A stretch of 64,000 bases of DNA from Candidatus Fimimorpha excrementavium (GTDB lineage: Bacteria; Bacillota; Clostridia; Lachnospirales; Lachnospiraceae): assembly GCA_018710785.1 (NCBI GenBank), contig DVJD01000108.1:1-64000 (forward strand), given 5' to 3'. This document shows positions 1 to 64,000 of this stretch, piece by piece. Under the pieces are notes generated by a model. It was not told the origin of the DNA, made no database searches, and was given only the letters and a program-made list of their open reading frames with translations. Every line of letters begins with the position of its first letter. The first letter of the stretch is position 1. A program made the position numbers and the translations under genes.

Positions 1-123
1 GGAAGACACTTTGCAGGATTTTGAAAAACGCCGGTACTTGATTCTTTCAGCCCTTCGGGCGCAAAAGAATCTTAGTACCGCTGCGTTTTTCACTAAGTGA
101 GAGCGGTCCAGCAAAGTGTCTTC
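1..123. repeat. Long imperfect inverted repeat / large hairpin at window edge
   Basis: Outer arms ggaagacactttgcagg / ccagcaaagtgtcttcc, inner arms aaaacgc..ggtact..attctttt / aaaagaat..agtacc..gcgttttt, apical gcccttcgggc. Confidence 0.75.
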
Positions 124-249
124 CACCTCTCTCTGGCGTCCGGTTCACAGATTGTTCATTCATGCGTTTGTCCTGATATTAATAGGAAAGTTACTTTACA
201 GAATTAAAAAAACATAGCATAATAGAAGAAAAGCCCAGGAGGTAACAGT

Positions 250-1197
250 ATGGAGGATAAGCGAAAGATAGCATGGGCGATGCTGGATGAAATGAATCAG
301 GTGATTCTTGGAAAAAAGCAGTTCACCTTTCAGGTACTGGCAGCTTTGCTGGCAGATGGCCATATTTTGCTGGAGGATATTCCGGGCGTGGGAAAGACCA
401 CTTTGGCTCTGGCGGTGTCCCGGATGATGGGATTTTCATGGAAACGGGTGCAGTTTACCCCGGACGTTCTTCCTTCCGATTTAACCGGATTCACCATATA
501 TCGGCGGGATATTCAGCAGTTTATTTATCAGCCGGGAGTGGTATTCTGTAATTTGCTGCTGGCGGATGAAATCAACCGCACTTCTCCCAAAACCCAGTCA
601 GCTCTTCTGGAGGTAATGGAGGAGCGCCAGGTGACGGTGGACGGGGAGACAAGAGAGGTCCCTTCTCCGTTTTTTGTCATCGCCACGCAAAATCCGGCGG
701 GTACCACGGGAACACAGAGACTGCCCGAAGCACAGATGGACCGTTTTTTGGTCTCTTTGACCATTGGATATCCTGATACGGCCAGTGAGATTTTGATGGC
801 AAAAGAAGTAAATGCCGGAAAAAGGGCGGATCGGACCAGTGTGATGATGAATGCAGATCTGGTACAGGAAATTCAGAAAGAAGTGGAAAATGTGTACATC
901 CATGACCGAATTTATGAGTATATGGTGAATCTGATCAATGCCACAAGAAACCATCCGGATCTGGGGCTGGGAGCCAGCCCGCGGGGGACGATTGCACTTG
1001 TGAGAATGTCCAGAGCGGCTGCATGGCTGGCCGGCCAGGATTTTGTTTCTACGCTGGATGTGAGCGGCCAGTTTCTGGCGGTGACCAGACACCGGGTATT
1101 ATTGAGCAGAAAGGCGGAAATGGAGGAGAAGAAGAAAGAAGATATTCTGCAGGAAGTATTGGATTCTGTTGAAAAGCCATCATTTAGAAAGACGTGA
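250..1197 (+). CDS. MoxR-family AAA+ ATPase
   Basis: Walker A GVGKTT, LLADEINRTSPKTQSALLEVMEE, ATQNP motifs. Confidence 0.95.
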   Translation: MEDKRKIAWAMLDEMNQVILGKKQFTFQVLAALLADGHILLEDIPGVGKTTLALAVSRMMGFSWKRVQFTPDVLPSDLTGFTIYRRDIQQFIYQPGVVFCNLLLADEINRTSPKTQSALLEVMEERQVTVDGETREVPSPFFVIATQNPAGTTGTQRLPEAQMDRFLVSLTIGYPDTASEILMAKEVNAGKRADRTSVMMNADLVQEIQKEVENVYIHDRIYEYMVNLINATRNHPDLGLGASPRGTIALVRMSRAAAWLAGQDFVSTLDVSGQFLAVTRHRVLLSRKAEMEEKKKEDILQEVLDSVEKPSFRKT

Positions 1198-1200
1198 TAT

Positions 1201-2280
1201 ATGAAAAAAATAGTATGTATTGTGGGATGGTGTCTCCTTTTCTATGCCGCCGGAGCGTTTCAGCAGGAAGCGGTGCTGGCAGCAGTGCTGGCAGTCGGGA
1301 TATTGGGAATTTTACTGTTTTTGCTGTCCCGGTATCAGGCAGCTTCCATACGGGCGAATATCGTGATGGAAAGAACTTCCGGCAGAAAAGGGGAGTTGTT
1401 TAATGGAAAAGTTTGTCTGGAAAACGGTTCTGTCATGCCAGTGTCCCATTGCTTAATTCGGCTGGAATACGGTCATGAACAGTACGGAAAAAAGGAAATA
1501 CGGAATATGGAAGGAATGCTGAAAGGAAAGGGCAAAGCGGAGGTTTCGTTTTCCATTCAGCCCATGTATGCCGGTACGGCGCTCGTACGTATTTCTTCCA
1601 TAAAGGCATGGGATCTTTTGGGACTGTTCTGCGGTAAAAAGAGGATTCAGACACAGGAGCAGATCGTTGTATTTCCCAATGATTCCTGTATGAAAATCAA
1701 GGAAGAGAAGATGCTGACTGGACAGGGACGGGAAATAGATAAGGCAGGAAATATTCCGCCGGATGTTTTCCAGATTCATCCGTACCAGCCGGGAGAACCG
1801 CTGCGGGCGGTTCATTGGAAACTGACAGCAAGGCTGGACGATATGATGAGCCGCCAGTACAGCGACGAGGCGCAGTCTCTTCCCATTTTATATTTTCAGA
1901 GGGGAAAAATAGAAGGAATGAATCTGGAACGGATGGATGCCTATTGGGAAGTGGCGGCGGCGCTCTCAAAGGGACTTCTATATGCCGGGATTCCCCATGC
2001 AGTGGTTTGGAATGAACGGGAAGAGCTGTTTCACAGAATGGAGGTTCATACGGATAAAGACTTTGTGCTGACACTAAAGGAAGCAATGCAGTACAGCAGA
2101 GAAACGGAAGCGGATCGGCAGTCATGGCTGTATGAGAGACTTCGAAAAGAAAACGGGGAAACGGTCCCTCTGGTCATCATTGATCAAATGCTGCGGGTTT
2201 ATAAAGATGGAGAACTGATTGTGCAGTTTTCCTGGGAACGATATCGTCAGGAGATAGAAAAGAGGTGGGTTTCTGTTTGA
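1201..2280 (+). CDS. DUF58 domain-containing protein
   Basis: Two N-terminal hydrophobic segments; YQPGEPLRAVHWKLTARLDDMMSRQY DUF58 motif; next to MoxR. Confidence 0.9.
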   Translation: MKKIVCIVGWCLLFYAAGAFQQEAVLAAVLAVGILGILLFLLSRYQAASIRANIVMERTSGRKGELFNGKVCLENGSVMPVSHCLIRLEYGHEQYGKKEIRNMEGMLKGKGKAEVSFSIQPMYAGTALVRISSIKAWDLLGLFCGKKRIQTQEQIVVFPNDSCMKIKEEKMLTGQGREIDKAGNIPPDVFQIHPYQPGEPLRAVHWKLTARLDDMMSRQYSDEAQSLPILYFQRGKIEGMNLERMDAYWEVAAALSKGLLYAGIPHAVVWNEREELFHRMEVHTDKDFVLTLKEAMQYSRETEADRQSWLYERLRKENGETVPLVIIDQMLRVYKDGELIVQFSWERYRQEIEKRWVSV

Positions 2281-4610
2281 AAAATGAGAAAACAACCAGG
2301 GAGAAGCCCGGGATCCTATTTCAAAGCAGGGATTATCAGTGGACGGACAAAAAGGGAAACGCCATTGGGAGAATATTGGGAACCTATCTGTGCTATCTCA
2401 GCGGAGTATATGGAATACTGGCAGCAGCAACCATACTGGGAAAACTGAAATATGAAGAAATCATCGTGTATATTGCCGTATTTGTCATCGCCAGCATTCT
2501 TTGGGGATGGCTGTATGTAATTCGGGGCAGCCATCTGCTGATATGGTTCCTGGCATTTGGCATGACGGCAGCGGCTGTGTGGTTTCAAAGAGAATTTTTG
2601 CTGGGATTATGGGAGTCAGTCAATCAAGATAAATATGTGCTCTCAAGGCTGACAAGGCAGCAGGAGACCGTGTTTACAGTCGGGTTTATGGCCTGGGGAG
2701 CACTGCTTTTATATGAACTGACATTTCACATTCGATGCGGCATTTTGACTGTCTTGGGCATAGTGGGGGCAGTTGGCACTCAGATCTATCAGAAACTGCC
2801 GGTGCCCATGTATGAAATAGGATTTTTTCTGTTTTACCAAAGTGCAGCCTTTCTTCTCCATTATCAGTGGGCAGTGGGGAGACGCTCCCGTTATGCCGCA
2901 CTTAGAAAAAGTGATCCGGGACACGGACTTTTGCTTCTGGAGGGGGCTGTGGCATTGCTGCTTTTGGCCGGATCCTTTCTGGCATCCAGTCCGCTGCAGC
3001 CGACTTTGTTTCAGCTTCCGCTGGATGTAGAGCAATCCATTTCCAAAGGACTGTCGGATTTGTTTTGGAATGATGCGGAAGATGGTACGGTTAATAGAGG
3101 GAATCTTCGGGGAATAGACCGGGAACGCCTGCGGGTGACTTTGCCGGAACAGCCGGAAGAAGCCTTTTATCTGAAGGGCTTTACCGGGGGAGAATATACG
3201 GGCGATGGATGGGAAGAGGCGGATGAAAGCGCCTTTTACGCCAGCCTGGCCGGATCGGAAGACTTTCAGGGATACAGCACAGAGGATGTGACGGAGTTTT
3301 ATGAGGAATATACCTACCAGACGGCGGAAGATTTGCTGGGGGAGCTGGAAGTTGTCCCTCACATGGTGGAGACAGAAGAAATCGGGGGAGATCACAGATA
3401 TGAGCCGTATCTGTCCAGACAGACGGGGCAGGAGGAGCGGACCTATATCTTTGAGACATATCCCCAGCCGTGGATGGACAATATGGTATATTATACGGAT
3501 ATCGTAACGAATGGGTATAGTATGCTTTACTCCGGGACTTATGCTGCTGATATATATGAAGCTTATGCCGCAGACACATACACCCGTCTGCCTGCGGACG
3601 GATTATCCAGGCTGCGCAGTCTCTGTGGAAGCCATCCGGCAGAGACGAGGGATGCGATCACAAATCAGATCCTGGCGCTTCTGCGTCAGAATGCGGAATA
3701 TACCATCACGCCCGGAGAAATTCCGGCAGGGGAAGATGTGGCAGAATACTTCCTGTTTGACAGAAAGGCGGGATACTGTCAGCATTTTGCGACAGCGGCG
3801 GTTCTCATGTACCGCATGTATGGGATTCCTGCCAGATATGCCACCGGCTTTATCGCTTCCCCGGATTCCTTTACTCAGGCAGAAGACGGAACCTGGAATG
3901 CGGTTTTAAACGGGGGACAGGCCCACGCTTGGGCAGAAATCTATGTGGACTATATCGGCTGGGTTCCGGTGGAGACCACACCGCCCGGCAGTGTAATCGG
4001 AACAGAAAACGTCGGATATGGCCCAATGGAAGAACGAACGGAGGCAGCGGCGGCAGAAACGGAAACGGCTGAGACACCTACGGAACCGGAGACGGAGGCG
4101 ACCGAACCCAGGCCGACGGAGGCAGCGTCCACGGAAATCAGGGAAGAAAACCAGTATGGCGGAGAGGGGGCCTCTTCCCTTGAGACATATCTGATGACCC
4201 TTGTAAAGGGGGTTCTGATCCTTGGGGGAGCGGCTGTTCTGGCTCTGGCTGGGATACAAGGCATATCGGTCTATCGACAGCGGAGACTGGAAAAAAACCG
4301 GCAGTCCTCGGCCTCCAGGCTTCTGTGGCGTATGGTGGAAATGATGCACCTGATTGGAAAACTGAAAGAATATCGGGGAGATGAGGAGGATTTTCCCCAT
4401 GCGCTGGCAAAAGAAGTTTCGGGTGTTTCGGAAGAAGAAGTCCGGCATTTGGTCGGTTTGGCCATGCAGGAAAACTTTGGAAAAAATGCTGTGCCGAAGC
4501 AAGAGAGAAAATCAGCTGTGAGTACCTACAGAAAAGTCGCACGATACGTTTATGCAGCACTGGGGCCGATCAGACGGCTGTATTTTGGATATGTGAAAGT
4601 ATACGATTAG
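2265..4610 (+). CDS. Transglutaminase-like domain membrane protein
   Basis: Multiple TM segments, AGYCQHFATAAVLMYRMYGIPARYATGF ... HAWAEIYVDYIGWVPVETTP transglutaminase core; acidic linker then TM. Confidence 0.92.
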   Translation: MGFCLKNEKTTREKPGILFQSRDYQWTDKKGNAIGRILGTYLCYLSGVYGILAAATILGKLKYEEIIVYIAVFVIASILWGWLYVIRGSHLLIWFLAFGMTAAAVWFQREFLLGLWESVNQDKYVLSRLTRQQETVFTVGFMAWGALLLYELTFHIRCGILTVLGIVGAVGTQIYQKLPVPMYEIGFFLFYQSAAFLLHYQWAVGRRSRYAALRKSDPGHGLLLLEGAVALLLLAGSFLASSPLQPTLFQLPLDVEQSISKGLSDLFWNDAEDGTVNRGNLRGIDRERLRVTLPEQPEEAFYLKGFTGGEYTGDGWEEADESAFYASLAGSEDFQGYSTEDVTEFYEEYTYQTAEDLLGELEVVPHMVETEEIGGDHRYEPYLSRQTGQEERTYIFETYPQPWMDNMVYYTDIVTNGYSMLYSGTYAADIYEAYAADTYTRLPADGLSRLRSLCGSHPAETRDAITNQILALLRQNAEYTITPGEIPAGEDVAEYFLFDRKAGYCQHFATAAVLMYRMYGIPARYATGFIASPDSFTQAEDGTWNAVLNGGQAHAWAEIYVDYIGWVPVETTPPGSVIGTENVGYGPMEERTEAAAAETETAETPTEPETEATEPRPTEAASTEIREENQYGGEGASSLETYLMTLVKGVLILGGAAVLALAGIQGISVYRQRRLEKNRQSSASRLLWRMVEMMHLIGKLKEYRGDEEDFPHALAKEVSGVSEEEVRHLVGLAMQENFGKNAVPKQERKSAVSTYRKVARYVYAALGPIRRLYFGYVKVYD

Positions 4611-4617
4611 TCAAAAG

Positions 4618-4654
4618 AAAAGAGGGTGCTGCGAAATTCGCATCACCCTCTTTT
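4618..4654. terminator. Bidirectional hairpin terminator (short member of a repeated family)
   Basis: aaaagagggtgctgcgaaattcgcatcaccctctttt, between convergent genes. Confidence 0.85.
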
Positions 4655-4676
4655 GAATAAAAAGAATGGGAGTCAA

Positions 4677-5495
4677 TTACGGATTCAAATCAATTCCCTG
4701 AAACCAGTCGGCGCAAAATTCCTCAATTTTACCCTCATCGCAAGCTTTGGCAAGTTTGGGATCGATGGGAAGCTTGGCGAGAACCGGTATCTGATACTGC
4801 TCTGCGATGGAATCGATATGGCTTTCTCCAAAGACGGAAATTTTTTTATGACAGTCCGGACATTCCAGGTAACTCATATTTTCCACGAGCCCGAGAATGG
4901 GAATGTTCATCTGCTTTGCCATATTCACTGCCTTGGATACGATCATGGAAACGAGTTCCTGGGGGGATGTGACCACGATGATGCCATCTAAGGGGATGGA
5001 CTGGAAAACAGTGAGAGGCACATCACCGGTTCCGGGAGGCATGTCCACAAACATATAATCCACATCGCCCCAAACCACATCGGTCCAGAATTGTTTTACC
5101 ATACCAGCCAGAATCGGTCCTCTCCAGATGACAGGCACTTCTTCATTTTCCAGAAGAAGATTGACGGACATCACTTTTGTGCCATCGGAAGAAACGGCCG
5201 GATTCAGGCCGTCCTGGGAAGCAGTGGCGAGGCCATGGATTCCAAAAACCTTCGGAATGGATGGTCCGGTGATATCCGCATCCAAAATAGCAGTACGAAA
5301 TCCTTTTCTGCGGTACATGACTGCCATCATGGAAGTCACCAGGGATTTTCCAACGCCTCCTTTTCCGCTCACGATACCGATCACTTTATGGATATTGCTG
5401 GCAGCATTTGGCTTGTCAAACGTCGGTGCTGCCGTTCTTTGATCACATGTCTGCCCGCAGGAAGAGCAGTCATGGCTGCAACTTTGTTCACTCAT
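4677..5495 (-). CDS. Mrp/NBP35-family P-loop ATPase
   Basis: GKGGVGKSLVTSMMA, MFVDMPPGTGDVPLT, ENMSYLECPDC; N-terminal Cys-rich CSHDCSSCGQTC; start placed at MSEQSCSH. Confidence 0.93.
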   Translation of the reverse strand: MSEQSCSHDCSSCGQTCDQRTAAPTFDKPNAASNIHKVIGIVSGKGGVGKSLVTSMMAVMYRRKGFRTAILDADITGPSIPKVFGIHGLATASQDGLNPAVSSDGTKVMSVNLLLENEEVPVIWRGPILAGMVKQFWTDVVWGDVDYMFVDMPPGTGDVPLTVFQSIPLDGIIVVTSPQELVSMIVSKAVNMAKQMNIPILGLVENMSYLECPDCHKKISVFGESHIDSIAEQYQIPVLAKLPIDPKLAKACDEGKIEEFCADWFQGIDLNP

Positions 5496-5582
5496 ATTGA
5501 TTCGACCTCCTGTTTGTGTCATGCGGATCTTCACACTCCGCGCACTGGTTCCATTATAGTATGGAACATATGGATTTGCAAG

Positions 5583-5626
5583 GTGAAAATACTCGCCAGA
5601 CTTGCTGAAAATACTCGCCAGACTGG
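5583..5626. repeat. Two tandem copies of a 22-nt repeat
   Basis: tgaaaatactcgccagacttgc / tgaaaatactcgccagactggc. Confidence 0.85.
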
Positions 5627-5787
5627 CTGACTTATGGTATACTAGCCGTAAAGCGGCTAGTATCGCCGACAGTCGCCAAATGAACATAAATGTTCGCTTG
5701 GCTCGCTGCTTTGTGGTATAATGAAGTCATCGAAGCAGAGCGAACGATCCGCTTTGACTGTGTAGGATTAAAAGGAGGGACTTGAAT

Positions 5788-6435
5788 ATGTTAGTAAAAG
5801 CGATTATGATTCCATTTTCCCAGTTACAGTGTCTATCTGTGGATGATACATTGGATTTAGCCATCAGAAAAATTGAGAATAACCGTCTTTTGTCTTTGCC
5901 GGTTGTGGATAAGAAGACGTTTGTGGGAATCCTTTCAAAACAATATGTGTTTGAAATGTACTTTAAAGAATTCTCAGAAATGCCAAAGGAAGAATATCTG
6001 CAGAAGAAAGTGGAAGAAATGATTAAAACGGTGATCGACCCGATCCGTGAGGACTGTACGATTGAAGAGGCAGCAGCGATTTTTATCAATTCCAAGATTC
6101 GTTTTATCCCCATTACAAATGAGAAGGGAGAACTTCTGGGGATTGTAACACAGCAGGCGATTTTCAAAGAGTATCAGAAAATTTTCGGGGAAGGATATAA
6201 TCCGCTGACGATCTATACCTATAATGCAAGAGGTGTATTGGCTAACATATCTGAGATTATCGCCAAAGATAAGGGAAATATACGAAATATTGTTTTGCGC
6301 GATACCGATGTGATGGGACTGCAGGAAGTGAATATGCGAATTGAGTGCGATAACTTCGAAAAAATTGTACATGATTTAAAGAAGAATGATTTTAATGTCC
6401 ATTTACAGGGAAGTGAAAGTTCGAAGATGAAATAA
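5788..6435 (+). CDS. CBS-domain protein with C-terminal ACT-like region
   Basis: Two CBS-like repeats (LLSLPVVDKKTFVGILS; IRFIPITNEKGELLGIVT) then GVLANISEIIAKDKGNIRNIVL ACT-like. Confidence 0.85.
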   Translation: MLVKAIMIPFSQLQCLSVDDTLDLAIRKIENNRLLSLPVVDKKTFVGILSKQYVFEMYFKEFSEMPKEEYLQKKVEEMIKTVIDPIREDCTIEEAAAIFINSKIRFIPITNEKGELLGIVTQQAIFKEYQKIFGEGYNPLTIYTYNARGVLANISEIIAKDKGNIRNIVLRDTDVMGLQEVNMRIECDNFEKIVHDLKKNDFNVHLQGSESSKMK

Positions 6436-6471
6436 GGACTCCGTCGGGGAGCCAGACTTTTGCTGGAGCAA

Positions 6472-7794
6472 TCAGCCATGGTAGGCAGACTGCCAAATTT
6501 GATAAAGAATCTGGCATCCGGGAAGAAAGTCCGATGTGGGGGAAGAAGAGCAGGATAAAATTAAGTCCAGCTCTTCTTTCTTTTCCGGCAGAATACCAAC
6601 ACGGATGCCATGCTGCAATGCCAGTTTTTGAAAGGCTTTGCCGGATAAAGGACAGGGAAGCGTCAGGGCAAGGCTGATACCGGCAGATCCGATGCGGATT
6701 TTGGCATCCTCTCCGAAAACGGTGCGGACCGCGCGATGCAGTTCCTTTAGCTTCCCGGAGTACAGACGGCGCAGTCTTCTGGTTTGGGCAACAAGGTGGC
6801 CGTCGCGTATGAACTGGCAGAGAGCGATCTGCTCCATTTTGGATGCGGTTTGATTATAACGGTCGGCGTGAAGACGGTACTGCCCCGACAATTCAGGGGG
6901 AAGTACCATGAAGCTTAAACGGATGGAGGGCAGAAGAAGGCGGGAAAAAGAACCGAGGTATACGACCCCCTGGCCGCCCGCCAGACTTTGAAGAGACGGG
7001 GTGGGGCGCTGCATATAGACAAATTCATTTTCATAATCATCTTCCAGGATAATACTTCCTTGTTCTGACGCATGACGGATTAATTCCATTCGGCGGGATG
7101 TGGGCATGATTTCTCCCCATTTTGTCATATGAGCCGGGGAGACATAGATGATTTCACTGTCTTTATCCCGATAGTGAATGGTAAAACCATGGTCTTCAAA
7201 GATGGAGATTCCCTGCAAAAAGGAGGGATTGGGAAAGGACACGGTCTTTCTGTCCGAAAACAGCGGGCACAAAATATGGAGCAGGCTCTGGATTCCGGCT
7301 CCGATCACGATATCATCCGGGGAGCAAAGGACGTTTCGGCGTTCATGGATATAGGAAGAGAGGACTTCGCGAAGTTCCAGTTCCCCCTGCGGCTCTCCAT
7401 AACTGAGAAGACGCTCATCCTGGCGGAGAGCATTTTTAATGTAGCGGCGCCAGATATCAAAATGAAAGCTTTCCTTATCTACCCCGGAAGAAGCAAAGTC
7501 ATAGCGGATGGGTGGTTCAGACTTTTTGGGAGAAGGGACAGGAGCCGTCTGCTTTTTAGCGATATCCGTGATATAGTATCCGCTTTGTGCCCGGGAAATG
7601 ATATAGCCGTCTGCGGCCAGCAAAAGATACGCTGTCTCCACGGAGGTTCGGCTGATCTGCAGCTCGGCGGCACATCTGCGCAGCGAGGGCATTTTAGCCC
7701 CGGGTTTTAATTTTCCTGACAGGATCAGATCCTTGTAATAGTGATAAACACGCATATATAAATGATTATTTTTATTATCCAGTTCCAGTGCCAT
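6472..7794 (-). CDS. MocR/PdxR-type transcriptional regulator (GntR HTH + aminotransferase-like domain)
   Basis: N-term wHTH GAKMPSLRRCAAELQISRTSVETAYLLL; PLP-fold region; start at MALELDNK. Confidence 0.9.
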   Translation of the reverse strand: MALELDNKNNHLYMRVYHYYKDLILSGKLKPGAKMPSLRRCAAELQISRTSVETAYLLLAADGYIISRAQSGYYITDIAKKQTAPVPSPKKSEPPIRYDFASSGVDKESFHFDIWRRYIKNALRQDERLLSYGEPQGELELREVLSSYIHERRNVLCSPDDIVIGAGIQSLLHILCPLFSDRKTVSFPNPSFLQGISIFEDHGFTIHYRDKDSEIIYVSPAHMTKWGEIMPTSRRMELIRHASEQGSIILEDDYENEFVYMQRPTPSLQSLAGGQGVVYLGSFSRLLLPSIRLSFMVLPPELSGQYRLHADRYNQTASKMEQIALCQFIRDGHLVAQTRRLRRLYSGKLKELHRAVRTVFGEDAKIRIGSAGISLALTLPCPLSGKAFQKLALQHGIRVGILPEKKEELDLILSCSSSPTSDFLPGCQILYQIWQSAYHG

Positions 7795-7907
7795 GGTCAG
7801 CCTCCCGTATTCTTCCGCTGATATTGAGAATGACCTCTTTTCTTTGCGGGTATTCAGTGGTATTCTAATAAATGGTGAAAAAAAATGCAAGAGGTGGAGG
7901 AAAAACA

Positions 7908-8771
7908 GTGAAAAAAATTGCAGTATTACAGGACCTGTCAGGACTTGGCAGGTGTTCCTTAACGGCAGCCATCCCGGTGATATCCGTCATGGGAGTGCAG
8001 GCATGTCCCCTGCCGACGGCCATATTAAGCAATCAGACAGGATATCCCAGTTTCTATTGTGAGGATTATACGAATAAAATTCAGTATTTTATCAGGGAGT
8101 GGAAAAAGCTTCAAATGGAACCGGATGGAATTTACACCGGTTTTTTGGCGGGAGAGCGGCAAGCGGAGGAAATTTTGAAATTTGTACATGCGTTTCGAAA
8201 CAAAGAAACGAAAGTGATTGTAGATCCCGTGATGGGGGATGGCGGAAAAAAATATGATTTTTTTACGGAGCACCTGTTGGAACAAATGAAAATGCTGGTT
8301 TCAGAGGCTGATATGATTACGCCCAATATCACAGAGGCACTGATTCTGTGCGGAGATGACTTGGAAGCTTCTTATCACAAACTGGAGATGCTGGACACAA
8401 AACCGGAAGCGTATCAAAGGGCAGTGGAAGAGGTTGGTAATTCGCTGAAAAATCGGTTCGGACTGGAAGCGGTTGTCATCACAGGAAATCATTATCAGAA
8501 CGGGACAGAAAATATGGTTGGAAATCTGATTATCCAGGGGCAGAAAAAGGATTGGGTAGAATCCTCAAAAGTAGGGGGAAGTTATTCCGGGACCGGGGAT
8601 TTGTTTGCCTCTGTCCTGAGTGCAGGACTGGTGAAAGGGGAATCTCTGCGAATATGTGCCGAAAAAGCAGTACGTATGCTGCGCGCTGCCATCGGTGATG
8701 CGGTGAAATCCGGAAGTGACCGGAATGACGGAGTAGAATTTGAAAAATATCTTTCGTATTTATGGGATTAG
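7908..8771 (+). CDS. pdxY: Pyridoxamine/pyridoxal kinase
   Basis: IAVLQDLSGLGRCSLTAAIPVIS, VDPVMGDGGKKY, GSYSGTGDLFASVL; probable GTG start after aggtggagg; divergent from MocR regulator. Confidence 0.85.
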   Translation: MKKIAVLQDLSGLGRCSLTAAIPVISVMGVQACPLPTAILSNQTGYPSFYCEDYTNKIQYFIREWKKLQMEPDGIYTGFLAGERQAEEILKFVHAFRNKETKVIVDPVMGDGGKKYDFFTEHLLEQMKMLVSEADMITPNITEALILCGDDLEASYHKLEMLDTKPEAYQRAVEEVGNSLKNRFGLEAVVITGNHYQNGTENMVGNLIIQGQKKDWVESSKVGGSYSGTGDLFASVLSAGLVKGESLRICAEKAVRMLRAAIGDAVKSGSDRNDGVEFEKYLSYLWD

Positions 8772-8777
8772 GGGCTT

Positions 8778-9140
8778 CTATAGCCCCTTTTCCTTTTCAC
8801 TAAGAAAATCAATCATGTCATAAATGCTGTGTCTGCTTTGTGTGCTCAGAAAAGAAAGCTTCTTCACATGTGCAATGGCATCTGTGTCGCGAAATAATTC
8901 GTTCAAAAAATCCATATTCGATTCCATCGTATTTTCCCATCCCATTAGGTAAGCCGGTGTCGTATTCAGCGCTTTTGCAATCGGTAAAAGTACAGTGGTC
9001 GGCAGATTTTCAATGTTTCCGTTTTCATAGCGGTATACTGTGGCACGGTTCTTGCCAAGCAGTCGGGCGAGTTCCTCAACGGATAGATTCAATTCTTTTC
9101 TTCGTTTTCGAATTCTGTTACCCATGGTCATCGGTTTCAC
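8778..9140 (-). CDS. XRE-family helix-turn-helix regulator
   Basis: NRIRKRRKELNLSVEELARLLGKNRATVYRYENGNIENLPTTVLLPIAKAL. Confidence 0.9.
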   Translation of the reverse strand: MKPMTMGNRIRKRRKELNLSVEELARLLGKNRATVYRYENGNIENLPTTVLLPIAKALNTTPAYLMGWENTMESNMDFLNELFRDTDAIAHVKKLSFLSTQSRHSIYDMIDFLSEKEKGL

Positions 9141-9296
9141 CTCCTTGGTAGAAGAATCATTTTTATGATATCACATTTTCAATGCGGAGACAATGGAAAA
9201 AACGAAAAACGACAATATATATTTTGAAGATATAGATATATAGAATATAAGCATATAAAAGTATGGTGGGTTTGACGGGGCGGAAAGGTCAGGGAA

Positions 9297-9340
9297 AACT
9301 CCCCGCCGCATAAACAGTGAGGAAAGCGCAGCGGGGAGTT
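9297..9340 (-). terminator. Terminator of cotJ operon (minus strand)
   Basis: Stem aactccccgcYgc / gcRgcggggagtt followed on the minus strand by tttt. Confidence 0.7.
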
Positions 9341-9359
9341 ATGGGGATCAAAGGCCGCA

Positions 9360-9968
9360 TTAACACGATGACCTTTTATCAAAGGCGGGATTGTAAGCAT
9401 AGAAATTTTTGGAATTCAGGTGATCCTGGGCGATTCCAAGTGCCTCGCCAAACCGCTGGAAGTGTACGATTTCCCGGGTACGGAGGAAACGGATGGGATC
9501 ACAGACTTCCGGGTCTTTTACAAGGCGCAGGATATTATCATACGTAGTTCGGGCCTTCTGCTCGGCAGCCATGTTTTCCATTAAATCAGTGATTACATCC
9601 CCCTTGGACTGGAATTCACAGGCATTGAATGGAATTCCGCCCGCAGCCTGCGGCCATAAGGCCAGGGTATGGTCCACATAATACTTATCAAAGCCAGAGG
9701 CTTTGATTTCCTCTGGAGTCAAATCTTTTGTCAGCTGGTAGACAATGGTACAGATTATTTCCATGTGGGCCAGTTCTTCTGTCCCGATATCTGTTAACAA
9801 AGCCTGACATTCCTTATAAGGCATGGTATATCTTTGAGAAAGATAGCGCATGGAGGCAGAGAGTTCACCGTCTGGTCCGCCGAATTGGCTTAAGATTACT
9901 TGAGCAATCTGAGGATTGCACTGTGTGATTTTTACCGGATATTGCAGTCGCTTTTCATAATTCCACAT
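9360..9968 (-). CDS. cotJC: Spore coat protein CotJC (manganese-catalase family)
   Basis: MWNYEKRLQYPVKI...AQVILSQFGGPDGELSASMRYLSQRY; downstream of CotJA/CotJB. Confidence 0.92.
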   Translation of the reverse strand: MWNYEKRLQYPVKITQCNPQIAQVILSQFGGPDGELSASMRYLSQRYTMPYKECQALLTDIGTEELAHMEIICTIVYQLTKDLTPEEIKASGFDKYYVDHTLALWPQAAGGIPFNACEFQSKGDVITDLMENMAAEQKARTTYDNILRLVKDPEVCDPIRFLRTREIVHFQRFGEALGIAQDHLNSKNFYAYNPAFDKRSSC

Positions 9969-10246
9969 CAGCAGTTACCTCCTACTTCCCATGGCCACGG
10001 TTCATGAATCCAGTGCCAGTGATTGGTTCCCAGCACCTGATCAGCCTGCAGCGGACCGAATTTATCATTATAGAGTTTCATAGCCTCTTTTCTGGCATGC
10101 ACGCATTTTTGATAATAAGCCAGTGCCTCTTCATCACAGGGATGGGTATCGAGATATAAAACAGCGTCATCCATGGCAAAACTGGATTCATTGATTTTTT
10201 TCATTACCATCTGTTTTTCCGTCATCTTCTGCACCTCCCTGTACAC
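9968..10246 (-). CDS. cotJB: Spore coat protein CotJB
   Basis: KINESSFAMDDAVLYLDTHPCDEEALAYY..., WHWIHEPWPWE. Confidence 0.92.
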   Translation of the reverse strand: MYREVQKMTEKQMVMKKINESSFAMDDAVLYLDTHPCDEEALAYYQKCVHARKEAMKLYNDKFGPLQADQVLGTNHWHWIHEPWPWEVGGNC

Positions 10247-10476
10247 ATGGCAGCCATAAAGGGTTTATCCAAATCAGCAAATATGGTTCCCTGCGAAAAT
10301 CCGGTTTCCCAGTCATAGAGGTTGCCGAACTTCTGTCTGGGAACATAGGCCATTCCTATGGGATTGGCAGAGAGCGTATTGCCGAAGCAGTTTGTTTGAT
10401 TGGCAGACGGCTGGTTTCTGGTGAACGTTCTCTCGCTTCGATAGTCCGGTCGTCTGGTTCCACAGCGATAATCCAT
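10222..10476 (-). CDS. cotJA: Spore coat associated protein CotJA
   Basis: NPIGMAYVPRQKFGNLYDWETGFSQGTIFADLDKPF. Confidence 0.9.
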   Translation of the reverse strand: MDYRCGTRRPDYRSERTFTRNQPSANQTNCFGNTLSANPIGMAYVPRQKFGNLYDWETGFSQGTIFADLDKPFMAAMCTGRCRR

Positions 10477-10939
10477 GGAAAATCTCCTTTCTAATACGGT
10501 TGTTCTTTACCATTTTATGATGAAGGGAGGGAACGGTTACAGGCTGTGGTACGGACTATGAAAAAATCAAAGTGATTTTTTTTATCAAGTAGCTTGAATT
10601 GTGTCGAAAAGTGCGATAGAATAAGAAACACATATGTACTTTTGCCTGAGCAAGTAAGCGTTCCGTTTCCGGAATACAAAGACAGAGTATGTTGGGAGAC
10701 CTTGCTTGTTTCAGAGAAGGAATAAATTCCTTTGGTTGGTGGAATCCGATTGTCTGCTTTGGTGCGGATCTGATTCCGCTTTTTAACCTCATACAGATAG
10801 TTTCAGGTTTTCCTGTCGCTGATCAGAGGCGGACATAGGCCTTATCTGACAGGAATGAAGCTGCTGTGGAGTATGAGAAATCAGCAAAGCGGATGACGAA
10901 TATCCGCTCTGACGCATGGATAATGAACGATGATGGCAG

Positions 10940-13900
10940 GTGAAGATTTTGAAAGAACGGATTAATCAGTTGGCTCACGGAGCCGTACAATATGAGAAGC
11001 CCATGATAACGGTGACGCAGTCCAGCATTCAGGATACGGTGCCGGAAGGGATGACACAGCGGGCAGAGATAGGTGTGAAAAGCGAAAATGGTGTGCCGAT
11101 CCGGGGATTTTTATATTCTTCCCATGCCCGTGCATACGTAAGGCAGGACCAGATTATCGGAATAAAAGGCCAGATCGGATTGGAAATCAATGCTGCCGGA
11201 CTTACGGCAGGAGAGCAGATCAGGGGCCAGGTGCAGTTTGTCTATAATGGAGGGGAGATGGTTCTGCCATACTGTTTCCATATAGTGAAAGAGAAGGGAA
11301 CGGAGACAAAAAAGACACTGGAGACCATCCAGGAGTTTGCCGCGCTGGCAAAGGAAGAACCGGCGGAAGCCCTTCATTTTTTTTCGTCTGAACGATTTCT
11401 GGAGATGCCTTTTATGAAGGCAGGAAGTGACCGTACCCTGTACCGTGGACTGATGGAAGGCGGCAGTGAAGAGAGGGCCATGGAAGAGTTCCTTACGGCT
11501 GTGGGTGAAAAGGAGCCTGTGCGCCTTTCCCTGGCAGAAGGCAAAGGTATATTTGAAAATCCGGATAAAGACACATTTGGTGAGCTGATTATAGAAAAAA
11601 ACACATGGGGATATACAGCGCTGACGATGGAAAGCGATTCCCCTTGGCTTGTGCTGGAAAAAAAGAGGGCATTTGATTTTGACTTCGTGGAAAACCGTAT
11701 GGCTGTCCGCTATGTATTGGATGAGAAGCAGCTGCATGGCGGAAATAATATCGGTTTGATTACGGTGAGCACGGCAAGTCAGAGGCTTACGTATGAAGTT
11801 TATGTGAAGAAGGGAACCAGGAAAACGGAAAAAGGCCGTATGAGACGTGCAGACTGGTTTAAGCTGGAACAGCTCTATCTGGAGTACCAGGATAAAACAT
11901 ATGAAGACAAGCTGATTCTGGCGGCCATGGAAGGGGAAGTGGCCTCCCTGATTAAGCATTACCCCGATGAGCTTCGTCTGTATCTGCTGCGCTCCTGGCT
12001 CCACATGGAACAGAATCAGGGAAAACAGGCAGAAAAGCTGTTGAGTTGGGTGAAAGAACCGATAGCCAAGAGCCGGGATACCCAATTGGAAAACTATTGT
12101 CTGTATTTGTTTTTGAATGCCATGCTGACAGGGGAAGAGGCGGCCTTTGTCAATATGCAGAAATTGGTTCATAAGTATTTTGAAGAAAATGACAGTATTA
12201 TCTTGGCTCTATTGGAACTGCAGGTGAATCCGGAATATACAAAAAAACCGGAGATGGCATTGGAATTTTTGCGCAGACAGTTTGAAAAGGGGAGCAGAAG
12301 CCCACTCTTATATTCCATGGCCTGCCGTATTTTTTGCCACGAACCTGGGCTGCTTCATCAGATGGATGCCTTTGAGATTATGGTATTTTCATACGGGGCC
12401 AAGCGAAAGATCATTGGCAGAGACCTGCTCCTTCGCATGCTGGAGATTCCTGTTTTGCAGAAACAGTATCTCTCCGTGTATTTTACGATGCTGACAAAGC
12501 TGTATGAATACGAGGAGGAAGATGCTTTGCTGGGAGCCATCTGCAGCCTGCTGATTAAGACGGGAAGCGCCGGAGAAACGTATTTTCCATGGTATCAAAA
12601 GGGTGTGGAAAAAGATCTGAAGCTGACCAGTTTATATGAATACTATCTGTATTCGGTACCGGAAGAGTTTGATCAGTCTCTGCCTCAGCCGATTCTGATG
12701 TATTATTCTTATCAAAATGAACTGGATGATAAGAGCCGTTTGCTTCTGTATTCCAATATTTTGAAGTATCATGGAATTGGAAGCAAAATATATGAAAGTT
12801 ACAGTGCTCAGATGGAGGAGTTCGCCATCAGCCAGCTGCTGGAAGGAAGAACTTCGGAAAAATTAGTTCCGCTGTATGCCACAATCCTGCATCCCGATAT
12901 TGTAGATGAGGCTTTGGCTGAGGGACTTCCGGATTTGCTGTTTGCGAAAAAGATCACGACGGCTGCGCCATTTGCCAAGCGGATGATTGTCCGCTACCCG
13001 CAGCTGAAAAAAGAGATTTCCGTTCCGGTAAAGAGGGGAACTGCCTGTGTGCCGGTTTATACGAAAAATACGGTGATTCTGATTGAAGATGCTTATGGAA
13101 AACGGTATTCGGACAGTCAGATTGATGCGAAACCGCTGATGAATGACGGACGTCTTCTAAAAAGGTGTTGGGAACTTTGCCCCGGACACTTGATGATGCG
13201 GATCGCAAAAGCGGAAGATCTGGAGCATGCGCCGATACAGACAGCGGAGCAGCTGGAACTGGCCAAGGGCCTCCTATTGGAGGGGGCGCTGGAAGAAGAA
13301 TATCAACAGTTTTTGCTTTCCAGGGTGATTGAATACTGTTATTCCTCCAATGATGGGGCGGCTTTGGACTGCGACAGTCTGTTTATGGAGCTGGATGCCG
13401 GAAAATTAAGTGAGAGGGAGCGTATCTGTGTCATCGAGATTCTGATACGCAGTGAATACTATACGACGGCATATCAGCTGGTGCATACGTATGGATACGA
13501 CGGAATTAAGATGGAGCATCTCCTGAAACTGGCAGTGCGGATGATTCAGGAAAAACTGTATGAAAAAAATGATTTTCTTGTGGGCCTCTGCTATTATCTG
13601 TTTGTTCACAACCAGTATAATGACGGAACGCTTTCCTATTTGGCGGCCTTTTACAATGGACTGACCCATTCCATGTATAAGCTTCTGGTGAAAATACGTA
13701 AAAGCAGTGCGGATGCCAAAGATCTGACGGAACGGGTATTGGCACAGATGATGTTTACCGAACAGTACGAAAAGATGGACCAGGTGTATCAGTGGTATAG
13801 CGAAGGCAAACAGGTGCTGGAAGAGATGCGTATGGCATATCTGGTTTTAAAGTGCGATGCTTATTTTATGGAGCGGGAAAAGGTGGATCCGGAAAAAATA

Positions 13901-14491
13901 CGGGCAGTGGAAGTTCTCATTCTCCAGAAAGAGTGGGAAGAAATCCCATCCGTCTGCAGCTTTGCGCTGCTTACGCTGTATAGCCGCCAAAAGAGGCTGG
14001 CAGAAAAAGAAAAGAAGATTGCTTCGGAAGTAATCAAATTACTGACCGCGGAAGGGTTGGTATTATCCTGCTTCTTAGCTTTGGCAAAAGAGGTGGTTCT
14101 GCCATATGAACTGGAAGGCCGTGTGATTTTGGAATACAGGAAGGATACCGTGAAGCGGGTGGCGGCAGAGGGAAGACGTCTGCCGGATGGGACTTATATA
14201 AAACGGGAAATGCAGCAGATTTATCCGGGTGTATTTACAAAAACATTTCTGCTGTTTGAAGATGAGAAAGTGGATTTGAAACTGGTGGGCTGGAAAGAGG
14301 ATGGCAGCCAGGAGACAGAAGAAAGAAGAATAACCGGTGAACATGTTTATATGCGTAACGGAAGCCGGTTTGAGCAGCTGAACCAGATGATGCGTTTTGC
14401 GCATCAAAAAGAATGGAATAGGCTGGAAGAATGCCTGAAAGAGGCAGAAATTACAGACGGAATAATTGAAAAACTGTTCCCGATGATATAG
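10940..14491 (+). CDS. DUF5717-like large protein (N-terminal beta domains + helical repeats)
   Basis: 1183 aa ORF (GTG start); N-terminal MKILKERINQLAHGAVQYEKPMITV; two beta-rich segments then about 800 aa of helical repeats. Confidence 0.8.
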   Translation: MKILKERINQLAHGAVQYEKPMITVTQSSIQDTVPEGMTQRAEIGVKSENGVPIRGFLYSSHARAYVRQDQIIGIKGQIGLEINAAGLTAGEQIRGQVQFVYNGGEMVLPYCFHIVKEKGTETKKTLETIQEFAALAKEEPAEALHFFSSERFLEMPFMKAGSDRTLYRGLMEGGSEERAMEEFLTAVGEKEPVRLSLAEGKGIFENPDKDTFGELIIEKNTWGYTALTMESDSPWLVLEKKRAFDFDFVENRMAVRYVLDEKQLHGGNNIGLITVSTASQRLTYEVYVKKGTRKTEKGRMRRADWFKLEQLYLEYQDKTYEDKLILAAMEGEVASLIKHYPDELRLYLLRSWLHMEQNQGKQAEKLLSWVKEPIAKSRDTQLENYCLYLFLNAMLTGEEAAFVNMQKLVHKYFEENDSIILALLELQVNPEYTKKPEMALEFLRRQFEKGSRSPLLYSMACRIFCHEPGLLHQMDAFEIMVFSYGAKRKIIGRDLLLRMLEIPVLQKQYLSVYFTMLTKLYEYEEEDALLGAICSLLIKTGSAGETYFPWYQKGVEKDLKLTSLYEYYLYSVPEEFDQSLPQPILMYYSYQNELDDKSRLLLYSNILKYHGIGSKIYESYSAQMEEFAISQLLEGRTSEKLVPLYATILHPDIVDEALAEGLPDLLFAKKITTAAPFAKRMIVRYPQLKKEISVPVKRGTACVPVYTKNTVILIEDAYGKRYSDSQIDAKPLMNDGRLLKRCWELCPGHLMMRIAKAEDLEHAPIQTAEQLELAKGLLLEGALEEEYQQFLLSRVIEYCYSSNDGAALDCDSLFMELDAGKLSERERICVIEILIRSEYYTTAYQLVHTYGYDGIKMEHLLKLAVRMIQEKLYEKNDFLVGLCYYLFVHNQYNDGTLSYLAAFYNGLTHSMYKLLVKIRKSSADAKDLTERVLAQMMFTEQYEKMDQVYQWYSEGKQVLEEMRMAYLVLKCDAYFMEREKVDPEKIRAVEVLILQKEWEEIPSVCSFALLTLYSRQKRLAEKEKKIASEVIKLLTAEGLVLSCFLALAKEVVLPYELEGRVILEYRKDTVKRVAAEGRRLPDGTYIKREMQQIYPGVFTKTFLLFEDEKVDLKLVGWKEDGSQETEERRITGEHVYMRNGSRFEQLNQMMRFAHQKEWNRLEECLKEAEITDGIIEKLFPMI

Positions 14492-14507
14492 AAGAGAGGG
14501 TGGATAC

Positions 14508-15776
14508 ATGGAAGGACTGATTCTGGGGTATGATCTATGTAATGATTACTGCAGAATAAGCTGTTACGAGCCAGGGCAGCTGGAACCGGTGGATCTGGCA
14601 TTTTCGGAGGAAGAAAATCCGTATGTGGTGCAGACCGCCATATGCAAAAAAAGAAATAAAGAAGAGTGGCTGCTGGGTGAAGAAGCCTATAAGCTGGTTC
14701 TGACAGGGGAAGGCATTTTGGTTGATAAACTGATCCGCCTGGCAGGGAAAGAGGGAACGGCTACGATTGAAAACAAATGCTATTCGGCCAAAGAGATGCT
14801 GACGACGTTTCTTTCTCTGACACTGAAGCAGACCTATCACAAATATGGAACCAGAGAGATCCGAATGCTGGTGATCACGGTGCAGACCATGAATCTGCAG
14901 CTTTTGGATACCTTGGTTGGATGTACGGATGCACTGAATATTCCGCGGGAGAAGGTACATATCATCAGCCATACGGAAAGTTTTATGTACTATGTGACAA
15001 GTCAGAAAAAGGATTTGTGGGCACATCAGGCAGTCTTGTTCGATTTGAATTCGGAGGGGCTTCACTATTATGAACTGGGAATGACCCGGGGCATTCAGCC
15101 CAATGTGGCACGGGTGGAGCACGAGCCGTTGGAAGAAGGCTTCTCTCTGGATATTCTGGAACATCCTTCCGGAAGAAAACTGGCGGATTCCATCATGTTA
15201 TCCTGCGGAGAGCGGATGATGCAGAAAAAATTGATTTCATCGGTATATCTGACAGGGAAAGGGATGGATCGCTGTCAGGACTGGGCTTCTGATTTTTTAA
15301 AGATGGCATGCAACAAAAGAAGGGTATTTCTCTGCCAGAATTTATTTGCCAAGGGTGCGGTATATGCAGCTTGTGATTATGTGAGAGAAAAGACAGCCTA
15401 CCCCTATGTGGGACTTTGCGAAGGACGAATCCAGTCCAATGTATCCATGGAAGTCATGCATGAGGGAAAGAAGAAAAAGCTGGTTCTGGCAGCCGAGGGG
15501 GGAAACTGGTATGAGACCAAATCGATGGTGGATGTCATACTGGATGACATGGATTCCCTGTTTCTGACGGTGACAAAACACGGGGAGAAGGAAGGACGCA
15601 TGGTGGAGATTCCGCTTCATGAGTTCCCCAAAAGGCCAAACCGTACCACGAGGATATCGGTGATTCTCACCTTTACATCCGAGCGGGATGTAACGGTACG
15701 AGTGGTAGACAGGGGATTCGGAGAGTTTTTTCCGTCAGAAAATGCGATGATCAAAAGGGAAATTCATTTGGCATGA
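14508..15776 (+). CDS. DUF5716-like protein, possible actin/HSP70-fold ATPase
   Basis: GLILGYDLCNDYCRISCYEP; VVQTAICKKRNKEEWLLGEEAYK; LVITVQTMNLQLLDTLVGCTDALNIPREKVHIISHTESFMYY - order resembles HSP70/actin subdomains. Confidence 0.75.
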   Translation: MEGLILGYDLCNDYCRISCYEPGQLEPVDLAFSEEENPYVVQTAICKKRNKEEWLLGEEAYKLVLTGEGILVDKLIRLAGKEGTATIENKCYSAKEMLTTFLSLTLKQTYHKYGTREIRMLVITVQTMNLQLLDTLVGCTDALNIPREKVHIISHTESFMYYVTSQKKDLWAHQAVLFDLNSEGLHYYELGMTRGIQPNVARVEHEPLEEGFSLDILEHPSGRKLADSIMLSCGERMMQKKLISSVYLTGKGMDRCQDWASDFLKMACNKRRVFLCQNLFAKGAVYAACDYVREKTAYPYVGLCEGRIQSNVSMEVMHEGKKKKLVLAAEGGNWYETKSMVDVILDDMDSLFLTVTKHGEKEGRMVEIPLHEFPKRPNRTTRISVILTFTSERDVTVRVVDRGFGEFFPSENAMIKREIHLA

Positions 15777-15804
15777 GTTTGACAGAGAAAGGATGGAAGA
15801 ATAG

Positions 15805-16620
15805 ATGGGTCAATACCTGTTATGTCAGAAGACGGCTCAGATGCCGTATGAGATAGAAGAGATGGGACTGCACATCTACTCGGCAGAAGAATTATGCTAT
15901 TATATTTATCATAATCTGCCCATGATCGATGATTCGTTTATCAATGAGGCGCTGATCGAATTCATCAGAAAAGATCTGGATATGCCGGTGCTGGCAGAAA
16001 AGGTCAGCCGCTGCTTTCAGTCTTCGGCTGATTTGGACAGCACGCTTCTGGTTCTCCTTCGGAATGTGGGATATTATACAGAAGAGGAAATTACAGAATT
16101 TCAGGAAATGATGATTCGGCTGCACCGGAAAAATCCTCTGGAACGGACAAAAGACCGGGCGGATCTTTTGTTTTCTTACCGAAAATATCAGAATGCCGTG
16201 AAGGCGTATGGAGCCATCGTCAGCCAGGGAAGAGACCTTCGGGTAAAAGCCGGTTTTTATTCGGAAGTTCTGCAGCATATGGCGGTTTGCTGTCTTCATT
16301 TATATATGTATCCGGAGACGCTTGACTGCCTGAAAGCCGCCTATGAGGAAAATAAGGACCGCCGCATTCTGCAGCAGATTTATGATTTCTGTGTGCTGAC
16401 CAGACAGGCGCTTCCGAAAGATTTATTTCTGGATATTGAAGATGAAGTTCTGATCAATTGGCAGAAAGATTATTGTGAAGCACAGGATATCTCCATGCAG
16501 GAGATGGAACATGGAAGCACGGCCGGGATTTTTTCTCTGGAGCCGGAAGAACGGGAAGCGGCTTTGGAGGAATTTCTGAAGAAAGAGAAAAAGCTGTACC
16601 GGGAGATGACTGCAGAATAG
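15805..16620 (+). CDS. Conserved hypothetical helical protein (third gene of DUF5717/5716 locus)
   Basis: Co-directional 271 aa ORF, 28 nt downstream of the DUF5716 ORF; TPR-like helical composition. Confidence 0.75.
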   Translation: MGQYLLCQKTAQMPYEIEEMGLHIYSAEELCYYIYHNLPMIDDSFINEALIEFIRKDLDMPVLAEKVSRCFQSSADLDSTLLVLLRNVGYYTEEEITEFQEMMIRLHRKNPLERTKDRADLLFSYRKYQNAVKAYGAIVSQGRDLRVKAGFYSEVLQHMAVCCLHLYMYPETLDCLKAAYEENKDRRILQQIYDFCVLTRQALPKDLFLDIEDEVLINWQKDYCEAQDISMQEMEHGSTAGIFSLEPEEREAALEEFLKKEKKLYREMTAE

Positions 16621-16662
16621 GACGGAGTATGGCGGAGCAGCTGTCAGAATAAAAAATCCTGC

Positions 16663-16960
16663 TTGACAAATGAGAGAAGTCTGATTATGATATTACGTAG
16701 TAAAGGTGATGAGGAAGAGGAGTATGGCATTGTCCCTGACAGAGAGAGCAGTCCATCGGCTGGAAGACTGCTTGAGGAAGAGATGGCAGAAGGTAGCTTC
16801 TAAACTGCAGAGCTGAACATGACAGTAAGTTCTGACGGCAGCCCCCGTTACAGGGTCATGCGGTGAATATGCCGCAGTGAGGAGCATATGATGCTTGAAT
16901 AAAGGTGGTACCGCGTTTATGACGCCCTTTACATCCATGGTGATGTAAGGGGCTTTTTTT
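16663..16960 (+). promoter_or_regulatory. T-box leader upstream of valS
   Basis: T-box core tgaataaaggtggtaccgcg (16896-16915), then terminator hairpin gccctttacatc..gatgtaaggggcttttttt; stem-I-like region upstream. Confidence 0.92.
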
Positions 16961-17042
16961 AGTGATAAGGGAAGCTTTCTTGCCCTATCCGATACAGAAA
17001 ATGCAAAGGAGGGCCGCAAGGGCGGCAGAATGAGAGGAAGAC

Positions 17043-19682
17043 ATGAAGGAATTGGAAAAAAACTATAATCCTGCGGATATTGAGGAGAGACAGTATCAGA
17101 AATGGCTAGATAAAAAGTATTTCCACGCAGAAGTGGACAGAAGCAAGAAACCGTTTACCATTGTGATGCCGCCGCCGAATGTCACGGGGCAGCTTCACAT
17201 GGGCCATGCGCTGGATAATACCATGCAGGATATTTTAATCCGCTTTAAGAGAATGCAGGGATATTCCGCACTGTGGCAGCCGGGTACGGACCACGCTGCC
17301 ATCGCCACAGAGGTTAAAGTCCTGGAAAGCCTGAAGAAAAAAGGAATTGAGAAAAAGGATCTGACCAGGGAAGAATTTTTAAAATATGCGTGGGACTGGA
17401 AAAATGAATATGGCAGCCGCATCATCAATCAGCTGAAGAAACTGGGCTCCTCTGCGGATTGGGACAGAGAACGTTTCACCATGGATGAGGGATGTTCCAA
17501 GGCGGTGCAGGAAGTCTTTATCAAACTCTATGAAAAAGGATGGATCTACAAAGGCAGCCGGATCGGAAACTGGTGCCCGGTCTGCAAAACCTCCATTTCC
17601 GATGCGGAAGTCGTTCATGAAGAGCAGGCAGGCCATTTCTGGCATATCAAATATCCCATTGTGGGAGAGGCAGGAAGATTCGTAGAGATCGCCACCACGA
17701 GACCGGAAACCATGCTGGGGGATACGGCAGTGGCAGTCAATCCGGAAGACGAGAGATATCAGGATCTGATAGGAAAGACGCTTCTTTTGCCGATTGTAAA
17801 CCGGGAGATTCCGGTGATCGCCGATGCCTATGTGGATAAAGAATTCGGAACCGGATGTGTAAAGATTACACCGGCCCATGACCCCAATGATTTTGAAGTG
17901 GGAAAACGTCACAACCTTCCGGAAATCAATATCATGAATGACGATGCCACCATCAATGCCAACGGCGGCAAATATGAGGGAATGGATCGCTATGAGGCGA
18001 GAAAGGCCATTGTGGAAGAACTGAAGGAACTGGGGCTGCTGGTAAAGGTGGAGGATCATGTCCACAATGTGGGCATTCACGACCGCTGTCATACAACGGT
18101 GGAACCTCTGATCAAACAGCAGTGGTTTGTAAAGATGGATGAGCTGATCAAACCGGCAGTCAAAGCGGTTCAGACCGGAGAGATCAAATTGGTTCCGGAG
18201 CGCATGGATCGTACGTATTACAATTGGACGGACAATATCCGCGACTGGTGTATCTCCCGCCAGCTTTGGTGGGGCCATCGAATCCCGGCTTATTACTGTC
18301 AGGACTGCGGGGAAATGGTAGTGGCCAGGGAAAAGCCGGAATGCTGTCCGAAGTGTCACGGAACCCACATGGAACAGGATCCGGATACACTGGATACCTG
18401 GTTTTCTTCCGCACTGTGGCCGTTCTCCACACTGGGATGGCCGGAGAAAACGGAAGAACTGGATTACTTTTATCCGACCGATGTGCTGGTGACCGGATAT
18501 GATATCATCTTCTTCTGGGTAATCCGCATGATTTTTTCCGGGTACGAACAGATGGGAGAGAAACCGTTCCATACCGTTTTGTTCCATGGCCTGGTGAGAG
18601 ATTCCGAAGGCCGCAAGATGAGCAAATCCCTGGGAAATGGAATCGATCCGCTGGAAGTGATTGACAAATACGGCGCCGACGCGCTGCGTATGACGCTGAT
18701 CACCGGAAATTCTGCCGGAAACGACATGCGTTTCTATTGGGAGAGGGTGGAGGCCTCCAGAAATTTTGCCAATAAGGTATGGAATGCCGCCCGCTTCATC
18801 ATGATGAATATGGAGAAGGCCGATATCAGCGAAGTGCCCCTCAGTGATCTGACGCAGGCAGATCAGTGGATTTTATCCAAGGCAAACCATCTGGCGAAAG
18901 AAGTGACAGAGCTGCTGGATAAATATGAGATGGGTGTGGCCCTTCAGAAGGTGTATGATTTCATCTGGGAAGAGTTCTGTGACTGGTACATTGAGATGGT
19001 GAAACCGCGTCTTTGGAATGAAGAAGACGAAACGAAAGCTGCCGCCATCTGGACCCTGAAGACGGTGCTGATTCAGTCCCTGAAGCTGCTCCATCCTTAC
19101 ATGCCGTTCATTACCGAAGAAATTTTTTGCAACCTGCAGGACGAAGAAGAGTCCATTATGATATCCAAATGGCCGGAATATAAGGATGAATGGAATTTCA
19201 CCGAGGAAGAAAAGGCCGTGGAGATGATTAAAGAGGCGGTTCGCGGAATCCGTACTGTCCGTACTTCCATGAATGTACCGCCTAGCAAAAAGGCAAAGGT
19301 ATTCGTAGTGGCAGAGAAGCCGGAAGTGAGAAAAATTTTTACTGACAGTAAAGTCTTCTTTGCCATGCTGGGATACGCCAGTGAAGTGCTGATCCAGGAA
19401 GATAAGACCGGTATCGGCGAAGATGCAGTGTCGGCGGTGACAGCGAATGCTGTGATCTATATGCCATTTGCAGAATTGGTGGACATAGAAAAAGAACGGG
19501 AGCGTCTGAAAAAGGAAGAGGAACGTCTGACCAAGGAACTGGCCCGCGTCAATGGCATGCTGAGCAATGAACGGTTCATGAGCAAAGCGCCGGGGAGTAA
19601 AGTCCAGGAAGAACGTGAGAAACTGGAAAAATATACGGCCATGATGGCGCAGGTGAAAGAAAGACTGGATGCGCTGAAGTAA
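17043..19682 (+). CDS. valS: Valine--tRNA ligase
   Basis: [15 protein letters not shown] (HIGH-type motif), [14 protein letters not shown] (KMSKS), C-terminal coiled coil. Confidence 0.98.
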
Positions 19683-19711
19683 CAAAGCGGAGGACGCTGG
19701 AAAAGGCTAAG

Positions 19712-19766
19712 ATACCCCTTAAGCAGACAAGGCAGCTGGCTAAAATCTGCTTAAGGGGTATTTTGT
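19712..19766. terminator. Bidirectional terminator after valS
   Basis: Perfect 16-bp arms ataccccttaagcaga / tctgcttaaggggtat, flanked by T-rich sequence. Confidence 0.85.
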
Positions 19767-19832
19767 GTCTAGAAAATACACAGTTGAAAAAAGGATATCG
19801 GAACAAAACAGATCCTTAGGATGTGAATTTGT

Positions 19833-20990
19833 TTACTCGTTCAGGAGCTTTTTCAGAGTGAGATCGGCATGAAGGAAAGACTCCAGGGCAGCGATGGATT
19901 CCTGGTTATCCGCGGAAGTCCCCTGGTATACGGCACGGATCAGGATGTTTTTTGGCGTGTGTTCCATATCGATGAATTCCAGAAGCTGTGTGCGGTAGCC
20001 GCAGGATTCCAAGCGCTCGGCGCGGAGGGCGTCGGTGAATAAGGCGGCCATGCGCTCTTTGATGATTCCGTATTTCAGAGCCGGTTCCAGAATATCATTT
20101 TTGATCTGCCGGTTCAGTTCATGCTGACAGCAGGGGACGGAAAGGATTACTTTGGCATTCCAGCACACAGCCTTTGCCAGGGCGTAATCGGTGGCTGTGT
20201 CGCAGGCATGGAGGGTGACCACCATATCCACCTGACTGACACCGGTATAGTCGGCGATATCCCCTTGAAGGAAATGGAGGGTGTCATATCCATAGGACCT
20301 GGCCAGTGCATTGCAGCGGCGGATGACATCTTCTTTTAAATCCAGCCCGATGATGCGGATGGAATATCCTTTTAAAAGTTTCAGGTAATAATAGAGCGCA
20401 AAGGTGAGATAGGATTTCCCGCATCCGAAATCCAGAATGGTCAGTTCCCGATTTTTATCCAGTTGGGGAAGGATATCCTCCACAAATTCCAGAAAACGGT
20501 TGATTTGCCGATATTTGTCATAACGGGAGCGTATGATGGTTCCCTCCGGCGTCATCACTCCCAGATCAATCAGGAACGGCACGGGACCTCCCTCTTCCAG
20601 GAGATATCTTTTTTGGCGGTTGTGGGTAAGTGAAACAGTAGGAGCCTTGCCGGTGCGCTTTTTGGTTTTCACAGTGACAGTACCTTTTTTGCTGACCAGG
20701 ATGGAAGTATCTTCGGAAAGGGTCGAGATCTGAGCCTGCCGAAATCGGGTCTCCAGAGACTGCGAGAGGTGAGTGATGGTTTCCTTTTGCGCTAAATTCT
20801 GGTGAAAGACCTGCTTTCCTTTCCATTCCTCGATCTGAAAAAGAAGACTGTTTTTTATCATGACAGGACGCACCTTGCATTTCACGATCTCATTTTTCAG
20901 GCGTGGATTGCTGAAAACGGCTTCCACCAGATCGGATGTGATGGCGCGGGCGAGGGTATCCTTTATGGTTTGCTGCATCTGTGTATCCAT
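19833..20990 (-). CDS. Class I SAM-dependent methyltransferase
   Basis: LTILDFGCGKSYLTFALYYYL, IIGLDLKEDVIRRC, DMVVTLHACDTATDYAL; start at MDTQMQQ. Confidence 0.88.
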   Translation of the reverse strand: MDTQMQQTIKDTLARAITSDLVEAVFSNPRLKNEIVKCKVRPVMIKNSLLFQIEEWKGKQVFHQNLAQKETITHLSQSLETRFRQAQISTLSEDTSILVSKKGTVTVKTKKRTGKAPTVSLTHNRQKRYLLEEGGPVPFLIDLGVMTPEGTIIRSRYDKYRQINRFLEFVEDILPQLDKNRELTILDFGCGKSYLTFALYYYLKLLKGYSIRIIGLDLKEDVIRRCNALARSYGYDTLHFLQGDIADYTGVSQVDMVVTLHACDTATDYALAKAVCWNAKVILSVPCCQHELNRQIKNDILEPALKYGIIKERMAALFTDALRAERLESCGYRTQLLEFIDMEHTPKNILIRAVYQGTSADNQESIAALESFLHADLTLKKLLNE

Positions 20991-21213
20991 TGAAACGTTC
21001 CTTTCTGCGTTGAAGATTGGGACTGTGTGTCTATTGTCATCCACATCATATCATATGAGATGGGGTGTTTCAATGACTTTTGCGGGATGGAAAGAAGGGA
21101 TTGCCAGGGAGGGGTACTGGTAGTATAATGGGGAGAGGTTTTGTGGCGCCTGTATTTCAGGGCCGGATCAATAGGATGGTTTCCGGCTGAAATGGACATT
21201 ATGCGGATGGAGG

Positions 21214-22152
21214 ATGGAGATTTTTATGGAAAATAGTGAGACGAATTTTGTCAGGATCATAAAAGAGATCTGCCGGGAGAATCAGATCACAGTCCGCTCG
21301 TTTGGCGGGGACTGGGGATTTTTGCTGGAAAAGGACGGACGCCGGGGATTTATCATCGGGTACCAGTTTGGGCTGAATGCGGCGGTTTCCAAGGATATCT
21401 GCACGGATAAGAGTATTGCCAGTGAGATCATGGAGCAGGATGGCGTTCCCTGTGTGAAGCATATCTGCTTTATGGCTCCCCACATGTTCCAGTATGTGGG
21501 AGGAAATGGAAACTGGCAGGAGCTGACAAAACTTTTGAATCAGTATGGCGTGATTGTCTGCAAGGATAATGCAGGAACCGGAGGAAATCAGGTGTATCTT
21601 GTCAGAAATCAGAAAGAACTGGAGCAGGCGGCAGATGCGGTGTTCCAGAGGGCAGATGCCATGGCGGTATCGCCCTATTACCCCATCCATGATGAATACC
21701 GTGTGATTTTGCTGGACGGTGAGGTGCAGATCGTTTTTCAGAAGATTCGCAGGCACCTGACGGGGAACGGAACGAGTACGGTTCGAAAGCTGTATGCGGA
21801 GTATCTTCTGGAGGGAGGACGCAGCCATGCCAATCTTCCGGCCGCAGACTTGGATCGGGTCTTGAGGGAAGGTGAGGAATACTTCCTGAATTGGAAGCAC
21901 AACCTGGGCCAGGGCGCCGATGCCAGGGTGATGGAGGAGAATGAGGCCGATGCGATCTGCGCGCTGGCTAGGCGGGCAGCAGCATGCCTGAATATCCGGT
22001 TTTCCTCGGTGGACGTGGTGATGACAGAAGAAGGGCTGAAGGTCATGGAGGTAAACGCCGGTGTGATGATGGAGAATCTGGCAGGAATGAGCCGGGAATA
22101 TTATGAGAAAGCAAAGTCGATTTATGAAAGAGCAATTTTCAAAATGTTGTAA
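21214..22152 (+). CDS. ATP-grasp fold protein (RimK/glutathione synthetase-like)
   Basis: VIVCKDNAGTGGNQVYLVRN, DEYRVILLDGEVQIVFQKIR, VDVVMTEEGLKVMEVNAGVMMEN; alternate start 21226. Confidence 0.8.
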   Translation: MEIFMENSETNFVRIIKEICRENQITVRSFGGDWGFLLEKDGRRGFIIGYQFGLNAAVSKDICTDKSIASEIMEQDGVPCVKHICFMAPHMFQYVGGNGNWQELTKLLNQYGVIVCKDNAGTGGNQVYLVRNQKELEQAADAVFQRADAMAVSPYYPIHDEYRVILLDGEVQIVFQKIRRHLTGNGTSTVRKLYAEYLLEGGRSHANLPAADLDRVLREGEEYFLNWKHNLGQGADARVMEENEADAICALARRAAACLNIRFSSVDVVMTEEGLKVMEVNAGVMMENLAGMSREYYEKAKSIYERAIFKML

Positions 22153-22326
22153 GAAAATAAAACTTGATTTTTCGTGGATTTCTGGTTATTATTATAGATA
22201 CGTTCAATAAAATAGGCGGAGCATTTTGCCTCAGCAATATGGGCGCTTCGCTGATGGTATCGGTTTCGGGAGACATAAAAGATTTTCGGATGCTCGGAGC
22301 CGCAGATGGAAAGGCATGATTAGTAT

Positions 22327-22470
22327 ATGATTAATTTTGATGAGGAACTGGCGAAGTTTAAACCGAGCCTGGAAGTAGATCAGACGGAAAATGCGATTTT
22401 AAGCGATAAGATGACTGATATTACAGACATAATGGCGGAGTTGTTAAAAGAAGTAAAAGAACAGCAGTAG
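22327..22470 (+). CDS. Small hypothetical protein (47 aa)
   Basis: MINFDEELAKFKPSLEVDQTENAILSDKMTDITDIMAELLKEVKEQQ; below ORF track cutoff; directly upstream of TPR gene. Confidence 0.65.
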   Translation: MINFDEELAKFKPSLEVDQTENAILSDKMTDITDIMAELLKEVKEQQ

Positions 22471-22486
22471 TAACACGGAGGAAGCC

Positions 22487-23863
22487 ATGAGATGTTATCG
22501 TTGTAACAGCAAATTATCGGAGAATCGGGATATCTGTACAAAATGCGGAACGGATATTCGGTTTTACAGAAAGATCATTTATACATCGAATCAGTATTAT
22601 AATCTGGGATTGATGAAGGCAAGGGCCAGGGATTTGACAGGGGCTGCAGAAAGCCTCAGGACCTGTCTGCAGCTGAATAAAAAGAATGTCAATGCCAGAA
22701 ATCTTTTGGGGCTTGTCTATTATGAGATGGGCGAAGCGGCTCAGGCATTGAAAGAATGGGTCATAAGCAAGAATTATAAGTACAGAAACAATATCGCCGA
22801 TCATTATATTCAGGATCTGCGGGATAACCGCCAGGCGCTGGACGGCATGTCCCACAGTATTCACAAGTTCAATCAGGCATTGGAATACGCCCAGACAGGG
22901 GCCATCGATCTGGCTGTGATTCAGCTGAAAAAAGTGATTTCGGTGAATCCAAATATGCTGAAAGCGTATCAGCTGTTGGCTCTTTTGTATATTCACCAGC
23001 AAAAGTATGATCAGGCCAGGTCAGTGCTTCGAAAGTGTCTGGAGATCGACCGTGGAAATATCTGTGCCATCAGTTATCTGAAAGAATTGAGAAAGATGCG
23101 GCCTGCTTCTAAGAAAAAAAATCGGGAAGTGGTGGGCGAGACCGATCGGGAAGAAGTGATCATCCCTGTCAGAATGCGGGATTACGGAAGTTATCTGGCT
23201 TCTGCCATTTATATCCTTCTGGGTGCGGTCATTGCCCTTGGAATCCTTTATTATGTGGTGATTCCGGGAAAAGAGAGGGAAATTGCAGCGCAGAACAAAG
23301 TGGATTTATCCTCTTACCAGGAGCAGTACGATGAACTCAATGCCACAATTCGTACACTGGAAGATCAGATCACCCAGTTGGAGAACGAAAGGGCGGATAT
23401 GGAAAGCAATCTGAATTCCTCCAATGAAGAGTCCAGCAATATCCAGGCTGCGTATGACAGGATGCTGGAACTGGCCAATGTCTATATCGCCGGTGATTTG
23501 GTACAGACGGTGAGCCTGTACCAGCAGATTGACGGAAGCGCTGTGGATACCAGCAGTTATCAGCAGATTTATAATACAGTAAAAGCCCAGTATGATGGCA
23601 ATGAAATTTATGATGCGCTGATGAATCAGGGAAATACCACGCTGGGGACCGGAAATTTTGCGCAGGCAATGACGTATTATGAGGCAGCCATGACGGTGAA
23701 GCCGGATCAGGATGAACCGGTCTATCAGGCGGCATGGTGCGCACAGAATTCCGGAAATGCGGACAGGGCAAGGGAACTTTATCAGAGAATCATTACCGAG
23801 TTCCCGCGCTCTTCCAGATATAATGATGCCGCATCCCATTTGAGGGATCTGGGAGGGGCATAA
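22487..23863 (+). CDS. Zinc-ribbon, TPR and coiled-coil membrane protein
   Basis: MRCYRCNSKLSENRDICTKCG; TPR repeats; single TM (SAIYILLGAVIALGILYYVVI); coiled coil; TPR at C-terminus. Confidence 0.85.
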   Translation: MRCYRCNSKLSENRDICTKCGTDIRFYRKIIYTSNQYYNLGLMKARARDLTGAAESLRTCLQLNKKNVNARNLLGLVYYEMGEAAQALKEWVISKNYKYRNNIADHYIQDLRDNRQALDGMSHSIHKFNQALEYAQTGAIDLAVIQLKKVISVNPNMLKAYQLLALLYIHQQKYDQARSVLRKCLEIDRGNICAISYLKELRKMRPASKKKNREVVGETDREEVIIPVRMRDYGSYLASAIYILLGAVIALGILYYVVIPGKEREIAAQNKVDLSSYQEQYDELNATIRTLEDQITQLENERADMESNLNSSNEESSNIQAAYDRMLELANVYIAGDLVQTVSLYQQIDGSAVDTSSYQQIYNTVKAQYDGNEIYDALMNQGNTTLGTGNFAQAMTYYEAAMTVKPDQDEPVYQAAWCAQNSGNADRARELYQRIITEFPRSSRYNDAASHLRDLGGA

Positions 23864-23891
23864 AAAAAATCGAATTTCGGACAAAATGAAG

Positions 23892-23934
23892 AACACACTA
23901 CAAAAGAAAAAATCTTTTGTGGTGTGTTTTTTGC
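23892..23934 (+). terminator. Intrinsic terminator
   Basis: acacactacaaaag aaaaaat cttttgtggtgtgt tttttt. Confidence 0.85.
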
Positions 23935-23974
23935 GTTGTGCGAAAATTGTAGAAAAGTGAAAAAGGAGGCCATT

Positions 23975-24304
23975 ATGGAACAGCAGGAAACAAAAAATGA
24001 TCAGGTCATGTACCGTACCGCCGGGACAAGCCTGATTATCATTCTTCCGCCGGAGGTCGATGACCACAATTGCAAAGGGATTGCAAGGGATACGGAAGAA
24101 TATATAAAAAGCAGGGTAGTAAAGCGGATGGTATTTGATTTTACAAAGACGGGATTCATGGACAGCGCCGGTATCGGTGTACTGCTGGGACGATACAAAC
24201 GGATGAGAGAACTGGGCGGGGAGGTGGTTGTGACCGGAGAAGATCAGAGAATCGAACGGATCCTGAAAATCTCAGGCATTTATCAGATTATTCGGAGGAT
24301 ATGA
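23975..24304 (+). CDS. spoIIAA: Anti-sigma F factor antagonist SpoIIAA
   Basis: STAS domain, FDFTKTGFMDSAGIGVLLGRYKRM; followed by SpoIIAB and SigF. Confidence 0.92.
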   Translation: MEQQETKNDQVMYRTAGTSLIIILPPEVDDHNCKGIARDTEEYIKSRVVKRMVFDFTKTGFMDSAGIGVLLGRYKRMRELGGEVVVTGEDQRIERILKISGIYQIIRRI

Positions 24305-24375
24305 TTCAGAACGCATGGTGAAGTTGATGGGCGGAACCGGATATCGGACCGCTTATGAGGTGAAATGAGAGAAAT

Positions 24376-24918
24376 ATGGAGGATAAGAACATGGTGACGC
24401 AAAACAATGAGGGGAAGGAACAAAGAAAACAGAGGGAACGGATGAAACTGCAGTTTGAAAGTCATTCTTGGAATGAGAGTTTTGCCCGAGTGACAGTAGC
24501 CGCGTTTCTGGCACGTCTGGATCCCACTGTGGAGGAAATGGAAGATGTCAAAACAGCGGTGTCGGAAGCCGTGACGAATGCGGTGGTACATGGATATGAA
24601 AATGAAATCGGCGTGATCACAGTGGAGACAGAAGTGGACGGAGACCTGGTTATCGTTAAAATCCATGATGAGGGATGCGGGATCGCGGATATCAAACAGG
24701 CCATGGAACCGCTCTATACGGGAAAGCCTGAGCTTGAGCGAAGCGGGATGGGATTTTCATTTATGGAAGCATTTATGGATGAAGTGGAAGTGGAGTCAGC
24801 TCCCGGGCAGGGTACGACGGTGACCATGAAAAAAAGATTCAGGGAAGGAAGCGAAGCGCAAAGGGATCACGAAAAAGAAACGCCGGATTTAGACCGGAAT
24901 GGAAAGAATGGAAAATAA
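24376..24918 (+). CDS. spoIIAB: Anti-sigma F factor SpoIIAB
   Basis: KTAVSEAVTNAVVHGYEN, VKIHDEGCGIADI, RSGMGFSFMEAFMD GHKL ATPase motifs. Confidence 0.95.
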   Translation: MEDKNMVTQNNEGKEQRKQRERMKLQFESHSWNESFARVTVAAFLARLDPTVEEMEDVKTAVSEAVTNAVVHGYENEIGVITVETEVDGDLVIVKIHDEGCGIADIKQAMEPLYTGKPELERSGMGFSFMEAFMDEVEVESAPGQGTTVTMKKRFREGSEAQRDHEKETPDLDRNGKNGK

Positions 24919-24930
24919 GGAGGAGTCTCA

Positions 24931-25647
24931 ATGGATCAGACGACCCGGTTAATCGAGGAGGCGCACAAAGGGGATAAAGAAGCCAGAGACCGGCTGGTGG
25001 AGGAAAACTTGGGACTGATTTGGAGCATTGTCAGAAGATTTGGCGGCAGAGGACAGGAGATGGAGGATCTATTTCAGATTGGCAGCATTGGTCTGATGAA
25101 AGCGATTGATAAATTCGATTTCAGTTTTGGAGTGAAATTTTCCACCTATGCAGTACCGATGATAACCGGAGAAATCAAACGTTTCCTGAGAGATGACGGA
25201 ATGATAAAAGTCAGCCGTTCTCTGAAAGAGATGGCCATGAAAGCCAGAACACTCCAGGAAAACTACCATACGACAAAAGGAAGAGATCCCACATTGGAGG
25301 AACTGGCAGAGGAGATCGGTGTAACCAGTGAAGAACTGGCAGTGGCACTGGACTCCGTTTCAGAGGTGGAAAGCCTGCAGAAAACCATTTATCAGGGGGA
25401 CGGCAGCGCCATCTCTTTGATGGATAAGCTGGAACAGGAAGAAAAGGAGGATGAAAGGGTCATTGACCGTCTGGTATTGAGCGATTTATTCCATGGCCTG
25501 ACCAAGGAAGAGCAGACCATTATTGCACTGCGCTATTTTTATGATAAAACGCAGACACAGATTGCAAAAAAGCTTGGAATTTCTCAGGTTCAGGTATCCA
25601 GGCTGGAAAAAAAGATTTTAAAGCAAATGAGGGAAAAAATGGTATAG
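24931..25647 (+). CDS. sigF: RNA polymerase sporulation sigma factor SigF
   Basis: Sigma-70 regions 2-4; operon context spoIIAA-spoIIAB. Confidence 0.96.
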   Translation: MDQTTRLIEEAHKGDKEARDRLVEENLGLIWSIVRRFGGRGQEMEDLFQIGSIGLMKAIDKFDFSFGVKFSTYAVPMITGEIKRFLRDDGMIKVSRSLKEMAMKARTLQENYHTTKGRDPTLEELAEEIGVTSEELAVALDSVSEVESLQKTIYQGDGSAISLMDKLEQEEKEDERVIDRLVLSDLFHGLTKEEQTIIALRYFYDKTQTQIAKKLGISQVQVSRLEKKILKQMREKMV

Positions 25648-25892
25648 CAGCATACAGTTTCCAGCATAAACGGATGACAGCTGATTACAATAGAGGATGT
25701 CATCCAATGGAAAAAAGGATTGCCGCAATTGCACATCAGCGATGGGATTTCAGCAGGGGACGGACCGGATTCTGTAGATGACGGTGGAGGTTGCCATGGT
25801 TTGGGTGCAGAGCAGGCAGTCCTTTTTGCGTTGATGAGAAGAGTTGGGCGGCCGCTTGGCTGACGGATGACAAGAGAAAGGAGAGTGGAACA

Positions 25893-26540
25893 ATGGCGGA
25901 GACCCTTTACGTGAAAGCGGAGCAGTGCTGCCGGGTGACGGAGCCGGATATTTTTCTTGGAAAAGTTGCTAAGATGTGGTGCAAAGACAAAACCATATTG
26001 AGCAAATGTATGGCAATCAAGCTGGCCAGCGCGGGCAAAGGTATGGAGGAAGAGAGATTCGTTTTTTCCGCACTGGATATCGTAAAGCTGGTACAGGAAG
26101 TTTGTCCCAATGTGGATGTTCAAAATATGGGAGAGCAGGATTTTGTGGTCGAATATAAGAAAACCGCGCCCGCAGTATTGTGGTGGGAATGGACAAAGGC
26201 GGTACTCATTTTTATCATCGTATTTGTGGGGGCGGCATTTGCTATTATCACATTCAACCATGATGTTAGTGTGGGAGAAGTATTTCAGAATATCTATCGG
26301 CTGGTGACGGGTGAAAATCCGATGGGTTTTAATATATTAAACGCCGGGTACTGTATTGGCCTGGCGGCCGGAATACTGGTATTTTATAATCATTTTTCCG
26401 GTAAAAAGGCGACAGCCGATCCAACCCCTCTGGATGTGGAACTGCGCTCCTATGAAAAGGATATCTATACGACAGTCATTGAAAATGAAAGCAGGAATGA
26501 ATCGAAAAGAGAAAATGACGGAATGAGAGGACATATATGA
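25893..26540 (+). CDS. spoVAA: Stage V sporulation protein AA
   Basis: N-term MAETLYVKAEQCCRVTEPDIFLGKVAKMWC, two TM; followed by SpoVAB and SpoVAC. Confidence 0.88.
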   Translation: MAETLYVKAEQCCRVTEPDIFLGKVAKMWCKDKTILSKCMAIKLASAGKGMEEERFVFSALDIVKLVQEVCPNVDVQNMGEQDFVVEYKKTAPAVLWWEWTKAVLIFIIVFVGAAFAIITFNHDVSVGEVFQNIYRLVTGENPMGFNILNAGYCIGLAAGILVFYNHFSGKKATADPTPLDVELRSYEKDIYTTVIENESRNESKRENDGMRGHI

Positions 26541-26956
26541 TGCTGATTCGACAGGCAGTACTGGGACTTATCGGTCTGGCAGCCGGAGTCACGACGGCTG
26601 CCGGCGTATATGCGCTGATTACTGTGGTGGGAATCATCCCGCGGCTGGCCGGAAAAAGCCGTACGGGCAAATACATTCGATTTTATGAGACAGCCGTAAT
26701 AGTGGGGGGAATCAGCGGATGTATAACGGATATCTATCAGCTCTCTATTGTAGTCGGACGGATCGGACTTGGGGTGATGGGGACGGCATATGGAGTTTTT
26801 ATCGGCAGTCTGATTATGTCGCTGGCGGAAACGCTGGATGTGTTTCCCATTATGGTCAGGAGGGTCCGGCTGGAAAAGGGACTGCCGTATATCGTTTTGG
26901 GGCTGGCAGCCGGAAAGGCCATGGGAGCATTTTTATTTTTTTGGAAAGGATGGTAA
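26537..26956 (+). CDS. spoVAB: Stage V sporulation protein AB
   Basis: Hydrophobic 139 aa, AGVTTAAGVYALITVVGIIPRLAGK; operon position. Confidence 0.9.
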   Translation: MMLIRQAVLGLIGLAAGVTTAAGVYALITVVGIIPRLAGKSRTGKYIRFYETAVIVGGISGCITDIYQLSIVVGRIGLGVMGTAYGVFIGSLIMSLAETLDVFPIMVRRVRLEKGLPYIVLGLAAGKAMGAFLFFWKGW

Positions 26957-26959
26957 ATC

Positions 26960-27436
26960 ATGAAGGCAACAGAGCAAGAGGAAAAGGAGTATGAACAGTA
27001 TATTAAGCAGGTGACGCCGACGCATAACACGTTTTGGAATGCGTGCAAAGCATTTGTGACAGGAGGATTCATCTGCCTGATTGGAGAATTTTCCAATCAG
27101 ATGTTTATGAAAAATGGAGTCAGTAAAGAAGAGGCTGCGGCCTGGACGCTGGTTATATTGATCGCAGCAGCGGTTCTTTTAACGGGTCTCAATCTTTTTT
27201 GTAAAATTGCTAAGTTTGCCGGAGCCGGCGTACTTGTTCCCATTACCGGATTTGCCAATTCTGTGGTGGCACCGGCCATTGAGTATAAAAAAGAAGGTCA
27301 GGTGTTCGGAATCGGTGTTAAAATTTTTACAATCTCAGGTCCGGTCATTCTTTATGGGATTGTCGTATCATGGTTTCTGGGCATTATTTATTATATTTTG
27401 CAGCTGACAGGCTTGATTTCGGGAGGAATATCATGA
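26960..27436 (+). CDS. spoVAC: Stage V sporulation protein AC
   Basis: GAGVLVPITGFANSVVAPAIEYKKEGQVFGIGVKIFTISGPVILYG. Confidence 0.96.
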   Translation: MKATEQEEKEYEQYIKQVTPTHNTFWNACKAFVTGGFICLIGEFSNQMFMKNGVSKEEAAAWTLVILIAAAVLLTGLNLFCKIAKFAGAGVLVPITGFANSVVAPAIEYKKEGQVFGIGVKIFTISGPVILYGIVVSWFLGIIYYILQLTGLISGGIS

Positions 27437-28092
27437 GACAGGGAAAATACAGTCAGAAATTTGAGAACAGTGTCTATATCACATCGGCGGCGTCTGTGGC
27501 AGGCAAAAAAGAAGGAGAGGGGCCGCTTGGAACGTTGTTTGATTATGTGGAAGAGGATTCTCAGTTTGGGCAGGATAACTGGGAGGCGGCAGAAAGTCAG
27601 ATGCAGAAACAGGCTGCAGAGATGGCGATTCAAAAGGCGGGGATTTCCAAGGGACAGGTGCAGTATCTTTTGGGAGGAGACCTTTTGGGTCAGAACATTG
27701 CCACGTCTTTTGGCGTGATGGATCTGGATCTGCCTGTTTTCGGATTATATGGCGCCTGCTCCACCATGGGAGAATCTCTGGTATTGGGAAGCATGCTGAT
27801 GGATGGAGGAGTGGGAGATTATATTCTCTGTGTCACATCCAGCCATTTCGCAACGGCAGAAAAGCAGTTCCGCTATCCCCTGGAGTATGGAAACCAGCGT
27901 CCCCAGTCAGCCACCTGGACGGTGACGGGATCAGGGGCAGTTTTGCTTGGAAACCAAAACGGTTCGGTTAAAGTAACCGGAGTCACACCCGGAAAAATCG
28001 TGGATTTCGGTGTTCGGGATTCCATGAACATGGGGGCGGCCATGGCCCCGGCCAATGGTATAATAGGTCCATTTTGTCTGCAGCGTATTTAA
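27433..28092 (+). pseudogene. spoVAD: Stage V sporulation protein AD, 3'-truncated
   Basis: Good SpoVAD N-terminal part through KIVDFGVRDSMNMGAAMAPA (ends 28053), then non-SpoVAD NGIIGPFCLQRI*; roughly the last 100+ aa are missing. Confidence 0.85.
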
Positions 28093-28240
28093 TCATGCGC
28101 ATGCCGTGAAAATGGGAGACGAAGATATTTACATAAAATTGTTATATGATATAATGGAATTAGCTAAATGAAAGTCGGCCTTCTGACGCCGATGGCGGGG
28201 TGGGAAAGGCCGAAAACCTGATTCCTAAGGAGGGGTAAGT

Positions 28241-28951
28241 ATGAATGAGAACGATAACAGTAATGTGGAACAGGCGAGGAAGATTTATCAGGAAAATGCA
28301 GAGTTAAAAGAGAAACTGTACGAAGAAGGCGTGCGCAAAGAGAAGGAGCGAAGAAGACTTTTGATACTGGTCTTGGCAGTAGTCGGCGGACTGTTTGCTC
28401 TGAATTTCATAGTTCCGTATCTGCTTGGACTGCATCAGTTCGGGTATACGTTTCTAAAGAGAGCGATTGAGCGGAAAAGTGTGATGAAAGCCTGGGGGAC
28501 TCCGGCAGAACCGCATATCCTGCTGGAGGCAGATGCGTGGGAGGACGCGTACATAAAGCAGGTGGAACAGATGGGATTTCAAATCGCCGAGCACACCGTG
28601 GAGAGAAAACTTTTGACGGAAAAAGGGGGGATTTTTGGAAATAAGTATGATGAAGAAATCAACCGGTATGATCTGGCCGATGGAAAGGGACGAATCAGTA
28701 TTTCCAAAGATCTGAAAGGAAATGATTTAATATCGGTGACATTTTTTGACACAGGAGATAACAGCAGCGCTCTCATAGCGGCAGCTCTTATGGAGATTGG
28801 CCGCCAGCAGGGATATTCCATGGAGGAAGAGGAGCTGAGGAATTATCGCAACATCGAAATTACCCGTTCGGATCTGGAAGGGTATCCATATGGCGTCTTA
28901 TATACGCTGAAGGGAGAAAAGGACACGAGCATCATAGAATTTGAAAATTAG
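28241..28951 (+). CDS. Hypothetical protein with one N-terminal TM
   Basis: 236 aa ORF with aaggagggg RBS; TM LLILVLAVVGGLFALNFIVPYLLGL. Confidence 0.8.
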   Translation: MNENDNSNVEQARKIYQENAELKEKLYEEGVRKEKERRRLLILVLAVVGGLFALNFIVPYLLGLHQFGYTFLKRAIERKSVMKAWGTPAEPHILLEADAWEDAYIKQVEQMGFQIAEHTVERKLLTEKGGIFGNKYDEEINRYDLADGKGRISISKDLKGNDLISVTFFDTGDNSSALIAAALMEIGRQQGYSMEEEELRNYRNIEITRSDLEGYPYGVLYTLKGEKDTSIIEFEN

Positions 28952-28993
28952 GGGCTGCCCAGAAGCTGTGATTCGCGGACAGCCCCGGGCTGT

Positions 28994-29818
28994 TTATTCG
29001 AACAGGTATGTATGGACGGATTCTACGGTTTCAAAACCAAATTTCTGATATAAACGGAGGGCAGCTTCATTGACATCGGATATCTGGACACAGAGGAAGG
29101 AATAATCATCGCTTAACTGACGGGAAAGCGTTGAGAGGGTATCCAAAGCGATATGCTGTCTGCGAAATGGAGGGAGTACACCGAATCCTGCCAGATAAAC
29201 CTGATCTTCCTGATACATACAGAAGCCAAGCCCCACATTCTGCCCGTTTTTTTGTATGATAAACCCTTCTGCGTCTTCATCGGAGATGAACTCTTCCACA
29301 AAGGAGCGGGACAGATCTTCGGGGTATTCCGGAAAACATGCCTGGTGCAGCCAGATCAGGGATTCTTCCTCACGGCAGGGAAACAGCGATACAGAGGACG
29401 GCATAATTTCCGTTCCTTTGATTCGGTATTGAAGGAGATAGTCGGTCTCTGTGCGTTCGCATTCCAGCTGATTCAGAACTGCCAGAGCATCTTTGGCATT
29501 GTCGTCGATGGTAAATAAAAAAGCAGGTCCGATATTTTCCTCATAGGCCTGATCAAAGAGCAGATTGAAGCAGCCTTTTTTTCGGTGGGAGGGATGGGTA
29601 AACGCGTGTACCAGACACTCTTCTTCATAAAAGGTAAGGGAGAGAAAACTGATTAAATGACCCTGCTCATCAGAATGGAGATAAAAAAGCTGCTCTTCCT
29701 CATCCAGATCGGGATAAAGCTGTATGGAAAGAGATTCCCTTTCCTGACATATATGTGCCAATTCCATCATGGCCTGTTTCTGATTTTCTGTCAACTGTGA
29801 TTGTTTTGTAATATTCAT
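28994..29818 (-). CDS. GNAT family N-acetyltransferase
   Basis: YLAGFGVLPPFRRQHIALDTLSTLSR...NEAALRLYQKFGFETVESV. Confidence 0.9.
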   Translation of the reverse strand: MNITKQSQLTENQKQAMMELAHICQERESLSIQLYPDLDEEEQLFYLHSDEQGHLISFLSLTFYEEECLVHAFTHPSHRKKGCFNLLFDQAYEENIGPAFLFTIDDNAKDALAVLNQLECERTETDYLLQYRIKGTEIMPSSVSLFPCREEESLIWLHQACFPEYPEDLSRSFVEEFISDEDAEGFIIQKNGQNVGLGFCMYQEDQVYLAGFGVLPPFRRQHIALDTLSTLSRQLSDDYSFLCVQISDVNEAALRLYQKFGFETVESVHTYLFE

Positions 29819-29993
29819 GGTAGTCCTCCGTATTTGATTTCAATCAAGTATAAGTGATGCCGTTTTCTGTATCCTGAAGCCCCAATACTCTTTGATAGGG
29901 GAAATATATCTTTTCACCCAAACATCGTATGGTCTGTAAGATAGAATAACACGCAGAATAGGAAAATACAATATATTTCAAGCACAAAGGCGA

Positions 29994-30043
29994 TGCAGAT
30001 GCTGCGGGGAAAATCACACGCAGCATTCAGCATCGCCTTTGTT
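29994..30043. terminator. Probable hairpin terminator
   Basis: acaaaggcgatgc...gcatcgcctttgt inverted repeat downstream of the minus-strand transporter. Confidence 0.6.
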
Positions 30044-30067
30044 TTATAAGTATCGATAGATGTTGGA

Positions 30068-30712
30068 TTAAAGCGGCTGATCCGGAATATGCTTTTTCTC
30101 GATGGTTCCGATGAGAAGCCCTCCGATTATATTTCCGATCGTAACAGCCGCGAGACTGAGGATAATCTTAAGCGGCTGAACACCGAAGGCCAGACTATAG
30201 GCGGATATGTAATACATATTGGCTACGACATGGTCAAAACCGCAGAAAACGAAAGCGGTAATGAAGAGCCACACAAAGAAAATCTGCGGGAAAGAGCCAG
30301 CTTTGAATTTCTTTCCGATCAGTACGGCGTAGCTGACGAGGACAGCACAGAAAAAGCCCATAATGACGAGGCTGATAAAGCTGTCGTCCAGCTTCATCTG
30401 TCCCACACTCTGCAGACGCTCTGCGATCTTTCCCTCAAATCGGGAAAAATGGGCTATGGATGCAACCAGAAAAGCCCCGACGGCATTTCCAACCCAGGCA
30501 CAGAGCCAATCGATCGGTTTGTATTCCCCCGTCGCTGCCGTCAGAGGACATACCCTTGTAAACAGCATATTATTGAAATTAAAAACAAGGAAAATACCCG
30601 TTGCAAAAAATAAAGAAGCTACCATGGTATTGGGAATCATCAGATAGGTCATGGCGCCAAGGGAGATGTAGCCGCCCACCATGATGGCACTGAGAAATTT
30701 TTGTTTTGTCAT
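30068..30712 (-). CDS. Formate/nitrite transporter (FocA/NirC family)
   Basis: GTIFLVFNFNNMLFTRVCPLTAATGEY-like segment, NAVGAFLVASIAHF, FCGFDHVVANMYYI; start at MTKQKFLSA. Confidence 0.88.
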   Translation of the reverse strand: MTKQKFLSAIMVGGYISLGAMTYLMIPNTMVASLFFATGIFLVFNFNNMLFTRVCPLTAATGEYKPIDWLCAWVGNAVGAFLVASIAHFSRFEGKIAERLQSVGQMKLDDSFISLVIMGFFCAVLVSYAVLIGKKFKAGSFPQIFFVWLFITAFVFCGFDHVVANMYYISAYSLAFGVQPLKIILSLAAVTIGNIIGGLLIGTIEKKHIPDQPL

Positions 30713-30804
30713 TGTCTTTCTCCTGTCTAGTAAACGTACACGCATAGAGCCGGAACCGGCCAATGCCAATGCCGCATAAAATTTTATCATAATCTGGCCG
30801 TTTG

Positions 30805-31116
30805 TCAATCCCAAATTAATTTCCAAACGCATTTTTCCGGATAGAAGAAAAGACGGAACGAATGGCTTTTTCCCTCCAATATGGCTTCACAGTAATAGAC
30901 GGAAGAAGGAATGCCGCAGTAACGATGATTTTCTGAACGGCATACACGAAAGGCCGATAACGTATGGAGAGCGCCGGTTTTGTCTGGGAATTTGATGATT
31001 TTTGGAATGACCCGGCCGGTACTGGTGAACCAGGCTTCACAGGCAGCCGGGATGGTTTTTGCAGGGGCAGGGCCGGAATCACCGGGATGGATTACAGGAT
31101 TTGCGGAAAATGCCAT
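30805..31116 (-). CDS. Small hypothetical protein adjacent to dinB remnant
   Basis: 103 aa ORF, co-directional with and immediately downstream of dinB remnant. Confidence 0.5.
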   Translation of the reverse strand: MAFSANPVIHPGDSGPAPAKTIPAACEAWFTSTGRVIPKIIKFPDKTGALHTLSAFRVCRSENHRYCGIPSSVYYCEAILEGKSHSFRLFFYPEKCVWKLIWD

Positions 31117-31141
31117 GGGAACCTCCTTTCCATTTTTCCAA

Positions 31142-31794
31142 TTATAATGTGTTCCATTTTTCCCTGGAGATGCCGCCGCCCATGTGATCCTGCGGATGAT
31201 TCAGAAAGCAGCAGCGCATCAGACTGTCGGTTCCAAACCGGTGCCGGATTGCGTCCACTGCGGCGTCCCATTGGGCAAGTTTTTGGCTTGGGCATGGATC
31301 GGGGAAAAACAGCTGGCGGCTGGATTGGAAGAAATCATCATTTTTTATGGACAGGGACAAGCTTCCCGCAGCTGATTGGCATAAGCAAGGACAGCAGAGT
31401 GGGACGATTGGCCCTCCTTTGACAGCGGGACGCCTGTCATATCGGCAAATACTTCGTCAATGGAGTAGGGTTCCACGGCCGGGGAATAGGTTTCAATCAG
31501 ACGGATCATGGCGGCGGAGCACCGCTGATACAGGGTATAATTGGGAGGCACCAAAAGAAGATTCGGACATTTTTGCTTCGCCTGAAAGATGGATTCCCCG
31601 GTCTGAATTCCGTATTTTTTCGCCGGAAGCGATTTGGCCAAAATGATTCCGCAGCGCAGCGCCGTGTCCCCGGATACGGCGGATGGGATGGCCCTAAGAT
31701 CCTGCAAATACCCCAGATGATGTATGCGGTAAGCGGCCTCCCAGCTGAGATAAGCGGAATTGACATCAATATGAAAAACATAAGAATCAAACAT
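31142..31794 (-). pseudogene. dinB: Y-family DNA polymerase (DinB/UmuC-like), internal deletion plus frameshift
   Basis: N-term FHIDVNSAYLSWEAAYR...SIDEVFADMTGV to about residue 142, then frameshift into C-terminal QWDAAVDAIRHRFGTDSLMRCCFLNHPQDHMGGGISREK. Confidence 0.85.
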
Positions 31795-31999
31795 ATGTTC
31801 ACCTCCTGGTAAATAGTATATAGAACAAATGTTTGAAAAACAACCGAAAAAAACTGGGAGAACGGGGACCCGGCAAAACAGGAGAAAACCGTTTCCAAAC
31901 GGGAGGATATCCTGTATAATAAGTAATGGACAGTGGGAAAGGGAAAAGCGGCCAGCTGACGCCAGAAAAAACAGAAAAAGAAATGGAGAAATAAAAACG

Positions 32000-32863
32000 A
32001 TGAAGCGTTCAGAAATTAATATTCGGGATCCCTATGTGCTGGTGCACGGGGGAAAGTATTATCTGTATGGAAAGAGGGGAGCTACCTGCTGGGGGGAAGC
32101 CGACGGTTTTGACTGTTATGTGGGAACGGACCTGGAGGAATGGGAAGGTCCCTTTGAAATTTTTCACAATGACGGAAGTTTTTGGGCGGACAGAAACTAT
32201 TGGGCGCCGGAGGTTCATGTGTACGATGGTGCATTCTATCTGTTTGCCTCGTTTAAAAAAGAGGGGGTATGCCGGGGAACGCAGATTCTGAAAGCTGATT
32301 CCCCGCTGGGGCCATTTATCCCCCACAGTGACGGACCGGTGACGCCAAAGGATTGGGAATGTCTGGACGGAACCCTTTATGTGGCAGAGGATGGGAGACC
32401 CTATATGGTATTTTGTCATGAGTGGGTACAGATTAAAGACGGAACGATCTGCTGCGTAGAGCTTTCAAAGGATCTGAAAAAGGCAGTAAAAGAACCGGCG
32501 GTTTTGTTTTCCGCCAGCCAGGCGCCGTGGGTGCGCCCGGCGAAGGACGGAGACTGTTTTGTGACAGATGGCCCGTATCTGTACCGAACAGAAGATAAGA
32601 CGCTTTTGATGATCTGGTCCAGTTTCGGAAAAGAAGGCTATACGGAAGCCATCGCCCGTTCGGATAACGGGGATATTCTGGGAAACTGGCATCAGGATGA
32701 AACACTTCTATTTGAAAAGGATGGAGGCCATGGCATGATCTTTCGAGGATTGGACGGAGCGTTGTATCTGACGCTGCATTCCCCCAACCGTTCCCTGGAA
32801 GAGCGGCCGGTGTTCCATAAATTGAAAGAAAAAAAGGGGAATCTTTTGATAGATTCCAAGTGA
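32000..32863 (+). CDS. Glycoside hydrolase family 43-like protein
   Basis: INIRDPYVLVHGGKYYLYG; NYWAPEVHVYDGAFYLFASF; LDGTLYVAEDGRPYMVFCHEW beta-propeller motifs. Confidence 0.88.
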   Translation: MKRSEINIRDPYVLVHGGKYYLYGKRGATCWGEADGFDCYVGTDLEEWEGPFEIFHNDGSFWADRNYWAPEVHVYDGAFYLFASFKKEGVCRGTQILKADSPLGPFIPHSDGPVTPKDWECLDGTLYVAEDGRPYMVFCHEWVQIKDGTICCVELSKDLKKAVKEPAVLFSASQAPWVRPAKDGDCFVTDGPYLYRTEDKTLLMIWSSFGKEGYTEAIARSDNGDILGNWHQDETLLFEKDGGHGMIFRGLDGALYLTLHSPNRSLEERPVFHKLKEKKGNLLIDSK

Positions 32864-33015
32864 TTTTGTGTATTCGTGAAAAAACATGGAAAAACAGCCA
32901 GTTTTAATTTGCAAATTAACGAAAAAAAAGGTATAATGAAAAAAGAGTTACGGTTTGCCTCTTTCAGGACAGGCTGATGTCTCTCATGATAATAAAATAG
33001 GAGGTACTAAGAATT

Positions 33016-36000
33016 ATGGCAAGAAAAATGAAAACCATGGATGGTAATACGGCTGCGGCTCATGTGTCCTATGCCTATACCGATGTGGCAGCCATTTACC
33101 CGATTACGCCGTCTTCTGTTATGGCAGAGCTGGCAGATAAGTGGGCAGCTGCCGGTCAGAAGAACATCTTTGGTGAGACGGTAAAAGTGGTAGAAATGCA
33201 GTCCGAAGCCGGTGCTGCCGGTACCGTACACGGCTCGTTGGCCGCCGGTGCTCTGACCACCACATTTACGGCCTCTCAGGGTCTTTTGTTAATGATTCCA
33301 AACTTATACAAGATCGCCGGTGAGCTTCTTCCGGGTGTGTTTAATGTTTCTGCCCGTGCGCTGGCAAGCCATGCGCTGTCCATCTTCGGTGATCACTCAG
33401 ATGTATATGCCTGCCGTCAGACAGGAGCGGCAATGCTCTGCAGTGGTTCTGTACAGGAGGTTATGGACCTGACACCGGTAGCTCATTGTACAGCGATTAA
33501 GGGAAGAATTCCGTTTATCAATTTCTTTGACGGATTCCGTACATCCCATGAAATTCAGAAAATTGAAGTTTGGGATTACGAAGATTTGAAGGATCTGGTG
33601 GATATGGATGCCATTGATGAGTTCCGTGCCCATGCACTGAATCCGAATCATCCGTGCCAGAGAGGTTCCGCACAGAATCCGGATATTTTCTTCCAGGCAA
33701 GAGAAGCATGTAATCCATACTATGATGCGATCCCGGAAATCGTGGAAAGCTATATGAATAAGATCAATGACAAGATCGGAACCAATTATAAGCTGTTTAA
33801 CTACTATGGTGCACCGGATGCGGAGCATGTCATCATCGCCATGGGTTCCGTATGTCAGACCATCGAGGAAACCATTGATTATCTGACCGAACGAGGAGAA
33901 AAGGTCGGCGTGGTGGAGGTACATCTGTATCGTCCGTTCAGCGCCAAGCATCTGCTTGATGTAATTCCGGAGACGGTCAAAAAGCTGTCTGTCATCGACA
34001 GAACAAAAGAGCCGGGTTCCATCGGCGAGCCTCTGTATCTGGATGTGCTGGCAGCTCTGAAGGGCAGCAAGTTTGAGCATGTAACTGTATTCTCCGGACG
34101 TTATGGCCTGGGTTCCAAGAATACCGATCCTGCAGACATCGTTGCCATCTATCGCAATGATAAGAAAGAGCGCTTTACCGTCGGCATCGTGGATGATGTG
34201 ACCAATCTGTCTCTGGATGTGACAGAAGAAGTGGATTCTGCGCCGAAGTCCGCCATCCGCTGCAAGTTCTGGGGTCTGGGAGCCGATGGTACGGTTGGCG
34301 CCAACAAGAACTCCATTAAGATCATTGGTGATCATACGGATATGTATGCACAGGCATACTTTGACTATGACTCCAAGAAATCCGGCGGTGTTACCATTTC
34401 CCATCTGAGATTTGGTAAAGAGCCGATCAAGTCCACATACCTGATTTCCAAGGCTGATTTCGTAGCCTGTCATAATCCGTCCTATGTGGACAAGTACAAT
34501 ATGGTTCAGGATCTGAGAGACGGCGGAACCTTCCTTCTGAACTGCGGATGGAGCGATGAGGAACTGGATAAGCATCTCCCGGGTCAGGTCAAGAAGTTTA
34601 TTGCAGATCACAATATTAAACTGTACACCATCGACGGTATTACCATCGGTAAGGAAATCGGCCTTGGCAAGCGTATCAACACCGTGCTTCAGGCAGCATT
34701 CTTCAAACTGGCAGATGTGATTCCGGTTGAGGATGCGGTTAAGTACATGAAAGACGCTGCTACCAAGACATATGGCCGTAAGGGTGAGCAGATCGTTAAG
34801 ATGAACCATGATGCCATCGACCGCGGTATCACGGATGTCATGGAGCGTACGGTTCCTGAGAGCTGGAAGGATGCCAAGGAAGAAGAACTGGGCAGAACCG
34901 TGACAGAAGGAAGAAAGGATGCCGTTGATTTTGTCAATAACATTCAGAGAGCCATCAACGCGCAGGAAGGAAATAAACTTCCGGTATCCGCATTTGAAGC
35001 ATATGTGGACGGTACGACACCATCCGGCACATCCGCATACGAGAAGCGCGGTATTGCAGTGGACATTCCGGTATGGAATCCGGATAACTGTATCCAGTGT
35101 AATTTCTGTTCCTATGTCTGCCCGCACGCAGTTATCCGTCCGGCAGTCATGACAGAGGAAGAAGCAGCCAACGCACCGGAAGGAATGGCCAAGATTCCTA
35201 TGACAGGCATGCCGGGATACTACTTCAGCATGACCGTATCGACAGCGGACTGTACAGGATGCGGTTCTTGCTCCAACGTATGTCCTGGAAAGAAGGGCAA
35301 CAAGGCCCTCACCATGTGCAACTACGAAGAGAACGCAGACAAGATTGCTTACTTTGATTATGGTCAGTCCCTGGGGGTTAAGCCGGAAGTTTTGGCGAAG
35401 TTCAAGGAAACCACAGTAAAGGGCAGCCAGTTCAAGAAACCGCTGCTGGAGTTCTCCGGCGCATGCGCAGGCTGCGGCGAGACACCGTACGCAAAACTGG
35501 TTACACAGCTGTTCGGTGACAGAATGTACATTGCCAATGCAACCGGATGTTCTTCCATCTGGGGCAACTCTTCTCCGTCCACACCATACACGGTCAATGC
35601 CAAGGGACAGGGGCCGGCATGGTCCAACTCTCTCTTTGAGGATAACGCCGAATTTGGCTATGGTATGTTCCTTGCCCAGGATGCGCTCAGAAACAGCCTG
35701 AAGAACAAGGTGACAAAGATTGAAGAGGGCACAGACAATGAAGAACTGAAAGCAGCTTGCCAGGAATACCTGGATACCTTTGCCGATGGTTCCAAGAATA
35801 CCGAGGCAACAGAAAAGCTGGTTGCCAAACTGGAAGAACTGAATCCGGACTGCGAGGAATGCAGAAACGTTCTGAAGAACAAAGACTTCTTAAGCAAGAA
35901 GTCCCAGTGGATCTTCGGCGGTGACGGATGGGCATATGATATCGGCTTCGGCGGTGTTGATCATGTGCTGGCCAGCGGAAAGGATGTCAACATTCTGGTA

Positions 36001-36543
36001 TTTGATACCGAAGTTTATTCCAATACAGGCGGTCAGTCTTCCAAGTCCACGCCAATGGGTGCGGTAGCACAGTTTGCTGCTGCCGGTAAGGATGTGAAGA
36101 AGAAAGATATGGCAGCAATTGCCATGAGCTATGGATATATCTATGTGGCTCAGGTTGCCATGGGCGCTGATTATAATCAGTGCATTAAGGCAATCACAGA
36201 AGCCGAGAATTATCCGGGTCCGTCCATCGTTATCGCTTACGCTCCATGTATTAACCATGGAATCAGAGCCGGTATGGGCAAATCTCAGCAGGAAGAAAAG
36301 GATGCGGTTGCTGCAGGTTATTGGCATCTGTTCCGCTTTGATCCGCGCAAGAAGGCAGAAGGCAAGAATCCGTTTACTCTGGATTCCAAGGAGCCAACCG
36401 CTGATTATCAGGAATTCCTGAAGAAGGAAGTTCGCTATACATCCCTGGTACTTCAGAATCCGGAACGGGCAGGAAAGCTCTTTGACGAAGCAGAAAAAGA
36501 AGCAAAGGAAAAATACGAGCATCTTAAGAGCATGGTAGAATAA
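33016..36543 (+). CDS. nifJ: Pyruvate:ferredoxin (flavodoxin) oxidoreductase
   Basis: 1175 aa; CIQCNFCSYVCPH and CTGCGSCSNVCPG ferredoxin motifs; TPP motif GDGWAYDIGFGGVDHVLASG. Confidence 0.98.
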   Translation: MARKMKTMDGNTAAAHVSYAYTDVAAIYPITPSSVMAELADKWAAAGQKNIFGETVKVVEMQSEAGAAGTVHGSLAAGALTTTFTASQGLLLMIPNLYKIAGELLPGVFNVSARALASHALSIFGDHSDVYACRQTGAAMLCSGSVQEVMDLTPVAHCTAIKGRIPFINFFDGFRTSHEIQKIEVWDYEDLKDLVDMDAIDEFRAHALNPNHPCQRGSAQNPDIFFQAREACNPYYDAIPEIVESYMNKINDKIGTNYKLFNYYGAPDAEHVIIAMGSVCQTIEETIDYLTERGEKVGVVEVHLYRPFSAKHLLDVIPETVKKLSVIDRTKEPGSIGEPLYLDVLAALKGSKFEHVTVFSGRYGLGSKNTDPADIVAIYRNDKKERFTVGIVDDVTNLSLDVTEEVDSAPKSAIRCKFWGLGADGTVGANKNSIKIIGDHTDMYAQAYFDYDSKKSGGVTISHLRFGKEPIKSTYLISKADFVACHNPSYVDKYNMVQDLRDGGTFLLNCGWSDEELDKHLPGQVKKFIADHNIKLYTIDGITIGKEIGLGKRINTVLQAAFFKLADVIPVEDAVKYMKDAATKTYGRKGEQIVKMNHDAIDRGITDVMERTVPESWKDAKEEELGRTVTEGRKDAVDFVNNIQRAINAQEGNKLPVSAFEAYVDGTTPSGTSAYEKRGIAVDIPVWNPDNCIQCNFCSYVCPHAVIRPAVMTEEEAANAPEGMAKIPMTGMPGYYFSMTVSTADCTGCGSCSNVCPGKKGNKALTMCNYEENADKIAYFDYGQSLGVKPEVLAKFKETTVKGSQFKKPLLEFSGACAGCGETPYAKLVTQLFGDRMYIANATGCSSIWGNSSPSTPYTVNAKGQGPAWSNSLFEDNAEFGYGMFLAQDALRNSLKNKVTKIEEGTDNEELKAACQEYLDTFADGSKNTEATEKLVAKLEELNPDCEECRNVLKNKDFLSKKSQWIFGGDGWAYDIGFGGVDHVLASGKDVNILVFDTEVYSNTGGQSSKSTPMGAVAQFAAAGKDVKKKDMAAIAMSYGYIYVAQVAMGADYNQCIKAITEAENYPGPSIVIAYAPCINHGIRAGMGKSQQEEKDAVAAGYWHLFRFDPRKKAEGKNPFTLDSKEPTADYQEFLKKEVRYTSLVLQNPERAGKLFDEAEKEAKEKYEHLKSMVE

Positions 36544-36567
36544 TAAAATAATCCATTGCTTTGACAG

Positions 36568-36611
36568 ACGCCCGCACCTCGGAGAAATGCCGAGGTGCGG
36601 GCGTTTCTTTT
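36568..36611 (+). terminator. Intrinsic terminator after nifJ
   Basis: cgcccgcacctcgg agaaatg ccgaggtgcgggcg tttctttt. Confidence 0.92.
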
Positions 36612-36745
36612 ATGCAGATCAGCATCCCATGGCAAAAGAGGGCATGGCGTGAATCTACCAAATATATGGAATAAAAAAGAAGAAAAATGCCACACTACAT
36701 AGGGAGATCCTTCGGATCAATTACGGGAAGCAAAGGAGAATTCCT

Positions 36746-38158
36746 ATGGCAAAAATAAATGGCAATCTCGCAGAAACCATGCAGTATATGGAGCGGACAC
36801 TTAGGGTAAGGGAAAACTTTGATCTGATGTGCCGCATTTTAAGAATAGGAAGCTACCGGTGTGCAGTCTACTGCATCAGCGGATTCGCCAACAATGCCAT
36901 TCTGGAAAAGCTTCTGGAAGCGATTATGGGGCATACGGAGGAGATCCGGCCGAAAGATATGGATATGTTTTTGGACGAAATTGTACCGTATGCGTCGGCG
37001 GAAATCGTAGAGGAGTATGATACGGCGATTTTCAATCTGCTGAGCGGACAAAGTCTGCTATTTGTGGATGGGCTTGACAGCTGCATTGTGATGGATTGTC
37101 GTTCCTACCCGGCGCGTTCTGTTTCGGAGCCGGAAAAAGACAAGACGCTCAGAGGATCCAGGGATGGTTTTGTGGAGACACTGATTTTCAATGCCGCCCT
37201 CATACGAAGGAGAATCCGGGATCCGAAACTGACGATTGAATCCATGCAGACGGGCAGAAGTTCTATGACGGATATCGCACTTTGCTATATGGAAGAGCGG
37301 ATCGACAAAAACATGCTGAATCGAATCCGGGAAAAAATTCAGCATTTGGATGTGGATGCCCTGACCATGAATCAACAGAGTCTGGCAGAATGCCTATACC
37401 CATATAAATGGTACAATCCGTTTCCAAAGTTTAAGTTTACGGAGCGGCCGGATACAGCGGCAGCCAGTATCCTGGAAGGAAATCTGGTGATTCTGGTGGA
37501 TAATTCCCCTTCCGCCATGGTCTTGCCGTCTTCTGTCTTTGATATCGTCGAAGAAGCAGATGACTATTATTTCCCGCCGATTACCGGTACGTATCTGCGC
37601 TTCAGTCGACTGATCATCTCTCTTTTTACCCTGTGGATTACACCAGTTTGGCTTTTGCTGATCCAAAATCCCCAGTGGCTGCCTCCCTGGCTGGAATTTA
37701 TCAAGGTGAAGGAAGTGATTCATGTTCCTCTGATTTTGCAGCTGCTTCTGCTGGAACTGGCAATCGACGGTCTGCGTCTGGCGGCAGTCAATACGCCGAA
37801 TATGCTGACGACTCCCCTGAGTGTCATGGCAGCGCTGGTATTGGGAGAATTTTCTGTAAAATCGGGATGGTTCAATTCGGAACCATTGCTGTATATGGCA
37901 TTCGTATCTGTGGCCAATTATACCCAGTCCAGTTTTGAATTGGGGTATGCCGTGAAATTTATGCGGATTATAACATTGATTTTAACAGCATTGTTCAATG
38001 TATGGGGATTCGCAGTGGGACAGGTAATCACAATTCTGGCGATTGTCACGAACAAGACGATCACAGGACACAGCTATTTATATCCGTTGATTCCGTTTTC
38101 ATGGAAAACCATCAAACGGCGCCTCCTACGGGTACGCCTGCGTCATGGGGAAAAGTAG
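36746..38158 (+). CDS. spoVAF: GerA-family spore germination protein, SpoVAF-like
   Basis: GerABKA-like: MTDIALCYMEERIDKNMLNRIREKIQHLDVDAL, PFPKFKFTERPDTAAASILEGNLVILVDNSPSAMVLP; C-terminal TMs. Confidence 0.88.
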   Translation: MAKINGNLAETMQYMERTLRVRENFDLMCRILRIGSYRCAVYCISGFANNAILEKLLEAIMGHTEEIRPKDMDMFLDEIVPYASAEIVEEYDTAIFNLLSGQSLLFVDGLDSCIVMDCRSYPARSVSEPEKDKTLRGSRDGFVETLIFNAALIRRRIRDPKLTIESMQTGRSSMTDIALCYMEERIDKNMLNRIREKIQHLDVDALTMNQQSLAECLYPYKWYNPFPKFKFTERPDTAAASILEGNLVILVDNSPSAMVLPSSVFDIVEEADDYYFPPITGTYLRFSRLIISLFTLWITPVWLLLIQNPQWLPPWLEFIKVKEVIHVPLILQLLLLELAIDGLRLAAVNTPNMLTTPLSVMAALVLGEFSVKSGWFNSEPLLYMAFVSVANYTQSSFELGYAVKFMRIITLILTALFNVWGFAVGQVITILAIVTNKTITGHSYLYPLIPFSWKTIKRRLLRVRLRHGEK

Positions 38159-38207
38159 GATAGGAGCGGAACACATGAGGCTTTTCGATGAATGAATGGC
38201 AAAATCA

Positions 38208-38250
38208 GCAAAAGAAAAGAAGCCCTATCCAGAGCTTCCTTTCTTTTGCT
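38208..38250. terminator. Bidirectional hairpin terminator
   Basis: agcaaaagaaaagaagc / gcttcctttcttttgct arms between convergent genes. Confidence 0.75.
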
Positions 38251-38265
38251 GTATGCAACTTCGTA

Positions 38266-39438
38266 TTAGAAATTAACCGGTGTTCCGTAATAGCAGCACT
38301 TCAGCAGTTCAGCCATTTCAGCCGGAGTAATCGGTCTTGGGTTGGAACCTGTACAAGCATCTCCCACAGCCAGTTCAGCGATGGAATCTACTTTCTGCAA
38401 AAATTCCTCCTCATTGATTCCGAACTCTTTCAGAGTCTTTGGAATGTTCAATTTTACATTGTATTCATCGATCTTCTTGCAGAGCGCATCGACGCACTCA
38501 GCATCAGTACCTGTGATTCCCACACTTCTTGCGATATCAGCATATCTTCCTTCCGCAGCTTTTGCATTGAATTTAATTACATATGGAAGATAGATGGCAT
38601 TGGCACATCCATGAGGAATATGGCCGGTTGAGAAAGCAGCACCTGTCTTATGAGCCATGGAGTGTACGATACCCAAAAGAGCATTGGAAAATGCCATACC
38701 AGCCAGGCACTGTGCATAATGCATCTGTTCACGGGCTTCCATATCACCATTATAAGAATCCGGCAGATAGTCAAATACCATATGGATGGCTTTCAAAGCC
38801 AGCGGATCAGTGAATGGTGTATGTAATGTGGAAACATAAGCTTCAATTGCGTGAGTTAGTGCATCCATACCGGTGTGAGCGGTCAACGTCTTCGGCATGG
38901 TCTCAGCCAGTTCTGGATCGACAACAGCGACATCCGGTGTGATATTAAAGTCAGCCAGAGGATACTTGATTCCCTTTGCGTAATCTGTGATAACTGAGAA
39001 GGCAGTTACTTCGGTAGCAGTACCGGAAGTAGAAGGAATGGCAAGGAATTTTGCCTTTGTTCTCAGTGTCGGGAAACTGAATGGCGTGATGAGATCTTCG
39101 AATTTTGCATCCGGATACTCATAGAATACCCACATAGCCTTTGCGGCATCGATTGGGGAACCGCCACCCATGGAAATGATCCAATCCGGCTCAAATTCTC
39201 TCATAGCCTTGGCACCTGCCATAACGGTTTCTACGGATGGATCCGGCTCTACATTTTCAAATAACTGTGTTTCAATTCCGGCTTCCTTCAGATAAGCAAG
39301 AGCCTTGTCCACGAAACCAAAGCGCTTCATGGAACCGCCGCCCAATACAATGATAGCCTTCTTTCCGGTTAAGGTTTTTAAAACTTCCATGGAACCTTTG
39401 CCGTAATAAATGTCTCTTGGTAATGTAAATCTGTTCAT
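38266..39438 (-). CDS. Iron-containing alcohol dehydrogenase
   Basis: FTLPRDIYYGKGSMEVLKTL, GGGSPIDAAKAMW, GMDALTHAIEAYVST, HSMAHKTGAAF metal-binding histidines. Confidence 0.95.
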   Translation of the reverse strand: MNRFTLPRDIYYGKGSMEVLKTLTGKKAIIVLGGGSMKRFGFVDKALAYLKEAGIETQLFENVEPDPSVETVMAGAKAMREFEPDWIISMGGGSPIDAAKAMWVFYEYPDAKFEDLITPFSFPTLRTKAKFLAIPSTSGTATEVTAFSVITDYAKGIKYPLADFNITPDVAVVDPELAETMPKTLTAHTGMDALTHAIEAYVSTLHTPFTDPLALKAIHMVFDYLPDSYNGDMEAREQMHYAQCLAGMAFSNALLGIVHSMAHKTGAAFSTGHIPHGCANAIYLPYVIKFNAKAAEGRYADIARSVGITGTDAECVDALCKKIDEYNVKLNIPKTLKEFGINEEEFLQKVDSIAELAVGDACTGSNPRPITPAEMAELLKCCYYGTPVNF

Positions 39439-39746
39439 TGCTGACACTCTCCTTCTCTCGGTTCACATTGTGACCTTTGATGGTTTAAGTATAGCACTTT
39501 GACAAAAGAAAGACAAGGGGGTGTTGTGAAAATTCAGATAAAGATTTTGTTAATTCAGATAAAGGATTCAAACACGGCAAATGCGTGAGTGATGGAACCT
39601 TTCTCTTGCATATTTGCAGGCAGTATACTATAATTATCCATGTGAAAATCAGATCGCATGACAGGAAAATCTGAGAATCAAAAGAATAGGCACAGGGAAG
39701 ACAACAGTCGTTTGGCTGTGCCAGGGAAAATGTAATGGAGGACGTT

Positions 39747-41216
39747 ATGAGTAAAGTAAGAACAAGATTTGCTCCAAGCCCAACGGGCAGGATGCATGTG
39801 GGAAATCTGCGTACCGCATTGTATGCGTACCTGATTGCCAAACATGAAGGCGGAGACTTTTTGCTGAGAATAGAAGATACCGACCAGGAACGCTATGTGG
39901 AAGGGGCTGTCGATATCATTTACCGCACGCTGGAGAAAACAGGGCTGATCCACGATGAAGGTCCGGATAAGGACGGAGGCTGCGGCCCCTACGTGCAGAG
40001 CGAGCGCCAGGCAAAGGGCATCTACATGGAATACGCCAAGAAGCTGGTGGAAAAGGGAGAGGCCTATTACTGCTTCTGCGACAAGGAGCGTCTGGCATCC
40101 CTGAAGACAGAAGTGGTGGAGGGAAAAGAGATTTCCGTCTATGACAAGCACTGTCTGTCCCTGAGCAAAGAAGAGGTGGAGGCCAATCTGGCAGCGGGAA
40201 AACCGTTTGTCATCCGCCAGAATAACCCAAGGGAAGGCGTCACCAGCTTTGAGGATGAAATATATGGAACCATCACCGTGGACAATTCCGAATTGGATGA
40301 TATGATTCTGATCAAATCCGATGGCTATCCCACTTATAATTTTGCCAATGTGGTGGACGATCATCTGATGGGTATCACCCATGTGGTGCGCGGAAATGAA
40401 TATCTGTCCTCTTCCCCGAAGTACAATCGTCTGTATGAAGCATTTGGCTGGGAAGTACCCGTCTATGTACACTGTCCGCTGATCACCGACGAAGAGCATA
40501 AAAAGCTCAGCAAGAGAAGCGGCCATTCTTCTTTTGAAGATCTGGTGGAGCAGGGCTTTTTGACGGAGGCGATCGTAAACTTTGTGGCACTTTTGGGATG
40601 GAGTCCGGAGGATAATCAGGAGATCATGTCCCTGGAGGAACTGGTTGAAAAGTTTGATTACCATCACATCTCCAAATCCCCTGCCGTATTTGACTATACA
40701 AAATTGAAATGGATGAATGGGGAATATATCAAGGCCATGGATATGGACCGGTATATGGAAATTGCCATGCCGTATCTGAAAAAATATGTGACAAGGGACT
40801 GCGATTTGGAGAAGATCGCAGGCTTGGTGAAGACAAGAATCGAAATTTTCCCGGATATCGAAGGGCTGGTGGATTTCTTCAATGATCTTCCGGAGTATGA
40901 TATCTCCATGTATGCCCATAAGAAAATGAAGAGCACACCGGAATCCTCTCTGGAAGTTTTGAAGGAGCTGCTTCCGATTCTGGAAAAACAGGAGGACTAC
41001 AGCAACGATGCCCTGTATCAGCTTCTTTTGGATTTTGTAGCCGCCAAGGGATGCAAAAACGGCTACGTGATGTGGCCGGTGCGCACAGCGGTATCCGGAA
41101 AGCAGATGACACCGGGCGGCGCGACGGAGATCATGGAAATTCTCGGCAAGGAAGAATCTCTGAGAAGAATCCGCATCGGCATCGAAAAACTGGCCGAAGG
41201 GTGTTCAAAAGAGTAA
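39747..41216 (+). CDS. gltX: Glutamate--tRNA ligase
   Basis: [37 protein letters not shown]. Confidence 0.97.
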
Positions 41217-41248
41217 ACAAAAGACAGCGTTTTAAAGAAAGAATCATT

Positions 41249-43102
41249 ATGTCATTTAATCATTCCCAGATGGAAGCGATCCATCATGAAAAGGGGCCAG
41301 CCATTGTTTTGGCTGGCCCTGGTTCTGGCAAGACAACGGTAATCACAAACCGGACCAAATATCTGATCGAAACCTGCCATGTGGATCCGGCACGGATTTT
41401 GGTGATTACATTTACAAAAGCAGCGGCAAAAGAAATGCAGGAACGATTTGGCCGTCTGGCAGGGACTGCTGCAAATCGTGTGACATTCGGCACCTTTCAT
41501 TCTGTATTTTTCCGCATTCTAAAATACGCCTATCACTACAGCGCATCCAATATTATTCGGGAAGAAGAACGGATTCTGTTCATGAAAGATATCATCGGAC
41601 AGATGAATCTGGAAACCGAAGATATCAATGAGTTTAGTCTCTCCATTCTAAGTGAAATCAGCGTGATTAAAAATGATCAGATTGATTTGAATCATTATTA
41701 TGCCAAAAACTGTTCGGAGGAAGTATTCCGGGTGTTGTTTGAAAAATACGAAGAAAGGATGCAAAGGGAAAATAAGATTGATTTCGACGATATGCTGCTG
41801 ATGACGTACGAACTGTTGTCAGCCAGAAAAGATATCCTTTCCCTTTGGAGAGAACAGTATCACTACATATTAATCGATGAATTTCAGGATATTAATAAAG
41901 TACAGTATGAGGTGGTACGCATGCTGGCGGCGTCCCGGAATAATCTGTTTATTGTGGGGGATGACGACCAGTCCATCTATCGGTTCCGCGGTGCCAGACC
42001 GGAGATTATGCTCGGATTTGAGAAGGACTATCCGGAAGCGAAAAAAATTCTTTTGGATGTCAACTACCGGTCCACAGAAACGATTGTCCGGGCAGCTTCC
42101 AACCTGATTTCTCATAATAAGATGCGTTTTCCCAAACAGATCCGGGCGGGCCATCCCAGCGGACCGATGGCTGCCGTCCAGCTTTGTCGGGATATCTATG
42201 AAGAAGGAGATCTGCTGCTGGATTGGATGGAACAGTATCATAAAGAGGGAATTGCCTATGAAAATATGGCCGTTTTGTTTCGGACAGGGGCGGCTGCCAG
42301 GCCGATGGTGGAACGTCTGATGGAATATAATCTGCCGTTTCAGATGCGGGATGCCATTCCCAACCTGTTTGAGCATTGGATTGCAAAGGATATCATCACT
42401 TATTTATCCATTGCAAAAGGAGATCGGTCGAGGGCGTCATTTTTGCGGATCATGAATCGGCCCAACCGCTATATTCACAGAGAAGCGTTGGACAGCCTAT
42501 CCGTGGATCTGGAACGGGTAAAAGCATATTATGAGGGCAAGGAATGGATGGAAGAACGGATCGAACGTCTTCAATATGATATCCGCATGCTGGGGCTGAT
42601 GGCCCCCTATGCCGCCATCCATTATATTCGAAATGGAATGAAGTATGATCAGTATATCAATGAGTATGCCAAGTACAGACGGGCAAAGCCGGAGGATTTG
42701 TATGAATTGCTGGATTCGCTTCAGGAAAGCGCAAAGCCGTATCAGACGGTGGAAGAATGGTTTGCTCATATAGAGGCGTATACAGAAGAACTGAAAGAGC
42801 AGGCAGAGCATCAGAGAGAAAAGCGGGAGGGAATCATGCTCAGTACCATGCACAGTGCCAAGGGACTGGAGTATGAGGCAGTATTTATCCTGGATGCCAA
42901 TGAAGGAGTCATTCCCCATAACAAAGCTGTTTTAGAGGCGGACGTGGAAGAAGAACGGAGATTGTTTTATGTGTCGGTTACCAGGGCAAAGAAATATCTG
43001 CATATTTTTCACCTGAAAGAACGGTATCATAAGGAGGTTCAGCCCAGCCGTTTTTTGGATGAACTGATGGAAGAGAAAAAAACGGAAAATGCAAGAAAAT
43101 AG
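41249..43102 (+). CDS. UvrD/Rep/PcrA-like ATP-dependent DNA helicase
   Basis: LAGPGSGKTTVITNRTKYLI, LIDEFQDINKVQYE, VGDDDQSIYRFRGA, STMHSAKGLEYEAVFI. Confidence 0.95.
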   Translation: MSFNHSQMEAIHHEKGPAIVLAGPGSGKTTVITNRTKYLIETCHVDPARILVITFTKAAAKEMQERFGRLAGTAANRVTFGTFHSVFFRILKYAYHYSASNIIREEERILFMKDIIGQMNLETEDINEFSLSILSEISVIKNDQIDLNHYYAKNCSEEVFRVLFEKYEERMQRENKIDFDDMLLMTYELLSARKDILSLWREQYHYILIDEFQDINKVQYEVVRMLAASRNNLFIVGDDDQSIYRFRGARPEIMLGFEKDYPEAKKILLDVNYRSTETIVRAASNLISHNKMRFPKQIRAGHPSGPMAAVQLCRDIYEEGDLLLDWMEQYHKEGIAYENMAVLFRTGAAARPMVERLMEYNLPFQMRDAIPNLFEHWIAKDIITYLSIAKGDRSRASFLRIMNRPNRYIHREALDSLSVDLERVKAYYEGKEWMEERIERLQYDIRMLGLMAPYAAIHYIRNGMKYDQYINEYAKYRRAKPEDLYELLDSLQESAKPYQTVEEWFAHIEAYTEELKEQAEHQREKREGIMLSTMHSAKGLEYEAVFILDANEGVIPHNKAVLEADVEEERRLFYVSVTRAKKYLHIFHLKERYHKEVQPSRFLDELMEEKKTENARK

Positions 43103-43112
43103 CAGAACGGAC

Positions 43113-43206
43113 AGGAGGGGGGTGTTGCAAAATTCGCATTGTACAGAAAGAATAATCAGCAGGATTATTTTTCTGTACAATGCGAATTTTGCAACACCCC
43201 CCTCCT
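43113..43206. repeat. 94-nt near-perfect palindromic element (terminator-like)
   Basis: aggaggggggtgttgcaaaattcgcattgtacagaaa(g)aataatc / gattatttttctgtacaatgcgaattttgcaacacccccctcct, between convergent genes. Confidence 0.95.
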
Positions 43207-43244
43207 ATCGGATTTCCTTCAAATAGGATAAAGACTCTGCTTTA

Positions 43245-44861
43245 TCAGTAAGGCCATGTAATGCCCTTGGCGGCACAGAGACTGCGCATTCTGGAATTGA
43301 AGGCATCCATCTGTTCCTGACTCCATCCGGGAGCCACATTCGTCACCGGAGTGCCGTCCAAAAATTCCAGGCTGACCTCCACAGCTCTTCCGGAATCTGC
43401 CACTTCTACTTCCACATTGACATCGGGCGAGTGGCGGATGGTACCGGTTGAGAAGCGATATTCGTCCAGAGAATTGATCTCAACGGTTTCTGTTACTTGA
43501 CCATCGATTTTAACATCTTTATAAAGCTTGGACTTGATATGGGGATGGACATTTACCACCGTGGCTTCTTTTTCAGAATAATCGCCCCAGCCCAGTTTCA
43601 TGGAAGGGTCTTCTACGAAGTCAAACAGGGTTCCCGGATATTCCCAGAGCAGGATTTCCGAGCGATACTCAATGGTTCGGTTGGCAGGCCGTGTTTCCGT
43701 GCCATAGATATTGATGGTCAGGTTGGCATACCCGTTGGCACCGACATTAGAGCAGTAGGCTTCGATGTAAATGGGATAATCAGTATTATTTACGAAAGTA
43801 AAATCGTATCCGGCCTTATAGGAAACCATGGCATCCATGGAAGGCGGCAGATAATCCACTGCCATGGAGTGGGGGTTTCGTTTGGTGACCTGCAGTTCCG
43901 ACAAGAGCACAGCATTATAAAGGGTGGAACTGGTCTGACAGATACCTCCGCCGATATCGTCGATGACAGCGCCGTCCAGATAGGTGCCGGCCGCCTTATA
44001 GCCATTTTCCTCCGTCACGTCGCCAAACATCGTCAGAGCGGAGATTTCTTCTCCCGGCATAAAAACATTGCCGTTGACTCCCTGGGAACTTCTGCGGATA
44101 TTGTCAGAACGATTGGAATCGCTGGCGAGAAAACCTGTAGTGCTGGAACCAAGCGGTGTATTGGAAAAATTGCTGAATACATCGGCCGTAATGCTTGGCT
44201 CTGTGATAATGGCCTCCGCATTATAATTGATGGATTCCGCGCTGACATCCAGAGCCTGGCTCAAAATGGACGAAGCAGCGGCATCGGCATCATAGCTGAT
44301 GCCTGTCTGATCCGGCGTTATGACAAACTGTCCGTTCTCTCTGGTGACACTGGCATCCCTGGCTGTGGAACTGGCTGCCTCTAGGGCAGGAGAGATCACT
44401 GATTTAATCTGCTCTGTATCTCCTGCCAGTTCAATGGACTGGGATACAGGCCCCTGTTCCAGTTCTTTCATGGCCTTATAGCGCACGATAAAATTGCCGC
44501 GGGAGACATAAGAACTCAGATCATTGACCACATTCGGATTGGCCCAGGTAAAGCCAAGACTGGTTAGGGACTGATCAAGTGCCTGATCTGAATAGGTCAG
44601 ATGTACATTGCGTTCTAAAAGACGTTCGGCTTCAATGCTGACTGCCGTGTTGGCCTCTTCCAGAGTCATACCCTCCAGAGAGATGCCATTGACAGAAACA
44701 TTGGCCGGAAATGTCCCAGTTTTATTTGGAAGGGAATCCGTAGACTGGACGGAGGCGGGCGCCGATTCTGCTGGCTCTTCGGCAAACACTGCGAGAGCAG
44801 AGCCAAATGTGAGAAGCAGGACAGAGCCAAGCGTCACAGTAATTCGTTTCAAGTGTCTCAT
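43245..44861 (-). CDS. VanW family protein (signal/TM anchored)
   Basis: FMPGEEISALTMFGDVTEENGYKAAGTYLDG...IGGGICQTSSTLYNAVLLSELQVTKRNPHSMAVDYLPPSMDAMV; start at MRHLKRITVTL. Confidence 0.92.
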   Translation of the reverse strand: MRHLKRITVTLGSVLLLTFGSALAVFAEEPAESAPASVQSTDSLPNKTGTFPANVSVNGISLEGMTLEEANTAVSIEAERLLERNVHLTYSDQALDQSLTSLGFTWANPNVVNDLSSYVSRGNFIVRYKAMKELEQGPVSQSIELAGDTEQIKSVISPALEAASSTARDASVTRENGQFVITPDQTGISYDADAAASSILSQALDVSAESINYNAEAIITEPSITADVFSNFSNTPLGSSTTGFLASDSNRSDNIRRSSQGVNGNVFMPGEEISALTMFGDVTEENGYKAAGTYLDGAVIDDIGGGICQTSSTLYNAVLLSELQVTKRNPHSMAVDYLPPSMDAMVSYKAGYDFTFVNNTDYPIYIEAYCSNVGANGYANLTINIYGTETRPANRTIEYRSEILLWEYPGTLFDFVEDPSMKLGWGDYSEKEATVVNVHPHIKSKLYKDVKIDGQVTETVEINSLDEYRFSTGTIRHSPDVNVEVEVADSGRAVEVSLEFLDGTPVTNVAPGWSQEQMDAFNSRMRSLCAAKGITWPY

Positions 44862-45020
44862 AAAGGTATCTCCTCCATTTATGTTTATCCTGGTTAACAG
44901 TAAAATGCGCCTGTCTTTTGCGGGGAAAAGACAAAACGATAGTACTATTTTACCACAAGATAGGAATTTTACAACCATTAATGTGGAGATGGAGTTCGAG
45001 TACCGGTTCAAACGACATAA

Positions 45021-45060
45021 AAAAGAGGGTGCCGATTCTAATTTTGCGGCACCCTTGTTC
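45021..45060 (-). terminator. Hairpin terminator, short divergent member of the palindrome family
   Basis: Minus strand aagggtgccgcaaaattagaatcggcaccctctttttt directly after the stop codon of the second VanW gene. Confidence 0.8.
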
Positions 45061-45073
45061 TTGGGTTTGACGA

Positions 45074-46597
45074 TCAGCCGGTGACAGGAGAACCGTCGAG
45101 GAATTTCACAGTTACGACGACGCTTCGGCCTGTTTTCTTATCGACCTCTACGGTGACATTGACATCTGCAGCATGACGGATGAGACCCGTTGAGAACTTA
45201 TACTCATCTTCATGAAGCATAGTACTTTCCGTCAGCTGTCCGTCCACGTATACATCTTTGTATAATTGGGATTTGATATGAGGATGGACGTTGGTGACAG
45301 TCTGCTGTTTTTCGGCGTAGCTGCCCTGACCGAGTTTCATGGTGTCATCTACCACGAAGTTAAACAATGTGCCAGGGTAGTCCCATTCCAGTACCTCAGA
45401 CCGGTAATTGATGGTCCGGTTGGCCGGACGGGTTTCCGTTCCGTAAATATTGATGGTCAGACGGTCATAGCCGTCAGCGCCGACGCCGGAGCAGTAGGCT
45501 TCAATATAAATGGGATAGTCCGTGTTGTTTACAAAGGTAAAATCATTGGAGCCATAGGAAACCATGGCATCCATGGAAGGCGGTAGGTAATCCACAGCCA
45601 TGGAATGCTGGCTTCGGTGCGTTACCTGGAGTTCTGACCACAAAACCGCATTGTATAAAGTGGAAGTGGTCTGACAGATACCGCCGCCGATTCCCTGGAC
45701 GACAGTACCGTTTTCATAGGTATCAGCCATGTTATAGCCATTTTCCGCTGTGATTTCTCCATACATTCCGAGGGCAGAGATTTCCTCGCCCGGCATAAAT
45801 ACCCGTCCGTTGATGGAGGCTGTACTTTTTCTCACATTGTCTGCCCTGGCAGTATCCCTGGCCAGAAATGCGGTTGTAGAGGAGCCAAGGGGAGTGTTGG
45901 TGAAATTTTGGAATACCTCTGTCTTGATGCTCGGCTCTGTGACGATTTCAGCCACTTCATAGGATACGCTGTCTACATTCAGATTTAAAGCTTGATTCAG
46001 GATTTCCGCGGCGGCTGTATCGGCATCATAGCTGATTCCCGTGGTGGACTCTGTGACCACAAATTGTCCGTTGGCTCTTGTGACGCTGGCGTTTTGTGCC
46101 TGAATCGTGGCAGCTTCCAGGGAAGGCGTGATGGCGGCCTTTACCTGTTCCACATCACCGGTCAGTTCTATGGTTTCTTCGATGGGCCCCTGTTCCAGTT
46201 CTTTCATGGCTTTGTAGCGTACGATGAAATTGCCTCTGGACACATGGGAATCCAGTTCATTGACCACATCCGGATTGGCCCAGGTGATGCCGATGTCAGA
46301 CAGGGTCAAATCCAGAGACTGTCCGGAATATGTCATATGCATGGGGCGAGCCAAAAGACTGTTTACCTGTTCACTGACAGCGGCATTGGCTTCTTCCAGC
46401 GTCATTCCTTCCAGAGAAATCCCATTGACCGAGATATTGGCCGGAAAGGTACCCGATTTATTCGGAAGAAACTCGGTGGACTGCGACGAGGAAGGAGCTG
46501 TTTCGGAAGCAGTCTCGTCAGCGGCATAGGCTGCGATGGCGGAACCGAATACAAGAAGGGTCCCAAATACGATAGCCATCCGTTTTATTGGTTTCAT
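45074..46597 (-). CDS. VanW family protein, tandem paralog
   Basis: Near co-linear with the neighbouring VanW ORF (LPNKSGTFPANISVNGISLEGMTLEEANAAVSE...IGGGICQTTSTLYNAVLWSELQVTHRSQHSMAVDYLPPSMDAMVS). Confidence 0.92.
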   Translation of the reverse strand: MKPIKRMAIVFGTLLVFGSAIAAYAADETASETAPSSSQSTEFLPNKSGTFPANISVNGISLEGMTLEEANAAVSEQVNSLLARPMHMTYSGQSLDLTLSDIGITWANPDVVNELDSHVSRGNFIVRYKAMKELEQGPIEETIELTGDVEQVKAAITPSLEAATIQAQNASVTRANGQFVVTESTTGISYDADTAAAEILNQALNLNVDSVSYEVAEIVTEPSIKTEVFQNFTNTPLGSSTTAFLARDTARADNVRKSTASINGRVFMPGEEISALGMYGEITAENGYNMADTYENGTVVQGIGGGICQTTSTLYNAVLWSELQVTHRSQHSMAVDYLPPSMDAMVSYGSNDFTFVNNTDYPIYIEAYCSGVGADGYDRLTINIYGTETRPANRTINYRSEVLEWDYPGTLFNFVVDDTMKLGQGSYAEKQQTVTNVHPHIKSQLYKDVYVDGQLTESTMLHEDEYKFSTGLIRHAADVNVTVEVDKKTGRSVVVTVKFLDGSPVTG

Positions 46598-46758
46598 ATT
46601 ATGTATCATCCTCCATTCTGTATGTTTCCAAGTGTACCATAGAACGTTGTATTTTCAAGAGATAAACCTGAAAGTTAAAAAAAGATTATTCGTTTCGTAA
46701 AAAAATCGTAATTTATATGGGAGAATACAGGTCAATCCACTTTGACGGATTACGGAAC

Positions 46759-47610
46759 CTAGCGGGGGATACGGGATTGTTTTTTATATTGTCCCGGCGG
46801 AAATCCTGTGATTTTTTTGAAGGTGCGGATAAAATTGGAATAGTCATTAAATCCGGCAATCTCACAGGTTTCGGAGACACTGTATCCCCTGGACAGCAGA
46901 CTTTTGGCCAGAGTGACCCGCTTAACCACAATATATTGAAAGAGGGTGGAACCCGTCTCTTTTTTAAACAGATGGCTCAAATAAAATTTGTCCATGGAAA
47001 GAGCCTCCGCGATCCCGTCCAATGTCAGCGCTTCGGAAATGTGCCGATCCACATAATGGAGAACGGGCTGCACCTTAACCGGTATGGAACCGGAACTGCT
47101 CTGCGCGGAATTGTGATACAGCTGGTTGACAAACACAAGCAGCTGGACCAGATATGACTGGGTGAGAAGGTCACTGCCATAACTGGGATCATTGGAACAG
47201 GAAATCAGCTGTTCAATGATCGGAAGCCAGGTGGCAAGTTCTTCGTCTTCCATATGGGACAAATTTCCGACCCCTTTGGGGCGGTTCTGGAAACAGGCCA
47301 AAAGATCGGTCTGGGAGGTGGAAAGATTCCGGATCCATTTTGGTTCAAAATGGATGGTGATGCGTTCATAGACTTCGTTTTTCAGGTTGACGACCGTATG
47401 AATCTCCTGATTATTGAAAATCAGAATATCTCCCCGTTTTAGCTGGTAGCAGCTTTGCTCCACGAAATAATTCACATGACCCTGAAGAAATATATAAATT
47501 TCATAATTGTTATGAATGTGAAAATCGGGATTGCTGGCCTTTCTGGAAAGGGCATGTCCGGCAGCAACCAGACTGGAAAACTCCTGACGCCGAAAGGATT
47601 TGTCCGCCAT
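46759..47610 (-). CDS. AraC-family transcriptional regulator
   Basis: N-term cupin-like HIHNNYEIYIFLQGHVNYFVE; C-term HTH FYLSHLFKKETGSTLFQYIVVKRVTLAKSLL...GFNDYSNFIRTFKKITGFPPGQYKK. Confidence 0.95.
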   Translation of the reverse strand: MADKSFRRQEFSSLVAAGHALSRKASNPDFHIHNNYEIYIFLQGHVNYFVEQSCYQLKRGDILIFNNQEIHTVVNLKNEVYERITIHFEPKWIRNLSTSQTDLLACFQNRPKGVGNLSHMEDEELATWLPIIEQLISCSNDPSYGSDLLTQSYLVQLLVFVNQLYHNSAQSSSGSIPVKVQPVLHYVDRHISEALTLDGIAEALSMDKFYLSHLFKKETGSTLFQYIVVKRVTLAKSLLSRGYSVSETCEIAGFNDYSNFIRTFKKITGFPPGQYKKQSRIPR

Positions 47611-47840
47611 GATTCACCTCCTGGTACTTATTTTTGTATGTATGACAAAAAATAAGAAAAAGATCACAATTTATGCAATAAAATCCACAATTTCTGCAAA
47701 GAAATTGCTTTGATATTATCATATACTAGTTTTAATAAAATAGCAAGATTGCAGAAAGAATTTAGGCGATTCCCACAATATAATCCGGAAGACAAAATTC
47801 CGGCGTGGGAAAGGTGACGAGAAGAAAGGAGAAGAAGAAA

Positions 47841-49004
47841 ATGAAACAGGTTAGAATGGGTATCATCGGCTTTGGCGTTCAGGGCGGAGGTTATGCAGGT
47901 TTTATCACGGAAGGTAAAGTCGAGGGCATGGTACTGGGCGGTATCTGTGATATTGACCCGGAAAAGAAGAAAAAAGCAGAACAGGAATATCCGGATGTGC
48001 CGTTTTTTGAAAATTATGAAGATATGATCGGAAGCGGAAAGGTGGACTGCGTGATCACTACGGTTCCCCATTATCTGCATCCGGTGATCGGTATCTATGC
48101 CATCGAACATGGGATGCCGGTGATCATCGAAAAACCGGCCGGTGTCTACACCAAGCAGGTGAAACAGCTGATTGAATGTTCCCAGGCCCATCCGGATGTG
48201 CCCTTTGCTATCATGTTTAATCAGAGAACCAATCCGCTTTATATTGAAGTGAAAAAGATCATGGACAGCAAAGAACTTGGAAATCTGCGCAGAACCAACT
48301 GGATCATCAACAATTGGTGGCGTTCTACCAATTATTATAATCAGAGCGCATGGCGTGCCACCTGGGGCGCAGAGGGCGGCGGAGTTCTTGTCAATCAGGC
48401 GCCGCATCAGCTGGATCTGATCCAGTGGATCTGCGGAAAACCGAAGAAGGTATATGCAAACTGCAAATTCGGTTCCCACAGAAACATCCCGGTGGAGAAC
48501 GATGTGACGGCGATTCTGGATTACGGCAATGGAGCCACAGGCGTGTTTGTCACCTGCACCCATGATTTTGACGGAACAGATCGTTTCGAGATTGACTGTG
48601 ACGGCGGAAAGATTGTGATAGAAAACAGTAAGAGGGCTGTGGTACATAAATTTATCAAGACGGAAGATGAGATTGATAAAACCTTTACCCCGGAGATGTC
48701 GGCAAAATTATTCCGCGGCGAGGGCGAAATGAAGAAATACGAGGAGCGGGTGATCGAGTTCCCGTCGGCATGGGGAAGCCAGCACTGTATTGTGATGAAA
48801 AATTTTGCGGACCACCTGCTGTATGGAACACCGATCATGGCACCGGGGGCAGACGGCATCAACGGAGTGAGACTGGCCAATGCCATGCTGCTTTCTTCCT
48901 GGCTGGGAAAAGAAGTGGATTACGAATTTGATGATGATCTGTATATTGAAGAATTGAATAAGAGAATCAAAGAAGAAGGAAAATATCCTCTGATTGAGGA
49001 GTGA
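47841..49004 (+). CDS. Gfo/Idh/MocA family oxidoreductase
   Basis: VRMGIIGFGVQGGGYAG, VIIEKPAGVYT (EKP motif), GGGVLVNQAPHQLDLIQW. Confidence 0.94.
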   Translation: MKQVRMGIIGFGVQGGGYAGFITEGKVEGMVLGGICDIDPEKKKKAEQEYPDVPFFENYEDMIGSGKVDCVITTVPHYLHPVIGIYAIEHGMPVIIEKPAGVYTKQVKQLIECSQAHPDVPFAIMFNQRTNPLYIEVKKIMDSKELGNLRRTNWIINNWWRSTNYYNQSAWRATWGAEGGGVLVNQAPHQLDLIQWICGKPKKVYANCKFGSHRNIPVENDVTAILDYGNGATGVFVTCTHDFDGTDRFEIDCDGGKIVIENSKRAVVHKFIKTEDEIDKTFTPEMSAKLFRGEGEMKKYEERVIEFPSAWGSQHCIVMKNFADHLLYGTPIMAPGADGINGVRLANAMLLSSWLGKEVDYEFDDDLYIEELNKRIKEEGKYPLIEE

Positions 49005-49035
49005 TACAGAGTATGGTATGTTAGGAGGTAAAATT

Positions 49036-49893
49036 ATGGGACAGGCAAAGATTTGTGTACAGGCGATGACGATAAAAAAAGCATTTGAAGAACTGGGGCC
49101 GTATGAAGCACTGAAAAAAATGGCCGAGATCGGATATCATGGAGTGGAGCTGTCACAGGTGGACATGGGCGCTGAGAGTGTGGCGGAAATGAAACGGGCC
49201 TGTGAAGAATTTGATATTGAGGTGGCAGCCATTTCCGGAGCGCTGGATCCGAGAAAAGAAGGGGACGACGCGCTGACGGTAAACCTGGAAAAATTCATCC
49301 AGGACTGCAAGGCATTGGGGACCCGCTATATCCGAATCGGTATGATGCCGGTTACCTATATGGCTTCGGTGGATACACTGAAAGACTTCTGCAGAAAGGC
49401 AGAGGAAGTCGCTGCCAAGCTGAAGGAAGAGGGGATTTCCCTGTATTATCACAATCATCACGTGGAATTCCAGAAAATCAATGGCCGTTATGTGATTGAT
49501 ATGGTGAAAGAGTGGGCGCCCAATGTGGGTGTGGAACTGGATGTGCACTGGGTACAGAGGGGCGGAGAGGATCCGGTACGTGTGATTCCGAAACTGGCCG
49601 GTTCCCTGGATCTTCTGCACCTGAAAGACTATAAGATCTATCCGTTTGGGGAAGCAGTTCAGAAAGCGGAAAATGGGGAAGTTCCGATGATGGAATACTT
49701 CGGAGGCTGTGTTCACTTTGCTGAGGTCGGCGAGGGAAATCTGGATATGAAAGCAATCATAGAAGCCGGACTGAAAGCGGGAAGCAAGTATCTGATTGTA
49801 GAGCAGGATGATACCTATGGAAGAGATCCGTATGAAAGCTTAAGAATTTCAGCAGAGAATCTGAAAAAGCTGGGATATGAGGATTGTTTTTAA
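49036..49893 (+). CDS. Sugar phosphate isomerase/epimerase family (TIM barrel)
   Basis: MAEIGYHGVELSQVDMG, YYHNHHVEFQ, VELDVHWVQRGGEDP, LLHLKDYK. Confidence 0.92.
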   Translation: MGQAKICVQAMTIKKAFEELGPYEALKKMAEIGYHGVELSQVDMGAESVAEMKRACEEFDIEVAAISGALDPRKEGDDALTVNLEKFIQDCKALGTRYIRIGMMPVTYMASVDTLKDFCRKAEEVAAKLKEEGISLYYHNHHVEFQKINGRYVIDMVKEWAPNVGVELDVHWVQRGGEDPVRVIPKLAGSLDLLHLKDYKIYPFGEAVQKAENGEVPMMEYFGGCVHFAEVGEGNLDMKAIIEAGLKAGSKYLIVEQDDTYGRDPYESLRISAENLKKLGYEDCF

Positions 49894-49908
49894 CGGGAGG
49901 GACATGAC

Positions 49909-50958
49909 ATGAAAGCAGCGATAGTGGGATGCGGTGCCATCGCAAAGATGCACGCCAGCGTATTGCGGGAGATAGCTGGGGTGACCATAGTCGGATTTGC
50001 GGACTGCAAAGTGGAAAAGGCACAGGCATATCGGGAGGAATATGGGTGCGAAGAGACCAATGTATACGCATCCCTGGAAGAAATGCTGGAGAACGAACAG
50101 GTGGATGTACTCCACATCTGTACGCCCCACTATCTTCACACTCCGATGGCAGTCTATGCGCTGGAAAAAGGAGTTCATGTATTTACGGAAAAGCCGCCTG
50201 CCATATCCAGAGACCAGTTTGCCACGCTGAAAGCAGCGGCAAAGGAAAATCACGCAAGGCTGGGGATTTGTTTCCAAAATCGCTATAATGAGAGCACGAA
50301 GGCGATGGAAGAAATTTTGGCTTCCGGGGAGAACGGAAAAATCGTGGGGGCCAGAGCTTTTGTGAGCTGGATGCGGACAAAGGAATACTATGCGGAAAGC
50401 GACTGGAGAGGAAAATGGGAGACCGAAGGCGGCGGATGCCTGATTAATCAGTCCGTGCATACACTGGATCTGTTAAATCTTTTTATGGGCGGACAGCCGG
50501 TGGAAACCCAGGCTCATATGATGAACTATCACTTAAAGGATGTCATAGAGGTGGAGGATACCGTATCTGCGTATATTCGCTATCCGGACGCGGCAGCGTG
50601 TTTTTATGCCACCACGGCCTATGAGGGAAACCGTCCGATCATGATTGATATGGAATGTGAGAATGTCTCCATCCGGCTGGAGGGGTCCTATGTGACCTGT
50701 ACTTATAAGGATGGAAGGAAGGAGGAACTTTCCTTTTATAACGGCCACACCATCGGAAAAGACTATTGGGGCACCGGCCATAGGGCCTGTATCCGGGATT
50801 TTTATCACTGCCTGGAAACGGGAGAAAAGTTTTCCATTGAAGTGGAAGATGTGGAGTCCACGTTCCAGCTCATGATGGATATCTATCAGTCAGCCAGAGA
50901 ACAGCGCCCAGTGGCGGCAAAGGAGAATAGGAGGAACGAAAATGCTGGAATTCAGTAA
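49909..50958 (+). CDS. Gfo/Idh/MocA family oxidoreductase
   Basis: MKAAIVGCGAIAKMHASVL, HVFTEKPPAISRDQF, GGGCLINQSVHTLDLLN. Confidence 0.94.
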   Translation: MKAAIVGCGAIAKMHASVLREIAGVTIVGFADCKVEKAQAYREEYGCEETNVYASLEEMLENEQVDVLHICTPHYLHTPMAVYALEKGVHVFTEKPPAISRDQFATLKAAAKENHARLGICFQNRYNESTKAMEEILASGENGKIVGARAFVSWMRTKEYYAESDWRGKWETEGGGCLINQSVHTLDLLNLFMGGQPVETQAHMMNYHLKDVIEVEDTVSAYIRYPDAAACFYATTAYEGNRPIMIDMECENVSIRLEGSYVTCTYKDGRKEELSFYNGHTIGKDYWGTGHRACIRDFYHCLETGEKFSIEVEDVESTFQLMMDIYQSAREQRPVAAKENRRNENAGIQ

Positions 50959-51790
50959 AATCAGCGGATTCGCTGATGAGATTGATAAAGATATTGACAA
51001 ACAGATCGCACTCTTGAAAAAGCTCGGCATTTCTTATGTGGAATTCCGAAGCGGAGACGGAAAAGGAGTGGCTGATTATACGGAGGAAGAAGCAAAAGCA
51101 TTAAAAGAACGGCTGGATGCCAATGGAATCGCCATATCTGCTGTGGGTTCTCCCATCGGAAAGATTTCCATAACGGATCCGTTTGAACCCCATCTGGAAA
51201 CGCTGCGCCATGTGATCAAACTGGCCAAGATCTGGGAGACCAACTATATCCGCATGTTCAGCTTTTTTATTCCGGAAGGGGAATCGGCAGATACGTACCG
51301 TGATGAAGTGATGCGCCGCATGGAAGCCATGGTGGTTTGCGCAAAAGAAGAGGGCGTCATCCTGCTCCATGAAAATGAAAAGGATATCTACGGCGATGTG
51401 GCTGTCAGATGTCTGGATCTGATGAAAGCGTTTTACGGTGACCATTTCAAATGCACCTTTGACTTTGCCAATTTTGTACAGTGCCGCCAGGACACCATGG
51501 AAGCCTATGAGATGCTGAAGCCTTACATTGAATATGTCCATATCAAAGACGCCAAGTGGGACACGGGAGAAGTCGTTCCGGCTGGCCAGGGAGACGGAAA
51601 TGTGAAAGAAATCCTGACCCTTTTGAATGAATCCGGCTATAAAGGCTATCTGAGTCTGGAGCCTCATCTGGCAGAGTTTGACGGTCTGAAAAATCTGGAG
51701 AAAAATGCCGCCGAGAGAAAGCTGACCGACGGAGAAGCCGCATACACCATGGCGTGGGATGCGCTGAAAACGATTCTGAATAAAAAATAA
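50942..51790 (+). CDS. Sugar phosphate isomerase/epimerase family (TIM barrel)
   Basis: LGISYVEFRSGDGKGVADYTEEEAKALKERLDANGIAISAVGSPIGKI; LLHENEKDIYGD; YVHIKDAKWDTGEVVPAGQGDG. Confidence 0.93.
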   Translation: MLEFSKISGFADEIDKDIDKQIALLKKLGISYVEFRSGDGKGVADYTEEEAKALKERLDANGIAISAVGSPIGKISITDPFEPHLETLRHVIKLAKIWETNYIRMFSFFIPEGESADTYRDEVMRRMEAMVVCAKEEGVILLHENEKDIYGDVAVRCLDLMKAFYGDHFKCTFDFANFVQCRQDTMEAYEMLKPYIEYVHIKDAKWDTGEVVPAGQGDGNVKEILTLLNESGYKGYLSLEPHLAEFDGLKNLEKNAAERKLTDGEAAYTMAWDALKTILNKK

Positions 51791-51811
51791 TCGGCTGACT
51801 GCCTATCAAAT

Positions 51812-51991
51812 GATAAGAGGGTGCTGCAAAATTCGCACCGTACAGAAAAAATAATCAGCCGTTTGCCCATTGAAATACAAATCTGTCTGACTGTTCGTTT
51901 ACATCGTACATTCAACCAGATTTGTATTTTAAAAGTCAAACAGCAGGATTATTTTTCTGTGACTATGCGAATTTTGCAGCACCCTCTTATC
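51812..51991. repeat. 180-nt compound palindromic element with nested inverted repeat
   Basis: Perfect 26-nt outer arms gataagagggtgctgcaaaattcgca / tgcgaattttgcagcaccctcttatc; inner gtttgcccattgaaatacaaatctg / cagatttgtattttaaaagtcaaac. Confidence 0.93.
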
Positions 51992-52018
51992 GTTCAAAAG
52001 TCAAACAGCTTCCGGGTT

Positions 52019-53413
52019 CTAAATCGTCTGCCATCCTTCCGGCAGATAGGTCTTGGTATTTCGGATCATTTCTGTCAGAAGCGTTCGGCTGTCCTCTTCG
52101 TTTAAGTTGACCAGCGGATCATTCCGGAAAGCCTTCAGCGCCAGTTCAAAATCGCAGGTGAGAGCGGCCTTAAGAATATCCCGGTGATTTTCCACGTGGG
52201 GCATGATGAGGGCCAGTACGTTTTCCGGTATGCTGCCTGCGTCCACAGGGCGGATACTGTCACGGCTGAAGAAGGCATTGGTCTCCACCACACTGCCCAG
52301 CGGAAGATTTTTGATCTGGCCGGAGTTGGGAATGTTGACGTTGGTCACCATGGTATGCAGTCCCAACAGCGCCTTAATTAATAAGATACCTTCTTCTCCC
52401 GTATCCTTCAGCTGCAGTTCTTCCTCGCCTTTTAAGAGACGTTCACTGCGGGCCAGACGCTCGTTCAGCTGGTTTTTGCGGAAGGCCACAGTGGTCAGGC
52501 CGAATTTCCAGCTTTTCACTGTCTGCGGATCTTTTAAATAATCATCGTGGGGCATAAACTCAGCCAGATGGCGGTCCCCGGCAGCGGCGATCAGACCGTA
52601 ACGGTGGAAGAGGTCAAATTTGACGCAGTGGGCGCAGGCAAAACTGTTGTTCATCCAGTTGTCGTCTTTTTTTGCGTAGCCTTCCGTGCGGTGGGCTTCC
52701 ACATAATCGCGGTAGATGGGGAAGATGTCGATGGCCTTATAGGAGGCTGAGGTCAGCCAGGTGAAGTGATTGATTCCGATTACATTGGTGATGATTTCAT
52801 TTCTGGGGATGTCGGGAATGCCTTTTACATCACTTAAAATAGAGGCCAGCAGCTTTTGGGTGCCGAATACCTCATGGCAGCAGCCGAAGGCCTTGATCTC
52901 TGGAAAGACATGGTACAGCGTCTGCACGCAGAGGGCCATGGGGTTGGTATAGTTGATGACCCAGGCATTGGGGGAAAAGTCACGGATCGCTTCTGCGATG
53001 GTGACAAACATGGGAATAGTGCGAAGCGCGCGAACCAATCCGCCGGGGCCTGCTGTGTCGCCGACGGACTGCCAGATGCCGTAGGCCTCCGGTGCATGGA
53101 CGTCGGATTCCATCTCATCGAAGGTGCCGGGGAGAATGGAAATGATGACGAAATCGGCGCCGGTCAGCGCTTCCTTCAGAGTATCTGCTGTCTCATAGTT
53201 CCAGATGCCTTTGACGTCTTCCCTTCCGTTTAAACGGTTGCCGATGATTTCATTGTGCCTGGCGGCTTCTTTGTTAATGTCATACAGAGAGACGGTTCCG
53301 CTTAAAGCCGGTTCTTTGGCCAGATCCGTCATAAGGCCCCAGGCCCAGCCGCGGGATCCTCCGCCGATGTAGGCGATTCTTAAATCACGGACGGTTCCAT
53401 TTTCATAATTCAT
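52019..53413 (-). CDS. Glycoside hydrolase family 4 (NAD+-dependent) protein
   Basis: IAYIGGGSRGWAWGLMTDL Rossmann motif, VINYTNPMALC, KAFGCCHEVFG, GINHFTWL; start at MNYENGTVRD. Confidence 0.9.
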   Translation of the reverse strand: MNYENGTVRDLRIAYIGGGSRGWAWGLMTDLAKEPALSGTVSLYDINKEAARHNEIIGNRLNGREDVKGIWNYETADTLKEALTGADFVIISILPGTFDEMESDVHAPEAYGIWQSVGDTAGPGGLVRALRTIPMFVTIAEAIRDFSPNAWVINYTNPMALCVQTLYHVFPEIKAFGCCHEVFGTQKLLASILSDVKGIPDIPRNEIITNVIGINHFTWLTSASYKAIDIFPIYRDYVEAHRTEGYAKKDDNWMNNSFACAHCVKFDLFHRYGLIAAAGDRHLAEFMPHDDYLKDPQTVKSWKFGLTTVAFRKNQLNERLARSERLLKGEEELQLKDTGEEGILLIKALLGLHTMVTNVNIPNSGQIKNLPLGSVVETNAFFSRDSIRPVDAGSIPENVLALIMPHVENHRDILKAALTCDFELALKAFRNDPLVNLNEEDSRTLLTEMIRNTKTYLPEGWQTI

Positions 53414-53562
53414 ACGAGGTATACCTGCCTTTCTAATTTTATAGACATTATACGTCATTTTGGTATAATAATCTTATAATATATTGACTTTTTCGCCGGA
53501 TAATCAAACGATATTGCGGATTTTGGCGGAAGGGCAGCCGGAACGGGACCATTTTTAGGAGG

Positions 53563-54489
53563 ATGAAAACGAGAATGATGGAAATACATGGCAAAGAAGA
53601 GAGGAAAGAGACAGAGAGGACGGAGAACTATGGCATCTGGATTGGAAATGTATTTGTGGAGAGAATCAGCAGACAGTATGAATACAGTATGGTACAGCGG
53701 CATTTTCACAGTGAATATGAAATCTATTATCTGATCAAAGGGGATCGGTATTATTTTATTGATCAGAAGATTTATGCGGTACCCAGCGGAACACTTGTCT
53801 TCGTTGATAAGGGACAAATTCATAAAACAAGTATGGGGAGAGAACCGGCCCATGAAAGAATACTGATTCAGCTGAAAGATGACCGGATATCCGGTCTGCT
53901 GGAGGGGACGGAGGAAGGAAACCTGGATGGTTTTTTCGGCAGAAACAGCGGAGCCTTGACGTTGGATGGAGAGAACAGAAAATATGTGGAGTCTATTTTA
54001 AGAAGAATTGAGGAAGAAGTCAGGGAAAAGCGGTATAGGGCAGAAGGAATGGTTCAGATTTTGGTGGCGGAACTGCTTCTGTGCGCATCCAGAATCCTTC
54101 GGAAAAAGGAAGGAAAGCCAGTGCCGGAGGGCGCGAAGCCAGCGCGCCACAGCAAAGTGCAGGAGGTGGCAGGGTATATTACTGCCCATATCCAGGAACC
54201 CATGTCCCTGGAGTCTTTGGCAGAGAAGTTTTTTGTCAGCAAATATTATCTTTGCAGGATTTTTAAAGAGATTACGGGATTTACGGTCAATGAATTTATC
54301 AATGTGAGCCGGGTCAAATATGCGGCTGCGTTACTGGAACATGAGAAATGGAGCATTACGGCGGTGGCCGACGCCGCAGGATATGACAGTATTACTTACT
54401 TTGAACGGATGTTTAAGCGATACCTGAATCTGACGCCGGGGCAATATAGAAAAAGAGAGAAGGCTGATGCCGACTTTACACCGCTGTAG
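53563..54489 (+). CDS. AraC-family transcriptional regulator
   Basis: HFHSEYEIYYLIKGDRYYFID; HTH FFVSKYYLCRIFKEITGFTVNEFINVSRVKYAA...TYFERMFKRYLNLTPGQYRK. Confidence 0.95.
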   Translation: MKTRMMEIHGKEERKETERTENYGIWIGNVFVERISRQYEYSMVQRHFHSEYEIYYLIKGDRYYFIDQKIYAVPSGTLVFVDKGQIHKTSMGREPAHERILIQLKDDRISGLLEGTEEGNLDGFFGRNSGALTLDGENRKYVESILRRIEEEVREKRYRAEGMVQILVAELLLCASRILRKKEGKPVPEGAKPARHSKVQEVAGYITAHIQEPMSLESLAEKFFVSKYYLCRIFKEITGFTVNEFINVSRVKYAAALLEHEKWSITAVADAAGYDSITYFERMFKRYLNLTPGQYRKREKADADFTPL

Positions 54490-54538
54490 CGATGCAAGGC
54501 TGGCAGCAGCCTTCCCTCCTTTTGAACGGATAAAAGAC

Positions 54539-54865
54539 CTATTCTTCGTCCTCTTCCCCTACGATTTCATCGTACTCCGCCTCATCCAACAGTTCATCAA
54601 AGGCATCGGCGACGATTTCGTATTCATCGTCCCCCTCGATATTATCCAAAATAGGATTGCCGTCCTTGTCTTCCTGATAGCGGTAAAGGAACACCTCGCC
54701 TTCCTCGGATTCCGCCCCTTCCATGGGCAGCAGAGCGATATAATCGTTTTCACCTGCCTCAAAAATTGTCAGTACGATGCATTCCACTTCGCTTCCGTCA
54801 TCCAGAGAAAGGGTGACAGTCATTTCTTCTTCCGGCGCTGCGTTTAAATTTTTCTTCTTTTCCAT
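54539..54865 (-). CDS. DUF1292 domain-containing protein
   Basis: TVTLSLDDGSEVECIVLTIFEAGENDYIALLPM...VFLYRYQEDKDGNPILDNIEGDDEYEIVADAFDELLDE. Confidence 0.9.
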   Translation of the reverse strand: MEKKKNLNAAPEEEMTVTLSLDDGSEVECIVLTIFEAGENDYIALLPMEGAESEEGEVFLYRYQEDKDGNPILDNIEGDDEYEIVADAFDELLDEAEYDEIVGEEDEE

Positions 54866-54894
54866 TGGATACCTTCTTTCCTAAACGTTTTTGA

Positions 54895-55992
54895 TTATAC
54901 ATTGAAACGGAACAGAATGACATCTCCATCCTGTACCACATAATCCTTTCCTTCCAGGCGTACCAGACCTTTTTCTTTGGCTGCCGTATAGGATTTGCAG
55001 TCCAAAAGATCCTGGTAGTTTACCACCTCTGCGCGTATGAAGCCGCGTTCAAAATCGGAGTGGATTTTTCCCGCTGCTCCGGGGGCCTTTGTGCCCTTTT
55101 TGATGGTCCACGCGCGGGTTTCTGTCTCACCGGCAGTGAGGTAGCTGATTAAACCAAGGATATGATAGCTGGCAGTAATCAGTTTTTCCAGACCGGATTC
55201 TTTTAAACCGAGATCGTCCAGAAACATTTTCTTCTCTTCGTCGTCCAGTTCGGCAATTTCCTGCTCAATCTGCGCGCAGATGACAAATACTTCGCTGTTT
55301 TCTTCCTTTGCAAATGCGCGGACAGCCTGTACATGGGGATTGTTCACACCGTCATCGGCCAGATCATCTTCGGAAACATTGGCGGCATAAATCACCGGTT
55401 TGGATGTGAGTAGATTCAGAGAAGCGATGAAAGCAGCCTCATCGTCATCTTCCGGTTCCATGGTCTTGGCAGCCTTCCCTTCTTCCAGAACCGCCTGAAG
55501 GCGCTTTAAGATGGCAAGTTCCTTTGCAAGGGTCTTGTCATTCTGGGCCCCGCGGGTGGTTTTGGCGATTCGGCGTTCCAAAACTTCCAGATCGGCAAAT
55601 ACCAGCTCCAAATTGATGGTTTCGATATCGCGAAGCGGATTGATGGAGCCATCCACATGAACCACATTGGGATCTTCAAAGCAGCGAACCACATGAACGA
55701 TGGCATCCACTTCGCGGATGTTGGCCAGGAACTGATTTCCCAGGCCTTCCCCTTTGGAAGCCCCTTTCACAAGACCGGCGATATCGACAAATTCGATGAC
55801 AGCCGGAGTGATTTTCTGAGAATGGTAGAGATCAGCCAAAAGCTGCAGACGAAAATCCGGTACCGGAACCACGCCGATATTGGGATCAATGGTGCAGAAC
55901 GGATAATTGGCAGATTCCGCACCGGCTTTTGTCAGAGAGTTAAATAATGTACTTTTTCCCACGTTGGGTAAACCAACAATACCTAATTTCAT
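54895..55992 (-). CDS. ychF: Redox-regulated ATPase YchF
   Basis: MKLGIVGLPNVGKSTLFNSLTKAGAESANYPFCTIDPNIGVVPVPD; C-terminal TGS VRLEGKDYVVQDGDVILFRFNV. Confidence 0.98.
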   Translation of the reverse strand: MKLGIVGLPNVGKSTLFNSLTKAGAESANYPFCTIDPNIGVVPVPDFRLQLLADLYHSQKITPAVIEFVDIAGLVKGASKGEGLGNQFLANIREVDAIVHVVRCFEDPNVVHVDGSINPLRDIETINLELVFADLEVLERRIAKTTRGAQNDKTLAKELAILKRLQAVLEEGKAAKTMEPEDDDEAAFIASLNLLTSKPVIYAANVSEDDLADDGVNNPHVQAVRAFAKEENSEVFVICAQIEQEIAELDDEEKKMFLDDLGLKESGLEKLITASYHILGLISYLTAGETETRAWTIKKGTKAPGAAGKIHSDFERGFIRAEVVNYQDLLDCKSYTAAKEKGLVRLEGKDYVVQDGDVILFRFNV

Positions 55993-56335
55993 GGTAGATC
56001 CTTTCTTTTTTATATAATGTTGCTGTTCCAAGGAGAACTGCCAATGCGGGGCAGGCCTCCCGGGTGAAAACCTGAATGTAGTGTAGCATATTTTAGGGGC
56101 AAACACAACTGTTTGAAAAGTGAATTCGGCGGAAGCAGAAAAAATTTTTCGGGGAAACAGAAAATGAGATCATAGGACAAAAGTGGAGGAAGAGGAGGGG
56201 AGATAAAAGAAAAATAGGAGGAAAGTGGGGAGTCAAGTGGTGAAAAGGTGGAAAAAGAGTGCTAAAAATACAAAAAAGGAAGGATTTACCAGGAAAATTG
56301 TAAGAAATTTCACAGAAAATTCTTGTTAAAAAGGG

Positions 56336-56364
56336 TTGACCTCCATCTGGTTGTAGTTTAGAAT
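56336..56364 (+). promoter_or_regulatory. Sigma-A-type promoter of mraZ
   Basis: TTGACC - 17 nt - TAGAAT. Confidence 0.7.
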
Positions 56365-56375
56365 AAAGACATCGG

Positions 56376-56420
56376 GTGGAGAGAAGTGGGGAAAAGTGCA
56401 TCAAAGTGGTGACAAAGTGG
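56376..56420 (+). promoter_or_regulatory. Putative MraZ-binding repeat array (GTGG-type repeats)
   Basis: gtgg/gtgg/gtgc/gtgg/gtgg at 56376, 56386, 56396, 56406, 56417. Confidence 0.65.
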
Positions 56421-56440
56421 TACGAAAGAAGGTGATCAGT

Positions 56441-56869
56441 ATGCTCATGGGTGAATTTAATCACACCCTGGATTCCAAAGGACGTCTTATTATCCCGCAA
56501 AAGATCCGTGAGGACTTGGGGGAGTCTTTTGTTATATCCAAGAGCTTAGATCACTGTCTGGCCATTTACCCGATGCAGGAATGGGAAACCTTTACCAATA
56601 AATTGGCTTCCATGCCCCAGCTGTCAAATCCAAATGCCCGAAAATTAAATCACTTTTTTATAGGCGGGGCAGCGACCTGTGAAGTGGACAAGCAGGGAAG
56701 AATCCTGATTCCGGCCAATCTGCGGACGTTCGCGGGGCTTTCCAAGGATGTGGTTTTAGTGGGACAGACCAATAAAGTGGAAGTCTGGGACAAGGCAGCC
56801 TGGGAAGCATATAATGATTATGATGATGTGGAAGCGTTGGCGGGAAGTCTGGCTGAATTCGGAATCTGA
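56441..56869 (+). CDS. mraZ: Transcriptional regulator MraZ
   Basis: [30 protein letters not shown]; first gene of dcw cluster. Confidence 0.97.
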
Positions 56870-56931
56870 TGAATTGGATGGGACATCCGGAGTCAGCAGG
56901 GGAAAGCAGCTCATGCGGAAAAGAGGAAACC

Positions 56932-57885
56932 ATGGAATTTGCACACAGATCTGTCCTGTTGAATGAGACAGTGGAACATTTAAATATCAAACCGGACGGA
57001 ATCTATGTGGACGGCACTCTCGGAGGAGGCGGTCATGCGTATGAGGTCTGTAAGCGTCTGGGAAAGGACGGACGTTTTATCGGAATTGACCAGGATGGGG
57101 AAGCTATCCGCGCAGCGACAAAACGGCTTCAGGAATTTCAGGATAAGATAACGATTGTGAGAAGCAATTATGTGGATTTCGAATCCGTGCTGGACCGTCT
57201 GAACGTGGGAAAAGTAGATGGAATCGTATTAGATCTCGGCGTTTCGTCCTATCAGCTGGATGAAGCGAAGAGAGGATTTACTTATAGAGAAGATGTGCCG
57301 CTGGATATGCGGATGGATCAGCGGCAGGAGAAGACGGCGAAAGATATCGTAAACGGATACAGCGAACAGGAGCTGTACCGTGTCATCCGTGATTATGGTG
57401 AGGACAAGTTTGCCAAGAATATTGCAAAGCATATCGCGGCGGCGAGAAAGGCAAAGCCGATTGAGACGACGGGAGAGCTGGTGGAGATCATTAAGGCAGC
57501 TATTCCCATGAAGATACGCGCGGCAGGCGGCCATCCTGCAAAGCAGACATTTCAGGCGATACGGATTGAACTGAACAGAGAGCTGGAAGTACTGAAACAG
57601 TCTTTGGATTCGATGATCAGGCGTTTGAATCCGGGAGGAAGACTGTGCATTATCACATTTCATTCTCTGGAAGATCGGATTGTGAAGACAAGTTTTCGGA
57701 CGAATGAAAATCCCTGTATCTGTCCGCCGGATTTTCCGGTATGCGTATGTAAGAGAGTCTCCAGGGGGAAAGTGATCACCAGAAAACCAATTCTGCCAAG
57801 CGCCGATGAGCTGGCAGAAAACAGCCGTTCCAAGAGCGCGAAACTGCGCGTGTTTGAACGGAATTCATCAGAATTGGAGGAGTGA
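56932..57885 (+). CDS. rsmH: 16S rRNA (cytosine(1402)-N(4))-methyltransferase
   Basis: [71 protein letters not shown]. Confidence 0.98.
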
Positions 57886-57887
57886 AA

Positions 57888-58400
57888 ATGGCACAGAGAA
57901 AAGGGAGACAGACTCCATATGGGCGCACGCCGTCGACGGGCCGTTATGTGGAAGATAATGTGGTAAGACGGATGGAAATAGATGTGCCGATACCGGAGGA
58001 ATTCGAAGAGCGGCGCCGAAGAGCCAGGAGAAGAAGAGCAATCCGGGAACGGACACAGCAGAACAGGGAAAAGGGAAGACAGTATACACTGATTCAGATG
58101 GGAGCGCTGGCGATTGCAGTGGTCGGTGTACTCGGCTTCGGAGTGCGCTATCTGAAGGCCCATGATGAGATGAATACCTATATTCAGAATATTGCAAGGC
58201 TGGAGGAAGAGTACAGCAATAAAGTATCGGAGAATGACGGCTTATCTGCCAGAATTGAATCGGAGATTGATTATAATGAAATTTACCGTATTGCAACGGA
58301 AGAACTTGGTATGAGCTATCCGCAGAAACATCAGGAAATTGAGTATGATCATGTAGAAAGTGAGTACGTACGGCAATATGATGACATCCCGAATGAATAA
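57888..58400 (+). CDS. ftsL: FtsL-like cell division protein
   Basis: Short bitopic protein with one TM and coiled coil between rsmH and PBP genes. Confidence 0.8.
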   Translation: MAQRKGRQTPYGRTPSTGRYVEDNVVRRMEIDVPIPEEFEERRRRARRRRAIRERTQQNREKGRQYTLIQMGALAIAVVGVLGFGVRYLKAHDEMNTYIQNIARLEEEYSNKVSENDGLSARIESEIDYNEIYRIATEELGMSYPQKHQEIEYDHVESEYVRQYDDIPNE

Positions 58401-60738
58401 AAATAAAAGAAAATCCAAATCAAAAAACGATAAGGAACAAAAGAAATTTCTCAGTCATAAGCTGGCACTGTTGTTCATTGCAATTGTGCTGGCTTTATGT
58501 GCGTTGATTACATATATGACACAGATCGCAGTGACAAAAAACGACGAATATACCAAGAAATCTATGACGCAGATGGATTATCAGAGTTCTACAATCATAG
58601 CGAAAAGCGGAGACATCATGGACCGCAATATGACGCCGGTGGCACTCAGCGAACGGGTGTATATTCTGATCCTGGATCCAAAAGTCATAACGGAAACCAC
58701 GCAGACCAGCGGAAAGGAAGGGTCCATGGAAGCGACGATTCAGGCATTGGTTCAGTATTTTGGGCTGGATGCCGACGACCTTCGAAAGACTATACAGGAA
58801 AACGCTTCCAGAAGTTATCTAAGGTATCAGACAAATGGGTCGAAAACAGTATTGTCTGATGAGCAGGTTACTGCATTCAATGAAGCAAAAGACGCTTATA
58901 ATGACCTTTCATCGGAAGAACGCAAACAGAATCCGGATGATAAATCCATCATTACAGGAGTTTGGTTTGAAACGGAATATAGAAGAAGCTATCCATTCAA
59001 CGATCTGGAAAGTAAAGTCATTGGTTTTACTACCCAGGATACGACACAAGGATTGTGGGGGTTGGAACTGACATACAATGATGTTCTCAGAGGAACCAAC
59101 GGAAGATCGTTTGGCCATGTTAATGAAGAAAATACCCTGAGCCGGGAGACGATTCCGGCTCAAGATGGTTATAGTCTGGTGACGACTTTGGATATGAATA
59201 TGAGCCGCATTATTTCCAATGTGGTGGAAGAGTGGAGCGAAGAAGTAGGAGGGAAAAGTATCAGTGTGCTTGCCATGAATCCGCAGAATGGTGAGATCCT
59301 TTCCATGTATGACAGTACCAATTATAATTTGAATGATCCCACGGATTTATCCATGATTTATACAGAAGAGCAGCTTCAGAGTCCGGAGACCATCCCGATC
59401 ATGCAGGACTTCTATACGACTGATGAGCAGAAGGCGACACTGGCTTCCATGACATATGAAGAAAAAATTCTGAATCTGAGGCAGCTTACCTGGCGGAATT
59501 TCAGTATCAGCAATACGTTTGAACCCGGTTCCACCGCTAAGCCTCTCACTGTGGCGGCAGCCATGGAAGAGGGAACGGTGGTGCCAAGCGACAGTTTTGA
59601 GTGTACAGGAGCTTTGCAGGTGGCTGATAATCTGATCAAATGCCATAATTATGCCATAGGCGGATGCGGAATTATTAATCTGGAAGGGGCGCTGGCCAAT
59701 TCCTGCAACGTGGCTTTGATGGAAATCGGAGAAGAACTTGGGAGACAGGAGTTTTACCGGTATCAGAAACTCTTTAATCTGGGAGAAAAAACAGGAATCG
59801 ATCTTCCGGGGGAGGCTTCCGGTCTGCTTTTTACAGAAGATCAGCTGAATATCACAGAGCTTGCCACCAGTTCCTTTGGGCAGGGATATAATTCCACGAT
59901 GATTCAGATTGCCAGCGCCACGTGTTCTCTTTTAAATGGCGGATATTACTATAAACCTTATGTGGTGAAGCAGGTGCTGGACAGTGAAGGACGTGTGGTC
60001 AAGGAGACGGAACCTGAAATTGTCCGTGAGACAGTCAGCGAAGAGACAAGTGACTTTATGAAGGATGCGTTCTTTCTCACCGTGGAGGAAGGTACCGGAG
60101 GAGGAACAAAGATTTCTGGTTATCATATCGGAGGAAAGACTGGTACCGCTGAAAAACTCCCAAGAGGAAATGGAAAATATCTGGTATCCATCATTACAGC
60201 CGTACCGATTGAAGAACCGGAATTATTGCTCTATGTTGTCATCGACGAGCCCAATGTGGAAAATCAGGCGGACAGTGAACCGGCTCAGAGACTGGCCGGA
60301 CGTATTTTGGAGCAGCTGCTGCCATATGCGGGTATTTATTCGGATGACGATGTAAATCCGGAAGATTATGACTGGAATACCGAGGAACTGATCCAAGATG
60401 ATCAGTGGCCGTCGGGCGATTCCTTCATCGATAATCCAGAGGCTGCAGGGACGGTATCCGGAGAAGAAGAGGAGGAGCTTCCTTCCGCACCGGCCGGTGA
60501 TCCGGCAGGCCAGGTGACGCCGGAAGAGACAGAAACACCGGCAGTCACCGATGGAGGGACGACAGAACCAGGAGTGACAGATCCTGCGGAAACGCAGCCG
60601 CCGTCGGAACCTGAGGGGGATCCGTCACAGACAGAACCGGCGCAGGTGCCGGAAGAGACGGTTCCGGTGGAAGAAACCGCGCCCCCGTCGGATCCGGAGG
60701 GACAGGACAGCGGCGCTCAGACAGACGTTGGAGAATAG
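58381..60738 (+). CDS. Penicillin-binding protein (class B transpeptidase)
   Basis: FEPGSTAKPLTVAAAMEEG (SxxK), SCN, GKTGTAEK (KTG); acidic Pro/Glu/Thr-rich C-terminal tail. Confidence 0.94.
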   Translation: MTSRMNKNKRKSKSKNDKEQKKFLSHKLALLFIAIVLALCALITYMTQIAVTKNDEYTKKSMTQMDYQSSTIIAKSGDIMDRNMTPVALSERVYILILDPKVITETTQTSGKEGSMEATIQALVQYFGLDADDLRKTIQENASRSYLRYQTNGSKTVLSDEQVTAFNEAKDAYNDLSSEERKQNPDDKSIITGVWFETEYRRSYPFNDLESKVIGFTTQDTTQGLWGLELTYNDVLRGTNGRSFGHVNEENTLSRETIPAQDGYSLVTTLDMNMSRIISNVVEEWSEEVGGKSISVLAMNPQNGEILSMYDSTNYNLNDPTDLSMIYTEEQLQSPETIPIMQDFYTTDEQKATLASMTYEEKILNLRQLTWRNFSISNTFEPGSTAKPLTVAAAMEEGTVVPSDSFECTGALQVADNLIKCHNYAIGGCGIINLEGALANSCNVALMEIGEELGRQEFYRYQKLFNLGEKTGIDLPGEASGLLFTEDQLNITELATSSFGQGYNSTMIQIASATCSLLNGGYYYKPYVVKQVLDSEGRVVKETEPEIVRETVSEETSDFMKDAFFLTVEEGTGGGTKISGYHIGGKTGTAEKLPRGNGKYLVSIITAVPIEEPELLLYVVIDEPNVENQADSEPAQRLAGRILEQLLPYAGIYSDDDVNPEDYDWNTEELIQDDQWPSGDSFIDNPEAAGTVSGEEEEELPSAPAGDPAGQVTPEETETPAVTDGGTTEPGVTDPAETQPPSEPEGDPSQTEPAQVPEETVPVEETAPPSDPEGQDSGAQTDVGE

Positions 60739-60791
60739 GGGGCTGTTGCATATGGCAACAACCCCCTATGTAAGTTTTTCAGCCTTCGGCC

Positions 60792-60816
60792 GACAGGATT
60801 CATATATCCTGTCTTT
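60792..60816 (+). terminator. Intrinsic terminator between the two PBP genes
   Basis: gacaggat tcata(t) atcctgtc tttt; preceded by another hairpin ataggggg..ccccctat at 60733-60767. Confidence 0.6.
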
Positions 60817-60855
60817 TCCCGTATATTATTAATGATACCATATGGGAGGGACAGT

Positions 60856-62595
60856 ATGCGTCCACCGAGAACCATTCACAGAAAAGGAATTGTCATCGTG
60901 GCAGCTGCCGTGGTGATTGCAGGTGTCGGTCTGATCGCCCGGCTGGGGTATTTAATGATCGTAAAGTCCGATTATTACAATGAGCTGGCAGAAGAGCTTC
61001 ATACCAGAGAAAGAAGCATTAAGGCGGAGCGGGGAGCGATCTATGACGCCAATGGCACGGTAATTGCCGCCAATAAAACCGTATGCACCATATCAGTGAT
61101 CTATAATCAGATGACGGACCGGGAAGAAGTGATCCGTGTCCTTTCAGCGGAACTGGGACTATCGGAGGAAGAGGTCCGAAAGAAGGTGGAGAAATATTCT
61201 GCCAGAGAGATTATCAAGACAAATGTGGATAAAAGCATCGGGGATAAAATCCGGGAATACGATCTGAATGGGGTAAAAGTAGATGAGGATTACAAAAGAT
61301 ATTATCCTTATGGGCAGCTGGCATCCAAGGTTCTGGGATTTACGGGCAGCGACAATCAGGGCATCATCGGCCTGGAAGTGGAATATGAGGATATTTTAAA
61401 AGGAGTGGACGGGACCATCCTGACACTTACCGATGCGGCGGGGATTGAAGTGGACGATGCTCCGGAGGATCGGGTGGAACCCATCGCCGGAAACGATCTG
61501 TATCTGAGTCTGGATGTCAATATCCAGAAATATGCGGAACAGGAAGCGCGGAAAATCATGGAGGAAAAACAGGCGAAACAGGTGTCGGTGATTCTCATGA
61601 ATCCCAAGAATGGAGAGATACTGGCCATGGTGAATGTGCCGGAGTTTGACTTAAACGATCCGTTTACCCTGCCGGAGGAGGAAGAAGGCCTGACAGGGAA
61701 AGAACGTCAGGATGCGCTGAATAAGATGTGGAGAAATTTCAACATCAATGATACCTATGAGCCGGGATCCATTTTTAAAACCATAACGGCGGCATCTGCT
61801 TTGGACAGCAAAGTGGTGACGCTGGAAGATCAATTTTCCTGCCCAGGATTCTATGTGGTGGAAGACAGGCGGATCCGGTGCCATAAAGTGGGAGGACACG
61901 GAGGGGAAACTTTTCTGCAGGGGATTATGAATTCATGCAATCCCGTTTTTATTCAGGTGGGACTTCGGCTGGGGACGGACCGCTTTTATGACTATTTCAA
62001 GCAGTTGAAAATCCTGGAAAAGACGGGGGTGGATCTTCCGGGAGAGGCAGGAACCATTATGCATGATCCGAAGAATATGGGGGAGGTGGAATTGGCCACA
62101 GTATCCTTTGGACAGTCATTTCAGCTCACACCCCTTCGCCTGTTGACCACCATCTGTTCCATCGTCAATGGAGGGACGACGGTGACGCCCCATTTTGGCG
62201 TGGAAGTCCGATCAGCGGATGGAGAGACAGTGAAAAAGCTGAGTTATGAGCAGGGAGAGCGGGTTCTTCCCGAATCCGTCAGTGAAACCATGCGGTACGC
62301 CCTGGAAAAAGTCATCTCAGAAGGCGGAGGGCACAATGCCTATATAGAGGGATATTCCATAGGAGGAAAGACGGCCACATCGGAAAAGCTGCCCCGGGGA
62401 ACCGGGAAGTATATTTCGGCTTTCATGGGATTTGCTCCGGCGGATGACCCGCAGGTGATCGGATTGATCACCATAGATGAGCCGGTGGGAACCTATTATG
62501 GCGGAATCATAGCAGCACCGGTGATGGCGGAAATCTTTGACAATGTGCTTCCGTATCTGGGCATCGAAAAGACGGAGCCAAATCCGCAGCAGTAG
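60856..62595 (+). CDS. Penicillin-binding protein (class B, FtsI/SpoVD-like)
   Basis: YEPGSIFKTITAASALDS (SxxK), NSCNP, GKTATSEK; second PBP in dcw cluster. Confidence 0.92.
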   Translation: MRPPRTIHRKGIVIVAAAVVIAGVGLIARLGYLMIVKSDYYNELAEELHTRERSIKAERGAIYDANGTVIAANKTVCTISVIYNQMTDREEVIRVLSAELGLSEEEVRKKVEKYSAREIIKTNVDKSIGDKIREYDLNGVKVDEDYKRYYPYGQLASKVLGFTGSDNQGIIGLEVEYEDILKGVDGTILTLTDAAGIEVDDAPEDRVEPIAGNDLYLSLDVNIQKYAEQEARKIMEEKQAKQVSVILMNPKNGEILAMVNVPEFDLNDPFTLPEEEEGLTGKERQDALNKMWRNFNINDTYEPGSIFKTITAASALDSKVVTLEDQFSCPGFYVVEDRRIRCHKVGGHGGETFLQGIMNSCNPVFIQVGLRLGTDRFYDYFKQLKILEKTGVDLPGEAGTIMHDPKNMGEVELATVSFGQSFQLTPLRLLTTICSIVNGGTTVTPHFGVEVRSADGETVKKLSYEQGERVLPESVSETMRYALEKVISEGGGHNAYIEGYSIGGKTATSEKLPRGTGKYISAFMGFAPADDPQVIGLITIDEPVGTYYGGIIAAPVMAEIFDNVLPYLGIEKTEPNPQQ

Positions 62596-62616
62596 GCGGG
62601 ACGGCAGCCAGGTGTT

Positions 62617-62678
62617 TGTCCCGGGAAATGTCCCGGGAAATGTCCCGTGGAAATGTCCCGTGGAAATGTCCCGTGGAA
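62617..62678. repeat. Five tandem copies of a 12-13 nt repeat
   Basis: tgtcccgggaaa x2, tgtcccgtggaaa x2, tgtcccgtggaa. Confidence 0.95.
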
Positions 62679-62793
62679 TGCAAATTACTGGTTGATTAAT
62701 ACAGAAAACCATATTATACTACTAAGTTGGAGGATTGTCGTATATACGTTCAGTCCAGTTCGTGCCGCTGCAGGCGGCGGAATGGAGGAGAAG

Positions 62794-63750
62794 ATGAATC
62801 AAAGTATCATTCTGGCAGTATTTATATCGTTTGGTATCAGTGCGGTCCTGTGCCCATTTCTGATCCCGGTACTGCACAAATTAAAATTTGGCCAGCAGGT
62901 ACGGACAGAAGGGCCAAAGGAACACCTGAAAAAACAGGGGACTCCCACCATGGGCGGTGTGATGTTTCTCATCGGCATCCTGGTGACTTCGCTGATCTTT
63001 GCCAAAGATTATCCGCAGCTGGTTCCGGTGCTGTTTGTGACAATCGGGTTTGGCGTCATCGGTTTTCTGGATGATTTCCTGAAGATTGTCAAGAAGCAGT
63101 CGGAGGGATTAAAGCCATATCAGAAGCTGGTGCTTCAGTTGGTGGTGGCCGGAATCTTTACCTATTACTGTATGACATCACCGGATATCGGCACAGAGAT
63201 TATCCTGCCGTTTACCCATGGAAAAACCTGGGATATGGGATGGCTGTTTGTTCCGTTTTGCATTGTAGCGATTCTCGCCACGGATAACGGGGTTAATTTT
63301 ACCGACGGACTGGACGGACTGTGCTCCAGTGTTACTTTGATTGTGGCTGTATTTTTTGCCGTGACAGCCATGGGCACGGGCAACGGCACAGCGCCTTTGT
63401 CAGGGGCTGTGGCAGGGGCGCTGATGGGCTTTTTGCTGTTCAATGTATTTCCGGCAAAAGTATTCATGGGCGATACGGGATCCCTCGCTTTGGGAGGATT
63501 TGTGGCGGCCACAGCGTTTGTACTGCGGATGCCGCTGTTCATCCTTCTGGTTGGGATTATTTATGTGATTGAACTCTGTTCGGTGGTTATTCAGGTTACA
63601 TATTTTAAGCGGACAGGAGGAAAAAGAATCTTCAAGATGGCTCCGATTCACCACCATTTTGAATTATGCGGATGGTCGGAAACCAGGGTGGTGGCCGTAT
63701 TTTCCATCATAACAGCCTTGTGCTGTCTGATCGCATTTTTGGCGGTCTGA
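62794..63750 (+). CDS. mraY: Phospho-N-acetylmuramoyl-pentapeptide-transferase
   Basis: GTPTMGGVMFLIGI, GFLDDFLKIVKKQSEGLKPYQKL, NGVNFTDGLDGLCSS, PIHHHFELCGWSE. Confidence 0.98.
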   Translation: MNQSIILAVFISFGISAVLCPFLIPVLHKLKFGQQVRTEGPKEHLKKQGTPTMGGVMFLIGILVTSLIFAKDYPQLVPVLFVTIGFGVIGFLDDFLKIVKKQSEGLKPYQKLVLQLVVAGIFTYYCMTSPDIGTEIILPFTHGKTWDMGWLFVPFCIVAILATDNGVNFTDGLDGLCSSVTLIVAVFFAVTAMGTGNGTAPLSGAVAGALMGFLLFNVFPAKVFMGDTGSLALGGFVAATAFVLRMPLFILLVGIIYVIELCSVVIQVTYFKRTGGKRIFKMAPIHHHFELCGWSETRVVAVFSIITALCCLIAFLAV

Positions 63751-63776
63751 GAAGAGCCTGAAAGATTGGAGGAAAC

Positions 63777-64000
63777 ATGGAGAAAGCAGTATTGGTAGCA
63801 GGATCCGGTATCAGCGGGATCGGTGCTGTGAAACTATTGAGACAGGTGGGAAGAGAGGTCATCTTATATGATGGAAATGAAAGCCTGGATCGGGAAGAAA
63901 TAAGAAAAAATGCGGAGGATGCCTCTCTGAAAGTAATATTGGGAGAGCTGACCGGGGAGATCATAGACCGAATCGAATATTGTGTCATCAGTCCGGGGAT
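63777..64000 (+). CDS. murD: UDP-N-acetylmuramoylalanine--D-glutamate ligase, 5' part (runs off window)
   Basis: MEKAVLVAGSGISGIGAVKLLRQVGREVILYDGNESLD; directly after mraY. Confidence 0.88.
   Translation, partial: MEKAVLVAGSGISGIGAVKLLRQVGREVILYDGNESLDREEIRKNAEDASLKVILGELTGEIIDRIEYCVISPG

Follow-up and report, generated by a model that had tools for sequence, protein, structure and literature searches.

Several described systems close to the locus reported here contain an Hsp70 or an Hsp70-like protein. Ssz1 of the yeast ribosome-associated complex is a lid-less Hsp70, which binds ATP without hydrolysis and has a J-protein as its partner (PMC7083937). The GAP1-N2 theme 2 systems (Kaur et al. 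2020, PMC7159879) are GTPase-centric and combine HSP70 and GrpE with a TPR/FNIII protein. CoCoNuTs require a McrB-type GTPase and CnuC, and the Hsp70-like NBD/SBD of their CnuD protein has been described as degenerate (PMC11090510).

The three-gene locus and its scaffold

A window of 64,000 nucleotides from Candidatus Fimimorpha excrementavium (Lachnospiraceae; contig DVJD01000108.1 of assembly GCA_018710785.1) was used in this work. It carries three adjacent, co-directional open reading frames on the forward strand, P1 to P3, with gaps of 16 nt (P1/P2) and 28 nt (P2/P3). This layout had been reported in a first-pass annotation, and was found again on re-reading the sequence, as were the peptides quoted there. 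The labels given at that stage, DUF5717-like for P1 and DUF5716-like for P2, agree with Pfam matches above cut-off: P1 matches DUF5717_N at 9.3e-244 and DUF5717 at 1.4e-65, and P2 matches DUF5716_C at 3e-99. P3 matched no Pfam family above cut-off, and in NCBIfam P2 and P3 were unmatched while P1 had a single chance-level match. The Pfam entries for DUF5716 and DUF5717 are without function; we found no publication describing these families and one paper mentioning DUF5716 incidentally. The genes and the parts of P1 are as follows.

10940..14491, + strand: P1, 1183-aa scaffold with DUF5717_N and DUF5717 (ORF call, Pfam)
14508..15776, + strand: P2, 422-aa pseudo-Hsp70, DUF5716 (Pfam, homology, AF2 model, residue comparison)
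15805..16620, + strand: P3, 271-aa helical protein (conserved N-terminal motif, TPR-like C-terminal half)
11006..11287, + strand: P1 residues 23-116, predicted Ig-like beta domain 1 (AF2 model, Foldseek)
11525..11812, + strand: P1 residues 196-291, predicted Ig-like beta domain 2 (AF2 model)
11828..14089, + strand: P1 residues 297-1050, predicted two-part TPR-like alpha-solenoid with a small beta region (669-732) between the parts (AF2 model, weak Foldseek matches)
14120..14335, + strand: P1 residues 1061-1132, predicted C-terminal beta domain (AF2 model)

The family consensus of P1 starts with M-x-E-R-I, and an AGGTG lies a few bases before the TTG at 10949. Therefore, the true start of P1 is probably this TTG, giving a protein of 1180 amino acids. 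The model of P1 bears out the anatomy first proposed from sequence, two N-terminal beta-rich segments followed by helical repeats, and adds two more beta regions (669-732 and 1061-1132). Foldseek matches of the first Ig-like domain were ciliary central-apparatus proteins, SPD-2 and Ig chains (E 6e-7 to 4e-4, with low TM-scores), and the alpha-solenoid gave weak matches to TPR/solenoid scaffolds. As modelled, P1 is an Ig-like and alpha-solenoid scaffold, and the first-pass annotation was judged right in proposing a dedicated scaffold. P3, described at first as helical, is so: its N-terminal part has the conserved motif IYSxEELCYYIYxN, and its C-terminal half is TPR-like.

P2 and the Hsp70 superfamily

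An HSP70/actin fold had been proposed for the 422-aa protein, and structure as well as homology support it. The AF2 model of P2 has a pLDDT of 93.8 and a pTM of 0.91, and the Foldseek matches listed are all Hsp70s. The best E is 2e-19, to DnaK, at a prob of 1.00, and TMq reaches 0.67. Profiles were needed for linking P2 with Hsp70s by sequence: a PDB search with P2 as single sequence gave no match, while a profile built from Lachnospiraceae P2 only matched DnaK at 3.5e-8. Furthermore, E, an orthologue of P2 from other families, is an intermediate homologue matching both HSP70 (1.8e-14) and DUF5716_C (2.2e-33). An actin-type NBD followed by SBD-beta, together with sequence homology, places P2 within the Hsp70 superfamily by structure and evolution. 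The parts of P2 are the following.

14508..15401, + strand: residues 1 to ~298, predicted actin/Hsp70-fold NBD without subdomain IIB (model, DnaK comparison)
15405..15770, + strand: residues ~300-421, predicted SBD-beta-like domain, no helical lid (model, Foldseek, conservation)
14526..14552, + strand: degenerate phosphate-1 loop GYDLCNDYC, DnaK having GIDLGTTNS (residue comparison)
14970..14972, + strand: H155 where DnaK has the catalytic E171 (residue comparison)
15042..15059, + strand: degenerate phosphate-2 loop DLNSEG, DnaK having DLGGGT (residue comparison)

Comparison of 46 P2 homologues showed loss of K70, E171, GGGT and the phosphate-1 loop. The commonest residues at the K70 position are V (17), L (15), Y (4) and I (4), no K being listed, and at the E171 position the residues are H (37), R (4), Y (4) and F (1). 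T199 is lost in the 46 as well, and E shares these losses, whereas the phosphate loops, K70, E171 and T199 are intact in the Hsp70s F, A and G of the operon described below. G342 is missing or replaced. Residues 210-288 of the organism's own DnaK have no counterpart in P2, and this deletion, at about P2 residue 230, corresponds to subdomain IIB. P2 has none of subdomain IIB, the hydrophobic linker and the SBD-alpha lid of a canonical Hsp70. Within the SBD-beta-like domain D401, G403 and G405 are invariant; its loops differ from those of DnaK, so peptide binding by P2 is uncertain. On sequence and model together, P2 is a pseudo-Hsp70, which has kept SBD-beta and has lost the catalytic residues, subdomain IIB, the DnaK linker and the lid. 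Judged by sequence, P2 is not an ATPase. The first-pass annotation had proposed it as a possible one, a reading which it would have given up if all homologues lacked the nucleotide-binding residues; as catalytic residues are missing in 46 of 46 homologues, this reading is not supported.

D8 is kept in 42 and D194 in 34 of the 46 sequences, and G250 and G283-A284 are conserved. Since the two aspartates are mostly kept, P2 may bind Mg or nucleotide weakly. P2 could then bind nucleotide without hydrolysis and act as an Ssz1-like nucleotide-sensing switch for the P1 scaffold. Subdomain IIB helps to hold nucleotide in Hsp70s, and its complete loss, with both phosphate loops, K70 and G342 missing or replaced, makes such a switch unlikely despite the aspartates and glycines that remain. 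The lid-less Ssz1, whose structure 6sr6 is among the Foldseek matches of P2, is a precedent for ATP binding without hydrolysis (PMC7083937).

The eight-gene operon of related families

Other families of the same order carry an eight-gene operon of constant gene order. Its parts are P1a (~390 aa) and P1b (~900 aa), two genes which together are the counterpart of P1; an Hsp70, A; a GrpE-domain protein, D; the pseudo-Hsp70 E; a further Hsp70, F; an Hsp70-VWA protein, G; and a TPR protein, H, to which P3 is related. All catalytic residues are kept in F, A and G (27 of 27), whereas E is catalytically dead already in this operon. The eight-gene operons showed no J-domain gene and no J-domain HPD motif; HPD matched there twice, both times inside Hsp70 F. 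GrpE binds DnaK at subdomain IIB, and the loss of IIB in P2 agrees with a GrpE-like gene being missing from the three-gene locus.

Two candidates for further parts or relatives were rejected. In 18 three-gene loci P3 is directly followed by the gene of a ~392-aa coiled-coil protein that has a two-helix membrane hairpin, and one eight-gene locus has this gene after H. As the protein is missing from the genus of the window and present in families without the system, it was not taken as a core part. A P1b profile searched across the whole class gave weak matches beyond the order, among them a 338-aa open frame of family f151 (E 2.5e-11). As these matches have none of the other parts of the system next to them, they were deemed unrelated helical repeats.

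The combination of HSP70, GrpE and a TPR/FNIII protein also occurs in GAP1-N2 theme 2 (PMC7159879), and CoCoNuTs have a degenerate Hsp70-like NBD/SBD (PMC11090510), so a conflict or defence system related to either was considered. The operons examined have no GTPase, nuclease or GAP1 domain, GAP1-N2 (PF20013) was found in 0 of 61 genomes, PADLOC matches were weak only, and no relative was found in plasmid or viral collections (the latter by a single-protein scan). Near-universal single copy within one family and signs of vertical descent also speak against defence, which we regard as quite improbable; the searches of GAP1-N2, PADLOC and the plasmid and viral collections led us to reject both defence and mobile-element readings.

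In a tree of Hsp70s, E and P2 group with a support of 100 and F is their sister at 99. All Lachnospiraceae P2 together have the E protein from the full operon of family f4 as their sister (support 100), and in the P1 tree f4 takes the same position. A cytoskeletal actin-like filament protein (MreB/FtsA/ParM) on a scaffold would fit the actin-type fold of the P2 NBD, and the first-pass annotation had also suggested a cytoskeletal ATPase; we hold this reading to be very improbable, P2 having an Hsp70 SBD-beta after the NBD, a place among the Hsp70s in the tree and no Pfam actin-like match.

As the trees nest the Lachnospiraceae set inside the eight-gene system, the three-gene locus apparently descends by reduction from a multi-Hsp70 operon, in which case the pseudoenzyme outlived the enzymes. 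No A-, F- or G-type Hsp70s are among the matches listed for 37 Lachnospiraceae genomes. Fusion of P1a and P1b occurred twice, in Lachnospiraceae and in L062. A second lineage, G051, likewise has no more than P1a, P1b and E left at its locus, so P1 and P2 look like the core of the system.

The three-gene set is found in 34 of 37 Lachnospiraceae genomes, near-universal and in single copy. The grouping proposed at first sight held in the gene neighbourhoods and is not due to chance: in 37 of 37 distinct three-gene loci, P1, P2 and P3 lie side by side and point the same way. For pairs with estimable dS, which is near saturation, dN/dS is 0.03-0.07 for P2 and P3, indicating strong purifying selection. 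Such values, together with the adjacency and the distribution, make a functionless decaying relic hardly credible, even though the locus has lost four of the eight operon genes and its Hsp70 the active site.

Proposed function and comparison with known systems

We consider it fairly probable that the reduced system is a nucleotide-independent pseudo-Hsp70 adaptor on the dedicated scaffold P1, probably with a role in protein quality control or assembly. P1, P2 and P3 would assemble into a soluble complex. Within it, P2 would no longer run through an ATP cycle, and its locked, lid-less SBD-beta would bind a client or the partner proteins weakly and constitutively. P1 would supply a client-specific platform, and P3 may tie the complex to a further factor. 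The role of E/P2 in the ancestral machine would be that of a fixed adaptor, placing clients in position for A, F and G, the active Hsp70s, which D would recharge. In Lachnospiraceae, P2 may work alone as a scaffold or holdase, or pass clients to the general DnaK. With slightly less confidence, though still on the side of likely, we propose an undescribed Lachnospirales-type multi-Hsp70 machine with D as its exchange factor; in Lachnospiraceae this machine would have shrunk to a complex of the dead Hsp70 and its scaffold, and the complex would still have an important nucleotide-independent job.

DUF5716 and DUF5717 are large families, present in single copy in almost all the genomes sampled from a major gut family; they are hereby given a fold and an ancestry, and a role that can be tested. 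The locus may be a natural example of a pseudo-chaperone that has survived its active partners, and the eight-gene and three-gene forms make ATP-free Hsp70 function directly testable in bacteria.

CnuD of the CoCoNuTs resembles P2 in its degenerate Hsp70-like NBD/SBD and helical repeats, but no Pfam match to McrB GTPase or CnuC/McrC was found in the window genes or the operons studied here. GAP1-N2 theme 2 shares the combination of HSP70, GrpE and TPR/FNIII protein; in contrast, the present operons have no GTPase or GAP1 and do have a pseudo-Hsp70, an Hsp70-VWA fusion and a DUF5717 scaffold. With DnaK/BiP, P2 has the NBD core, the SBD-beta fold and gene ancestry in common, and differs in being without catalytic residues, subdomain IIB, a DnaK-type linker and a lid. 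Ssz1 binds ATP and pairs with a J-protein, whereas P2 lost IIB too and the eight-gene operons gave no J-domain motif. Like P2, Ssz1 is lid-less and has lost the hydrolysis residues, and it is kept stably bound to a partner of its own (PMC7083937), comparable to the scaffold complex proposed for P2.

Locus and flanking genes

The three open reading frames lie where the first-pass annotation had placed them, with the same coordinates, lengths, strand and intergenic gaps (16 nt for P1/P2 and 28 nt for P2/P3):

10940-14491, forward strand: P1, 1183 amino acids, DUF5717_N and DUF5717 (Pfam)
14508-15776, forward strand: P2, 422 amino acids, DUF5716_C (Pfam)
15805-16620, forward strand: P3, 271 amino acids, no family exceeding its cut-off in the Pfam scan

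The true start of P1 is probably the TTG at 10949, because the family consensus opens M-x-E-R-I and an AGGTG is found a few bases 5' of this codon. A T-box leader (16700-16932, forward strand; Rfam RF00230, 116.8 bits) follows P3 and immediately precedes an ORF of 879 amino acids, which is aminoacyl-tRNA synthetase-like and ValS by sequence. As this leader parts P3 from the following gene, the transcription unit most likely stops after P3. Immediately upstream of the three genes, on the opposite strand, 9360-10246 carries a spore-coat pair made up of CotJB (2e-30) and a CotJC-type gene resembling manganese catalase. The divergent pair at 6472-8771 resembles, by eye, a MocR-type regulator (reverse strand) and a pyridoxal kinase (forward strand).

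Structure of the three proteins and active site of P2

The Hsp70 fold of P2 is firmly assigned from profile matches and from an AF2 model used with Foldseek, which bears out the HSP70/actin fold proposed from the sequence alone. A profile of P2 and its orthologues matched DnaK in PDB at 3.6e-17, spanning the nucleotide-binding domain and the substrate-binding beta domain, and a profile restricted to Lachnospiraceae P2 still matched DnaK (3.5e-8), here along the N-terminal half. The model (pLDDT 93.8, pTM 0.91) gave 50 listed Foldseek matches, all Hsp70-family structures (best E 2.0e-19, TMq up to 0.67).

The ATPase activity proposed together with this fold was not upheld. Among 46 P2 sequences other residues take the place of the phosphate-1 loop GTTN, position K70 usually carries V, L, Y or I and position E171 usually H, and GGGT has disappeared; these four sites are intact in 27/27 of the Hsp70 paralogues A, F and G from the larger operon described below. 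P2 of the window has N12, D13, Y14, I76, H155 and K251 at the catalytic sites, and its phosphate-2 loop reads DLNSEG. Residues 210-288 (subdomain IIB) and the lid of the same genome's DnaK are unmatched in P2, which also lacks a DnaK-type linker. D8 is kept in 42 and D194 in 34 of the 46 sequences, and P2 may therefore keep residual binding.

In the P1 model (pLDDT 85.3, pTM 0.55), two Ig-like domains are followed by an alpha-solenoid in two parts, interrupted by a small beta insertion, and by a beta domain at the C-terminus. In Foldseek the beta part resembled ciliary central-apparatus, SPD-2 and Ig chains and the helical part TPR scaffolds, with low TM-scores, and the claim is therefore limited to domain types. 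P3 is similar to TPR proteins and to the H protein of the larger operon.

Distribution and ancestry

Within the window's family, P1 and P2 were each present in 34/37 genomes; among 24 genomes each standing for another family of the order, P1 was present in 12 and P2 in 11. Above the Pfam cut-off, P2 was found in 4/300 genomes of the wider phylum sample and P1 in 16/391 of the wider class sample, all belonging to Lachnospiraceae, and both were missing from 14/14 control genomes. Titles of matching records named Lachnospiraceae (including Hungatella) or other Clostridiales. The gene-neighbourhood check suggested in the first-pass annotation found P1, P2 and P3 adjacent and co-directional in 37/37 distinct three-gene loci, the median gaps being 15 and 6 nt. 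Purifying selection acts on P2 and P3 (dN/dS of 0.028 and 0.044 against locus L031, and 0.069 for P2 against L032, dS being near saturation); dS could not be estimated for P1, so dN/dS covers P2 and P3.

Other families of the order carry the same genes within a larger operon of constant gene order: P1a, P1b, Hsp70 A, GrpE-domain protein D, E (the P2 orthologue), Hsp70 F, Hsp70-VWA G and TPR protein H. At locus L047, Pfam assigned HSP70 to A (6.2e-78), GrpE to D (7.1e-11), DUF5716_C (2.2e-33) and HSP70 (1.8e-14) to E, HSP70 to F (1.6e-63), HSP70 (8.1e-92) plus VWA to G, and TPR to H. Assignments at L053, from genome G039 of the family nearest Lachnospiraceae (f4), were consistent with these, G being split and the scanned H fragment having no Pfam match. 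The G and H genes there (2205-5384, reverse strand) each occupy two ORFs, reflecting either early decay or an assembly error. A coiled-coil protein of about 392 amino acids, which has a membrane hairpin of two helices at its centre and no Pfam family, is encoded directly 3' of P3 or H at 19 loci (L042, 10105-11307, and 18 others); it has no tie to the three- or eight-gene system.

E is catalytically dead as P2 is, yet retains IIB. In the tree E and P2 are grouped (support 100) with F as their sister (support 99), and the E that G039 carries in its complete operon branches as sister to the whole Lachnospiraceae P2 set (support 100); f4 takes the same position in the P1 tree. The origin of P2 within the eight-gene system is thus firm. 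From these positions the dead Hsp70 originated next to an active sister, before the other Hsp70 genes dropped out. No A-, F- or G-type Hsp70 was among the matches listed for 37 Lachnospiraceae genomes, D is missing from their three-gene locus, and the window's genome has one true DnaK. The G051 locus, which retains P1a, P1b and E alone, is a second reduction ending in the same core. Fusion of P1a with P1b, seen in Lachnospiraceae and independently at L062, supports one working unit in which the two would function together. Elsewhere in the window's own genome, another odd Hsp70-like protein (L105, 1127-2827, reverse strand; 566 amino acids, PF00012 2.8e-11) adjoins two ORFs of 623 and 363 amino acids without Pfam match.

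Predicted complex and comparison with known systems

From the computed fold, active-site loss, ancestry and conservation as a unit, we infer a real, conserved and unstudied predicted complex centred on the pseudo-Hsp70. The complex would be soluble, with P1 as platform, P2 as a locked, lid-less, nucleotide-independent binding module and P3 as a TPR link. GrpE contacts DnaK at subdomain IIB, and the loss of IIB from P2 is consistent with the missing GrpE-like gene at the locus.

Full-text literature gave one paper for the DUF5716/DUF5717 names, naming DUF5716 once, and no description of the eight-gene operon was found with a coverage that excluded most subscription journals and bioRxiv. The main text of a survey of bacterial DnaK duplication (PMC11019930) does not mention Lachnospir-, Clostridi- or VWA. 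PADLOC gave weak matches only, accounted for by HSP70 or TPR similarity. GAP1-N2 GTPase systems contain HSP70 and GrpE genes (PMC7159879) but require a GTPase and GAP1, neither of which was found in the operons examined by Pfam (L047, L053); GAP1-N2 (PF20013) also had no match in the 61 genomes searched. CoCoNuTs contain degenerate Hsp70-like domains (PMC11090510) but require McrB and CnuC, for which Pfam gave no match in the genes of the window or in these operons. By analogy, the closest functional parallel to P2 would be Ssz1, which is without a lid, binds ATP without hydrolysing it and is part of a fixed complex (PMC7083937).
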